DNA of 64,000 bases, taken from assembly GCF_036711975.1 (NCBI RefSeq), contig NC_091971.1, positions 17,367,501 through 17,431,500 of the forward strand. The letters run 5' to 3'. Below are positions 1-64,000 of the stretch, piece after piece; position 1 is the first letter of the stretch; each line of letters opens with the position of its first letter. The DNA comes from Onthophagus taurus. Taxonomy: Eukaryota > Arthropoda > Insecta > Coleoptera > Scarabaeidae. The position numbers and the translations under genes are program-made. The notes below the pieces were generated by a model. It was not told the origin of the DNA, did not search any database, and saw only the letters and a program-made list of their open reading frames with translations.

Positions 1-30
1 CTAGTACTGTTGAAAAAAATCAACCTCTGC

Positions 31-293
31 GATGATGATTTCAAGATCTACTTTTGAATGGATGAAAGTTCCTTTAATAAACTGTTACAGATGGTTGAAC
101 TACTTTTAAAAAGACAGGATAACAATATGAAAGAAAGTACAAGTGTTAGGGAAAGATTAGCCTTAACCCTGAGGTACTTGGCCACAGGAAAAAATATTTA
201 AGACTTGAAGTTTTCTATTATATCGTCCCAAGCAACTATCAGCAAAGCTGTAATAGAAACCTGTGAAACCTTTATATATGTCCTACAAGACAT
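31..293 (+). pseudogene. PIF/Harbinger-like transposase fragment
   Basis: One reading frame gives the N-terminal part of a HARBI1-like nuclease: a DDDF start, then RERLALTLRYLATG, then a segment ending ISKAVIETCETFIYVLQD. This is the usual order in insect Harbinger transposases. In-frame stops interrupt it at about 55 and 199, and nothing downstream carries the DDE catalytic part, so it is a dead 5' fragment. Family assignment rests on remembered motifs, not a search. Confidence 0.7.
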
Positions 294-653
294 GAACCAA
301 CAGTATCTTCATCGTGTTGAACGTCAACAACGTCAGTTAATGGATCGGTTATTTTCATCACTTCTTCACAGGCGCGTGGCTTGAACTGAACTGTGTGTAA
401 TGTAGAAAATAAGAATTAAACCTGTTTTCAAATCATCTGGGTTAACCCTTTAACGGTTAGTGGCTTCTATAGAGACCACTTATCAATAAGGTCAAATAGC
501 TTCATTATCACAACTAAATCGTTTCCAAAAACGAAAAAATAATTTGGCTGTTAAAAGGTTAAAATAAATATATGTTTTTTCAGTGTGTCTTGTTACAATA
601 ACATGTATTGTTATTGTTACAATTAAATAATAGTATATTATTCAACAAGCGTA
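294..653. other. unassigned AT-rich spacer
   Basis: No open frame or recognisable motif. It may be eroded Harbinger sequence, since it directly follows that fragment. Confidence 0.4.
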
Positions 654-742
654 TAATGGCGGCTATTACCCACAAAGATGAAGTTGCAACACGACCGAGT
701 GAAGCGAGCGAGTGTTGTAATCTGAGTGGGTAACATCCATTA
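654..742. repeat. imperfect ~88-bp hairpin
   Basis: The ends (AATGGcgGCTATTACCCAC and GTGGGTAACATCCATT) are inverted copies. Inside them GCAACAC pairs with GTGTTGT around a GAGTGAAGCGAGCGAG loop. This is richer in GC than its surroundings and looks like a transposon terminus or a very small foldback element. Confidence 0.55.
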
Positions 743-1039
743 TTTTATTAAATTAAACGCATTATTGTTTTGCTATATAGGAGCCTTTGTTTCCTTTTAA
801 TTATTCGGTAATGATTCAGCCAACTTTGTCTCTTTCCCCTCGTTCTTACCCCACATTTCTCTTTTGACTAAGAAGATGATCCGCTTTTGTGGTATCGCAA
901 ATCTAATTCTTCGTTGATTTTATATCTGGCATGAACTCATCGACTTAATTGGAACAATTATGAAGTGATGACAAAGTGTTATTCCAACCAATGGTTTGTA
1001 GAATTGTTTCCAATAGCTAACTCATGGTCGATTTAGAGT
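743..1039. other. unassigned spacer
   Basis: No coding frame is supported. I recognise nothing here. Confidence 0.3.
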
Positions 1040-1613
1040 GTAAATTCTTGAAAATGCAAAAGCATCGCGGGCCGGTAACATCCCAGCAGAACTTATGAAA
1101 TTTGGAACAACAAAGCTTTACCAACAACTTGAGACACTATAACACCATACATAAAAAGAAAGACATACAAAACTGCGATTGTTAGAGAGGTATACAGTAA
1201 TGGGCACGTTGTGTAAAGTATTTGGTAATAAACTGTCCAAAAAATATACTTAGGTAACAGAGATATGAAAGAAGTTATGGGTATCCCACAAAGCAACTTA
1301 TGGGGCAGAAAGAAATTTATACCAATAAGCAACAGGTAAAATCAAGATGGGACAGAGAATTCGACACTCTCTTTGGCTTCTACATCACTAACAGATTCAA
1401 GCAGGATTACTGCCTATCCACGATTTTGTTCGTAATATATCTAGAGCAAGCGCTAAAACCGCTAAAACACAGAATCAACTACACACTGTGTTTCGTCGAC
1501 GACCAAATAATAATCGCACAAGATCAGCAAGATATGGAGTACATGATCAGGAAGCTCATAGAAAAATATAGTGAATGTGGCTTGGAAGTTAATATACAGG
1601 GTGTTTCTAAATG
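1040..1613 (+). pseudogene. non-LTR retrotransposon reverse transcriptase, left part
   Basis: A decayed LINE reverse transcriptase. The first piece contains an AGNIPAELMKFG segment, matching the 'PGPDGIPAELLK' block of LINE RTs. After frameshifts, the piece from 1300 carries the polymerase motif FVDDQIIIAQ followed by YMIRKLIEKYSECGLEVN. The usual catalytic A/V-D-D is present as VDD. Reading stops where the Tc1/mariner insertion begins and resumes beyond it near 2352, so the two parts were once contiguous. Confidence 0.75.
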
Positions 1614-2345
1614 AATATTGGGGTTTTCAGGCTTTGTAGTATTTATTACATGTAACTTAAAATCATAGTTAAGTGTTATTAGTGTATCATAACCAGTGTT
1701 CAATGGGGACATTGAATACTTGTAAGCTTTACACTGCACACTTCAAGTCGATACGTGACATTCAACCAATCGGGTATTTCGTGCACCATCTTGCTGCCAA
1801 ATGAAATTATTTGGGTCGTCTTCTACCAATTGGGGAAATAGCCATAGTTGTAGAGCATCAAGATAGGAAATGCCAGTTGCAGTTGAGAGAAAAGGCACAA
1901 AAACAATCAATTTAGGGGAATCTCGTTGCAATTCGACAATCTCGTCAGGATTTTCTGAGTCCCAGATGCGCATATTATGAGTGTTCACATATCCACTGAT
2001 GTGAAATGTGGATTCATCGCTGAAAACAACATGATCCTGAGAATCGTCGTGCAAAAAACATTTCATGTGCAATGTTTTAATCCGGAACGCACGTTGCACA
2101 GTAACTACAGATTCGGACTTTGCAAACTGCAGAAAATAAAAAGCTTTCTGTTCTCTAGTCGCCACTTTTTTTCTACCGCTTTCTAGCGCATGCGCAAAGG
2201 CGCTAGCTCATAGGCTACCATGCGCGTACCTACAAACAGAACTGTTTGAGTTGCTCTTTTATTTAATATATTTATTATGATTTTAAGTTTTATGTAATAA
2301 ATACCACAAAGCGTTAAAACTCCGATATAACGATGGGAAGTGCTT
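1597..2345 (-). mobile_element. internally deleted Tc1/mariner element nested in a LINE
   Basis: The left end starts CAGGGTGTTTCTAAATG directly after a TA. Imperfect terminal inverted repeats of about 50-60 bp are visible (about 1615-1668 against 2281-2330, sharing GTATTTATTACAT and ACTTAAAATCATA). The right tip is eroded and I cannot place its end to better than about 10 bp. The element splits a LINE reverse transcriptase, so it is younger than that LINE. Confidence 0.75.
1743..2165 (-). pseudogene. Tc1/mariner-type transposase, internally deleted
   Basis: The 140-residue frame starts MATREQKAFYFLQFAKSES, the N-terminus of an insect IS630/Tc1/mariner family. After about 30 residues it jumps straight to HDDSQDHVVFSDESTFHISG, the first catalytic aspartate block. 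The helix-turn-helix and linker (normally over 100 residues) have been lost without breaking the frame. The second aspartate block FIWQQDGA is present. The frame then runs out before the third acidic residue, so it cannot be active. Confidence 0.8.
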
Positions 2346-2600
2346 AAATATACCAGCAAGTACAAATAGTTGGGAGCACAAATAACCAGACTGAAGAGCA
2401 ATAGTAATGACGAATGGCATGTTGTGGGATCAAATAACACGATAGTAAAGAGCAGAATAGTATACAGTAACGAAGTATGGTCACTTAAAGAAAAGCGGAG
2501 AAAATCTTGAAGTCAATAGAAATGGATTACTAACGAAGTGCGGTGGGCAATCGACAATGGATCGGACGAAATGTTAAATGAGAGGCTACCAAAACAAATA
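2346..2600 (+). pseudogene. same LINE, reverse transcriptase C-terminal part
   Basis: Beyond the nested element the LINE resumes: LGAQITRLKSNSNDEW corresponds to the 'YLG..IS' block. VYSNEVWSLKEKRRK matches the 'TYGSETWSLKEK' block that follows RT in many LINEs. Several stops and shifts are present. Confidence 0.7.
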
Positions 2601-3052
2601 CGGCAATGGAAAATATTTGGTTACAAACAGCAACTTCAACAACAGTCGCTAAACGGCTTGGGTTAAAGTTTTGAAATTATTCACGGTTACGATTATGGTT
2701 AAATTCGATATCAGTTGTACCAAGTTACATTTTCTGCAGAGAGAGTTTTATTGTGACTATATCAAGAAGAGACAACGTACGATTCATTTCGTCTTCATGA
2801 ATGTCACAACTCATTTTGTAAAGATTCATAAGTCTTAAGTTTTTGCCAAAATGAAAATGATCTAAATCAATTTTGAAACTACTTAAATAGGTATTGGATC
2901 TTTTAGATATGGTGGTTATTGTCTTGGTTGTAATGGATTTCATTATAGATATAAACATCATCATAATTTCCATGATTTTCACCATCAGCATGATTTTCAC
3001 AATTTCGATCATTATAACTTTTAATCAAAACAATTTAATCGTTCGAAATAAA
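2601..3052. other. unassigned low-complexity spacer
   Basis: A 95-codon minus-strand frame exists at 2725-3012, but its composition (strings of Met, Ile and Thr) shows low-complexity DNA rather than a gene. An AATAAA on the minus strand at 3053-3058 belongs to the odorant-binding protein gene. Confidence 0.4.
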
Positions 3053-3099
3053 TTTATTTAAGAATTATGTCGTTATTATTTAACATTTTTCACTTCATT

Positions 3100-3524
3100 T
3101 TATTTACTTTTATGTTCAAGTTGACCAAAACACATAATCATATCGTAAAACCCTTCACATTCCGTTGTTAATTTTCCGTAGCACTCATCGACTTGCTCCT
3201 GGGTACTTCCGGGTAATTTTGATTCAATGTATCCCTCTTGTAATTTATTATCAGCAGTTACGTAACCCACCGTTTTAAAAACACATCTCATCAAACATTT
3301 TTGGTCGTGACTCAATGGAACGCGGCGAAATTTTATCAATTTTTCGTGTTGAGCCGGATCCAATTCCAATTCTGCGACACATTTAGTGTTGGCATCTTGC
3401 ATTTCGTCAGCCTTAAATTAAATTAAAAAAATTATAATCTTGTAATGTTTATTTAAAATTTATTTAAGCTTACTTTAAGCTGTAATACCAAAAAAACGCT
3501 GGTAACGATGAAAACGATCTTCAT
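3100..3524 (-). CDS. odorant-binding protein (PBP/GOBP family)
   Basis: A secreted six-cysteine carrier of small hydrophobic ligands, the type found in sensillum lymph and other secretions. Two exons: 3474-3524 (start codon and 17 residues) and 3411-3100, with a 62-bp GT-AG intron in phase 0. Exon 1 encodes a hydrophobic signal peptide (MKIVFIVTSVFLVLQL) and exon 2 a mature chain of about 100 residues. Cysteine spacing is C-X27-C-X3-C-X33-C-X7-C-X8-C. The X3 and X8 spacings are the classic OBP signature, although the C3-C4 gap is slightly short. The total of 120 residues is a little below the usual 130-140. An AATAAA lies about 40 bp past the stop. The ligand cannot be inferred, and expression may not be olfactory. 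Confidence 0.9.
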
Positions 3525-4531
3525 GTTTGTAGTTTTTAACATAACGTTTGAATTCGATTTAATTTTTACCACATTTATATGGATGAGTTCGTTCCTGAGG
3601 TAAATTACCATTTTTTATTAAATCCGTTTGTATAAAGAGTTATTTGTTGAATAATTACACAAAATTATATGGTAGTAGAAAATTGTGTATGGCATAAAGT
3701 TTTGTTATATAATTTTTTTTACCGTATTATTATAATAATATAATATTTTTGTTGTAAATTATGATTTATAACAAATATTAGAATCTCTATTTTTTATATT
3801 ATATACTGCATAAGCAAATGGTTGAAGAATTTTAAGATGTTCATCAATTCAATTCATCAATAAATTCAATTTTTCAATAAAAATATTTAATGAAATTTGG
3901 GTAAGTCTGTCATAATAACAATTCCATCTGGTCATTCCAGGATAATTGAGATTATGTCCTAAAGTAGCTTTGACTATTTCTGCTGATTTTGGACGATCAC
4001 ATTTATTCCATAAAATAGATATCCTAATGCCCTATTATTTATATTCTGATTATCCTACATTGTTAACCTGCAATTTTATTTATAATGAATAATGAATCGA
4101 TTTAGTAGTAACATATTCTTTTCTGACCTTCTGGTGATGGTTTAGAAACATAGTTAGCTTATGTTCTCGTAGCTCATCATGTCAATTTTTCAATTGAGAA
4201 AGAATCATCAGTGAATTATCTAAACAAATAACATGGAATTATACTGTGGTAACAATTTCAGATGATTTCATTGCGTTTGGGATGGTATTGATTTTACCAT
4301 GTTCGTACCATGACGTTGTTATTATAGAGTTAATACTAGTTAACTGAGTTAATTGGTTTTTTGTTCCATTGAATCAATTATTTATTTTGAGTTTTTGTCC
4401 AATATTTTCTTGTATTCTTTATCGGTTAATCATTTTATTCTTTAGTCTCTTCTGAAATTTTACTATTTATGTGTTTTTAAAAATGATTTTACAACCTTTA
4501 TATACAAATAACTTTTTTATATTTTTTTCAG
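3525..4531. other. intergenic, unassigned
   Basis: AT-rich DNA. I looked here for upstream exons of the terminal exon that follows and found none I could defend. Confidence 0.3.
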
Positions 4532-4821
4532 GTACTACAATAGGAATGCAAATTTTACAAGAAATAATTTTGGGTTCCGGCATTGATAAATCAAACCTTT
4601 GTGATTCAGTTAAATATGATATTGTACTAGATAATACCGATAGTGGAATCATTTTACCGGATAATGTATTTATTGAAGATGAATGTTCCCACAATACAAT
4701 TTCAATACCACTGAAATTCCTTAATACCGGTGATTTGCCTTCAGATTTTACATTTTCCTTAATATCGCAGGATGGCCGTTATAGACGTTATTACGTTACA
4801 AATTTTACATGTGATCCATAA
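4532..4821 (+). CDS. orphan 3' terminal exon, unknown secreted-type protein
   Basis: A pyrimidine-rich TTTTTTTCAG acceptor opens a 290-bp exon (incoming phase 2) that codes for about 96 residues and ends in TAA. An AATAAA follows at 4880-4885, so this looks like a genuine last exon. The peptide has regularly spaced cysteines, hydrophobic/polar alternation suggesting a beta-sandwich, an N-glycosylation sequon in its last few residues (NFT) and the end FTCDP. I do not recognise the family. No matching upstream exons are apparent nearby, so the gene may be truncated or its 5' part may lie outside the window. Confidence 0.5.
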
Positions 4822-5159
4822 ACGAAAACCGAACTTTTTTATAATTATAAAATGTTTATATTTTTTATGCATTAATATCAATAAAACTTTTTTTTTCATT
4901 AATTCAAAATAAAATCAATGGACTTTAATCGCACGAAGATGAAAATTTATGAGGTAACGTGTCGTATGTTTTAATTTTTTCTTACATTTTTTTTCTTTCA
5001 TTAAAGCAATTTATTCGTACTTCTTACGCATTTAGCTTGTTCAATTTAACCACTTGTTGCATCACGTTTAATAATAATATATTATAATAATAACCATTTA
5101 AATCAATTCAATTATTATACATTTACGTAAAATTTGGTTATTTACTTTTAATTTGATTA

Positions 5160-7090
5160 CAAAGGTTTAATATAACAAGAGAACCTCTCAACCGATTTTA
5201 ATGATCAATATCTCATTCGAAAGCTTAATCCTTGGCCAATATGTAAGTAGAAATGCCCGATTCTAAATCTCTTTTGAATTCCGCAAAAACGCCAACATAT
5301 TACGAAAGTACACGAAAATAACACAAAAATTACCTTTTTAGGTAATCATAACTCGTAGATGATGTACTTGATTATTAAAATCAATATCTCATTAGATTCG
5401 CCATAGTTTCTTCTATCAAAATTATAAAATGCCTGATCTCATTTTTTTCCTGTTAACCTTGTACAGCTTTCAGAATGACACCGTGTTCGGCTTACAATAA
5501 GAAAATATTAATTTAGTTAACCTAAGCACAAGATATGGAACATTCTAGAAAAAAGTTTTATTGTAAAAGTTGTAGTAAACTTTATTCTTAACAATATTGC
5601 TCTTTTACACTTTTGCTCTCAGATGCATAAGTATCGAGCAAAATTCGAATAGGCGAAAAGTAGATGAAATCGTGGTTTTACATTTTCTTGTTGGTAGAGC
5701 ACGGGATTGGGAACGTTTTAAAAAAAAAGTTTTTGTATGAAAGTTGTAGGAAACTTTATTCTTAACAATATTGCTCTTTTACACTTTTACTCTCAGATGC
5801 AGAAATATCGAAACAAAATCGAATAGATGAAAATTAGATAAAATCGTGGTTTTACATTTTGTTGTTGGTAGAGCACGGGATTGGGAACGTTTTAGAAAAA
5901 AAGTTTTGGTATAAAAGTTGTAGCAAATTTTATTCTTAACAATATTGCTCTTTTACATTTTTACTCTTAGACGCATCAATATTAAGAAAAATTCGAATAT
6001 GTGAAAATTAGATAAAATCGAGGTTTACATTTTGTTGTTACTAGAGCAAGTGATTTGAAACATTTTAGAAAAAAAGTTTTAGTATAAAAGATATAGCCAA
6101 CTTTATTCTAAACAATATTGCTCTCTTACACTTTTACTCTCAGATGCATAAATATCGAGCAAAATTCGAATAGGTGGAAATTATATAAAATCGTGATTTT
6201 ACATTTTATGGTTGGTAGAGCACGGGATTGGGAACGTTTTAGAAAAAAAGTTTTGGTATAAAAGTTGTAGCAAATTTTATTCTAAAGAATATTGCTGTTT
6301 TACAGTTTTGCTCTCAAATGCATAAATATCGAGCAAAATTCGAATAGGTGGAAATTATATAAAATCGTGATTTTACATCTTATGGTTGGTAGAGCACGGG
6401 ATTGGGAACGTTTTAAAAAAAAGTTTTTGTATGAAAGTTGTAGGAAACTTTATTCTTAACAATATTGCTATTTTAAACTTTTGCTCTCAGATGCAGAAAT
6501 ATCGAAAAAAAATCGAATAGGTGAAAATTAGATAAAATCGTGGTTTTACATTGTGTTGTTGGTAGAGCACGGGTTTGGGAACGTTTTAGAAAAAATGTTT
6601 TGGTATAAAAGTTGTAGCAAATTTTATTCTAAACAATATTGCTGTTTTACACATTTGCTCTCAGATGCAGAAATATCGAGCAAAATTCGAATAGGCGAAA
6701 AGTAGATGAAATCGTGTTTTTTTTTACATTTTGTTGTTGGTAGAGCACGGGATTGGGAACGTTTTAGAAAAAAAGTTTGGGTATAAAAGTTGTAGCAAAT
6801 TTTATTCTTAACAATATTGCTCTTTTACATTTTTACTCTTAGACGCATCAATATTAAGAAAAATTCGAATATGTGAAAATTAGATGAAATCGAGGTTTTA
6901 CATTTTGTTGTTACTAGAGCAAGTGATTTGAAACATTTTAGAAAAAAAGTTTTAGTATAAAAGATATAACCAATTTTATTCTTAACAACATTGCCCTTTT
7001 ACAATTTTGCTCTCAGATGCATAAATATCGAGCAAAATTCGATTACAAAAATTGTAGGCTACCTTCGTATGGGGTTTGATTTTATTCTTT
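5160..7090. mobile_element. satellite-bearing element, copy 1 (~9 units of ~174 bp)
   Basis: From about 5530 the DNA is a head-to-tail array of roughly nine diverged ~174-bp units. Each unit contains ACAATATTGCTCTTTTAC, CTCTCAGATGCAT, a GAAAATTAGAT tract and TAGAGCACGGGATTGGGAACG. The preceding 5160-5480 segment (ATATCTCATTCGAAAGCTTAATCCTTGGCC) reappears, in both orientations, at the two ends of the larger copy in Ddc intron 3. This shows that arm plus array is a dispersed unit. The right end (GGCTACCTTCGTATGGGG) also matches the right end of that copy. No transposase is present. Confidence 0.8.
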
Positions 7091-7838
7091 TTTATTTTAT
7101 TCTTTATTCAATAAATATAAATTTTTTAAAGCCCCATCAAATCCACACATCAATCCATCCATTTTCAAGAGGTTCACGTCTATTAAAACGAAATCACTTT
7201 AGGGAAAGCTTGATGGTTGATGCTGTTGGGACCCTTTTGTCTGGTTGCCAAGGTAACAGAGTGGCCCTTTCCTCGTTCCATCTCTGTTCTTGTCATCTGC
7301 AACAAGTAGGAAATGAAGTGAAGCTTTGGAGACCTAAAGCTCTCCTTTCCCAAGGCCTTTTACCATTGAAAAGGTCGATTTAACTTTGTCCCAAAGGATA
7401 AATCAAACTTATTCAAGCTGTAAATGAAGGCATGATTAATTAATTTATGTGTAATAAACATTAAATAGTAAATTCTGACTTTATTTTAGAGGGAGAAAAA
7501 GAAAATTGAAGTAGCTTATTGGACTTTTAGATTTAGGAATTCGTTTTCATCTCTTTTCGCAAGAGGGAAGATTTGTGGCGATAAGAAGATTTAATTTCGA
7601 ATAAATCTTTTCTTTTCTAAATCTATACACTTTGTTATGGTATGATTTATTAATCATTTCCTGTAATTACAAACCAAAACAGACTAAAAAGGAAAAAAAC
7701 CAGATTAAATTTCTTAAAAAAACGGTAGCTTTCATTTAAATTATAAAGGGGATTACCACTGACCACAAAAAGAAATAAAAAAAAAACAAGGTAAAGACCG
7801 ATGACGCAAAACCACTCGCGTGAGTATGTTTAAGTAAC
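7091..7838. other. unassigned spacer upstream of the provirus
   Basis: Single-copy-looking sequence with an open frame over 7091-7383 that shows no known domain. Before the provirus integrated this lay directly upstream of the Ddc 5' region, so it may contain displaced Ddc control sequence. Confidence 0.3.
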
Positions 7839-7842
7839 ATTC
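7839..7842. repeat. target site duplication (left)
   Basis: ATTC directly abuts the outer TGT of the left LTR. The same ATTC follows the outer end of the right LTR at 16604-16607. A 4-bp duplication is normal for Ty3/gypsy elements and marks the whole interval as one integration. Confidence 0.85.
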
Positions 7843-8630
7843 TGTCACAAACTAGCTCTCGAGAACTGCTCGTTTCCCGTAGTGGGTTTCCTAGCTAGGT
7901 CCACGGAGCGGCTCGCGTACCCAACTGTCCACGCACTACCGTTTTCTTGATAGCTAGCAATGACTGAGTTAGGGTTTGGCACACTGCATTCGTTCACTTG
8001 AAAGCGAACGGCAGTAATTTGAAATTAAGAATAAAAATAGATTGAAAGAAAACGAAATTTCACTGCTAAAGAATAAGTTTGCTTTATTTTTGAAAAAGAA
8101 CGTATTATATTATATAAAAAAAAAACAACTGACAAAGATTTTAAAAAGTAAAAATTACATGACATAAGCTATTCAACAACATCATTACGAAATTTGCCGA
8201 GGTGGTTAGCAGGTTCAATGAGAAATCGGAAGTTTAAGATTTTAATAACGCTTACCCGTTTGTTAAAGTAAAATATTCATCGAAGAAAGAGAATCCAATT
8301 CAACGAATTTTATAACTAAATTGCTATACGTTCAAATCGCACGTTTCGACTTTAAAAACACAACAAAAACTTTAATTTCCCGGTTTCGCCCGATGCTTTT
8401 CTATTCCAATCCCGTAACCGACTCCCCGATTTTTTCTTCATTTCTTCCCTGCTCCATCTACTCTAACTGCCACCTCGGCACATTCCTGCCAGAACCGCCT
8501 ACGTAGTATTTAGTCTGGACCCTCGGTTCTCAAGACGCAACTTCGTAATTAAATTACAAAGTTCTGCCTGTATTGCGTTTTATTATTTTTTTTTTAATCG
8601 CTTTCGAATCCCAAAATGCGGTTTGTTACA
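7843..8630 (-). repeat. 3' LTR of the provirus
   Basis: 788 bp. In element orientation it begins TGTAACAAACCGCATT and ends CTAGTTTGTGACA. It holds a TATATAATATAATA box and, about 20-30 bp further on, an AATAAA signal, placing a short R region in its last third. The adjacent polypurine tract shows that this copy is the 3' LTR. Confidence 0.9.
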
Positions 8631-8650
8631 TCCCTCCCACCTTTTTAAAA
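8631..8650 (-). promoter_or_regulatory. polypurine tract
   Basis: In element sense AAAAAGGTGGGAGGGA runs directly into the TGTAAC start of the LTR: the plus-strand DNA primer of LTR retrotransposons. An inverted twin sits at 9084-9103. Confidence 0.85.
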
Positions 8651-9103
8651 GAAGGCTCCCTTAAGAGCCTTATTTATGATACCAAAATGAACAATACAAA
8701 CCGCATTCTAGTATTTCCGATATCTACTTGAAATCTTAAGAATCAACAATCTCAATCGTTACAAAAAGTCTACATCTAAACACTTCTCAGTAACATAGAG
8801 TCCAATTTTCACATAATTTTAATTACGAAAACACATTTTTATTGATATTCTTTTGAAAAAAAAATTGACTTTTTGTTTCAAAAGAATATCAATAAAAATG
8901 TGTTTTCGTAATTAAAATTATGTGAAAATTGGACTCTATGTTACTGAGAAGTGTTTAGATGTAGACTTTTTGTAACGATTGAGATTGTTGATTCTTAAGA
9001 TTTCAAGTAGATATCGGAAATACTAGAATGCGGTTTGTATTGTTCATTTTGGTATCATAAATAAGGCTCTTAAGGGAGCCTTCTTTTAAAAAGGTGGGAG
9101 GGA

Positions 9104-9891
9104 TGTAACAAACCGCATTTTGGGATTCGAAAGCGATTAAAAAAAAAATAATAAAACGCAATACAGGCAGAACTTTGTAATTTAATTACGAAGTTGCGTC
9201 TTGAGAACCGAGGGTCCAGACTAAATACTACGTAGGCGGTTCTGGCAGGAATGTGCCGAGGTGGCAGTTAGAGTAGATGGAGCAGGGAAGAAATGAAGAA
9301 AAAATCGGGGAGTCGGTTACGGGATTGGAATAGAAAAGCATCGGGCGAAACCGGGAAATTAAAGTTTTTGTTGTGTTTTTAAAGTCGAAACGTGCGATTT
9401 GAACGTATAGCAATTTAGTTATAAAATTCGTTGAATTGGATTCTCTTTCTTCGATGAATATTTTACTTTAACAAACGGGTAAGCGTTATTAAAATCTTAA
9501 ACTTCCGATTTCTCATTGAACCTGCTAACCACCTCGGCAAATTTCGTAATGATGTTGTTGAATAGCTTATGTCATGTAATTTTTACTTTTTAAAATCTTT
9601 GTCAGTTGTTTTTTTTTTATATAATATAATACGTTCTTTTTCAAAAATAAAGCAAACTTATTCTTTAGCAGTGAAATTTCGTTTTCTTTCAATCTATTTT
9701 TATTCTTAATTTCAAATTACTGCCGTTCGCTTTCAAGTGAACGAATGCAGTGTGCCAAACCCTAACTCAGTCATTGCTAGCTATCAAGAAAACGGTAGTG
9801 CGTGGACAGTTGGGTACGCGAGCCGCTCCGTGGACCTAGCTAGGAAACCCACTACGGGAAACGAGCAGTTCTCGAGAGCTAGTTTGTGACA
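9104..9891 (+). repeat. inverted internal LTR copy
   Basis: The same 788-bp LTR in the opposite direction to the outer pair. It is followed by AACT, the first four bases found after the true 5' LTR. It was therefore copied from a molecule that continued from U5 into the primer-binding leader, and then joins eEF2 sequence. Confidence 0.9.
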
Positions 9892-10515
9892 AACTCTTTT
9901 GCAGGGAGTACGCCATTGTTGGCGTTTGTGTTTTAACCCAAGAAAGAAAATCTAAAATCATCCAATATGGTGAACTTCACGGTAGACGAAATCCGTACCA
10001 TGATGGACAAAAAGAAGAATATCCGTAACATGTCCGTCATCGCGCACGTGGACCACGGAAAATCGACTCTTACAGACTCCCTCGTATCCAAAGCTGGTAT
10101 CATTGCCGGTGCCAAAGCTGGAGAGACTCGATTTACCGATACTAGGAAAGATGAACAGGAACGGTGTATTACCATCAAGTCAACTGCCATATCCATGTTC
10201 TTTGAGCTTGAAGACAAGGATTTAGTCTTCATCACAAACCCCGACCAACGCGAAAAAGAAGAAAAAGGTTTCTTAATCAATTTAATTGATTCTCCTGGGC
10301 ACGTAGATTTCTCCTCTGAAGTCACCGCCGCTCTTCGGGTAACTGATGGAGCTCTTGTGGTTGTGGATTGCGTTTCAGGTGTGTGTGTACAAACTGAAAC
10401 TGTACTTCGTCAAGCTATCGCTGAACGTATCAAGCCTATTTTGTTCATGAACAAGATGGACCGTGCTCTTCTTGAACTCCAATTGGATTCTGAAGAATTG
10501 TTCCAAACTTTCCTA
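9892..10515 (+). pseudogene. eEF2: captured 5' end of eEF2 mRNA (retro-copied fragment)
   Basis: The 5' leader and first ~183 codons of translation elongation factor 2 (full length about 844). The start codon is at 9967 ([20 protein letters not shown]). The GTP-binding P-loop AHVDHGKS and the [12 protein letters not shown] and [12 protein letters not shown] motifs are intact. There is no intron and the frame is unbroken, as expected of a cDNA. The sequence starts CTCTTTT, the pyrimidine tract at the cap site of eEF2 and other TOP mRNAs, so the copy seems to reach the 5' end of the message. It stops within EELFQTF and runs into antisense pol, so any translation product would be a truncated GTPase with a meaningless tail. 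It is not the functional eEF2 gene. Confidence 0.9.
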
Positions 10516-13500
10516 CGTAAAAATCTCTGTGCTTACTTCTTTTATTATAATACTCAGCCTGTCTTCGAGCGGCAAACTGCAAACTTTCAAAAACCGTCTC
10601 ATACACGTGGTTCATTCGCGCTGCCAATTCCGTCACATAGTTCTCATCACAGTCGTACTTACACCTGGAGGGTCGGAGAAAAACATCCACTGGTAATTCC
10701 ATTTCCCTGCCGTATAACAAAAAGTGGGGGGTATAGCCCGTACTGCTATGCACCGTTGATCTGTACGCCAGAAGAACATAGGGTAGCCATTCATCCCAGG
10801 TTCTTTGGTCCTTTTTAACATAGTGAGATAGTACGTCCTTGATCACCCGATGACTTCTCTCGATAAGACCATTGCACTCGGGATGATACGGTGTGGTTTG
10901 TATTTTGTCGATATTTAATAGCTTACAAATTTCCTTCATGAGTGACGACACAAAATTTGTACCCTGATCGGTGAGCAACTGCAGAGGAGTACCGTGGCGA
11001 CTTACTATTTGCGTTACAAAAGCTCGAGCCACAGTATCAGCCTTCTGATCAGGTAAGGCTACTGCCTCTAAATATTTGGTGAAATAGTCCTGGAACGTAA
11101 GTATATACTTGTTTCCTTTGTATGTTGTTGGTAACGGACCCACTATGTCCATTGAACTTCTTTCGAATGGCTTTCGAACAGTTGTAAATTTTTGCAAGGG
11201 TGCTCTAGACATATGGGGGGAAGTTTTACGTCTATTGCATGACTCACAATTCGAACAATACTTTTTAACATCACGTGTCATAGACGGCCAAAATACCCTA
11301 TCCTTAAGTAAAGCTAATGTTTTCGCTTGACCGCCATGACCTGCAAATGGTAAATCGTGGTAATCATGCAAAGCCTTCTGCACAAATGATTTCGGCAACA
11401 CTAGTACTTCTTTTCCTAACTCATCAGTTTTAAATAAGAGCTTATCATTATCTATGAAATAACTATCCCTAAGATCTTTGTTTGATGAAAGCGAATCCCG
11501 TATTTCAATGCAAAACTCGTCCTTATCTTGTTCTTTCAAAATAACATTTTTATCCCAAACTGGCGTTGCTATATTTTCCTGTATTTTACATAGTGTTTTA
11601 TTTTTAACGAAAGGTAATTTATATACCATTATCATGGTATTCGTTCCCTCAAAACATTCTCTTAATTCTTCTTTAACTAGGCTCCACTTTAGTTTATCGA
11701 GACCACATCCTATTCTGGGTATTGCCAAATATCTCTCCCCAGATTTATTCATTTCCTCCCGTAACGTTTCTAGACACTGTCTCAACATGTGGTACGTTGG
11801 TTTATGGTAGTATTCGTCCTTTGAAATTAAATGGTATATTTTTCGTTTCTCCGCTATTTGCGGTACTATGTCACCAACTCCTTTCTCCTCGGATCTTAAT
11901 TTTTCAACGGAGCCAAATCGCTTTTTAAATTCCTTTGCAATACCAGCTCCCATCGCAAAATCCGCCGAAACGCAATGAGCTAATACCCAACCTTGGGGAG
12001 CATCAAACAAATTTCCCTCTACTTCATTAATGCATAACTTATCTTTCTCATCCTTTCGGATTAGGGAAACTATACTGTTTCGGCTGAGAGCATCCACGTT
12101 TCCATGCTTTCGGCCCGGTCTGTGGATAATCTCGAAGTCATACTCCATTAGCATTAAAGCCCATCGTGCTAGTCTCGAGCTCGGGTCTTTGATATTCATC
12201 AACCATTTCAATGGTCTGTGGTCTGTTATGATAGTGAAACGGCGTCCATATAAGTAGCACCGAAATTGCTTTATCCCAAATATGACAGCAAGACACTCTT
12301 TTTCGGTAGTCGAATAGTTTAGCTCAGCCTTCTTTAGTCCTCTACTAGCGAAAGCCACAGGGCGTTCATTTCCCTCTCTCACCTGGCTAAGTATAGCACC
12401 TAATCCTGTGTTACTCGCGTCTGTAGCCAAGATGAAAGGCTCATTGAAATCTGGGAAAATTAATACCGATTCTGATGTTATCGCGGCCTTTAAGCTTTCC
12501 ACCGCTTCCAATTGCTCTTTTTCGAATTTAAACGCGACATCTTTGCGCGTTAACTTCGTAATTGGGGCCGCTAATCGGGTAAAGTCCGGTATAAATTTCC
12601 TATACCATCCCACCAGCCCTAAAAATTCTCTACAATTCCTAACGTTTTTTGGAACGGGGAAATTCTGTATCGAGTTGATTTTTCCCGGATCCGGTTGAAC
12701 GCCTTGGGCAGATATTATGTGACCAAGATAAGACACCTTTGGGACCGCGATCTGGCTTTTCTCCATCTTAAGTTTTAGTCCTGCATCTCGGATTCTATCA
12801 AAAATAGTTTGTAGTTTGTTCAAATGATCGTCGACACCCGTTCCATTGAAAATTATTATATCATCTAAATAGACGAGGCAATGAGTACCTAACAATCCCG
12901 AAAATGTAAAATTCATGAAGCGCTGAAACGTCGCGGGGGCATTTACTAGCCCAAACATCATTCGGTTGCTCTCATAGTGCCCGAACGGCGTGGAGAAAGC
13001 TGTTTTTTCTCGGTCATTCTTCTCCACTTCTATTTGATGGTACGCCGACGCTACATCAAACACGCTAAACAGATTAGTCTTCCCTAACACATCTACTGTC
13101 TCTTGCAGATTCGGCAACGGGTACACATCTTTCTTAGTTACCGCGTTGAGTCCTCGGTAATCTATACATACTCGGGGTTTTATCGATCCGTCTGACATCT
13201 GCCGGTTAACGATTACAACCGGCGCCGACCAGGGTGAATGAGATGGTTTAATAATATTTTTCTTTAACAGCTTATCTATTTCTTCCTGTAAGAACTCTCG
13301 TTGATGAACTGGTACTCTATATGGACGTTTACTAATTGGTGGTACATTCTCAGTAATAATTTGATGTTTGACCTTGTGAGTTTTCGTAAACCTTTCGTCA
13401 CCATTGTCGAAAATATCTCGATAATCCAATAACAATTTTTCAACTTTCTCTTTGTCTGTTTCTGATAGATGAGCCAATGAGATCGATTCCAAAAATGTTG

Positions 13501-14500
13501 ATGTCTCTCCGTTTTCTCTTATCATTGCAACCATCTCGCTTTTTACTTCTGGATTAACCTTCTTATTCGGTATTATACAACTATACGCTCTAGCTATCTC
13601 TGTATGCTTTGGGATCGTTATTGATTCTTCTCCTATGTTTGCAACCAATACTCGTGGTTTTTCCCCTCTTGGAACAGCACATCTTCCTATTAATATATTT
13701 GGATGAAAGGGCGTTTTACTTGATTCAATTACAATGTCGTTCTTTTTATTATTATTACGCACGTCAACCGCTAACACCTTCTCTGTAAACGGTTCAACGA
13801 TATCTTCTTCAACGGTGATAACAGGATTACATTGACAGTTTTTATCATTGTTTATTTCCGTTGATAATTCTGATACATAATCATTCGCGAGTTCCAAATT
13901 ATCTACCTGACCTACACCCAAACCTGATGTGGTGGATTCTCTACATTCAAGGGAATCTGTAGACACAATACGCTGCGACCCCAAATTGACGTTCATGATA
14001 CTTGAAAATCTAACATCAATACCTCCTACATTTAGGCTACCTTTACTAAAATCAATAATTACATTGTGAAATTCCATAAAATCGCGTCCCAATACTCCAT
14101 CTGTGGTTAAAGGCAAATTGTCCAAACATACATAGCACGAGAAATCTCCTAAATTCGATTCATTCCCCAATGAAAAATTTAACTCAGTCGTACCTAGCAT
14201 GTCAATTCCGTGTCCCGTTATTCCCGAAATACTAAAATCTCCTGACATAGGTTTAATTGCTTCCGAAATTACACAAGAATGTTTAATTATCGTAACAGGA
14301 GAACCGGTGTCTACTAACATCGTTATTGGTTTGTTTTTATTGAACAATTTAATAGAAAAAGGTGTTTCAAAAATGAGTCTCATATGCGGTATAATCTTAT
14401 TTACAGTTGGGTCATAATTTTCGACAGACTTTATTGACCTATCGTAACCCTTTAATTCGAGTCTCCTGCGGTTCGGGTATTCACCGCAGGACGATATGCG
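10445..14500 (-). CDS. pol: gypsy Pol polyprotein with embedded macro domain
   Basis: Residues are numbered from the Met at 14383. Aspartic protease: LVDTGS (D25) and LGRD (98-101). Reverse transcriptase: about 365-540, YLDD at 505-508. RNase H: TDAS at 654-657, ending HGNVDALSR at 768. A TARG1-like macro domain occupies about 785-925. Integrase has an HHCC zinc site (H1006/H1009/H1016, C1046/C1049) and a D1079, D1139, E1175 core with 35 residues between the last two. About residue 1291 the gypsy sequence gives way to antisense eEF2, so the integrase C-terminal domain is lost and the last ~20 residues are foreign. The frame is open upstream of the Met into the end of gag, so Pol is probably made by -1 frameshifting at 14500-14506. 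No other inactivating change is seen. Confidence 0.93.
11609..12031 (-). other. macro domain (TARG1/OARD1-like) segment within Pol
   Basis: About 140 residues between RNase H and integrase match the OARD1/TARG1 ADP-ribosyl-acceptor hydrolase family: [41 protein letters not shown] and the signature [12 protein letters not shown]. Human TARG1 uses a lysine (K84) and an aspartate (D125). Both positions are kept here (LISK, Pol K855; CGLD, Pol D896). The aspartate of the common 'GDLF' motif, which contacts adenine in macro domains, is Asn. Length and motif order equal a whole domain, so it is a complete insertion. Likely function (inference): removing ADP-ribose from host or element proteins. Confidence 0.9.
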
Positions 14501-14506
14501 TTTAAA
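14447..14506 (-). promoter_or_regulatory. gag-pol -1 ribosomal frameshift signal
   Basis: In gag frame the heptamer T TTA AAC (14500-14506) has the X XXY YYZ form. After a 9-nt spacer a perfect 8-bp stem follows: CCTGCGGT (14483-14490) pairing with ACCGCAGG (14465-14472) around a 10-nt loop. The loop's ACCC can pair with GGGT at 14447-14450, allowing an H-type pseudoknot. Slipping back one base puts ribosomes into the frame that stays open into protease. The gag stop lies just downstream at 14452-14454. Confidence 0.85.
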
Positions 14507-15567
14507 GAGTTCGTCTCATTGTACCTGTTATTTGCGGGAATTTGCGGTGATCTAGTAACCTGCGGGGGCGATTGTCGGCCCGTATAATTGTTATCGTTTA
14601 CATTACGTCGCGGTTCGTTTTGATAATCTCGCTGTTGGTAATAAAAATTTCTTCGGTCGCGGTTGTTTACCTTATCGGATGAATGACCCTCTTGAAAACT
14701 AACACGGCGTGGGAGGTCACGCCTTTGGTCGTAGTTCGGTTGCATTTTATTTGAAGGTAACCTACATTGTTTACTAATATGACCGGGTTTTCCGCAATTA
14801 TAACAATTAAACACGGTTGTCTGTGCATTACAAAATTTCGCAAAATGACCTGACTTTCCGCATCTGTAACATAATCTAGTAGTCGTATCCACCGCTCCTA
14901 TATTAATTCGATTTGGACGATTTCGGTTTGTAGCCTGATTTAATTCTTCAAATGATGCGATCTCTTCCGCTTTATCTAGAGTTAAATCCGTTTCACGCAT
15001 AAGTAACGTTCCTACCATTTGACTTAATTCACGTTTCATTCCCACTTTAAATTGACTTAGTGCTAATTCATTAATTTTTATAATAACTCCCGGTAATTCT
15101 GCTGCTGTTACTTTCGCTTTGTCCTCCTCGATAATCTCATTCGCGATAGACTTTATACTGGTTACGTAAGACGACACGGATTCATCGTGTTTTTGGAACG
15201 CGCGCATTAATTTCCCTAGTGCTTCTCCCGGTAATTTTCGCGGGGTAAACTTTTTAATTAATTTTTCCCGTAATTCTACATATGTGACCTGATTACTCTG
15301 TAAGTTTGTTTCCGCCTTATAAAATTTATAAGCCTCTCCACTCAATCGATACCTAACAATATGAAGCATTTGTGTTTCATTCCAATTATCTAAGATCGCA
15401 CGTTGCTCTAACCTTTCAAAATACAGTTTAACATTTTCTCGACCTGAAAAAGATTCTACCGTTCCTGCTAACATTCCTAAAGAAATCGGTGTAACCATCA
15501 TTGGTGTTGTTAGAATAGAACCTTCAGCTTCGCCCGGAATTTCTGCTACGTTATCATCGGCGTTCAT
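14452..15567 (-). CDS. gag: gypsy Gag polyprotein
   Basis: A 371-residue capsid/nucleocapsid precursor. Residues about 35-210 resemble the retrotransposon Gag capsid fold (GRENVKLYFERLEQRA, then YRLSGEAYKFYK and a QFKVGMKREL segment). Two CCHC zinc knuckles for RNA binding follow: C233/C236/H241/C246 and C255/C258/H263/C268. The tail is rich in Arg, Asn and Gln. No break is present. The start codon is the first ATG after the LTR leader, and the stop overlaps the pol frame. Confidence 0.92.
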   Translation of the reverse strand: MNADDNVAEIPGEAEGSILTTPMMVTPISLGMLAGTVESFSGRENVKLYFERLEQRAILDNWNETQMLHIVRYRLSGEAYKFYKAETNLQSNQVTYVELREKLIKKFTPRKLPGEALGKLMRAFQKHDESVSSYVTSIKSIANEIIEEDKAKVTAAELPGVIIKINELALSQFKVGMKRELSQMVGTLLMRETDLTLDKAEEIASFEELNQATNRNRPNRINIGAVDTTTRLCYRCGKSGHFAKFCNAQTTVFNCYNCGKPGHISKQCRLPSNKMQPNYDQRRDLPRRVSFQEGHSSDKVNNRDRRNFYYQQRDYQNEPRRNVNDNNYTGRQSPPQVTRSPQIPANNRYNETNSLNAYRPAVNTRTAGDSN

Positions 15568-15795
15568 AGTGATTAAGATTTTTATTATTTTTAATGATAG
15601 TCACAAAATATTCACCTACTAACCCCTGCACGACAAAATTTATTACTTTATACGTACAAACAAAAGAATGATTGACAAAACATTAAAGAAAATTAACTCG
15701 AAATCTTTAAATTTTGAAACAGGAAATAGTAACAAAAACAAAATAAAAAAATAACAATTAGATTTTATTTCTACTTTTACATCAAATTGTGCCAA
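15568..15795 (-). other. provirus 5' leader
   Basis: About 230 bp between the primer-binding site and the gag start; A-rich in element sense, with no open frame. It would carry packaging signals, none of which I can identify. Confidence 0.5.
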
Positions 15796-15812
15796 CCCCA
15801 CACCTGACACCA
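15796..15812 (-). promoter_or_regulatory. primer-binding site
   Basis: Three bases (AAC) after the 5' LTR the element reads TGGTGTCAGGTGTGGGG. The TGG start complements the CCA end of a tRNA, as expected for minus-strand priming. I cannot name the tRNA with confidence. Confidence 0.7.
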
Positions 15813-15815
15813 GTT

Positions 15816-16603
15816 TGTCACAAACTAGCTCTCGAGAACTGCTCGTTTCCCGTAGTGGGTTTCCTAGCTAGGTCCACGGAGCGGCTCGCGTACCCAACTG
15901 TCCACGCACTACCGTTTTCTTGATAGCTAGCAATGACTGAGTTAGGGTTTGGCACACTGCATTCGTTCACTTGAAAGCGAACGGCAGTAATTTGAAATTA
16001 AGAATAAAAATAGATTGAAAGAAAACGAAATTTCACTGCTAAAGAATAAGTTTGCTTTATTTTTGAAAAAGAACGTATTATATTATATAAAAAAAAAACA
16101 ACTGACAAAGATTTTAAAAAGTAAAAATTACATGACATAAGCTATTCAACAACATCATTACGAAATTTGCCGAGGTGGTTAGCAGGTTCAATGAGAAATC
16201 GGAAGTTTAAGATTTTAATAACGCTTACCCGTTTGTTAAAGTAAAATATTCATCGAAGAAAGAGAATCCAATTCAACGAATTTTATAACTAAATTGCTAT
16301 ACGTTCAAATCGCACGTTTCGACTTTAAAAACACAACAAAAACTTTAATTTCCCGGTTTCGCCCGATGCTTTTCTATTCCAATCCCGTAACCGACTCCCC
16401 GATTTTTTCTTCATTTCTTCCCTGCTCCATCTACTCTAACTGCCACCTCGGCACATTCCTGCCAGAACCGCCTACGTAGTATTTAGTCTGGACCCTCGGT
16501 TCTCAAGACGCAACTTCGTAATTAAATTACAAAGTTCTGCCTGTATTGCGTTTTATTATTTTTTTTTTAATCGCTTTCGAATCCCAAAATGCGGTTTGTT
16601 ACA
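15816..16603 (-). repeat. 5' LTR of the provirus
   Basis: 788 bp, offset from the left LTR by exactly 7,973 bp throughout, so without indels. An identical 61-codon antisense frame appears in all three LTR copies and reflects only their identity. It should drive transcription leftwards, away from Ddc, while its outer edge faces the Ddc 5' region. Confidence 0.92.
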
Positions 16604-16959
16604 ATTCTTACGATTTTCTTTTCGGATTTTAGTATGAATGATCGATACGAAAATCCCCACTCTTGCTACCGGTTGAGATTTAAGCGAGACTTCGACCTTC
16701 CAGAGCTGATAATTCTCACAACGTTCGCAGATAAAACGTATCTCCCGCGAATTTTAAACCATTTTAAATTAAACTAATAAGTGAAACTTTAAGATTTTAC
16801 AGCCATTTAACGTTACCTTGAAAAAATCATTATCAGTTTTTAGTAATAATTATTAAGTGATACTTAAAAATAATTTAAGAGGTGGGTTAAGTTAATTTGA
16901 AGGAAAGTGTGAAAGAAATTAATTAATACAAAAAGAATTTACTAGTTTATTAACACACC
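16604..16959 (+). promoter_or_regulatory. Ddc 5' flank left between provirus and gene
   Basis: Begins with the right ATTC duplication. It must contain part of the Ddc 5' UTR and possibly the core promoter, since only 356 bp remain between the LTR and the proposed start codon. I found no clear TATA box. A transcription start upstream of the provirus cannot be excluded. Confidence 0.45.
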
Positions 16960-19900
16960 ATGGAAGGCGGTTAGTTATTCTAAAATTATTTTTGGGTCCT
17001 TTTTGTTGTGAATTGATTGTCTTTGTTCGCTTATTTAAGGATTTTTTTTAAGTTTTGCGTGCTTCTGTTATTTTGTTGACATTTGTGTGTTAATTTTTGT
17101 TTATTATAATAATACATTACTTAAAAAAATTTATCTTTGTAGAAATGGATTCAGCAGGATTTACCGAATTTGGAAAAGCTATGATTGATTATGTTACCAA
17201 ATATTTGGAGAACATAAGAGATAGGTATGTAGTGTAATTAAAGAAAATATGATTTTAAAGAGTTTACCTCATTGTTTTAAAAGAAATTAGTGTAATTTTA
17301 AACGGGTTTTCCCATAATTGAAATTCCTAATTGTTCAAGAACCAAAGCTAATTAAAGTTAATGTTTCGTTTTCGTTAACATTGAATGATACATCGTTACA
17401 CCGGTAATATCATATGTTTATCAAAATCCTTTTCAATGAAAAGTTGGTGTGCTATGTAATAGTATAATAATAATATTTCCTCGATTTAAAATAACATATA
17501 TCTTGAAGATGATTTATAATTAAATCGAAATTGGTAGAACCGAAAATAAAACAAATCCATCAGAAAAGTGCAAAGAATCTAATTTTATTTAATATATTAC
17601 TTGATTTCAACGATAAGAACCTAAAAAAAAATTTACTTTCACTTTTTTACCTATTTAAACAATCTCTAACAACAATATCCATATTTCAATAACCCCGGAT
17701 TGTATTTCGTTCAATTAATAATCTTGTCAATCTCGCAATCGTTCATAATCGTGTCAAGGCCCCTTATTAAGAGATTAAACATTCTCTATCACAGATACAA
17801 TATCATATTATTATAGCTATTATAAATAAAATTCTGTTACAATTTTAAACTGTTTTCAGATCCGCGTTTTAATTTATTTTGATTTATGCCTATGATATAT
17901 TTGTTTTAAATTGATATTTAATAATTAAAAAAAAACAATGAGTTCACTATTAATTTGTGATTAGAGAATGTGTTAACCGTAAAAACAGAATGTTATAGGT
18001 CACACATTCTCGTGCGACAAACGCAATGTGTCCAAGAAGTAAAAGTTGTCAGTCTGCATCGATATAGAAACAAACCTTGACCTAATCGGTTATGATTTTT
18101 CGTTCTTAGGCGTGTTTTACCAACCGTTGAACCGGGATATTTGAGACCTTTGTTGCCCGATTCCGCACCATTAAAACCAGACCGTTGGGAAGAAGTTTTG
18201 GAAGATGTTGAGAAAGTTATTATGCCAGGAGTAAGTAAACGTAAAAATAATTCTCTCGATTTTATTTTGTATCTTATAATTCTAATCAATTCAACATTGA
18301 ATGTTATTTTAATCTTTGATACTAGAACAAAAAAACATATAATCTTAATTGGTTTTAAATTATTCAGTTTTAAACTTCAAAAATGAATACATTATAAAAT
18401 TTAAAATTAAGATGTAAAACTTGCATATAATCAACACTTTTTTTTGACATTGAATAAATTATTAGTTAACGTTGTTTATTAAATTACAAATGAGACCCCA
18501 ATTAGATAGGGTACAACGTGTACAGTATTTTGATGATAACAAGAGATCCTCTTAACCGATTTTGATGAACAATATCTCATTTGAAAGCTTAATTCTTGGC
18601 CAATACGAAACAATTCAAATATCATTTGAATTTTGGTAAAACTCCCAAATGTTAGGAAAGTACACAAAATTAAACTTTCTTAAATGGGGTCAAAATCTAT
18701 ACCCCATTTGTTTCGCCATAGCTTCTTCTATTGAAATTACAGAATGCTCGATCTCAATTCTTTCCCGTTAACCTTGTACAGTACTCAGAACGACACCATG
18801 TTCGGCTTGTTGTTTATGTTGTTTATGGACGACCAAAATTCTAGCCCCCAATAAGAAAAAAATAATTTAAGTGTTTTGATTAACACAAGAAACTAACTAA
18901 TCAAACACATCACATCAATTATCCTCTTTATTAATTGGCCTATCTTAATTATCAAGATCTCGATTGAAAGTATGGTCCACAAAGAGCACGAAAGTAGAAA
19001 TGCCCGATTTCAAAACCACGATTTCATCTAATTTTCACCTATTCGAATTTTTCTCGGTATTTATGCATCTGAGAGCAAAAGTGTAAAAGAGCAATATTGT
19101 TAAGAATAAAGTTTGCTACACCTTTTATACCATAACTTTATTTCTAATATGTTTCGAATCCCATGATCTACTAGCAACAAGATGCAAAACCACGATTTCA
19201 TCTAATTTTCACCTTTTCGAACATTTCTCGATATTTCTGCATTTGAGAGCAAAAGTGGAAAAGAGTAATATTGTTAACAACAAAATTTGCCACAACTTTT
19301 ATACTAAAACTTTTCTTCTAAAACGTTCCGAATCCCGTGCTCTAGGTACAAACAACAAAATGTAAAACTACGATTTCATCTAATTGTCACCTATTCGAAT
19401 ATTTCTCGATATTTATGTATCTGAGAGCAAGAATGTAAAAGAGCGATATTGTTAAGAATAAAGTTTGCTACAACTTTTATACCAAAACTGATGAAATGAT
19501 ATGTTAAAAATGTTTATTTCTAACATATTCCGAATACCATGCTCTACCAGCAACAAGATGTAAAACCACAATTTCATCTAATTGTCACCTTTTCGAATTT
19601 TTCTCCATATTTATGCATCTTAGAGCAAAAGTGTAAAAGAGCAATATTGTTAAGAATAAAGTTTGCTACACCTTTTATACCATAACTTTATTTCTAATAT
19701 GTTTCGAATCCCATGATCTACTAACAACAAGATGCAAAACCACGATTTCATCTAATTTTCACCTTTTTCAACATTTCTCTATATTTCTGCATCTGACAGC
19801 AAAAGTATAAAAGAGCAATATTGTTAATAATAAAATTTGCCACAACTTATATACTAAAACTTTTTTTCTAATACGTTCCGAATCCCATGATCTACCAGCA

Positions 19901-22900
19901 ACAAGATGCAAAACCACGATTTCATCTAATTTTCATCTTTTCGAACATTTCTCGATATTTCTGCATCTGAGAGCAAAAGTGTAAAAGAGCGATATTGTTA
20001 AGAATAAGGTTTGCTACAACTTTTATACCAAAACTTTATTTCTAACATATTCCGAATACCATGCTCTACCAGCAACAAGATGTAAAACCACAATTTCATC
20101 TAATTTTCACCTTTTCGAATTTTTCTCCATATTTATGCATCTTAGAGCAAAAGTGTAAAAGAGCAATATTGTTAAGAATAAAGTTTGCTACACCTTTTAT
20201 ACCATAACTTTATTTCTAATATGTTTCGATTCCCATGATCTACTAACAACAAGATGCAAAACCACTATTGCATCTAATTTTCACCTTTTTGAACATTTCT
20301 CTATATTTCTGCATCCGAGAGCAAAAGTATAAAAGAGTAATATTGTTAACAATAAAATTTGCCACAACTTATATACTCAAACTTTTTTCCTAAAACGTTC
20401 CGAAGCCCGTGCTCTACAAACAACAAAATGTAAAACCACGATTTCATCTAAATTTCACCTATTCGAACTTTTCCCGCTATTGATGCACCTGAGAGCAAAA
20501 GTGTAAAAGAGCAATATTGTTAACAATAAAATTTGCCATAACTTATATACTAAAACTTTTTTTCTAATACGTTCCGAATCCCATGATCTACCAGCAACAA
20601 GATGCAAAACCACGATTTCATCTAATTTTCACTTTCTCGAATTTTTCTCGATAATCATGCATCTGAGAACAAAAGTGTAAAAGAGCAATATTGTTAAGAA
20701 TAAAATTTGCTACAACTTTTATACCAAAACTTTATTTCTAACATGTTCCGAATACCATGCTCTACCAGCAACAAGATGCAAAACCACGATGTCATCTAAT
20801 TTTCACCTTTTCGAATTTTTCTCGATATTTATGCATCTGAGAGCAAAAATGTAAAAGAGCAATATCGTTAAGAATATAGTTTGCTAGAACTTTTATACCA
20901 AAACTTTATTTCTAACATATTCCGACCACCATGATCTACCAGCAACAAGATGCAAAACCACGATTTCATCTAATTTTCACCTTTTCGAATTTTTCTCCAT
21001 ATTTATGCATCTTAGAGCAAAAGTGTAAAAGAGCAATATTGTTAAGAATAAAGTTTGCTACACCTTTTATACCATAACTTTATTTCTAATATGTTTCGAT
21101 TCCCATGATCTACTAACAACAAGATGCAAAACCACGATTTCATCTAATTTTCACCTTTATGAACATTTCTCTATATTTCTGCATCTGAGAGCAAAAATAT
21201 AAAAGAGTAATATTGTTAACAATAAAATTTGCCACAACTTATATACTAAAACTTTTTTCCTAAAACGTTCCGAAGCCCGTGCTCTACAAACAACAAAATG
21301 TAAAACCACGATTTCATCTAAATTTCACCTATTCGAACTTTTCCCGCTATTGATGCATCTGAGAGCAAAAGTGTAAAAGAGCAATATTGTTAACAATAAA
21401 ATTTGTCACAACTTATATACTAAAACTTTTTTTCTAAAACGTTCCGAATTCCGTGCTCTACAAACAACAAAATGTAAAACCACGATTTCATCTAATTTTC
21501 ACCTTTTCGAATTTTTCTCCATATTTATGCATCTGAGAGCAAAAGTGTAAAAGAGCAATATTGTTAAGAATAAAATGTGCTACAACTTTTATTCCAAAAC
21601 TTTATTTCTAACATGTTCCGAATACCATGCTCTACCAGCAACAAGATGCAAAACCACGATTTCATCTAATTTTCATCTTTTCGAATTTTTCTCGACCCTT
21701 TACCCTTTATACATTGTTCTCTAACACTCTTGCTCTCAGATGCATCAATGTAGAGAATTTTTCCAAAATATGAAAATTAGAAGAATTCGTAGTTTCACAA
21801 TTTGGTTAATGGAAAAAACAGTATTCTGAGCATGATACTGAAAAACTTTTAGAACAAAAGTTGTAGCAAATTTTACTCTTTATACATTGTTCTCTAACAC
21901 TTTTACTCTCAGATGCATCAATGTACAGAATTTTTCTAAAATATGAAAATTAGAAGAATTCGTAGTTTCACAATTTGGTTAATGGAAAAAAGAACAGTCG
22001 AATTTTCGAATTTTTCTCGATATTTATGCATCTGAGAGCAAAAATGTAAAAGAGCAATATCGTTAAGAATATAGTTTGCTACAAGTTTTATACCTAGACT
22101 TTATTTCTAACATATTCCGACCACCATGATCTACCAGCAACAAGATGCAAAATCACGATTTCATCTAATTTTCACCTTTTCGAACTTTTCTCGCTATTTA
22201 TACATCTCACTGCAAAAGTGTAAAGGACCAATATTGTTAAAAATAAAGTTTGCAACAAGTTTATTGGGTATAGACAATCGAGTATATCGTTTACTAGTTA
22301 TAGACCACCTAAAACAGGGCCATTATGTGTTGTTTTTGTGTACTTTGGCAATATTTTGGTGTTTTAGCGGAATTCGAGACAAATTTCAAGTCAGGCATTT
22401 CCATTTTCGAATTGGCTAAGGATTAAGCTTTTGAATGAGATATTGTTCATCAAAATCGATTGAGATGTTCTCCTGTTATAATCAAAATACTATACATGTA
22501 AAATCTTATCTAATTGGGAGTTAGAAAAATTGGGGGCTAACTTCGTATAGGTGCAAAGCTGATGTTTACAGCTATTGCGAGTAGCCATTTTACCATTTTC
22601 TTCAGTTTTACTAATAGTAATACTATGGTATTATGACCGGTAAAAGGCTATCTTACAACGCTTTAACGCAAAAACTCAACGATTGCTGATACCCAATATC
22701 TTCTACAGCGCCGAGGAGTTCCTTCAAATATCGACATCATGACAATCTATATTTGATTACATAGCTTATTCTACATTCTACATCGGACTTGTTTCGTCTT
22801 TTTACTTTGTATATCACTTTCATCCGTAAAAATATTATTATTAACTTTACCTCCAACCTTATAAGGCATAGTTAAGTAATCGGTTCAAATTAAATCAATT

Positions 22901-25900
22901 TTTTGCTGATGGTATTACACGGCTTAGATATTTTTAATTAGGAAGTTTCTGTAGAAACTGCTATTGCATTACTACTGTATCTTGCATTGATAAAATACAT
23001 GTATTGCATGACAATTTGTAGTCAATAGAGTCCTCACTGGAATCATTGAATATATAAATCTTCTATAGAATTGATTACGTTTTACTTTCGTGGAAGAACA
23101 CAAAGACTCAAATTCAATTACAAAATCTCTCCTGCATTAGTTCTTGCGCTAGACGTTCTATAGGTCAAATTAACTGATTTTAATAAAATGATGAAGAAGT
23201 ACATGTATGCTCTCTAATGTGGTGAACGAGTCTTAATAATATGCCTATACAGTGTGTCCCCGGATTGTGTCCCCGTAAGGTATAATTGAGGATAAATCTT
23301 TCAATTCAAATTCCATCTTTTGCAATTAAAGTCTGGATGTCATAAAACTAAATATAACCAAGTTTTACGTCAAACGTCCTCAAAGTACCAAAGTTAACGC
23401 AAGAAGTTTGTTAACCGTTGCAGTTAAAGTGGTCTTTCTGAGCAATGTACAACAAAAGTTGATTAAGATAAAATTTTTGTTATGTTAAATTATAGCGATA
23501 TGCCGAATTTTATTAATTTAGGATATAAAAGCACAATGCAGATTTTTACCAAATAACGTATTTAAATCATTTCTAATTAAAATGATGGAATGTGGGCCGC
23601 AACTATCTTTGGAACTATCTGTTGGAAATATAATTTATTGCGCTTTTCTAAATCCACGCCGTGAAGATAATTAAATAAACAATTTTCAAGTATTTCCAAA
23701 TATCACAAAACAGCACACCACACATTCACTTTCTGGGAATACTGGCGTTTACAAGCTATGCGATAATGTGGATTAGTCTTTGACCAGAATCGACAATTTT
23801 GTGATGTAACCCATAGTACATTAGTGGTGAACGATGCTTCGTCCGAAAATATTATGTTTTTTAAAAAAGTTCTGTCTTTCAAAATTTTATAACCAAGCCA
23901 CAAACAATAATCTAAACGTTTTGCTTCATCACCTAATTCGATAGTGTGGTTAAATTTTGGTTTATACGGCAATATTTTATTTTCTCGATAAATTCTTTGT
24001 AAATGGAATTTACTTATACCGACTTGAACTGTCCTTTTTCTTAACGACACCTTACCGTAATCCATTGCGTTCGCTACTGCAACAATTGACCCCGTAACAT
24101 GTTCATCTAAAAGCTTTTTTTCCTTCCTTTTATTTTCCACATTGCCCGTTTCCGAAAAATTTTTGACAACTCTCTTAATTGTTTTCTTATCTACTAAAAA
24201 TCCAAATTTTTCCTCAAATTGTCTTAAAACTGCATTGTAACTAATGTTCTCCAATCCATAGCACTGCACTGTAAATATTTTATGTTGCAATGTAAACATG
24301 ATCAATTAATATTTGACAATAGGCTAAAGCTAAGCTATCAAATGATAATTGTTAGTTCACTCAGATCATTTGTTTTTATTGTAAAACGGAATATTAGAAA
24401 AAAATTGTCAAGAAAAACTCATTTTTTCTTTTATATGCTAAATTAATAAAATTCGGCATATCGCTATAATTTAACATAACAAACATTTTATCTTAATCAA
24501 CTTTTGTTGTACATTGCTCAGAAAAACCACTTTACCTGCAACGGCTAACAAACTTCTTGCGTTAACTTCGGTACTTTGAGGACATTTCACGTAAAACTTG
24601 GTTATATTTCGTTTTATGACATCCAGACTTTAATCGCAAAAGATGGAATTTGAATTGAAAAATTTATCGTCAATTATACCTTAAGGGGACACCATCCGGG
24701 GACACACTGTATATTATAGAAACAATCTTTTAAATTTGAGCCTTTTGTGTGTTAATTCAATAATAATGGATGAAGAAGTTTGTGAGTGAGTAGTTTCTTA
24801 AGGTCGAACACCATGCTAGTCTTTGACTAGCCTAGTCTTCAGCATAGTCTTAGACTTGCTAATCAAAGAATTTGAAATTTTATCACAATCTTTGTCTATC
24901 ACTTTGTTAAGAAATTTAACCTTTTGCGATGCTTTAGGAAACAATTCTTTACTGATACTCTGTCTTTAACACCGTCCATATTGCTTACTCTAACGTATCA
25001 GTAACCTCAACATGTTCTAAGATGAGTATTGAATCGTAATAAAAAGACTTTTATTATGTTAGAGAGTTGCTCTGCATTAGTTAACGATTTTTCACAAAAA
25101 CCAAAAAATATCATTAATAATTCGGATACTTAGAGGTGCTGATCCAAATTTTAAGCCTCTTATTGCCAAATATTGACTTGTCAAGTATTGACAAGATTGA
25201 CATTGATTTATGAGTCAATTTCCCCTTCGATATAATATTTTCGAATTTTCTATAAGAAATGCTTTATATTAGGATAAAACTCATTTTTTATGGTAATTGT
25301 AATATACATTTCATGCATGGCAGTTAACGTGTTAATAGTTTGATAAGTTTTTATTTGTTGTAATGCATTTTATTTCATATTTAGTTTAATTAACATAAAC
25401 ATTATTTTTATTGTTAGAGTTAATTTCATTTTAAAGACCATGAGAACGTATAAATGATACAATTTCTGGACGAGCTATATTTACGTTGATATCATATATA
25501 GGTTTACCATCCCCATCAACCACACCTCCCACAATAACGCCAACAAAATAGTTCTCAAACATGCATGGACCACCTGAATCACCCTAAATTTTAAATTAAT
25601 CAAGTTTGATCTAAAAACTTAACAGCGTTAAACTTACCCCTGCAGTGCCCGTTTTCGATGCTTCCACTCTGATTAAATTGTTTTCATAAGCTTGCACAAC
25701 ATTATCAGTCACCTGCAATTTTTTAGGAAATCCGCCACCAGTTACACCTCCATAACCAAAACTTCTAACGGTAGAACCTATAGCTACATCATGCAATATA
25801 TACGAAGTTCTATCAACTTTATCATTTGGTCGAATTTGTCCAGATACGTATATTACAGCTATATCATATTGAAATCCCTCCTTAGGGTCGTATTTAGGAT

Positions 25901-28900
25901 GTCTGAATAAATTGTCTGCTAGATATCGTTCGCCTTCTTCGTCCCAAGAATTCTTTCCCATGTACATTTGAATGTTCTTCGGATCGCATTCTAAAGTACA
26001 ATGAGCTGCTGTCACGACTCTTGTTAAACTAAGGATGGTCCCTCCGCAAACTACGCCACTACACGTGAAGAAAACATAAAACTTTGCATCTGAAATGTCG
26101 ATATCGTGGCCGTTTAGTATACGGTGTTGATGATGAGCAGTACGCTTCAGAGGGGTGGCTAAAAATATGTAGATTTAAAAGAAATGAAAGTGTATTAATT
26201 ACATATATTTACCAGTTACTGAAGCCAAGAAGAGAAATATTAAAAGAAATGAAGTATTCATTGTGACTATTGGAAGTTAGTGGTTATAACAGTTTTTATA
26301 GGCATTAAAAAAATTTTAAAATTTGTACTATTTAAAACGCGGCTTTGTCTTTGCACAGAATTACCGGGAATTTCCAGCGTTATTTATAAAGAAATTTTAC
26401 TTCATTTAAATAATTTCTTTTTAATCCTCAATGCTACAATGGTCATACCAGAGATATTTCCTAACACAATTTATTAATTAACTCCATATGCAAGAATTTG
26501 ATCTCGCAAATATAGAGTAAAGCGACAAATTCATCGTAAAATCTGAGGTGAGCATAGAGAGACTTAGACGATTGCAAAAATAAAATTGTTGGCAGAAAGA
26601 AAAGTATTGCTATTAAGTTTATATCATCGACTTTACAGAAACAATTCTTTCCGACTTCTAAGTTGCATCGTAAAGGATGCCATCTGAAAGAGTACAAGAT
26701 TAGCAGTTTGCTCGATAATTAAATCGACTGTTGACTTTAAGGTCAGGCTCGAACTAGCGACTTACAAGTGCTTGGACGCGTTTTAAATGGTATGAGTAGA
26801 ACAAATAATTTTTAAGAATTTTCCAAACATTTCCATTACTTAGATTCAAAGTATTTGCAATTATTCGAGTAGAAATGCCTGGTTCTTCCTGTATTATGTT
26901 CAACACATTCTCTTCCAGTTCTACCGTTCTGACTGTCATTGGCCTTCCTGATCCTCCACTTCGTTTCAGTTAGCCTGTTTCATGAAGATGTTGATGAATA
27001 CTTGAAAAAAAAATGCATGTCGGTCATCTCGGCGTTCGTATAGCGACTCATGACAAAGGACTTTACTAATAATATAATAAATATTAATAATAAATAAACT
27101 GTATTTCTTTTCAATAGACTTAGTAGGCGGAATTTTATTAAAAGATACTTTTATTTCGGCAACATTAGTAACGTTAAAAATATCAAAAAAAGTTCTGCCC
27201 TATATCTCTGAAACAAAGTGGATTTCTAAAAATCATTAAAGGACAAAATATTCTTAGCAGAATAATCCCTTGAATTTGCTTAAATTGCTTATGATGGCTA
27301 TGTGGAAGAATTCAAAATATAATCTATTTGAAGTGATTAGATTGAAACGGGGTTTCTGCCATTCTTGGTATAGTTCCTGTCTCCAATAAACATTCTTTGC
27401 TTTCGAAATAGAATGATAGTAATTCTGCCAGCAGTCTCTAAAATTCTTTTGATCAGATCAATTTCTTACATCCCTTCCTCTATATTACTTCATTTTTCAC
27501 TAATTTTGTTCAGTAATTATTATCCTATTTCTACAAAAATTTTGTCATGTTTCCTTTCTCATTTGGTTTTATTGCATAATTTACCAACACAAATCTATTT
27601 TCAATTTGCTTATTCTTCTTATTAAAACTTCGTATCAAAACCTTTCTAGTTAATCTCCCAGACTACCTAAGATTTTTCTTTATTTACTATCTCCTTGTTT
27701 ATACTGTGACCGGATTTTAAAAAATTGCCGGATAGGCTGGATACCGGATATCCGTTCCACCACTAATTTTAATAGATTTATATATTTTGAAAGTACTTAA
27801 GTTTGTATTGACTCATTCTTTATAGTTGTTAACATAACAGGCTTGAAGGGAATTTTTGTATAATTTCTGATTCGGAAATTGGAGTTTTCGCCATATCTTG
27901 TATGGAGTTGTTGGAAAAAGTGGGTAATTGTTATGAAATTTATAGTGACAGTACTAATAAAGAGATGCAAAAAGCCGTTTTGAAAAATCACTCTTAGTTC
28001 TTGAGAAATACATTTTTAAAATAATAGACAATTTTTTTTTATTTTGCAATTTTCACTGATTAAGTTTTAAAAATTCGTATAAAACTAAGTTTTCGGAAAA
28101 TGAGTATGAAAAAATTTCCCAAAGTGTTAATAAAAGTGTCTTCTTTCCAATGAACCAACCCGTTTTGGAAAATAACTTTTAGTTTTTGAGAAAACAATAT
28201 TTGAAGTTTTGATAAAATTTTCGATGTTGCAATTTTCATCGATAACTTTCAAAATTCGATATAAAATTCATTTCTTGAAGGATTCTTGTGGAAATATCAC
28301 CAATTATTAATTAAAGCATCCTCTTTTTAATGCAAAAAGCCGTTTTGAAAAATCACTTTTAGTTCTTGAGAAATAAATTTTTGAAATAATCGAAATTTTT
28401 TCGATTTTGCATTTTCCGCCGATTAAGTTTTAAAAATTCGTATAAAATCCATTTCTTGGAATATGAGTATGCAAATTTCCCAAAGTGTTAATAAGACTGT
28501 CCTCTTTCCAATGAACCAACATATTTTGAAAAATAACTTTTAGTTTTTGAGAAAACAATATTTGAAGTTTTGATAAAATTTTCGATGTTTCAATTTTCAT
28601 CGATAACTTTCAAAATTCGCTATAAAATTAATTTCTTGAAGGATTCTTGTGGAAATATCACCAATTATTAATTATAGTATCCTCTTTTTAATGCAAAAAG
28701 CCGGTTTGAAAAATCACTTTTAGTTCTTGTAAAATAAATTTTTGAAATAATCGACAATTTTTTTGAATTTTGCAATTTTCGCCGATTAAGTTTTAAAAAT
28801 TCGTATAAAATCCAGTTCTTACAATATGAGTATGAAAATTTTCCAAAGTGTTAATAAAAGTGTCTTCTTTTCAATGAACCAACCCGTTTTGGAAAATAAC

Positions 28901-31808
28901 ATTTAGTTTTTGAGAAAACAATATTTGAAGTTTTGATAAAATTTTCGATGTTGCAATTTTCATCGATAACTTTCAAAATTCGCTATAAAATTCATTTCTT
29001 GAAGGATTCTTGTGGAAATATCACCAATTATTAATTAAAGCTTCCTCTTTTTAATGCAAAAAGCCGTTTTGAAAAATCACTTTTAATTCTTGAGAAATAA
29101 ATTTTTGAAATAATCGACAATTTTTTCGATTTTACATTTTCCGCCGATTAAGTTTTAAAAATTCGTATAAAATCCATTTCTTGGAATATGAGTATGCAAA
29201 TTTCCCAAAGTGTTAATAAGACTGTCCTCTTTCCAATGAACCAACATATTTTGAAAAATAACTTTTAGTTTTTGAGAAAACAATATTTAAAGTTTTGATA
29301 AAATTTTCGATGTTACTATTTTCATCTATAATTTTCAAAATTCGCTATAAAATTCATTTCTTGAAGGATCCTTGTGGAAATATCACCAATTATTAATTAA
29401 AGCATCCTCTTTTTAATGCAAAAAGCCGTTTTGAAAAATCACTTTTAGTTCTTGAGAAATAAATTTTTGAAATAATCGAAAATTTTTTTCGACTTTACAT
29501 TTTCCGCCGATTAAGTTTTAAAAATTCGTATAAAATCCAGTTCTCGGAATATGAGTATGAAAATTTTCCAAAGTGTTAATAAAAGTGGCTTCTTTCCAAT
29601 GAACCAACCCGTTTTGAAAAATACCTTTTAGTTTTTGAGAAAACAATATTTGAAGTTTTGATAAAATTTTCGATGTTGCAATTTTCATCGATAACTTTCA
29701 AAATTCGCTATAAAATTCTTTTCTTGTAGGATCCTTGTGGAAATATCGCCAATTATTAATTAAAGTATCCTCTTTTTAGTGTTGCTTCGTTAGTTAAATC
29801 AGTATCAAAAAAGTTTATCTTATCAGCTTTCTTAATAATTTCATTTTTATTCAAATATCGCAATAATGTGGCAATATAGGGTATCACTTCAGAAATGCAC
29901 CAAAAATTATAACTATAGTGGTCAGATAACCTGATATCCGGCCGAAGGGGATGCCAAATATCCGGTATCCGGCTTTTCGCAAAATCACTATCCGTTCCAT
30001 CATTAATTAAAATCTTTTGGTTGATTTTTGCGCGATACCAATACATTACGAGATTGTGGGCAAGGTACACAGACAATTTTCCACAATATTTTTTGAGTAA
30101 GATAGATGAGTTGGCATATTTGTGAAGTCATTAGATAATATCACCATTTCTTTAGTACCATTTTCAATTATCCTTTGTCTTCTACTTTGTCTCAATCAAA
30201 CAATCTAATATTTTTTTATCTTACAGATCACTCATTGGCATTCGCCGAGATTCCATGCATATTTTCCAACGGCTAATTCTTATCCTTCGATAGTAGCAGA
30301 TATTTTAAGTGGCGCTTTAGCTGTAATTGGATTTACTTGGGTTAGTTAATTTATAATAATTTTTTTTTAAAGTAATAAACAAAATCTATTTTTTTAATAT
30401 AGATTTCAAGCCCAGCATGTACTGAATTAGAAGTTGTTATGCTCGATTGGTTGGGAAAAATGTTAGACCTTCCACCCGAATTTTTATCTTGTTCAGGTGG
30501 AAAAGGCGGTGGTGTTATCCAAGGCACAGCGAGCGAAGCAACTTTAGTAGCTTTGTTAGGGGCGAAAGCACGTACTCTCGCCCAAGTTAAAAAAGAACAT
30601 CCCGAATGGACCGATTACGAAATCATTTCGAAACTTGTTGGATACACTTCAGGTAAGAAAATAAATTTCTTCTTAGATATTTTATTTTTAATTCTATTTT
30701 CGTTTTAGCTCAGAGCCATTCTTCTGTTGAAAGAGCTGGTTTATTAGGTGGCGTTAAGCTTCGTCATTTAGAACCCGATTCAGAAAGCAAATTAAGAGGC
30801 GACACCCTTGAACGGGCAATGAAAGAGGACCGTGAAGCTGGCCTCATTCCATTTTACGTAAGTCTTTTATAGTTAACACAGTGAATATTGCGAGAGAACC
30901 TTCACTGATTTGCGAAACTTTTAAAACACGATGCAATCATTCTAAAAGAGAAACTCTACTTTAATTTCAATTATTAACATTAACAATTATTATTACCCTT
31001 ATATTTCTTAATCACATATTTATGCTCTACTTAATTCAAACCATTTCAATCTTCTAAAAAGTTTCTATTTTTTATAATATAGGTTGTGGCAACTTTAGGA
31101 ACAACTTCATCTTGCGCATTTGATCGTGTTGATGAAATAGGCCCCGTTTGCATTGAAAACAACGTTTGGCTTCATATTGACGCTGCTTACGCTGGTTCAT
31201 CATTTATATGCCCGGAATTCCGTTATTTAATGAAAGGAATCGAAAAAGCTGATTCCTTCAATTTCAACCCACACAAATGGATGTTGGTTAATTTCGATTG
31301 TTCGACAATGTGGTTAAAAGATCCTTCATGGCTCGTAGACGCCTTCAACGTTGATCCTTTATACTTAAAACACGACCAACAAAATTCCGCCCCTGATTAC
31401 CGTCATTGGCAGATTCCTTTGGGACGTCGTTTTAGGGCATTAAAACTTTGGTTTGTTATGAGATTATATGGGATTGAAAATTTACAAAAATTCATTCGAA
31501 AACATGTTGCGTTGGCCCATCATTTCGAAAGTTTAGTTCGTGATGATGAGAGATTCGAAATTACGGCCGAAGTCGTGCTCGGATTAGTTTGCTTTAGATT
31601 GAAAGGTTCAAACGAATTAAACGAGAAATTATTGAAACGGATCAATGCTAACGGCGTTATCCATTTGGTTCCATCTAAAATTAATGGAGTTTACTTTTTG
31701 AGATTGGCTATTTGTTCTCGATTTAGCGAAGAGGAAGACATTAATTTATCTTGGAACGAAATTAAAATGAATGCTGATGAAGCATTGAAGGAAGAATGTA
31801 AAGAATAA
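16960..31808 (+). CDS. Ddc: dopa decarboxylase (aromatic L-amino acid decarboxylase)
   Basis: A PLP enzyme converting L-dopa to dopamine and 5-HTP to serotonin, needed for transmitter synthesis and for cuticle tanning. Coding exons: 16960-16969, 17143-17224, 18110-18230, 30227-30340, 30403-30652, 30709-30857, 31083-31808. All splice in phase with GT-AG sites, giving 483 residues. The PLP-binding lysine is K307 (NPHKW), with H196 stacking on the cofactor ([10 protein letters not shown]), D275 (HIDAAYAG) and Y336. His at 196 argues for a true decarboxylase rather than the DHPAA-synthase paralogue, which has Asn. The 10-bp first exon (good Kozak context, CACCATGG) gives MEGE and places later residues four above the mammalian numbering; starting at 17145 instead would lose four residues. 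Poly(A) signal 31964-31969. Intron 3 is about 12 kb and full of repeats. Confidence 0.95.
17225..18109. other. Ddc intron 2
   Basis: About 885 bp of AT-rich intron with no repeat or coding signal recognised. Confidence 0.6.
18478..22545. mobile_element. satellite-bearing inverted-repeat element, copy 2
   Basis: The ends are inverted: CCCAATTAGAT, CAGTATTTTGAT, AACAATATCTCATTTG and AAGCTTAAT at the left recur reverse-complemented at 22400-22515. Between them lie about 17 units of the ~175-bp satellite seen at 5.5-7.0 kb, here in the opposite orientation. Two related units are flipped near 21715-22000. Unit hallmarks are GCATCTGAGAGCAAAAGTG, GAGCAATATTGTTAAGAAT and CCACGATTTCATCTAA. No transposase is encoded, so this is a non-autonomous element or a satellite captured between inverted repeats. 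Confidence 0.8.
22546..23249. other. Ddc intron sequence, unassigned
   Basis: About 700 bp without recognisable repeat, gene or motif. Confidence 0.4.
23250..24709 (-). mobile_element. Tc1/mariner-superfamily element with ~280-bp inverted repeats
   Basis: Ends CAGTGTGTCCCCGGAT and its complement are flanked by TA on both sides, the superfamily target duplication. The inverted repeats are unusually long, extending to about 23532 and from about 24428, with small differences. They enclose a truncated transposase, so the copy is defective. Confidence 0.88.
23703..24305 (-). pseudogene. Tc1/mariner-type transposase, truncated
   Basis: 200 residues: an N-terminal helix-turn-helix region ([28 protein letters not shown]), a second HTH-like part, then the first catalytic aspartate in IIFSDEASF. 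The chain ends at [13 protein letters not shown], before the second Asp and the final acidic residue, so it lacks two of the three catalytic residues. Confidence 0.82.
24710..25430. other. Ddc intron sequence, unassigned
   Basis: No coding or repeat signal recognised. It includes the 3' flank of the antisense protease gene. Confidence 0.4.
25431..26261 (-). CDS. chymotrypsin-fold serine protease (S1A), nested in Ddc intron
   Basis: A secreted endopeptidase of 240 residues. Three exons: 26213-26261, 25638-26158 and 25431-25583, all GT-AG and in phase. A signal peptide ([16 protein letters not shown]) and a short propeptide lead to an activation site R29|ILNG. The catalytic triad is complete: H69 (TAAHC), D115 (YDIAVI) and S193 (GDSGGP). 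Position 189 in chymotrypsin numbering is Gly, so trypsin specificity is unlikely. The C191-C220 bridge is missing (Ala at 191) and only the C42-C58 bridge is clearly conserved, leaving unpaired cysteines. It lies antisense inside Ddc intron 3. The physiological role is unknown; digestion is possible. Confidence 0.88.
26262..26739. other. Ddc intron and protease 5' flank
   Basis: Holds the upstream region of the antisense protease. No clear TATA box identified. No other gene. Confidence 0.4.
26740..27000 (-). pseudogene. Tc1/mariner transposase N-terminal fragment
   Basis: Reads [18 protein letters not shown], then [20 protein letters not shown] and YHLKRVQAL. This is the second helix-turn-helix and the 'GRP' linker of a Tc1/mariner-type transposase, followed by the YHLQRVQAL-like motif. 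An in-frame stop lies just upstream and no catalytic domain follows. Confidence 0.75.
27001..27735. other. Ddc intron sequence, unassigned
   Basis: AT-rich, nothing recognised. A CCGGATATCC motif at its right edge resembles motifs beyond the satellite at 29930-29970. Confidence 0.35.
27780..29770. repeat. dimeric higher-order satellite (~362-bp period)
   Basis: About five and a half copies of a ~362-bp unit made of two diverged ~180-bp halves. Half A contains GCAAAAAGCCGTTTTGAAAA and CCGATTAAGTTTTAAAAATT. Half B contains GAACCAACCCGTTTTG, TTGAGAAAACAATATTTG and TTTCATCGATAACTTTCAAA. Halves alternate strictly. Both flanks carry ATATCCGG-type motifs with a shared TATCCGTTCCA.CA, suggesting the array sits within a mobile unit. 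Confidence 0.85.
29771..30226. other. end of Ddc intron 3
   Basis: Includes ATATCCGGTATCCGG, which echoes the motif left of the satellite. An antisense 106-codon frame covers it but shows no domain. Confidence 0.35.
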
Positions 31809-32209
31809 GTAATCAATGATGTTGAGATTTCTGTTTTGTATTTATTGCTAGAAAGATTTTATTTATTAAATTTATTGTTAAATTTATTAATTGATGGTAA
31901 ATATGTAAGTAAACAAAAACGACCAATGTAATGTAGTGAGCAAGTATGTGTATTTATTTGCTAAATAAATAAATGTTGTATATAAAGTATATGTTAGTTT
32001 TAATTAAATAATGATCCCAATTTTAAATAATTAATTTTTCTAATTTATTACTCCCTCTGTCCCAAATTATGGTATTCATTTCTCTAAAATTTATGGATTA
32101 AGGAAAGTTTGGAGAATTAACCAGATTCTATTTAATATAATATAATGTAATCTTAATTTAATTAATGAAAGAAACTAGAGTTCTGTTTGTCGAAGGTTAA
32201 ATTAAGTCA

Positions 32210-32475
32210 ATGTTGCGCTGCAAAAGCAAACGGTTCATAACTAAAGTTATGTTTATGGCTGCAGTGGCCAGACCACGCTATGACAGTGCTAAAAAACAGT
32301 ATTTCAATGGCAAAATAGGACTCTGGCCTTTTGTTTATAAAGAACCTGCAAAAAGAAATAGCATGAACCGGGTAAGAGCATCGAGTCTGTTAACGCAGCA
32401 GAATGCAAAAAGATGATTATCGATAACGTTGTACCAGCCATTAGATCCAAATTGATAGGTTCCAAATTGATGATA
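32210..32475 (+). pseudogene. plant-type mariner transposase, central part
   Basis: CKSKRFITKVMFMAAVARP, then FNGKIGLWPFV, KEPAKRNS and VVPAIRSKL. These are blocks of the Soymar/Stowaway-class transposase between the first and second catalytic aspartates. The first aspartate region is absent. The sequence enters the tandem array at IMDQDN, the second-aspartate motif. Confidence 0.8.
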
Positions 32476-33965
32476 ATGGATCAAGATAACATAATTCATA
32501 AGCAATAACACCATATTTATCTCAATATCTTATGCACAAGCCGGGAAATCCCACAATATCAAAATTGACAATCATCTACATTAAATTCTGTTCTGACTAA
32601 AAAGTAACTAAAGGTGATAGAGAAAAACGTTTCCTACAAAAATTGATGATAAAGGATCAAGATAACATAATTCATAACCAATGCCAACATAGCTAACACC
32701 ATTTCTTATGTACAAACCAGGAAATCCCAAAATATCAAAATTGACAATAATCTACATTAAATTCTGTTATGATTAAAAAACTGAAAGTGACAGAGAAAAA
32801 CGTTTCCCTTAAAACTTGATGATAATGCTAATCAAGACAACATAATCCATAGCCAATGCCACCATAGATATCACCACTTCTTAGACTCAAGACAGGAATT
32901 CTCAAAATATCAAAATTGACAATCATCTGCGTTAAATTCTGTTATAAGTAGAAAATTAAAGGTGATAGAGCAAAACGTTTCCCATAAAAATTAATGATAA
33001 TGAATCAAGATAACATAATTCATAACCAATGCAATCATAGATATCACCATTTCTTAGGTTCAAGCCAGGAATTCTCAAAATATCAAAATTGACAATCATC
33101 TGCGTTAAATTCTGTTATAAGTAGAAAATTAAAGGTGATAGAGAAAAGCGTTTCCCATAAAAATTAATGATAATGAATCAAGATAATATAATCCATAGTC
33201 ACTGCCACCATAGATATCACCATTTTTTAGGTTCAAGCCAGGAATTCTCAAAATATCAAAATTGATAATCATCTGCGTTAAATTCTGTTATAAGTAGAAA
33301 ATTAAAGGTGATAGATAAAAACGTTTCCCATAAAAATTAATGATAATAAATCAAGATAACAAAATTCATAACCAATGTTGCCATAGATATCACCACTCCT
33401 TAGGCTCAAGCCAGGAATTCTCAAAATATCAAAATTGACAATCATCTGCGTTACTTAAATTCTGTTATAAGTAGAAAATTAAAAGTGATAGAGAAAAACG
33501 TTTCCCATAAAAATTAATGATAATGAATCAAGATAACAAAATTCATAACCAATGTTGCCATAGATATCACCACTTCTTAGGTTCAAGCCAGGAATTCTGA
33601 AAATATCAAAATTGACAATCATCTGCGTTACTTAAATTCTGTTACATGTAGAAAACTAAAGGTGATAGAGGAAAACGTTTCCCATAAAAATTAATGATAA
33701 TGAATCAAGATAACATAATTCATAACCAATGCTATCATAGACATCACTATTTCTTAGGTTCAAGCCAGGAATTCTCAAAATATCAAAATTGACAATCATC
33801 TGCGTTAAATTCTGTGATAAGTAGAAAATTAAAGGTGATAGAGAAAAACGTTTCCTATAAAAATTAATGATAATGAATCAAGATAACATAATTCATAACC
33901 AATGTTGCCATAAATATCACCACTTCTTAGGTTCAACCCAGGAATTCTCAAAATATCGAAATCGC
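32466..33965 (+). repeat. ~174-bp tandem array derived from the transposase catalytic segment
   Basis: About nine units starting at roughly 32466, 32642, 32815, 32989, 33163, 33337, 33516, 33689 and 33862. Each begins ATGATAATGaATCAAGATAA (M-I-M-N/D-Q-D-N, the QQDN catalytic block) and continues through GCCAGGAATTCTCAAAATATC and GACAATCATCTGCGTTAAA. Two units carry a 4-bp insertion (ACTT). The outermost units are the most diverged, as expected of unequal exchange. Confidence 0.88.
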
Positions 33966-34125
33966 CAGCAAACATCGCCAAAAACTATGAAAGAATTAAT
34001 AGTGTTAAAAGTGCCTTCGACGCATTAACTAAAGAAAAGTTAGATAACGTATTCTCGACACTACAAAAGTGCATGGAGTCAACCATGATGGCCTCAGCAG
34101 GCAACAACTATAAAATTGATTAAAT
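33966..34125 (+). pseudogene. plant-type mariner transposase, C-terminal part
   Basis: After the array the protein resumes: SAFDALTKEKLDNVF, STLQKCMESTMM, AGNNYKID. This is the conserved C-terminus of the family, so the array interrupts what was one gene. Confidence 0.82.
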
Positions 34126-34245
34126 TTGAATCTGAGCATGCTATAAAAAACTTTTCGAACGAAAGTTGTAGCAAATTATATTCTTAACAAAATTGCTCTT
34201 TGCTCTCAGACGCATAGATATCGAAAAAAATATGAAAATTCATGA
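34126..34245. repeat. single unit of the ~175-bp satellite family
   Basis: Contains GAAAGTTGTAGCAAATTATATTC, TTGCTCTTTGCTCTCAGACG and ATCGAAAAAAAT in the same order as the 5.5-7.0 kb array: a third location for that family in the window. Confidence 0.75.
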
Positions 34246-34425
34246 ATAAGGAAAAGCTTCCCTATTAAAGGGCTTTTACATTGAACCAGCTGAATTGTGT
34301 TTAAACGTGTAAAATTTTCATTACTGTATGTTTGAATTAAGTTACAAATTGAATTACTAATTTTACAAATACAATAAAGCAGTTTCTAAAGTTTTGTATA
34401 CCATAATTTGGAACAGTCCCGATTT

Positions 34426-34797
34426 TAAATTTAAATTAAAGTCGATAAAGAAGAGATTTTACTAAAGTCGATAATAAACTAACCTGTAATTATCTGTCAA
34501 TCTGACAGATGACGGATAGTATGTTTACTAACCTTTCTTAAATTGTGTTTACCCTCGCTTTTTAAAACTTTACCTTCCGCTTAAATTTTAATTAATTAAT
34601 TAATAAATAATTACTTATTTCTCTTTTTTTAAATCAAACTAAGTAAAAGTGATGACATGACCATGAACCTACGAAAAACTTAACCTCTAAATGAGTCAAC
34701 AACGTATTTCTTTTCTCTACGCAATGATTCATAGTTATTTTTACTTGATTAATGATAAAGCGTAGTCCTATAAGATTAAATTTAGTTATCTGATAAG
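34426..34797. other. calpain-7 5' flank
   Basis: AT-rich upstream region and presumed 5' UTR. No distinct promoter element recognised. Confidence 0.4.
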
Positions 34798-37700
34798 ATG
34801 TGTAGTCCAAGCCAATATTTTGAGGATGCCATAGCGTATGCTAGAAGAGCTGTAGAATTTGATCAAAATGGGCAAGTAGAGCCCGCGATTTATTTTTATA
34901 GAGTATCCGCGAAATTATTAGAAAACGCTGCTGACGAGTGCGAAGAGAGAAAAGAAACTTATTTATTAAAATCAGAAGAGTACAAAAACAGGGCTTTAAC
35001 ACTCGAAGAAATGAAAAAGAATCAAGCTGAGGATTGCAGCGATGAAGTTAAACAACTTCAAAAAAGGTACAAATTCTTAGTACAACAAGCTTTAGATGCG
35101 GATTCAGCAGGTTTAAAGGATACGGCAGTGAATTTATATACAAACGCAGTGGAATGTGTGACGAAACATCCGGAGTTAATGAAAGATTTTAAGGATTTAA
35201 CTTTGAAATGTTTGGAAAGAGCCGAGGAATTAAAAGGTATTAAAAGGGAAAGTCCCACAACATCAAAACAACAAGATGAAAGTCCAAATGATTCCAAAAT
35301 TTATACACAAAGCAATCAAAAGTCTTTATACAGAAGTACATCAATTAATTTAAAAGTTAGTGGTGGATCTGAAAGTTACACTGACGAAGAAAAACGAGTT
35401 TTATTTCATACATCAAAAATAAACAACAACGAATTCGTACCTTTCATGTATATAGATTTATCAGAAAAATTTCAATTTGCTATTCCATTCACAGATAAAG
35501 ACGGATTTCTTGCACTTTCACCAAAACAAAGACGAGATTTCCATAAATGGGTTCGACCCGATGAAATATCTAAAGAACCCACGATATTATTTGGTGATTT
35601 TCCCAGTTATTTCAGCATCAAACAAACTATCGTATCAGATTGTTCATTCGTTGCCAGTTTGGCTGTTAGTGCTTCTTATGAAAGAAGATTTGGAAAGAAA
35701 TTGGTCACTGCTATTATTTATCCACGATCTAAAGATAAAAAACCACTCTACAATCCTTTTGGTAAATATATGATTAAAATGCACATAAATGGGATTACAA
35801 GAAAAGTTATTATTGATGATTATTTACCAATTAGTAAATATGGACAATTGTTGTGTTCTTATTCAAGTAATAAAAATGAATTTTGGGTTTCTTTATTAGA
35901 AAAAGCTTATATGAAAGTTATGGGTGGTTATGATTTTCCAGGAAGTAATAGTGTAAGTTATTATTTATTACTTTATTATGTATTTTTAGATATCATAAAA
36001 ATTCATAAAAACCTCTTCTTCTTCTCCTGATCCTTCATAATCCTCCTGATACCTTTATATCTGCTACAGTCTTCCCTCTCTTCTTCCCAACTTCTGCTAT
36101 TCTTTCTTCCCACTTCATCCTAGGTCTTCCCCTATCCTTATTCTTTGCTTCAAATACCTTTTTTACTATTGTGTTATGTTCCATTCTAATTATGTGGGCG
36201 TACCAGTTTAGTTGCTTTCTCTCTATTTTGCTGATTATCTCCTCTTGATGTACTCCCAGTCTTATTTCCTCATTCCTTATTCTATCCCACTTCATCTTCC
36301 CCACTATTTTCCATAAAAATTTCATTTCCATTGCTGTGAGCTTTCCTTCTTGTTTATCTTGGAGTGCCCATTCACTGGCATTTCAATTTTATCTGTTCAT
36401 CTATCTCCTTCCCAAAAATTGTTCTGTTTAGAGAAAGGATGGGCAAACTTAATAGTGGTATGATCGACGTTAATTTTCGTTTTTATGCGCGATCGACTTC
36501 GAAAATGGGCTAAATTAAAAACAAGTACAAATTTAATTAAGGTCTTTATTGATAATAATATATTAAATACAGTGTGTTAATTAATTATCCTACCCAACGT
36601 CATCATTGCAAGTATGCAACCAATGTCACAGTATTGGTATTGCTATACGCAAATCGCGTATTATATTGTATGGTCCATTTAACTTGGGACAAGCGATTAT
36701 CTCGAAAACAGTTCATTTTACATAAAAATAAACCATATGAAAGTTGTTCTGTGCGAAGGGGGAAACCATATGACGATAACATTTTTTGACCTTGACTTTA
36801 TTTTCAAGGTTATATGAAGGTCACGACCAATTTTTTAAATGGCACTCATATGTATATACAGGGTTAGCTTTTTTCCATGTTTAGTATGGAGATCTCGAAA
36901 ACTAGCGGAGATAAAGAGACGATTAAATAGGGAAAGAATTGCAGTTTCATGAACTCAATTTAATGAGCTTTTTGTTTTTTGGATGAAATGCATGGCTAAC
37001 TAGATATCTCGAAAAAACCGTTTTTTTTGTTATATCGTTCGATACCTATGGCTCCGCTATTATTGATTTTAGGAAAAATATGTAAAGAAAAAATTTGTAG
37101 GGTATTACATGTTTAATAAAGCAGTTTAACTGATTTTTTTATTTAAGCAATAATTTTTGAGTTATGACACAAATTTGTAATTTTTCTAATGGAAACCATA
37201 GTTGGCCAAGACTTTAGAAAGAAGCCCTTTTCTCAACGATTCTAATGATATACCACTTGACATGGATATTTTTATTAATAAATAAATTATAGCCATTCAT
37301 TCTTTTAATTTGCAAAATTGTTCAGGTAGTATGCTATGGAAACAATTGATAGATACGTTTGCAAACGTATGTGTCCATGATTTCGTTCGCTAGCTTATTA
37401 AGTGATGGTGCCCCATCGTGTTGAAGCCATTTAAGCAAATGACGTGTCTGCAGGAGCAATTTATTCAACATATTATCGAACTCGTTCTGTAGAAAGTGAA
37501 GATAATGATCTCCGTTTAACGTATCATAAAAAATGTACGGACCAAGAATTCTTGAACAAATGACACCGCACCAAACATTAAATCCAAACTAAACTCTCTT
37601 GAACATGGTGCGGATTTTCCTGCATCCATAAATGTTGATTATGTCTATTAAACATGCCGCATTTTGTAAATTGTGTTTCATCTGTCCACAAAACTTTAAT

Positions 37701-40700
37701 GTAAGCTATGATCAGCTTCACACATGTTAATAAACCACGGTAGTGTTTGTGAAACTGCCATTTTATATGCATGAAATCTATGCTTTTTTAGTTCTCTTAC
37801 GACAGTACGTTGTGACGTGCCTGCTTTAGATGCAACTTGTGTTGAAACCGATGCATCTTGCTGGATTCGTGCTAATACATTTACTTCTGTCTTGTATCTT
37901 GAGTTGGTTTACAAAAAGGACCATACTCGCCCAAATTATCAGCCTCTTCAAAGTAGGTAGAGAAGGCTGGCGACGATCAAAATACTTTTCTGCAGCTTGT
38001 ATTGCATTTTTATAGCATAAAATGTAACACTCAATGATATCACGCTTTTATTGATTAGAAAATTCATATTGATTATAATTTACAAAACCTCAATCAACGT
38101 TAATTAGAAACTAAACGAAACATACATAGATACGTTTTATCTATCAATTGTTTCCATAGCATACTGCCTAAACAGTTTTCCAATTAAAAGAATAAATGGC
38201 TATAATTTATTTATTAATAAAAATATCTATATTAAAATAATAAACAAATAAATATAACTTCTTATCTTGCAAAATTATTAAGAAGTTATATTTATTTGTT
38301 TATTATTTTAATATAGATATCTTATCTTGCAAAATTATTAAGAAGTTATATTTATTTGTTTATTATTTTAATATTTAAACGAAACTTGCAACATGGATAT
38401 CAACAGTTAAAAATATCTATGTCAAGTGGTATGTCATTAGAATCGTTGAGAAAAGGCCTTTTTTATAAAGTCATTGCCATATATATAAAGTTATGGTTTC
38501 CATTAGAAAAATTACAAGTTTTTGTCATAACTCAAAAATTATTGCTTAATCGAGATATCGAACAGAGACATCGAAACCGAGATCGGTTTTTTCGAGATAT
38601 CTAGTTAGCGATGCATTTTATCCAAAAAACAGAAAGCTCATTAAACTTAGTTAATGAAACTGCGATTCTTAATACTAAACATGCAAAAACAAACTCACCC
38701 TGTTACTCACCCATATTTCATTGTAAAATCTGAATCTGTGGATGAAAGTAAAAATTAGGTTTTTTATCCATTTCACCCTTTTTAATTATAATATGAAAGA
38801 TCAAGGACAAATTATACTTTGGTGATGACTTTTTTTAATATATTGTTTTTATACTTTGATTTATGTACAAATTTGTGTTTAAATGTAACTTAAAAGTTTA
38901 CTACTTGACGTAAGTCCATATATCCAATTTTATTAAATAACACTTAAAACTTTATTTTTAATCATACAAACTTGTAACTTAATTATAATATGTTTTGTTT
39001 GTTAATTTTGTAGGTTCTAATTCTACTGAGGAAGGGCTTGTGCCCGAAACTAGTTAAAAATAGAGAAATAAACATTTAAAAAAGTCATCACCAGAGTATA
39101 ATTTGTTTTTGATCTTTCATATTATGATACAAGTAAAGTAATTAAAAAAGTTCAAAAGATGTTTCACCGTCGTAGGTACTGGCAAAACCACACGGTAATT
39201 TTTTTTTATTTAATTATTTTGCTTTTATCCATAGATTCAGATTTTGCAATCAAAAACTAAATAGGGTGCCATTTAAAAAATTTGTCGTAACCTTCATATG
39301 GCCTTGAAAATAAGGTCATGGTCAAAAAATTTTATCGTTATACGGTTGTCATTTGTTCATTTTGCATAAAAATGAACCGTTATCGAGATAATCGCTTGCC
39401 TCACGTTAAATGGACCATTCTGTCGATTTCTATATTATTAATAGTTGCCATGACTGGTCTGTGGTTGGTTCCTATTTGTGCTTTTGCTTCAGTCTTTACC
39501 TCCTCGACTTTGTTTTGGAAGTTTCGGGTGTATGTTATGTAATTAATAATACTCTTAGCATCCCTTTCTTCCGCCACAAACGTATATTTATCTTGGCTCC
39601 TCTGACTCTACATAGTGTTTCCAATCAATAAGTCGTTTATTTGACAAAATTCCAGCATTCTTTGCCCATTTCTATTCATAACTGCCTCTCCCCCTTCTCT
39701 ATATCATTACATATTTTCGCATTCCAGTCTCCCATTATAATTACTTCCTCTCCTTATTCTCTGGATTTATCGAAGCTTTTCTGCAGGCTTGAGTAAAAAT
39801 CTCGTAATTCTTCTTCTTCTGTTCCTTCCGTTGGTGCGTAGATTTGAATTATATTTACCTTTCCGTTAATTTCCAATTCCAGAATTCTTGAATTTACTGG
39901 TGCATACTTATTTACTTTGCTCCATGTATTTTCGTGGACTCCTGAAAAGTATAGACAATAATTGTTTGATAATTGTATGCTTCCCCTTCCCTTCTTTTTC
40001 GCTTCACTAATTCCCATTATTTCTATCCCAAATCTTTCCGTCTCGTCCATTATTTTCCTTTCCTTTCCCGTTATAGTTGTAATATTCCACGTCCCCATCT
40101 TTATAACTTTCTTATTTTCTCCTTGCTTTTTCCTGCGTTTATCCATATTCCTGCCATTTTCATCCTCAGTAAAGTCTCCTTTTCTTAGTAGGTACACTTA
40201 GTATTTTGAATTTATGGGGCGTTTTTTTTTCTTTTTCCATATCGTCTGGTGATCTTTTCGAAATTGTACGTTTATTATTCCTGCCAGCTTCTTCATCCAC
40301 TATCTTCCCCTGGTCGTTTGGTTACAATTTGTTGTATTGTAAATAAGCTGTAACTCCTTTCCTCCTGAGTTCCCTTAGTTCAGTCATCAAATCATATCTC
40401 TCTCTCTCTCTGAATTTTCTTAGAGTAGTCCTCATCTATCCATATATTCGTTCCTTTTAACTTTTTAGCGTTTTTTAGGATATCCATCCTTCTGCCTTCC
40501 TTTGTTAGTTATACTTCTGATGACAATATCATCGCTTGTTAAATTTACTCCGATATTCCTCATTAAGTTAATCACTTCATTCTCTCTCTTTTCGAAACTT
40601 TCAAATCTTTCTTCTTACCACATTTTTATGTCTTACCTCTCTTTCCAGCATATCTGTACGTTTCTTCTGTTCCACAATGTTCTCTTTAAATTCCTCATTT

Positions 40701-42225
40701 TCCCTTTTGTGTCGAGTCATCTCCCTTTTAATGTTGGTCAGCTCTTCCTTTATGTCTCTTAACATATTTTCAATTTTTTTCATATCTGACATCCTTCGTC
40801 TATCTGTTTATCATCACATTCTTTTTTTAGAATTAAATCTTCAGATATGTATTTTTAGATATCACAAAAATATCATATAATATTATATCAGTGTTTCTTC
40901 AATAGAATATAGATCTTCATGCTTTAACTGGTTGGATACCAGAACGTGTTGGAATCCGTAACAAAGATCCTGATTTCAACAAAACCAGTCTTTTCAACAC
41001 CCTCGAAACGAGACTTTCAAAAGGAGATGTTTTAGTTTCTGTAGCTACCGGAGAATTATCAGATGCAGAAGCTGAAAGAACGGGTTTAGTGGCAACTCAT
41101 GCTTATGCTGTATTGGATGCAAGGACTATTGATGATGTCAGATTGTTACAATTAAAAAATCCTTGGTCCCATTTGAGATGGAAAGGAAACTATTCCGAGT
41201 TAGATATAAGACACTGGACGCCACAATTACAAAAAACCTTAAATTACGACCCAAATAGTGCTGCTGCTTTTGATAATGGGGTATTTTGGATTGATTTTGA
41301 TAGCATTTGTGCGTTTTTTGATGTTTTTTATATGAATTGGAACCCAGAATTATTTAAATATACTTATTGTATACATGAGTGAGTAAATTCGTTTTCCTTT
41401 CATAAATTAAACTCAAATGTAAACTGTTTTAGATCTTGGAATGCAGGTAGAGGTCCAATAAAAGATCTTTACACAATTGGACAAAACCCACAATACACTT
41501 TAGAAGTAAATCCGGATACTCAAGGTGCCGTTTGGGTTTTATTAACACGTCATATAACGGATATAGAAGATTTCCGCGAAAATCGTGAATACATAACACT
41601 TTTAGTGTACAAAGGAAACGGAAAAAGGGTTTATTATCCCCATGATCCGCCCCCTTACATCGACGGTGTTCGAATAAATAGCCCTCATTATTTATGTAAA
41701 ATAATTCTTGGTCCTGGGAGTGGAACAAAATACACACTTGTCGTATCGCAATATGAAAAGAGTACCACAATTTACTATACTTTAAGAGCTTATGCGACGT
41801 GTCCATTTACGTTAAATAAAATTGGTGATCCATATCGATTTGAAAAAACCGTTTCTGGGGAATGGAATGGATTAAGTGCGGGAGGTTGTGGAAATCATGC
41901 AACTTATAAAAATAACCCAAAATTTAGAGTCGATTTAGATTCTTCTACGAATAATAATAGTTTATTTATTGAATTGAAAGGTCCAAAACAATTCCCAGTG
42001 GGATTCGATGTAACAATTGTTAATGTTAGTGATGAAGATGTAACTGCACCTTTTAAAACTGTTTCTTCAGGAGTTTATAGACAAGGTTACGTGGTTTTAT
42101 CACTTGAAAATATCCCTAGAGGATCTTTAAGTATTACTCCGTCCACTTTCTTACCAAATCAGGAAGCACCATTTATTTTATCTGTGAAATGTTCTGGATC
42201 TATTAATATTACAAGAGAAAGATAA
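34798..42225 (+). CDS. Capn7: calpain-7
   Basis: A cysteine protease of the PalB/calpain-7 branch, which binds ESCRT-III proteins through its MIT domains and works in endosomal sorting and cell separation. Exons 34798-35952, 40906-41378 and 41433-42225 give 806 residues (human 813). Two MIT helical domains lie at about 5-75 and 85-150, then a linker and the protease core. The catalytic triad is complete: C282 (VSDCSFVAS), H450 (ATHAYAVLD) and N470 (LKNPWSHLRW). The C-terminal third forms two C2-like domains ending SINITRER. Exon 2 must start at AATATAGATC to restore the conserved GSNS-NIDLHALTGW join. Intron 1 is about 5 kb and packed with transposons. Poly(A) signal near 42303. Confidence 0.95.
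36000..36360 (-). pseudogene. LINE ORF2 C-terminal fragment
   Basis: WDRIRNEEIRLGV, KIERKQLNWYAHIIRM and GRPRMKWEERIAEV are the post-RT motifs of an insect LINE. It lies in the calpain-7 intron, antisense to the host gene. It probably belongs to the same LINE as the endonuclease part at 39.4-40.2 kb; the RT core between them is missing. Confidence 0.75.
36857..38703 (-). mobile_element. inner Tc1/mariner-like element with transposase remnant
   Basis: TACAGGGTTAGC and CACCCTGTTA ends with TA. Inverted similarity is found at several points towards the centre (for example ACTAGATATCTCGAAAAAACC, and the GCCATTCATTCTTTTAATT region). A minus-strand piece at 37578-37772 reads KVLWTDETQFTKCGMFNRHN, the first catalytic block of an IS630/Tc1 transposase. 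A 60-bp segment (AAGAAGTTATATTTATTTG) is duplicated in tandem and inverted near 38220-38375. Confidence 0.7.
38785..39130. repeat. small foldback/MITE-like element
   Basis: ATAATATGAAAGATCAAGGAC and AGTCATCACC are inverted at the two sides, about 50 bp each, around about 240 bp of non-coding DNA. A second inverted pair (AAAATCTGAATCTGTGGATG, 38725-39250) surrounds it, so elements are stacked inside one another. Confidence 0.7.
39418..40860 (-). pseudogene. LINE 5' part: coiled-coil region and APE endonuclease
   Basis: The order on the minus strand matches a LINE. A coiled-coil (IENMLRDIKEELTNIKREM, 40601-40792) is followed by an endonuclease/exonuclease/phosphatase domain (MGTWNITTITGKERK, GISEAKKKG, LELEINGKVNIIQIYAPT, 39754-40197). 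The domain continues through GDWNAK to IGTNHRPVMATI near 39430. Frames are broken at least twice. The outer inverted-repeat element begins where the endonuclease ends. Confidence 0.78.
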
Positions 42226-42309
42226 AAGATAGTTTTATTTTTAGTCAGATTATTGTAATTGTAAAGATTAAGAGTAATTTATATTTGTATTTAATAATTG
42301 AAAATAAAA

Positions 42310-42840
42310 TTTATTGTTATTGCATTTTAATAAAGGATTAATAAAAAAAGTTGTATAGATTTTAAAAATTTATAAATTTTTTGAAATTTTCCACTTCAAT
42401 TTTATTTTTTAACAAATTCAATAAACTTCATGAAATGATTGTGAACTATATTATGAATAGTATTCTATACAAATGAGAGGCATATTACAAACCACCTTTG
42501 AAAGGAATCTTGCGCAGTTAGACATTTCAATAAAAACGCATTATTATCATGCCATTACATTTAACCGTAGTAATTTGTTGTTGCTTTGCTGTTGAGTATA
42601 AACGGGAGCTCTTATCATTGATTTTCTAAATTACCCAACTTAATCCATAGGCTAACAATCGGTAGCTTGAGTTAATCGTTAATTTCCGATATCTACGATT
42701 ACTTGTGGGTTATCTAACAAGAAATTGTATATTGGCTTATTTGTGCTGAGTCTCCGTTTAACCCCTTAATACATAAGCCTGAGTCTGACGGGTTCACTCA
42801 AAAATGGCGAAATTATGTAAGCCTAAGTTATCACAGGAGT
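42310..42840. other. intergenic, unassigned
   Basis: Downstream of calpain-7. No open frame or repeat recognised. Confidence 0.35.
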
Positions 42841-42869
42841 GAGCTGTGATATATGTATAAGCGTCATAT

Positions 42870-43170
42870 TCCATCCGGACTCCAGAAACAGAAACTAAAG
42901 GAAGGAAAATTATTGCTTTTGAAAGAAGGAAGTTTATGGTTATGAAATGGCGTGACGAAAAAGACGTGTTTCTACTACAGACTATAATAAACTAAAAAGG
43001 CCAGACCCTTGAAGACTGGCCGAACGCCATAGCCATAAATTTATTCCACCAACTAAAAAAACTTGCGCTCACAAGATGTTGAGCAGTGTGCTGTAAAAAG
43101 GATAACCAGTATTATTGTAGAATATGTGATAAAGCTTTCTGCATTGACAAACACTGGATTGGAGGTATAA
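42870..43170 (+). pseudogene. piggyBac-like transposase C-terminal fragment
   Basis: MKWRDEKDVFLLQTI matches the 'KWKDKRDV..LST' block. After a frameshift VCCKKDNQYYCRICDKAFC and a KHW ending form the cysteine-rich zinc-binding tail of piggyBac transposases. The catalytic core is absent. Confidence 0.7.
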
Positions 43171-44250
43171 CATTTTTTATCATAGTATTCTATTAACTAA
43201 TTTAAAGTATAATCATTTCCAGAAGTTCGCCAAATTGGTTGATTTACTAAATCACAGATTGTTTAATAAATTTTCATGGTGTATTTATATCCATTTATAA
43301 GCCAATCTTTTATCTACATTTCATCACTTTTAGACAAACAGCTAGTGCAATGTTCACGTAAATAACTTCATCATCATTTAATATGTTGAATACATAAGGA
43401 ATTATCATCCTACCACTTTATTCTGCATAATTAAGGCTATACTTTGTTAGGCACGTATTTAGTTGGAAATAAGAATCATGTTCTAGAGTCATGTGAATAC
43501 TCACTTATAGAATCGATGTCTGTAAGTTAAACCTTAGATACAAGGGTTTCGTTATATGACCATAAAAATATGGTCTAAAAATGGTGTCCAAAAACATTGT
43601 TGCATGCTGCTACAAAAAAATATCTTCTAGGAGACCTGGCAAATTATTCTCATAGAAATTACAGTAACTTTTACTCTTCAGTACAAAATATGATTGACTA
43701 TCAGTTTCACAGTCTTTGGTGATTATGTCGTTATAAAAAATGCGCATGAGTAAAATGCGCTTTCTCGGTAAACATTATGGACATTGGTTAAAAACATTAT
43801 GGAAGAAATTAGGATTGTAGTATGTTTCGTTTAATGCCCATATGCCAAATTTTACTCTCAATAGATTATATCAGGGATAAAGTATTAGAACACGTGATGG
43901 ATGATATAGATACAAATTTTATCTTTATGGCATCTAGGAACGCCTATTTCATGAAAACAAAGGTTGAGTATAATCCTACCCCCATTATACTCAACATCTC
44001 GCAATAACAGTTCTTCCTGATAACTTATAACTGCTCGATAGTTATCGTATAAGTGTTGTTAGGTTGCGTGCTACTTCGGTGCAAGATTGACTTAGGAAAA
44101 GAATATGATAATGTATCAATTTTCTTCTCTGTTGTATTTAATCCTTGAATTACAAAGTTGACGTCAATCGTTATCAATTTTCTGATAATTTGCGAAACTA
44201 ACTAGATTTGGAAACAGTCATAATAATGGCACAATAGATTCTTCGCTTAT
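43171..44250. other. intergenic, unassigned
   Basis: About 1.1 kb with no supported gene. A 61-codon frame at 43822 has no recognisable domain. Confidence 0.35.
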
Positions 44251-44259
44251 GTTTATTAT

Positions 44260-45660
44260 TATTGCTGCCGGGCGAAGATCTATTGTAACTTAAGCCCTCC
44301 AAAAGTTTAGGGCAAATGTAGGTATTTGATGAACTTTGAAATTTTAGTATTACTCCAAGATCTTGTCCCTTTATGTCGGTAGGTGTCAGGCGTACTTTAC
44401 CGAAAATTTTGTGTCTTAGACGGTCTCTCTGACTCATCATTACAAAGTGGACAACTTTGATCCTCAAGTCCCTTTACTGAGACATAAAATCTCTTTGATT
44501 TTGTTTTGCGACGGGGTTATTATCTCTTCGCTTGTCTGTGACCTGGAAGTTCTTTCCAGCGTAAGGCTACCTTTGAGGCAACTATTGATTACCTGTTTTA
44601 AATGGCTTTTTTGTAGTTCACAACCGAGTTGGGATCCAATAAAGGGCATTTTCGGTGCGTCTTTGACCAGCTTCTCCGCCTTTTCATTGTTTGTCCCTCA
44701 ATGTCTCTGTGACCTGGAACCCACCATAGAGTAACATCATTGCTCCTAGAGAGTTCTCTCAGGTTGCTGGTACACTCTCTGATCAATGCGGAGTCACACG
44801 TGTAGGCCAGAATTGCCTTTAGAGCGGCCCAACTGTCTGTAAAAATGTTTATGGATGCACCTTTCTGTCCCTTTTTTACGTTGAAAACGGTGCAGAAGTT
44901 TATAGCAAGCTTCTGGTTGAAAAATGGTTATGTCCGCGTTCAGGGGCAATTTAATGTGGCTATTTGGTCCACTAACTCCGGATCCAACTCAATCAAATAG
45001 TCAATGGGGGAACTGTCTTTGAAGCATCGATATACCGGCTCCTCTTTTAAGTTGAGGCTCAGCCCTCATCTAATCATTCCTGCTTCTAAATATGACCTTA
45101 TACGGCTGATCAAAATTATATACTGTTTAGACATGGGTCCTTGAGGATTTCGAGATGTCCTCTGAGGTTACCCTGCATCAACTTGAGTGAAGAGTATGTT
45201 CTCAGTGATAAGGTAGTTAAAGTAGCCTCCTTTTTTATGTATAAATGAAGTGGTGTGAGACCGAGTAAGGCTTTAAGAGCAGTCGTCGGACAAGATCTTA
45301 TTGCACCTGTTATATTAAGACATGTTAACCGCTGAAATTGTACCAGCTGTTGTTGTGCTGTCTTATGATTTGTTTTTGGCCGCTAAACCAGTGAGGCATA
45401 GGCGACCATAGGTCTGATTATTGCTACGTAGGCCCAGTGTACCATTCGTGGTTTAAGACCCCAGTTCCTTCCATGGAGCCTGTTGCAGATCTGATTAAGC
45501 ATAATGGCTTTTTTTTCTCACCTTGACTATTTGGGAGTTCCAGTTTAATTTACTGTCTAGTATTACCCCTAGGTATTGATTGACTTCTGTTTTGAGGTTA
45601 ATAGTTCTGCCTTTAATGGAGACTGCTTTATAACTCTTGTAATGAGGTAGTTTATAACAT
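44260..45660 (-). pseudogene. LINE fragment: RT thumb and RNase H
   Basis: From right to left: QYLGVILDSKLNWNSQIVKV (end of reverse transcriptase), a NRLHGRNWGLKPRMV segment, PTTALKALLGLTPLHLYIK, then an RNase H domain with FTDSWAALKAILAY and VTLWWVPGHRDIEG. An RNase H after RT is typical of Jockey/I-type and related LINEs. Stops and frameshifts are frequent. Confidence 0.78.
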
Positions 45661-46187
45661 TGACTTATTTATGCAAAATGTTCTGTATAATATGGTTATC
45701 TTGTTATATAATTTTAGTATTTGGAGGTATGAGAATGGATCGAAATATTTTTTCTAATATTTTTTTATATTTATAGAATCGAAATCGAGGCATCTACAAA
45801 ATGTCATTTTAAGACAAATTCCAAAGACAACCAGCGCATTTCGGCTGGGTGTGAAAGTTTGTAGGGTTTAATGCGACAAAAATTTTGGAATTGTTGCAAA
45901 AAACGAGTAAGTTTTGAGCTAATTGAAAAATAACGACATCCCAAGAAAATTGTTCAATTTCATTGAATAACTTTGCACAGGCATAAGATGCACATAAATT
46001 GAAACTGAGGCATATACATTTAAAAAATGTAAATTTGGCATATCGTTTTTGAATATAGCCATTTCAGAGTTTCTTCTCCAATCATTAAAAATTACCGGAA
46101 AAATTTACTGGATTAATGACAGAAATTTATCATGCATCATACAACAAATGTAAATTATTAAATTACTGAGCACGCAAACAGGAGGTT
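45661..46187. other. unassigned spacer
   Basis: No gene recognised. Confidence 0.3.
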
Positions 46188-46580
46188 GTGTACTGCTATA
46201 AAAGTCGTAATATACAAATCTATGTTTCTTGCTGCTCCATCAGTTTTCGTAGAAGTCGAAAATATTGTATTTACTGTTGTCTGCTTATTAATAGCTTACA
46301 CGGATTTTATTTCAAAGTAGGTGCGATTTATGTTAAAGCGTTAGATTACAACCATATAACGAGAGCGCGGTAGACGAAGAGTGGTGCTCGAGATCGATCA
46401 ACTACAAAGTACGTTTGGCAGCATGGGAATTATCTTCACAAGGACCTAAGACTTTGATCATATTAACGTATTTTCTGTTAGTATACCTTGTCAGTTTGAA
46501 TTTAAAACTTTTTGAAGGATTCAAGAGTTAATAAATGCTTAAATACATAATAGTACTTTATAATCAAGTAAATCCATAGC
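46188..46580. repeat. direct repeat flanking the Tc1/mariner pair (left copy)
   Basis: Shares CTTGCTG.TCCATCAGTTTTCGTAGAAGTC, GAAGAGTGGTGCTCGAGATC and ACAAGGACCTAAGACTTTGA with 48865-49205 in the same orientation. The left copy has about 50 extra bases near 46265-46315. Confidence 0.78.
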
Positions 46581-46639
46581 AACTATAATACAAGGCTTCA
46601 AAAGAGTTATAAAAACTACATTCTTATATAGTTAAGAAC

Positions 46640-47545
46640 TTCCATACAATGTCTAGTTTTTTTAGGGGATGACCACCCCTATATTTTTAAATAGCAACCC
46701 CTGTCGAGTTTTACCTTATTTTTAACTTAATGAAAAAAGAAACACAACCCCATAAACCAAAACCCGATATCTTAATTCTTTCAAGAATTATGAGGTTTTC
46801 TTACTGTTGATTTAGAAATTGGTGGTCCTTGGTGAAAAAATCATTGAAGATTGACCGAAAAAGAACGAATCATTCTTTTAATGATTCTTGGCTTTGGGGA
46901 TAGAACAACGATGACGTTGTGAAGTACAGCACATCTTCAATAATTTTTTCATCAACGACCACCGATTTCTAAATCAACAGTCGAAAGAACTGTTCGAAGA
47001 TTTCAAGAAGAGGGAACTGTGAAAGATCTTTCGAGAACTGGTAGACCGAAACCTGAAACAACTCCAGAAAAAACCAAAAAAGTGTTACTGTGTCTTTTAT
47101 TGAAGAACCTTCAAGTTCCTTACTAAAAGCGTCTCAGGTACATGAAATTGGTTAAAAGTCTGTCCACAGAATTTTTAAAAGAAATAACTATTTCCCTTAT
47201 AAGTTTCACCTACTTCAAGAATTGAACGAAGGTGACTTCAAACGAAGGTTGGAATTCTGTGAAATAGTACGTGAAAAATGTGATGTTGACAGAAATTTTC
47301 TTTTGAATGTTGTTTTCTACAATGAAGCTACTGTCTACTTGAATGGTAAGGTTAATAGGCACAATTGTCGTTATTGGAGTGACGAAAATCCAAGTTTAAT
47401 AAGAGAAAATCATACTCAGAAACCGTAGAAAATTAATGTATGAGCTGGTATTATGGGAGAGAATGTAATTGGTCCATTTTTTATTAATGAAAATTTGGAC
47501 GGAGACATATATCTGCAACTGTTAGAAAATCAAGTAGTTCTAAGT
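46640..47545 (+). mobile_element. Tc1/mariner element, truncated upstream copy
   Basis: Left inverted repeat with GGGGATGACCACCCCTA, ATAGCAACCCCTGTCGAG and AAACCCGATATCTTAA. A degraded transposase (broken HTH, then LNEGDFKRRLEFCEIVREKC at 47222) ends at a LLENQVV block, where the second copy begins. Its right inverted repeat is missing. Confidence 0.78.
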
Positions 47546-48800
47546 GCAATGTGGAGGTTTTATAGGGGATGACCACCCCTACATTTTTAAATAGCAACCT
47601 CTGTCGAGGTTTACCTTATTTTAAAGTTAATGAAAAAAGAAACACAACCTCATAAACCAAAACCCGATATCTTAACTCTTTTAAGAATTATGAGGTTTTA
47701 TTTCGACTGTTGATTTACAAATTGGTGGTCCTTGATGAAAAAAATCATTGAAGACTGACCGAAAAAGAAAGAATCACTCTTTTAATGGTTCGTGGCTTTG
47801 GGGATAGAACAAGATCTTACGATGAAGTACAGCACGTCTTCAATGATTTTTATCATCAACAACCACCGATTTCTAAATCAACAGTCGAAAGAACCGTTCG
47901 AAGATTTCAAGAAGAGGGAACTGTGAAAGATCTTTCGAGAACTGGTAGACCGAAATCTGAAACAACTCCAGAAAAAACCAAAAAAGTGTTACTGTCTTTT
48001 ATTGAAGAACCTTCAAGTTTCTTATTAAAAGTGTCTCAGGTACATGAAGTGGTAAAGTTCTGTCTACAGAATTTTGAAAAGAAATAACTATTTCCCCTAT
48101 AAGTTTCACCTACTTCAGGAATTGAACGAAGGTGACTTCAAAAGAAGGTTGGAATTCTGTGAAATACTACGTAAAAAATGTAATGTTGACAAAAAATTTC
48201 TTTTGAATGTTGTTTTCTACAATGAAGCTACTGTCTACTTGAATGGTAAGGTTAATAGGCACAATTGTCGTTATTGGAGTGACGAAAATCCAAGTTTAAT
48301 AAGAGAAAATCATACTCAGAAACCGCAGAAAATTAATGTATATGGTATTATGGGAGAGAATGTAGCTGGTCCATATTTTATTAATGGAAATTTGGACGGA
48401 GACAGATATCTGCAACTGTTAGAAAATCAAGTGGTTCCAAGTGTACGTGCCGTATGCCCTAATGGTATTGACAATATGTGGTTCCAACAAGATCGTGCTC
48501 CTCCACATTTTGGTCGCGCAGTCCGAGACTTTTTAAGCTGCACGTTTCCAAACAACAATTTGGACAATTTGAACATTTGTTATAAAAATCATAATAAACG
48601 TGCAAAAAAACATGAAAACATTTTATTTTCCCATTTGGTAGTCAACCGCTCATAATTCTTGAAAGAATTAAGATATCAGGTTTTGGTTTATGGGGTTGTG
48701 TTTCTTTTTTCATTACCTTTAAAATAAGGTAAAGTTCGATAGGGATTGCTATTTAAAAATGTAAGGGTAAAAAAACTCCACATTGCATGGAAGTTCTAAA
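47546..48800 (+). mobile_element. Tc1/mariner element, second copy with both ends
   Basis: Inverted repeats of about 150 bp: TGCAATGTGGAG to TATCTTAA at the left, and the complement ending CTCCACATTGCATGG at the right. Transposase parts at 47785-48087 and 48074-48655 are out of frame with one another. Confidence 0.82.
47785..48655 (+). pseudogene. Tc1/mariner-type transposase with a lost catalytic Asp
   Basis: Two helix-turn-helix regions (YDEVQHVFNDF, KSTVERTVRRFQEEGTV) and the GRPKSETTPEK linker. After a frameshift the catalytic domain follows: FYNEATVYLNGKVNRHNCRY, then MWFQQDRAPPH. The first catalytic aspartate ('FSDEA') is Asn (FYNEA) in this copy and in the upstream one, so their common ancestor was already inactive. 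The C-terminal end with the third acidic residue is lost. Confidence 0.82.
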
Positions 48801-48864
48801 CTATCTAAGAATGTAGTTTTTATAACTCTTTAGTGACCCCCAAATTTTCAATTTTTTTTCATAT

Positions 48865-49205
48865 ACACAAATCTACGTTTCTTGCTGATCCATCAGTTTT
48901 CGTAGAAGTCAAAGTAATAAGAATTCAAAGTAGATGCGATTCATATTAAAGTAGTACATTACAACCATACAATAGGAGCGGGGTAGACGAAGAGTGGTGC
49001 TCGAGATCGATTAACTAGAAAGTACGTTTGGGAACGTTTGGAAGCATGGGAATTATCGTTACAAGGACCTAAGACTTTGATCATATCAACGTATTTTCTG
49101 TTATATCTTGCCATTTTAAATTTAAAAACTTTTTGAAGAATTTAAAAGTTAATAAATGCTGCAGCTGAAATACATAATAAATTCAAAATCAAGTAAATCA
49201 AATAT
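48865..49205. repeat. direct repeat flanking the Tc1/mariner pair (right copy)
   Basis: Counterpart of the block at 46188-46580. Together they show a segmental duplication that included the transposon, or two insertions into a duplicated target. Confidence 0.78.
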
Positions 49206-50165
49206 AATTATTTATTTTGCCAAATTGATTACATTTCTGAAACACAACTTCCTTACAATTTTATCTGAAAACGACTATGGGACAAAACGACTTTTGAGAT
49301 TTAGATAGTAAAATCCGTTTTTATCTTATTTTTAATTATGGAATATGCAATTGTCATATTGTTAAGATGTATAACAGCGCGTCTTAATATACTTTAACGA
49401 AAAGGTGACTTAGCATACTGGAGGAGTAGGAATTTAAGTGTGACGATTAAATGCAAACTCACTCTGTCTATTGATATATTCATCCTCAATTTTAATAGAT
49501 GCAAACTACATAGTAACCCAAATGTTATTTTACGTTATTTGGACCAACATATTTTTTAAAATGTAAAAGGTTTTTTGAAGAATTTCATGTAATTTTTAAT
49601 AACCTTAAATAGCGTTGGTTACGGAAGCACATTATTTCTTTTAATAAGCATTAAAAACCAGTTCAATTTTTAGGCCAATTCGAGTCCAACTCGCTATCTC
49701 CTTTTGACACACCTTCCGTCTCGCATTTCTTTCAATCTTTTGGGTCTTCGCGAAAGTTTGTAGTTGAAGAATACGAAGACACCAAGACGCATGACTTTTT
49801 ACCTGTACATTAATAATGTTTTTTAAAGTTATTGTTAATTTTATTTATTAATTTTTTTTGTGAGTTTAAGTTTTTTTTGTGCAAGTTAAAGTGAAGTTAC
49901 TTTTTTTTGGATATTTTTGGAAATACAAAAGGAGTGCTTTATTATTTCATAATCAGTAAGTTATTAAAAAAAATTTTTGTTATCATTTAGTTTAATTAAA
50001 TAATATAAATAATTCCAATAATTTAGAGCTATAAATGTTCTAATATTTTATTTGGAAATAATTAGAATTAAAAAAATGTTGGCAATAACGGTTTAAATTA
50101 AATCATTTCAAAATAATACAAAAAGTGCATTACGGTTTTATCGTTTTTTATAAATGAAGTCTTTT
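49206..50165. other. unassigned; possible promoter/5' UTR near 49680-49960
   Basis: A stretch with more CpG than its surroundings (TCCGTCTCGCATTTC, CTTCGCGAAAG, ACCAAGACGC) precedes the exon candidates downstream and could hold a transcription start. No gene is visible in the rest. Confidence 0.3.
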
Positions 50166-50245
50166 AGGAAGTGCAGGTGAATGTCTGGGTCACGTATTTC
50201 ATCTCTGAGTGGATCATCAGCTGCGCCTTCGAAAGGAGGACAAAG
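50166..50245 (+). CDS. candidate first coding exon (MSGS...)
   Basis: After CTTTTAG, an ATG at 50181 opens a Ser/Gly-rich peptide starting MSGSRISSLSGSSAAPSKGG, up to a GTCAGT donor in phase 1. It could be an alternative first exon of the gene at 50528-50694, but no join between them keeps frame with a convincing acceptor. Low confidence. Confidence 0.3.
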
Positions 50246-50527
50246 TTCAGGCGGTCAGTGATGTCTTCAGGCATCACCCGACAATAATTCAAGTTCACGA
50301 AAGCGATCTTAAATCGTTGACCTCATTTTTTCTTTCTATTTCGCCTAAAAATTTTTATTATCAACACACAAAGGATTATTACACTTTAATTCTCGCTTTT
50401 TATAACAAAAAAGATTTTCAATTTTCTTTGTAAGTCGCCTTTTAGGAAGTAATAGTGAAACAAGATTAAATCTTCTGTTCTCTGTTTATTTTGTTTTATG
50501 CAATACTTTTATTTTTCATCTTTCCAG

Positions 50528-50694
50528 TATTAAAGGTTTCAATTAAACCAAGAATGAGAAAATGAGAGACATAGAACGGGACATTTGGGGAGTTGAAACC
50601 GGAACTTTCTTCAATTACGCGGAAAGTGAAAGGTTTCCTAGCGTTCACAGTGTATCTATACAACGATTAGATGCATTATTATACACTCAAGCAG
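50528..50694 (+). CDS. coding exon of an unrecognised gene
   Basis: A good pyrimidine tract and CAG acceptor at 50527 open an exon whose three frames are blocked until ATG at 50562. From there 44 codons run to a GTGAGT donor in phase 1 (MRDIERDIWGVETGTFFNYA, then SERFPSVHSVSIQRLDALLY). This looks like the first coding exon after a 5' UTR. The peptide is of normal complexity and reads like conserved protein, but I do not recognise it. No continuing exons are evident before the window's end, so the next intron must be long or the gene broken. Confidence 0.5.
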
Positions 50695-51690
50695 GTGAGT
50701 TACAAATTATACCTTGTGTAATATTAGAATGGAGATTTCTCACAATATTTACACAACAAAACAAGTATTTTCTTAAAATATTTTAATTATTGTTATCTAT
50801 TCGTAACAACAATTTCTAAAAGATATTTTAAATATGATTACAAATACCGTATCATTATTGACCCCTTTGTAATTGCATACTATAGCACAATTACGACCTA
50901 ATTGTCACTATGGATTAATTAACGGCATTGTCACATTACGTTTACGTCGCGTTGTCCACTCAACCATAAAACAACCCCTATTTTCGGGTAAAAATAGATA
51001 TCGAATAGATTTATCCTAAGTAGATGATTGAAATAGTTAAATACGGGCGAGGATAAGTTAAATTCAAAATTCATTAGAGTTGCGATTTAGTTAAAGTAAA
51101 GTTAGTTACGTTCAAGTGAGTTTGTTACTTAATTTGAGTGAAAACTACCCGCTCAAGTATTTTGGAATCAAGTGTTTAATTCGAACGTAAATTTAAAACT
51201 TAATGAGTCCACCCCCGTGAATTTAATAGCTACAGAGCTGAGTGTTATTTATAGGTTGAACTTAATTACAAGAAGTGTAATGGAGTGGACAACCTGTGCA
51301 CTTTTATCAAGAGTTTTAAAATGCCAAACGATTCACCAGGATTCTCTCGGGAAATAATGTTATTACCTGGATTACGTTAGTAATAAAAAATTATATATTT
51401 TGTGGTGAATTTAAAAAATTTATATATTAGTTTTTTTTCAGAAGATTATTTTAATTATAAGATATATATAAATACTTTTTAAAAATAAATTTATTATCTT
51501 TATTAGTTAGATTACGCATTGAATCAGAAAATCTTACGCACATTGAAAGATTTGCAAGTTACATTAATTCATTTGTTATATTTGTGCGAATAAAAAAAAT
51601 TACACATACCATTAGCCAATATGTAAATTTATTTTACACTTTGCACAAATATAAATGCTGAGACTTACACAATTTACAACGTCGTAGATT
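50695..51690. other. unassigned, probably intronic
   Basis: AT-rich. A 61-codon frame at 51172 has no recognisable features. Confidence 0.35.
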
Positions 51691-51694
51691 TATT

Positions 51695-52060
51695 ATCATC
51701 ATTCTTGATTACGTGACCACTTTGTTAAGCCGAACTACTTCGGGAATAGAGGCTTCAAGTGGTGAAGTCCGAGATGGTCCCGGTTGATTGATACTACTAT
51801 CATCTTCTGCCTTCATCAGACGTACCGCAATATACGACTTGATGTCTAGTTACGACATTTCTATTCATTTGCCATGTTGAATAATTTCCAACAATTGACG
51901 CACATTAGCATTGCCTAGCAAATTCTGAAACAACGGTCATCACCATTTTTTGCCTCGCACATTTATTCGATAATTCGAAATTGCGTTATCGTGTACGTCT
52001 AGAATTCCGATATATTTGTTATATGATGAGATAAAGTTTGGCTAAAATCATCATGTCTTA
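51695..52060 (-). pseudogene. piggyBac-derived transposase fragment
   Basis: DVHDNAISNYRINVRGKKW, PLFQNLLGNANV, then after a shift KLFNMANE, an RYV-to-KAED-like stretch and HLKPLFPKxFGLTKW. This order matches the C-terminal half of PGBD4-like piggyBac transposases. Two adjacent stops follow GKKW. Confidence 0.68.
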
Positions 52061-52495
52061 CTGCTGAATTATCTATTCCATCTAATCAAAGATATTTTTG
52101 ACTGTTCGTCAAATATAGAATCGTAACAACCTCGTTTCTATTCGATTATCCGTTTCGATCATACAATTTTTCTATTCTTCAATAATTTAATTGTCTTCTA
52201 AGCCATCTCCTCACTAATTTCCATATATTGACTCTAAACGTAATAGTTAATTGGTCATTGTGTCAGGTATTGCCTATTTTGTCGCCAGTATTCTAATTTA
52301 ATTGGATTTAAATTTCCCTTGTTAGAGCTTTCAGTCATAATGTTCATGATTCTGATGACTCTGCTCCTCCTATGTATGATTCGATTTTCTGACACTTCAT
52401 TTTCTATGCTTAATTATTGTTTTGAATCACCATTCTTGTAAACCTTGCTTGTGCCAACCGGTATGCTTCTTCCGTTTTTGTTGTTCCATTTTGTA
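52061..52495. other. unassigned spacer
   Basis: No gene recognised. Confidence 0.3.
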
Positions 52496-52496
52496 A

Positions 52497-53215
52497 CTCC
52501 AAGTCTATAGTGCTTGGAATAATTATAAAACTCCCAAAGAAGGATGATCTATCGAGATACAGTAATTCGACGGGCATCACACTTTTTAATATGATTAATA
52601 AAGTCATAGCTCAGATAATAAATTCAAGACTGAATCATGATTACCAGAAACCACCAACAACGAGGTATGATATGGATTACACCAACAACTATAAAACGTA
52701 GATTATGCAGAGCACATATGCCTAATAGTGCATACTTTCAATGATATGTAAGCGCACATAAAGAAACTGAGTGAACAGGCCAAATCGGTAAGACTCAATA
52801 GCAACAACCAAGGAAGGTTCACAATAGACAATACACAAATAGAAGACGTTTGGCAGTTCACTTATTTAGGCAACGTAGTAACCAACACAGGAAGCACCGA
52901 AGAAGACATAAGAAACCGCATAAATAAAGCCAGAGAAGACTTTTGCAATGCTGATAGAGGTTACATAGCCCATATCTTCCATATATTTGCATCAAATGAA
53001 ATGAAACTGGATTGCGCACGCCCTTCGGAGGGAATCTGAAAATATTGTGAGGACAACATTGGACTAGAACACACAAGGCACAAGAGGGAGGCGCAAGATA
53101 AAGTGGCGGAAGTCCATTATGAAAGAGATAAAGACAATATGAAGTAAACTGGCTGGAAATCAAATTGGTAGCCCAAAATCGAAGACGATGGCGTATTTGT
53201 CGAGACCCTATGTGT
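52497..53215 (+). pseudogene. LINE reverse transcriptase fragments
   Basis: GIIIKLPKKDDLSRYSN and GITLFNMINKVIAQIINSRL match the 'LPKKGDL..WRGITLLNT' region. After a deletion the C-terminal part reads VWQFTYLGNVVTNTGSTEED and RKIKWRKSIMKEIK. The polymerase active-site segment is largely missing. Confidence 0.75.
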
Positions 53216-54480
53216 CGTGGGTTATGTGTTAATATAAGTAGATAATGTTGTTTGTAAAGCTGTATTAATGTTTTTTGTCCATTATTATTTAGGACATATT
53301 CTACATACCTTCCAGTGACCTTATTATACAATACGTTACATTTCCTATCGCTAAAAAGAGCATCAAGTTCCTCGTCCAATATGTAATTGTTATAATTTCA
53401 CAATATTGTTTAATGTTATAAAAAATGTTTTATAGGAATTATTGTTTGGTGATTCACAGTTGCAGATGGTAGCTGTTCTTATCCACATGAAAGTTCTCCG
53501 TATCTCCTCTGTATATTATGTACCTGTTATTGGAACATTATTGATTGCCTAGAAAATAATTTTATTTCTCCTTTGAGGGTAATATAAAATAGCTACTTTA
53601 AGGGCACGCCTGTGCATATCGTGCACATACAGTGTGCGGCAAAATTATGGAATAAATTCGATAAAACACTTATAAGCATAATGTAATATATAGACATATA
53701 ATGTCTATATATAGACATTATTTTGCAAAAACGGCGAAACAAGTCTAGATTAGTAAAAATGTATGTTTTTCAAAACATACATTTTTAACCAATATTCACT
53801 ACCACTTTTTTTTTACGAAATATTAGACTATTTATTTTGTTACTTGTATAAGTGTACAAGTTCTTCTACCTTATTCAACACCATCCGGAATTGATTCAAA
53901 ATAGATCGTATATTGCGCAGCTTTTATAAATTATATTTCAAATATTCATGCATTAAGCTTATTGGAGCTCCAGTATCGATTAAAATCCCTAGTCGACTAT
54001 AAAATTTGGGGATTAAGAGAATAGGTGGAAAGTAACTATCTTTGGTGTTAGTGGTATATTCCTACACATGGCATCGATTGGTATTGTATTCTTTCTGGCT
54101 GCATATTTTAAAGGTGCTATCAAAAAGAAGCCAAAGAGAAACCAGAAATGAAGCAATAAGAAGACAGACAGAAGTTAATTTTTTTACGTTTCTTTCTAAC
54201 CTCCTTTTGGCTTCAACCAAAACACCAACATTTTAAGACGATAAAGAAACTAGCATAAAGGCAAAAAGAGACTAGAAAAGTTAGCTGTATTTTCTCCTTA
54301 TTTCTAGAATATAATCTAAAGAAACCATATTGAAGCCAATTATTTTTATTTAGCGTACGACTATAGCACAGGTAATTTGTAAATACACAGAGAATTGTGT
54401 ATATAAATAGTATAAAAATACATTACAGAACAAATATAGAAACAACAATAACAAGCCTACAAACAAACATCGAAATTACA
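53216..54480. other. unassigned; isolated transposon terminus at ~53629
   Basis: ACAGTGTGCGGCAAAATTATGG resembles a Tc1-like terminal repeat, but no inverted partner was found. Two short palindromes follow (ATGTCTATATATAGACAT and GTATGTTTTTCAAAACATAC). Confidence 0.4.
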
Positions 54481-54489
54481 AGTATGTTC

Positions 54490-56115
54490 AATTGATGCTT
54501 TCGTCGCAGCTAAGAAATGGGATGGGTTGCCACTGTAGGATCTAGTTGGGCGTTGGTTCACTAGGTGTTTAATAGTTTATCTTTCAGCGCTACAGACTCA
54601 ATTTGGAGAGAGTATTTTTCCCCACCTGAAGAGTGAATCGGAGCACCTGCAGAGTTCGTTCTTATTCTGTTGAGTGTTGCCCAGATTCATCTTGGTTGGT
54701 CGAATCATTCTTGTTTGCTTGTAATACATAACATAATCCAGATGGTAGGCGCGGCACTCTTCTCCCAATCTTCTCTTCAGCGCTTAATCTGTCAAGTTAT
54801 TTTCGATTAGAATTTTTACAGTTTTTAGAGAAGGTTTCTTGAACGGATGTCCCTATTAGCAATTTCAACGTGGGAGCACAGGATCGGTGTTAATCTTGCT
54901 ATACTCAATGACATGAGCATGTTTTTGACGGGCATGTGGAAGAGTTACATAGCTCAGTGCAGGCTGCTAGTACGTGGGCATGGCCTTGATTCGAGATCAA
55001 CACGATTAGTGTGCGGGCTATTCATCCACATCAGTAACAACACCCTGCAACAGGATACACCAGTCCAATGCTGTCAATTTAGATGTGGATGCTGAGGAGG
55101 GATGTTATTTCGACTTTTATTGAGAGTGAGACTTAGCTATTTTGGATGTTCAAGTTTGTAATTGACCATCTTGTTGTTTCAGTGGAAGCACGATACTTCC
55201 GCTTTGCTAGCATTGAGCTGCAATCTCCAGTTGCGAAAATTTCCCCACAATAGCCAGCACTTTTGTTAGAATTTGCTCAATATTGTCCAATTCTTTATGG
55301 TTTGTAGCAAGCGTAGTCGTCTGCGTATCCGATCTTTTTTGATATGGTTTCGGGAATACTTGTTATGTAAATTTTGAAAAGCAGGAAAGCTAGCATCAAT
55401 CCTTGTGGAAGGCCATTATTCAGTTTCATCTGGGTCTTGTCGATCATGTTGACTTGGAAGCATCTGTTGGCAATAGCATGGCATTGATAAAAGCATGTTT
55501 CCACATACTTAGTCAGTGTGGGCACTTAGTTGTTGGTCGGAATCCTCCTTGTTATACCAGTATGTGTTGTAGTATTATTAGTGCAGTCTTGTTATAAAGT
55601 GTATAGATTATACTTAAAAGTGACTTTTGCCCTCCTAAGTTGATGAGGAACATTTCCCGTCTGAAGGATGCCCCAGAAGAACTTTGCAAGATGTATTCCA
55701 TTGTCTAATAAATTTACCACTGTATTCCGAAATTCAGCATGAATAGCAACAGCACCAGAGGCTTTCTCATGTTCATTTCATTCAGAGCTTCCGTAATTTC
55801 TTCATAGGTGAAAGTGTTAGAATGTTCTGTTTCAAATTCATAGGTAAATTTTGTAGTCTTTAGGTCTTTTTTAACTTTAATTGTGTGTAAGCGGTTTCAG
55901 GGTGCTCTTGAGGTTGAGACAATGTGAAACTCTTCTCTGGTGCGTTTGGAGCATAAATAGCAATCAACCTTGTCTTGTGTACCCTCAGATTAAAATTTGT
56001 AGTCACTATTCTTTCATTTATAGCTTCCCAATCGGATAATTTGTTTTTTAGTTTTTTACTGATTCTAATTTTTCTCTTATTGCTAAATATAGAGTGGTCG
56101 TTCTGAAGTTCCACC
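54490..56115 (-). pseudogene. Jockey-like LINE remnant
   Basis: From right: an endonuclease fragment (KLSDWEAINERIVTTNFNLR, RLIAIYAPN), then RT with LNNGLPQGLMLAFLLFKIYI and GYADDYACY (55295-55525), then a broken RT C-terminus to about 54,500. The active-site YADD is kept but the frame is interrupted many times. Confidence 0.75.
55856..55925. repeat. short direct repeat with 56315-56385
   Basis: GTCTTTAGGTCTTT, AATTGTGTGTAA and TTTCAGGGTGCTCTTGAGG occur in both places in the same orientation, about 460 bp apart: a local partial duplication of LINE sequence. Confidence 0.65.
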
Positions 56116-56399
56116 TAAGTTCCAAGGTTGAATACTGCGATTATTTGCGGGTTTATGTTTTTTTTTTCGAACATGGGGCAGGCTTTGATGAGCCTAAGTG
56201 TAACCATAAAGCTGCAATGCTTGAAACAAATTGGATACGTAATCCAATCGAATTACGTATCCTTTTCTACAGAACCATGTACACGGTTTAGTTTTAAAAT
56301 AAAGTTTTAAAGTCTTTAGGTCTTTATTAATTTTAATTGTGTGTAAACAGTTTCAGGGTGCTCTTGAGGTTGACACAATGTGGGACGCCACATGATTTA

Positions 56400-57890
56400 G
56401 AGTTATAAGTTGAGATGATCTACTCTTTGCTTATTTATGTCTTTCTCTTCCATTCTTTCTGGTTTCTTTCTACATTTATTTGGCATAAAAATTGAAGAAA
56501 CCAAATTGAAGCCAATGAAAAATCAGTACGACACCAATAAGAAAGCAAAATTATGAATCATTGAGACCTTTTTATACTTTTTTCTTTGGTACTGAACCTT
56601 TATGAAAGTGTCAAAAGCAAGGCATACGTATTCAGAAAAACATTAATCGACCCAAAGTTATTTGTTGGAACTTGCTAATTAAAATTGATGTTTCGTCGAT
56701 AGATGCATTACATTTATATGTATGAAAATCCAAGTATCTTTTTGCTGTACATTGTAATTTTCTATTTCTATTGCACATTCTTCGGCGGCATTAAAAAAGG
56801 AAGGTATTATCCAAATTTTGTCCAATTGATACAATGTCGTCTTCAATAATATCTAGATTATACAGAATAAATGTGCAGACAAAAGCTGGCATAACATCTC
56901 AGGTTTTAATTGCAAAAACGTAATCTTTTTTTAAATACCAAGCATGACGAATTTTCCTAAATTTGGTATTATCACAGATAAACGATCATCTAGATATTCC
57001 ATAACAAATTACGTAAATTGGCCTTACTGGTTTCGACTAAAAAAAACATCATCAGGAATCAAGGTTACAATTTTTTTCCATTCAAAATTTTCTTAATCTA
57101 AGGATCAAAAGCTTTATTGGAAATTTTTTAATGGAGTGGACACCAACACAATTTCTTTAATAATAATAAGATACTTATAAGGTGATGATTACTTAATTTT
57201 ATTTAAATAAAAGTAAATATTTATTCATGATAAAGCAGAAACCGTTTCCCAAATCGATTTTATCCTCTACTTTACTCCCAATATAAACATCTTGTAAGGT
57301 GTGAAGATCCCCTTAAACCCCTTCAAAACGGTCCGGCGACCATCTCAACCCCATTGTCCACCCCTTTTACACCAACCAATAATGTATTGTCGATGAAGGT
57401 GTCTGTTTACAATAAGTCACAAAAGAATCTTTTCGTATATTCAACGTGTTCTACTTGAAAGGAGGGTTGGTGTCCTTTTTCCTTTTACTTTTGAGTTGGT
57501 AACATCGTCCAATTTTGTTAGATTTTCTCTGAAACACTTAAGTTTTTTTGGTGCTTTGAACAAAAACTTATTCATTTAGCTGTATAAAGTACGTATAGGA
57601 AACGCACTAAAGTGTCTCTAAGCGACCGTCTCTATGTACACTGGCTACGTATAAGGGAATTAAGGTTACACCCTCCCCAAGAAACCCAAGAAGAGGGAGT
57701 CAGACACCGTTTTTAGCTTACCCTCGACAAATCGTAATAGAATTTTTATAAAAAAAAACTTTTAACAACTAAAAAAATTTTCTAATGAAAAGTTTTTAAA
57801 GTTTACCCAAGTTTTTCACTTCGTTTTCCAAGCAAAGAAATTTAAAAAAATCTAATCGGATTATCTCTTATTTAAAAAAAATTTTTGATT
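56400..57890. other. unassigned non-coding stretch
   Basis: No gene. The part at 57290-57400 is C-rich (GATCCCCTTAAACCCC, CATCTCAACCCCATTG) and differs from the AT-rich norm, so it could be a conserved regulatory block. Confidence 0.3.
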
Positions 57891-57919
57891 TTGAATTTGA
57901 TTATAACCAGGTTTCATTG

Positions 57920-58322
57920 ATTTAGATCACTTTTAAAGCCGGTGCCGGTTCAAATTAGTTCGGTTCGCGTGCTTCTCGGACGCGTTCGTGCAAGTCTCGT
58001 TGTTGTCGTGATTGCCGCTTACTCTTTTTTTTCATACTCCTTTTTGGGTGGACTTTTTAATTTCGTTATCGGCTTCGACCATCGATTCGAGCTAATTTTT
58101 ACGCTTCGTGATGGGATATGATCGACATAAAAAATATTTATGGGTCAAATTACTGCAAAGGTTAAAAGGTTTTGAATAAGTATTTTATAAAATGTGTATG
58201 AAATGTAATATTAAATTTTAAGTAAGTTTTTTTTTTGATTATTATTAATAACATTCAATTCATCGATTTTTTTAATTTTAGGTAGAAAATTTCATGATTC
58301 CAACTTTATTAAGTATTCGGTG
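57920..58322 (+). promoter_or_regulatory. possible promoter and 5' exons of a gene
   Basis: A CpG-containing block (AGTTCGGTTCGCGTGC, TCTCGGACGCGTTCGTG, CTCGTTGTTGTCGTG) stands out from the AT-rich background. It is followed by a possible donor (TTTTAAGTAAGTTTT) and a small exon-like stretch at 58283-58320 between TTTTAG and GTGAGT that contains an ATG. This is the structure of a promoter plus short 5' exons. No product can be named. Confidence 0.35.
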
Positions 58323-59500
58323 AGTAAATTTTGAATTGATTTTATTTAGATTTTAATCGAGATTTTTATATGTTCCTATCAAAACCTATTTTAAGGTGTT
58401 GTGTAACCAATTCACGCAAACGCAATAAATTTCCTGTAATTTAACAGAACGTAGTTCAGCTCCCTGTAATTTTATAGGTCGATAAACGTTAAAGTTTCGG
58501 CTGTGTTAATTAGGTGTTCCGTACGAATTACCTTCTCTATACACTTAAAACTAAGTAAACTAACTAAAACTTAAGATCTATTAAGAACTTAACCTGAACT
58601 GGTACTTTAAAGGTAATAAATAATCTATGTTTTTCACAAGAAAATATGAACGCGTTATAATTTCAAATTTAACTTAATGAAAATGTGGGTTAAAATATCT
58701 AAAAACTTATGAAGGTAAAAAAGATCGTATTTAATGGATAGGTTGGTGCAACCAAATAACTATTATATTTCGCCGCAGTTGGTAAAGATCTGAACGATGG
58801 TTGCAGTGTACAGTTAAGGGTGGGTTTCGAGGTAGTTCTGCACGCCATCGAATTGATCGGACGCCCTCCTAAAGGGTAGAAACCCCACTCCGAGACGGCC
58901 TCCCGAAGAGGGAAACTTGGCCGTAAATATCAGCAATGGGTAATTACCGCTAAATTTAGATCGTCGGGGCCATGAGCAAGCTTTTTTTATGAAAGCACCG
59001 AGTCAAGTTTAACCAAAAATAAAACCTACAAGTTTATAAAAAAAAATCGATTTTTCTTCATTTATCAAATTATTTTGTTTTAATCTAGCACTGAAAAAGA
59101 AAATGCAAACGAAGTACAATTTTATTTCGGTTTTTTTTGCAAGGTTCAAAAAAAATCCTTTTATAATCTGTCGTATTTTAGTTGCAAATCTCGTTGAACA
59201 GTTTTGCATAATTGGACAGGCTACGATATGAAACGTTGGGCAATTCAACTCTGGTCTGCTAATTGAATTATTATTACGCCTTTTTTGTTTTGTGACGGTT
59301 ACGTGACTCCGAACGAATCATTCCGCGGAAATAATTATTAATCGCTTTCACACGCGTTAGTGACGTCGCAGTTTCTTTCATTCTTTACCTCTTTTCGTTT
59401 GTTATTTGACGGGAGGGATCGCGATAAACCTTGAAAAAGACCGATGACCCCATCTAAAAATAAAACAGTTATTTTCACCCTTAATCTCATCTTTGACTGT
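58323..59500. other. non-coding; GC-richer block at 58740-58980
   Basis: 58740-58980 contains GGACGCCCTCCTAAAGGG, CCGAGACGGCCTCCCG and AAGAGGGAAACTTGGCC in an otherwise AT-rich region. 59285-59420 has GTGACGTC, a CRE-type site. Both might be enhancers or conserved elements. There is no open frame of substance. Confidence 0.35.
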
Positions 59501-59644
59501 AATTAATCAACCAAAAAACAGAAACGTATTTCAATCAGATTAATCGTATACAGTAAAATCTCGATATAACTTACTAATATGGTTATATGAAAAATTATTA
59601 GCCGTGGAGTTTTAGTTTTATGAAAAATATACAATAACCTAACG

Positions 59645-61490
59645 CTGAATAACAACTCAAACTAGAACTAACACTAGCACTATACCTTTTCAAGCACAAA
59701 TTGGCACTAATCAGAATCAAAATGACATTAGTCAAAATCATATTGGCAATGTCAATTTCAAATTGGCATTAGTCAAAATCAAATTGACAATAATCAAAAT
59801 TAAAATGGCATTAGTCAATATCAAATTGGCAATAAACAATATCATATAGGCATTAATCAACAAATTTAGCACTAATCAAAAGCAAATCGGCATTAAACAA
59901 AATCAAAATGACATTAGTCCATATCATATTGGCACTTATGAATTTTAAATTGACATGGAAATAAAATTATATATCAGCATTAAATAAAATGAAATGGGCA
60001 AAAACATTTCATTGACTTACAAACACAGTAGATAACAATTATATTACTTAAGAAAGTAGGTAACGTTATGTTTTAAATAACACTCTTAAAAATTTATATC
60101 TTGCATATTCAATGCAGAAGGGATAAATTGTTGGATGTGGGCAATAAACATTGCGCAATTGGCAACAGTAATCTTGTCCATATTATTATGAACGGTGTTC
60201 TCTAATTTCTGCATTCGATATTCTGTTTGAGTCAGATGATCCCGGTCAGCACCAGCCAAGATGTTATGTAGCTGTACAGCCATATCTGCTTTTACTCCTG
60301 CTTTTAATGCAGACCACGCTTGTTCAATCGTTCAGTCGTAAACGTGTGTGGTGTTCAAATTCGTTTTCTGCAAAAACATCTTCAATAGTAGAGTGGCATG
60401 GAGCATTATCAATAACTAATGCAACTCCAGTTTGGTAAAGGTCTTGCGCTCTTCTTAGGCATTGCCTCACAAATTCATTTGCTTCCGGCTTCTTGAAAGA
60501 GCCCCGACGTAGTTCGGAATGAATTAGCCCCATGTTTCCAATGCATCCTATTAGGTGAATATTCGACCCTCTGCAACCTGCATACACTGTTGTGCAGCGA
60601 GTCCCTTTTTTTGAACTACCCTGAGTCCGCGATATGAACAAATTAAAGTTTGTCTCGTCCATGTATATGATAGGTATATTTTGTGCTTGAAGATTCAATA
60701 AATCTTCTACATAAATAGTCCTGCTTGTTTTCGTTTGAATACTATTCGCGTTCTCTGGTTCTCTACTAGCAGTCTTCAAAGTAAACATCAATCCATTGAG
60801 ATGTTGTCGAACGCATTCGTTGGAGACATTGAGTGCAAAATCTTCACGGATTTTTTCACTCAGTCCTTTAAGAGTAATTTTAGGATTTTCTTCGACTGAA
60901 CGTTCCATGAATTGACGGTGCTCATCAGTTATGTTAGCTTTACGTTGATACGCGGTTCTTTTTAGCACCTGTAGTACGTTTGCAAGATTACGCCAGTCAC
61001 CATTAACATTATACAAAGCGCAAATCTGTGTCCTCAGATTTGCAGCAGCATTTCTCTTTAAATAAGGCATCTCGCGTGAATATAATAGTTGAAATCTCGC
61101 AATAAATTACCATAAACTTGACAATAACCGATAAGTTAACAATTGTTTGACACCGATTTATACATTTATTTTTCATGCCATCTTGATATTGTTTGGTGCC
61201 AATATGATATGAACTAATGTCATTTTGATTTTGTTTAATGCCAATATGATATTATTTATTGCCAATTTGATTATTGTCAATTTGATATTGACTAATGCCA
61301 TTTTAATTTTGATTATTGTCAATTTGATTTTGACTATTGTCAATTTGATTTTGACTAATGCCAATTTGAAATTGACATTGCCAAGTTGATTTTGACTAAT
61401 GTCATTTTGATTCTGATTAGTGCCAATTTGAGCTTGAAAATGTATAGAACTAATACTAGACCTAGAACTAGAAACATTCAGGTTTAGCCG
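59645..61490 (-). mobile_element. DDE transposon with inverted subterminal repeat arrays
   Basis: Imperfect outer inverted repeats (AGTATTAGTTCTATAC.TTTTCAAGC type) flank two ~260-bp arrays of a degenerate ~21-bp motif, 'AAATTGGCATTAGTCAAAATC'. There are about ten copies on the left and about eleven on the right, in opposite orientation. A transposase lies between on the minus strand. Subterminal arrays of this kind are typical transposase-binding platforms. Confidence 0.8.
60086..61070 (-). pseudogene. IS630/Tc1-like DDE transposase with one frameshift
   Basis: The N-terminal part (60324-61070, 248 residues) has a helical DNA-binding region (NAAANLRTQICALYN), the first aspartate in IIYMDETNFNLFISR and the second in ALVIDNAPCHST. 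Near 60,330 about 24 bp around the expected 'PYSP.LNPIE' are lost and the frame shifts. Reading continues TIEQAWSALKAGVKADMAVQ, so the third acidic residue is present in the next frame (to 60086). One small lesion separates this from an open gene. Confidence 0.8.
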
Positions 61491-61850
61491 ACTTAAGAGA
61501 CGTACGGCTAAACGCGAATGATTTTAGTTGTAGGTCTATTGTTAGTTTTACTTTTATTTCAATAAAAATCTACAACAATCTAAAGCTAAGTAACAATGTA
61601 AACTAGCACTAAAACTAACACTAGACCTAGAAATAGAAACATTCGGGTTTAGCCGTGCATCTCTAAATTCAAATCCAAATTCAATTTATTTTGTCTGCAA
61701 ATGTACTACAATTCGTTACAATTAAAAGAACATAGACCAATACAAAAACACAGTAGTACAATGCAAAGTCTCTAGGCTACAGAGTCAAACAAATTTTCGC
61801 AAGTTAGAAATTCGTCAAAAACATTGCTTAAATGAACTCTTGCTTAATTT
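61491..61850. other. unassigned spacer with short repeats
   Basis: ACTAGACCTAGAA and CATTC.GGTTTAGCCG appear twice (about 61450-61500 and 61620-61655), echoing the adjacent transposon's end. No gene. Confidence 0.4.
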
Positions 61851-61852
61851 CT

Positions 61853-62355
61853 TTATAAAATTTCACACAATTCAAAGACTATACAATTCGGTAACTTGTT
61901 ATAAAATTTGGTGCCGTGGTAATCAACACCTTGTTGTGTTGTTTTAAGGCGATGAGACGGTACTTCAAAAAGTAATCTATTACGTGTATTATAGTCATGC
62001 AGATGACAGTTTTTCACATACAAAACACGGAATTGATAAAATGTTATGTCTTTTGTAACACGCCTCCTTTGAAGCAAAAATATTCTCTGCATTGCCGAGG
62101 CCGATCCCCACACTGCAATATCATACCCGGTGATGGCATGAAAACACGCGAAATTAGCCGTTTTGGCGACATCCAGCGTAGCACAATGTGTCAATCTGCA
62201 CACCAAAAACACCGCACCCGCCAACCGAGTACACAATGCACTTATATGTTCCCCCCAATTTAATGAGGTATCGAACATCAGGCCCACAAGCTTTACAGTA
62301 TTCTTATCTTGTTTGTGGAAGAAGTCTAGTGTTTGAGTCTTTTCGTTATTTATTA
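61853..62355 (-). pseudogene. LINE reverse transcriptase C-terminal fragment
   Basis: Reads NNEKTQTLDFFHKQDK, VKLVGLMFDTSLNWGEHISA, then HAITGYDIAVWGSASAMQRI. This is the post-active-site part of a Jockey-like RT. About 50 residues are missing after LLQRRRV. It meets another LINE head-to-head at about 62,357. Confidence 0.78.
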
Positions 62356-62359
62356 TTAA

Positions 62360-64000
62360 CCTATTTGCCCATAAGAGCCAACTTTCCTGGCATGTATGAT
62401 AAACTACTTTACACGGATTGGTCTTTTCTAAATGTGGAGGTTAATGCGGATGATGCTTTGCGAGCTTTTTATAAAAAGTTGTATGAGATTTCGGATTTAT
62501 TTGTTCCTAAGAGATTGAGTCGTGGATCCTCATACCCTATTTGGTACACCCCAGAAATTAAGCGGCTATTAAAGTTGAAAGAGTATTATAGGAGGAAGTG
62601 GAGGAGAAGCAATAGTGCTTTCTATTCAGCGGAATATAAAAGACTGAGATGTTTGACTAAACAGAAAATCTCTGATGCGTATACTTCCTTTACTATTAGT
62701 GCTGAACAATCGCTTAGTTCTGATCCCCGTAACTTTTGGAATTATATAAGACAGAAAACAACGACCTCTCGACTTCCTGGAAAAATGATGCGTGATAAGT
62801 CCACCTACACTGATCCTGAAAAAATAGTTAATGCTTTTGCAGATCAATTCTCTGGAGTATATTCTGGTGTCTCTGCTTATAACATGGTTGATGTACACTC
62901 TACGTATCCTCCAGTATTTGTTGCCGATGTCACCGAAGAAGAGGTTCTTCATTTCCTAAAAAGGTTACCTAATAAATTTACTGCTGGTGATGATGATCTT
63001 CCTGCATTTTTCATTCGTGATTGCTGTGCAGTTTTTGCAGTTCCGCTTCATTTAATAATTAACCTATCCTTAAGCACTTGCTCGTTTCCTAAACTTTGGA
63101 AGCGCTCACGCATTGTTCCTGTATTCAAGCATGGCGAACGTACCAACATTACTGATTATCGACCAATATCGTTATTGTCCAATTTCGCTAAGGTATTTGA
63201 ACAGATTATTTACAAGATGATTTATCCACAGGTTCAGTCATTTGTGTCACCATATCAACATGGGTTTATCAAACGTCGTTCGACCATTACTAACACCGCG
63301 GTGGTTACTGAGGTAATTTGTGAATCTTTGGATAGGGGCGGTCAGGTAGATGTGGTATACACTGATTTTTCTAAAGCATTCGACATGATTCATCATGACG
63401 TCCTCTTGTATAAACTTAGTGCTTTTGGCTTATCTCCTAAGTTTATGAAACTATTTGCCTCTTACCTACTATTTGTTATCTTCTTGAATGACCTTCTAGA
63501 CAAATTTTCATCAAGCGTACTAGCTTATGCGGATGATCTGAAACTATTCCGACCTATTTATGCGGACCGTGATGTAGTCAGTCTTCAGTCGGATCCCAAC
63601 CCAACCCAACCCAACCCAACCCAACCCAACCCATCCTTGGTGGAATGGTGTAACCGTTATCAGCTAAAGATTAATGCCAATAAGTGCGGTGCGGTTAGTT
63701 TTACACGCAAGCTGTCTCCTCTTCCATCTTCTTATTATATAGAAGGTGTTCTTCTTGAGAAACTATCTACAATCAAGGATCTGGGAGTAACTTTTGACCG
63801 CAAATTGTCTTTTGTACCTCACATCGAAAATATTGCATCTTCTGCAGCGAGGATGCTTGGTTTCGTTTTGCGCACCTCGCGTGCTTTTTCTGATATCGGT
63901 GTGTACAAGACCCTATTTTCGTCCTTTGTATTGTCCAAATTGGAATATGGCTCTGTAATTTGGTCGCCACATTATGTGTGTCATAGACTTATATTGGAGA
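62360..64000 (+). CDS. Jockey-like LINE ORF2 (reverse transcriptase), partial
   Basis: One frame stays open from about 62,360 (first ATG 62393) to the right edge, more than 530 codons. It begins in the linker after the endonuclease (ANFPGMYDKLLYTDWSFL). It shows the RT blocks RIVPVFKHGE, ITDYRPISLLSNFAKVFEQI, YQHGFIKRRST, VVYTDFSKAFDMIHHDVL, the active site AYADDLKLF, and DLGVTFDRKLSF. About 35 residues with the 'GVPQGS..GPLLF' block are missing in frame between FASYLL and FVIFLNDL. A (CCCAA)n microsatellite adds an in-frame Pro/Thr/Gln/Asn stretch after YADD. The 5' endonuclease is absent, so this is a truncated copy despite its open frame. Confidence 0.85.
63597..63634. repeat. (CCCAA)n microsatellite in a LINE ORF
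   Basis: About seven pentanucleotide copies, read as alternating PNPTQ. The length keeps the reading frame open. The expected sequence at this point in related RTs is a short 'L.SDLN.LVEWC', so the repeat is an insertion. Confidence 0.85.

What the first reader, a model, noticed from the sequence alone, without database searches (positions are those of the whole stretch)
11609..12031. A TARG1/OARD1-like macro domain inside a gypsy Pol polyprotein
Between the end of RNase H (HGNVDALSR) and the integrase zinc finger, Pol contains a whole ~140-residue macro domain. Its motifs are GNLFDAP, AHCVSADFAMGAGIA, YHLISK and PRIGCGLDKLKW. Both residues known to be catalytic in human TARG1 (K84, D125) have counterparts. 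Known Pol add-ons include dUTPases and chromodomains. A de-ADP-ribosylating enzyme packaged with RT and integrase would suggest that host PARP signalling restricts retroelements and that this lineage counters it, as macro domains do for some RNA viruses. That role is inference; the domain itself is plain in the sequence. The Asn in place of the adenine-contacting Asp could alter ligand preference.
Basis: partly seen in the sequence, partly recalled or inferred. Interest (0 to 1): 0.92.

Follow-up and report, generated by a model that had tools for sequence, protein, structure and literature searches.

The report
De-ADP-ribosylating enzyme inside beetle retrotransposon Pol
A young family of jumping genes in what is probably a beetle carries, fused between its reverse transcriptase and integrase, a domain that looks like an intact copy of the cell's enzyme for removing ADP-ribose tags, and related elements carry it too, at several different positions, which hints that cells may use such tags against jumping genes.

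The parts
11615..12034 (-). TARG1/OARD1-type macro domain, in frame in Pol (Pol frame residues 828-967)
11819..11821 (-). codon of K72 of the 147-aa piece, equivalent of human K84 (catalytic Lys)
   Evidence: alignment register; invariant in 57 rows
11696..11698 (-). codon of D113, equivalent of human residue 125
   Evidence: register; invariant in 57 rows
12011..12013 (-). codon of N8, where human TARG1 has an Asp (residue 20)
10445..14515 (-). Pol frame, 1356 aa stop to stop; the last codons (below about 10525) read into foreign (eEF2) sequence
14072..14338 (-). aspartyl protease (RVP)
12713..13180 (-). reverse transcriptase (RVT_1)
12140..12451 (-). RNase H (RT_RNaseH)
11219..11395 (-). integrase zinc finger (H2C2)
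10880..11173 (-). integrase core (rve)
14452..15600 (-). Gag frame with CCHC zinc knuckles
15816..16603 (-). 5' LTR of the element, 788 bp
7843..8630 (-). terminal LTR in the same orientation, 100% identical to 15816-16603; 4-bp repeat GAAT read by eye at 7839-7842 and 16604-16607
9104..9891 (+). inverted LTR copy
9894..10520 (+). spliced eEF2 5' cDNA piece fused to the cut end of Pol (right border approximate)

Best explanation
A Ty3/gypsy-type LTR retrotransposon of a (probably) beetle host carries an in-frame TARG1-type ADP-ribosylhydrolase between RNase H and integrase. Shown by computation: domain, fold, catalytic pair, copy number, conservation over families, strong divergence in some lineages. 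Inferred: the domain is made as part of Pol, stays with RT and integrase in the particle or pre-integration complex, and removes ADP-ribose that host enzymes put on the element's cDNA or RNA ends, single-stranded cDNA, or acidic residues of element or silencing proteins. Human TARG1 does such reactions, and ADP-ribosylated template or ends could block synthesis, end processing or integration.
For: Full-length match to TARG1 with K84 and D125 equivalents kept. Purifying selection: between families synonymous change is saturated (pS 0.78-0.97) while pN is 0.20-0.37; L010 against L012 gives dN/dS 0.17, with dS already 1.8. Of 22 Pol macros aligned, K is kept in 21 and D in 18. A TARG1-type domain (label by E<1e-20 for database rows, by hand for 5 rows of this genome) stands in 19 of 129 rows of the RT tree at three positions of Pol: RNase H-integrase 11, C-terminal 5, before RT 3. 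Fold matches to the model in BFVD include Kadipiro virus VP8 (38% identity) and thrips-associated flavi-like, negev-like and virga-like viruses (28-36%) (macro class not tested). TARG1 removes ADP-ribose from Glu/Asp, nucleic-acid end phosphates and ssDNA thymidine (PMC7050489, PMC8501950, PMC11102865: passages). ADP-ribosylation can silence retroelements: SIRT6 modifies KAP1 to silence LINE1 in mammals (PMC4695847, passages); in Drosophila parp-1 mutants 5 of 8 significantly changed mobile elements rise (PMC7712786, passages).
Against: No activity, substrate or packaging was tested. Related lineages keep a diverged domain in which the glycine loops are gone (residue-31 Gly in 0 of 23 rows, residue-111 Gly in 1 of 23; K kept in 19, D in 12), so catalysis may be dispensable there. 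P0161 and P0162, close kin of P0165, have no macro match (linker 44 and 58 aa). The macro domain changes faster than RT, RNase H, zinc finger region and integrase core (dN 0.50 against 0.25, 0.17, 0.30 and 0.21, fam1 against fam50). Four of the 22 Pol macros lack the Asp, one of them also the Lys. In the Drosophila study 3 of 8 significant elements fall and the effect may be indirect, as the authors say.
Confidence: 0.6

Rival explanations
1. Reader, not eraser: the domain binds ADP-ribose without needing turnover and tethers the integrase complex to PARylated chromatin or DNA breaks, as chromodomains are thought to tether other gypsy integrases to histone marks (recalled).
For: It sits next to integrase in the 11 RNase H-integrase rows and after integrase in the 5 C-terminal rows. 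ALC1-like macrodomains include readers (PMC7050489, passages). Diverged versions stay beside integrase.
Against: The catalytic K and D are kept in most Pol macros, which binding alone would not need. In 3 rows the domain lies before RT, far from integrase. The diverged versions kept K more often than the glycine loops expected to hold the ligand (role of the loops recalled).
Confidence: 0.15
2. Structural spacer or interaction module: catalysis is incidental and the fold serves Pol processing or integrase assembly.
For: A TARG1-related but strongly diverged domain fills the RNase H-integrase linker in a large lineage: hhalign E 2e-7, 6e-13 and 6e-7 for three groups against 0.11 or worse for eight controls; its glycine loops are lost.
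Against: In the window's family and most of its kin the active site is intact across families with saturated synonymous change. Domain positions differ between lineages.
Confidence: 0.2
3. Passive passenger: a host transcript piece caught by template switching, with no function.
For: The window copy itself shows an mRNA-derived host piece joined to this element (eEF2).
Against: Whole domain, in frame, in 22 of 23 listed copies and in several families under purifying selection; not near the host's own OARD1 in the macro trees.
Confidence: 0.03

Closest known systems
Human TARG1/OARD1/C6orf130 and insect cellular OARD1-like proteins
   Same: Same fold and length as human TARG1, 45% identity, K84 and D125 equivalents kept.
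   Different: Cellular TARG1 is a stand-alone protein or part of larger host proteins; here it is part of a retrotransposon Pol.
Zebrafish endogenous retroviruses with macro-domain ORFs (Basta et al. 2009, cited in PMC4977317; I saw only the citing passage)
   Same: A retroelement with a macro domain.
   Different: Described there as additional open reading frames of Epsilon-like sequences of ray-finned fish, not a domain inside Ty3/gypsy Pol; macro class not stated in what I saw.
Accessory domains of LTR elements (chromodomain, DnaQ-like exonuclease, RNA-virus helicase; PMC6338049, first of four parts read)
   Same: Optional enzyme or reader domain carried in the polyprotein.
   Different: None of those named in the part I read is an ADP-ribosylhydrolase.
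Macro domains of viruses found with arthropods (Kadipiro virus VP8, thrips flavi-like, negev-like and virga-like viruses)
   Same: Fold match to the model, 28-38% identity.
   Different: RNA viruses, other protein context; macro class not tested.
DarG antitoxin macrodomain
   Different: DarG pairs with the toxin DarT; no ADP-ribosyltransferase domain was found in the five Gag and Pol pieces scanned.

Membership tests
TARG1/OARD1 (ALC1-like macrodomain hydrolase) | macro fold nearest to TARG1 | tested here: met
TARG1/OARD1 (ALC1-like macrodomain hydrolase) | catalytic Lys (84) and Asp (125) | tested here: met
   K72 and D113 in register; invariant in 57 rows
TARG1/OARD1 (ALC1-like macrodomain hydrolase) | ADP-ribosyl ester hydrolysis | not testable with these tools
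   no assay
TARG1/OARD1 (ALC1-like macrodomain hydrolase) | adenine-contacting Asp (role recalled, not from a call) | tested here: not met
   Asn here; but Asn also in 11 of 59 other rows, so not taken as defining
DarG antitoxin | score above the curated DarG cut-off | tested here: not met
   50.1 bits against 250
Ty3/gypsy LTR retrotransposon | Pol order protease-RT-RNase H-integrase | tested here: met
Ty3/gypsy LTR retrotransposon | LTRs with short target repeat | tested here: met
   788-bp LTRs; GAAT repeat read by eye
Ty3/gypsy LTR retrotransposon | Gag with CCHC knuckles | tested here: met
   zf-CCHC E 2.5e-10; Retrotrans_gag E 3.4e-4, below its cut-off
Errantivirus (env-bearing gypsy) | env gene 3' of pol | not tested
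   only 1451 bases from the end of integrase on were read in one copy

The most novel reading that the evidence does not exclude
Insects have an unrecognised innate defence that ADP-ribosylates reverse-transcribed or foreign nucleic acid (or element proteins), and retrotransposons as well as arthropod RNA viruses have repeatedly captured TARG1-type hydrolases to erase it; the strongly diverged macro folds between RNase H and integrase in other gypsy lineages are remnants of past rounds of that conflict.
Probability: 0.35. Interest if true: 0.93.

Novelty: new variant of a known kind. Interest (0 to 1): 0.82.

Why it matters
I found no report of an ADP-ribosylhydrolase inside a Ty3/gypsy Pol in open PMC text. 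Searches listed nothing; some searches listed 5, 1 and 2 papers, of which I checked the retrotransposon or macro-domain passages of five and one earlier, none to the point except the fish retroviruses; in the looser (271 papers, 20 listed) only PMC4977317 among the 20 holds the term macro domain. The domain is easily missed: of 9 surveyed Pols with a TARG1 match at E<1e-20 (P0159-P0278) only P0174 carries the Pfam Macro label in the database. If active, it makes a concrete question testable: does ADP-ribosylation of cDNA, RNA or Pol restrict retroelements in insects? It also gives a natural series of intact, moved, lost and diverged versions for comparison.

Tried and rejected
Single one-off host capture: rejected, see copies and families. 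Host OARD1 as the near source: the spliced host gene L031 falls with cellular proteins, the named ones all beetle (96/87; 93/53, not well supported and with Pol row P0018 inside), not with the window macro. One origin for all Pol macros: not formally rejected by the macro tree (17 rows, p-AU 0.069); the 12 RNase H-integrase rows as one clade p-AU 0.040; the window's lineage (8 rows) p-AU 0.27, so a single origin for it stands (13 long-branch or outlying rows of 81 dropped, five of them Pol rows). 'Decayed and catalytically dead' for the diverged linker domains: my first wording, dropped, since K is kept in 19 and D in 12 of 23 diverged rows; what is lost is mainly the glycine loops. Ant-type linkers as diverged macros: no support (hhalign E 0.44). 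Asn at residue 8 as a special change: rejected. Net charge as a hint of nucleic-acid binding: 22 Pol macros median +5.5, 59 others +3, p 0.09, not significant. Within-family polymorphism: too few variants (macro 3 synonymous, 4 nonsynonymous, 1 stop in 22 copies) to test selection by itself; the pair L019/L018 (macro 2 synonymous, 2 nonsynonymous; RT 2 and 8) likewise. The profiles of diverged domains were built partly from the rows they then match, so those matches are circular; the independent evidence is hhalign, the TARG1-only profile (18 of 120 Pols at E<0.01, nine of them weak) and L025 against PDB TARG1, E 3.8e-7. Reversed sequences gave 0 of 126 hits. Rows labelled none in the RT tree include proteins too short to show the linker. 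The 59 'other' rows include L030 and P0036 (which has a Pfam RVT_1 match). Of 38 stretches fetched for other matches, 29 have the macro after RNase H and/or before integrase, 6 before RT, 3 (L030, L031, L036) neither or unclear.

Full report

Copies. The genome that holds the window (290.8 Mb, 33 contigs) has 73 matches to the domain; 22 are full length at 98-100% identity, 16 of these in a 1692-aa frame with no stop listed and one more 1692-aa frame with a stop listed inside the match. RT at 99% or more is listed 23 times; 22 of those copies have the whole macro and one matches only its first 56 residues (140 of 1853 RT candidates were scored). Two LTRs of the window copy are identical over 788 bp. 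The copy and the family look young.

Other families in the same genome. Of 38 further stretches fetched, 29 have the domain after RNase H and/or before integrase and 6 have it upstream of RT; 3 show neither or are unclear. Families differ: 66%, about 50%, about 43% and 39% identity in the macro at the same site; a 45% family with the domain before RT; and diverged forms of 18-27% at the same site. The diverged L025 form has Gly in place of the catalytic Lys and has lost the glycine loops, though an Asp is still at the 125 position; it still matches TARG1 in the PDB at E 3.8e-7. L031 is the host's own OARD1 gene, with a short intron inside the domain and no RT or integrase match near; it groups with proteins of which the named ones are from beetles, so the host is probably a beetle and the element's domain is not a recent copy of it.

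Survey beyond this genome. The 120 Pols nearest by RT/RNase H were examined (6086 matched, the best 120 listed; most are unnamed assemblies). A TARG1 profile hits 18 of 120 at E<0.01, 9 of them at E<1e-20 (P0165, P0166, P0169, P0171, P0174, P0196, P0246, P0265, P0277); reversed sequences give 0 of 126. P0246 is from Leptinotarsa decemlineata; P0013 and P0009, from an earlier search, are from Athalia rosae. In Pols without a macro the RNase H-integrase linker is mostly under 70 aa; with an intact or diverged macro in it, 138 to 445. P0161 shows what looks like the empty site: DALSR, 22 residues, then the PVWDR motif that in P0165 comes after the macro. In many other Pols the linker is a diverged TARG1 fold (for example P0255 of the butterfly Pararge aegeria): hhalign E 2e-7, 6e-13 and 6e-7 for three groups; five shuffles, a reversal and two other Pol domains give 0.11 or worse; ant-type linkers (P0244 is from Monomorium pharaonis) give 0.44 and are left unassigned. 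In 23 such diverged rows K is kept in 19, D in 12 (E in 5), the residue-31 Gly in none and the residue-111 Gly in one. P0009, P0013 and P0265 carry an intact domain followed by a diverged second one.

Trees. On the RT/RNase H tree (129 rows, quick method, 44 of 126 inner branches unresolved) the window family lies in an 11-row clade (SH-aLRT 99) with 8 rows labelled TARG1-type at the RNase H-integrase site, P0164 (a long linker without a profile hit that reads like a diverged macro), and P0161 and P0162 without it. One of the 8, P0166, lacks both K and D, and L024 has Asn for the Asp. A separate 37-row lineage (100) holds the 16 diverged rows and three TARG1-type rows (P0265, P0277, P0013; P0277 lacks the Asp). 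C-terminal domains occur in P0011+P0014, P0018 and P0174+P0196; domains before RT in P0001, P0171 and the 45% family. All states need 17 changes. The three positions on scattered branches argue for several captures or transfers. The macro tree is less decisive: all 17 Pol rows as one clade p-AU 0.069; the 12 RNase H-integrase rows p-AU 0.040; the window's 8-row lineage p-AU 0.27. In it the 45% family's domain groups with L022 and P0265 (95/89), which hints at domain transfer between elements.

Selection. Between families synonymous change in the macro is saturated (pS 0.78-0.97) while pN is 0.20-0.37; the one deep pair with a finite dS gives dN/dS 0.17 at dS 1.8. The macro changes faster than RT, RNase H and the integrase parts, as host-facing proteins often do, but is clearly constrained. 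In 22 Pol macros K is kept in 21 and D in 18; in the 59 other rows both are kept in all. The changed ones are P0166, P0171, P0277 and L024.

Mechanism. Human TARG1 removes ADP-ribose from Glu/Asp and from nucleic-acid end phosphates (PMC7050489, passages) and from thymidine in ssDNA (PMC8501950, passages); at telomeres it clears PARP1-made ADP-ribose from exposed ssDNA (PMC11102865, passages). Reverse transcription makes ssDNA and free DNA ends. The most economical reading is that this Pol carries its own eraser to keep cDNA, RNA or element proteins free of ADP-ribose. PMC7050489 itself suggests that RNA ADP-ribosylation may mark transposon or viral RNAs. ADP-ribosylation is tied to retroelement silencing elsewhere: SIRT6 on KAP1 silences LINE1 in mammals (PMC4695847, passages), and in Drosophila parp-1 mutants 5 of 8 significantly changed mobile elements rise and 3 fall, possibly indirectly; ten more rise below the significance cut-offs, nine of them gypsy-type (PMC7712786, passages). 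Proteins of viruses found with arthropods match the model's fold. None of this shows activity or role; these are inference.

Known or new. Searches of open PMC text gave no macro domain in Ty3/gypsy Pol (listings, plus the passages); subscription papers are largely not covered. The nearest precedent is one sentence in PMC4977317 citing macro-domain ORFs in ray-finned fish retroviruses; a zebrafish retrovirus survey (PMC8672886, passages) has no such mention. I file it as a new variant of a known kind: an optional accessory domain of LTR elements, of an enzyme class that seems unreported there.

Noticed in passing
window 7839-16607: The window copy is a chimera that seems to have integrated as one unit: a 4-bp GAAT repeat (by eye) flanks LTR-gag-pol cut in integrase, then an antisense eEF2 piece, an inverted LTR, a palindrome of two 3' ends, and a terminal LTR. 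The eEF2 piece matches four separate places (exons) of a gene on contig C7 and starts near a CTCTTTT (5'-TOP-like, recalled) site, so it comes from spliced mRNA: template switching during reverse transcription is the likely cause. A misassembly of the palindrome is not excluded.
   Followed up: partly
P0009, P0013, P0265; P0010 (Tribolium): Some elements carry an intact plus a diverged macro domain in tandem; the Tribolium cellular protein P0010 also looks, by eye, like one intact macro followed by diverged repeats, a possible sign that the tandem was captured together.
   Followed up: no
ant-type Pols P0228, P0241, P0244, P0251, P0267, P0269: A conserved linker of about 180-216 aa between RNase H and integrase with no detected relation to macro domains.
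   Followed up: no
P0036 (Planococcus citri): A predicted protein with an RVT_1 domain (not gypsy-type by the labels used here) and a TARG1-like macro domain at its C-terminal end; a second class of retroelement with the domain, or a fused gene model.
   Followed up: no
BFVD hits: Macro folds like this model in Kadipiro virus VP8, a Cressdnaviricota protein and thrips-associated flavi-, negev- and virga-like viruses.
   Followed up: no
window 5520-7045 and 19011-22265: Arrays of about 174-bp tandem repeats in opposite orientation on the two sides of the element, probably satellite DNA.
   Followed up: no
G000:C11:7706372-7706764 (L030): Macro match with two stops and no RT or integrase match within the 3.4 kb fetched; beside the C-terminal Pol macro P0011 in the first tree.
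   Followed up: no
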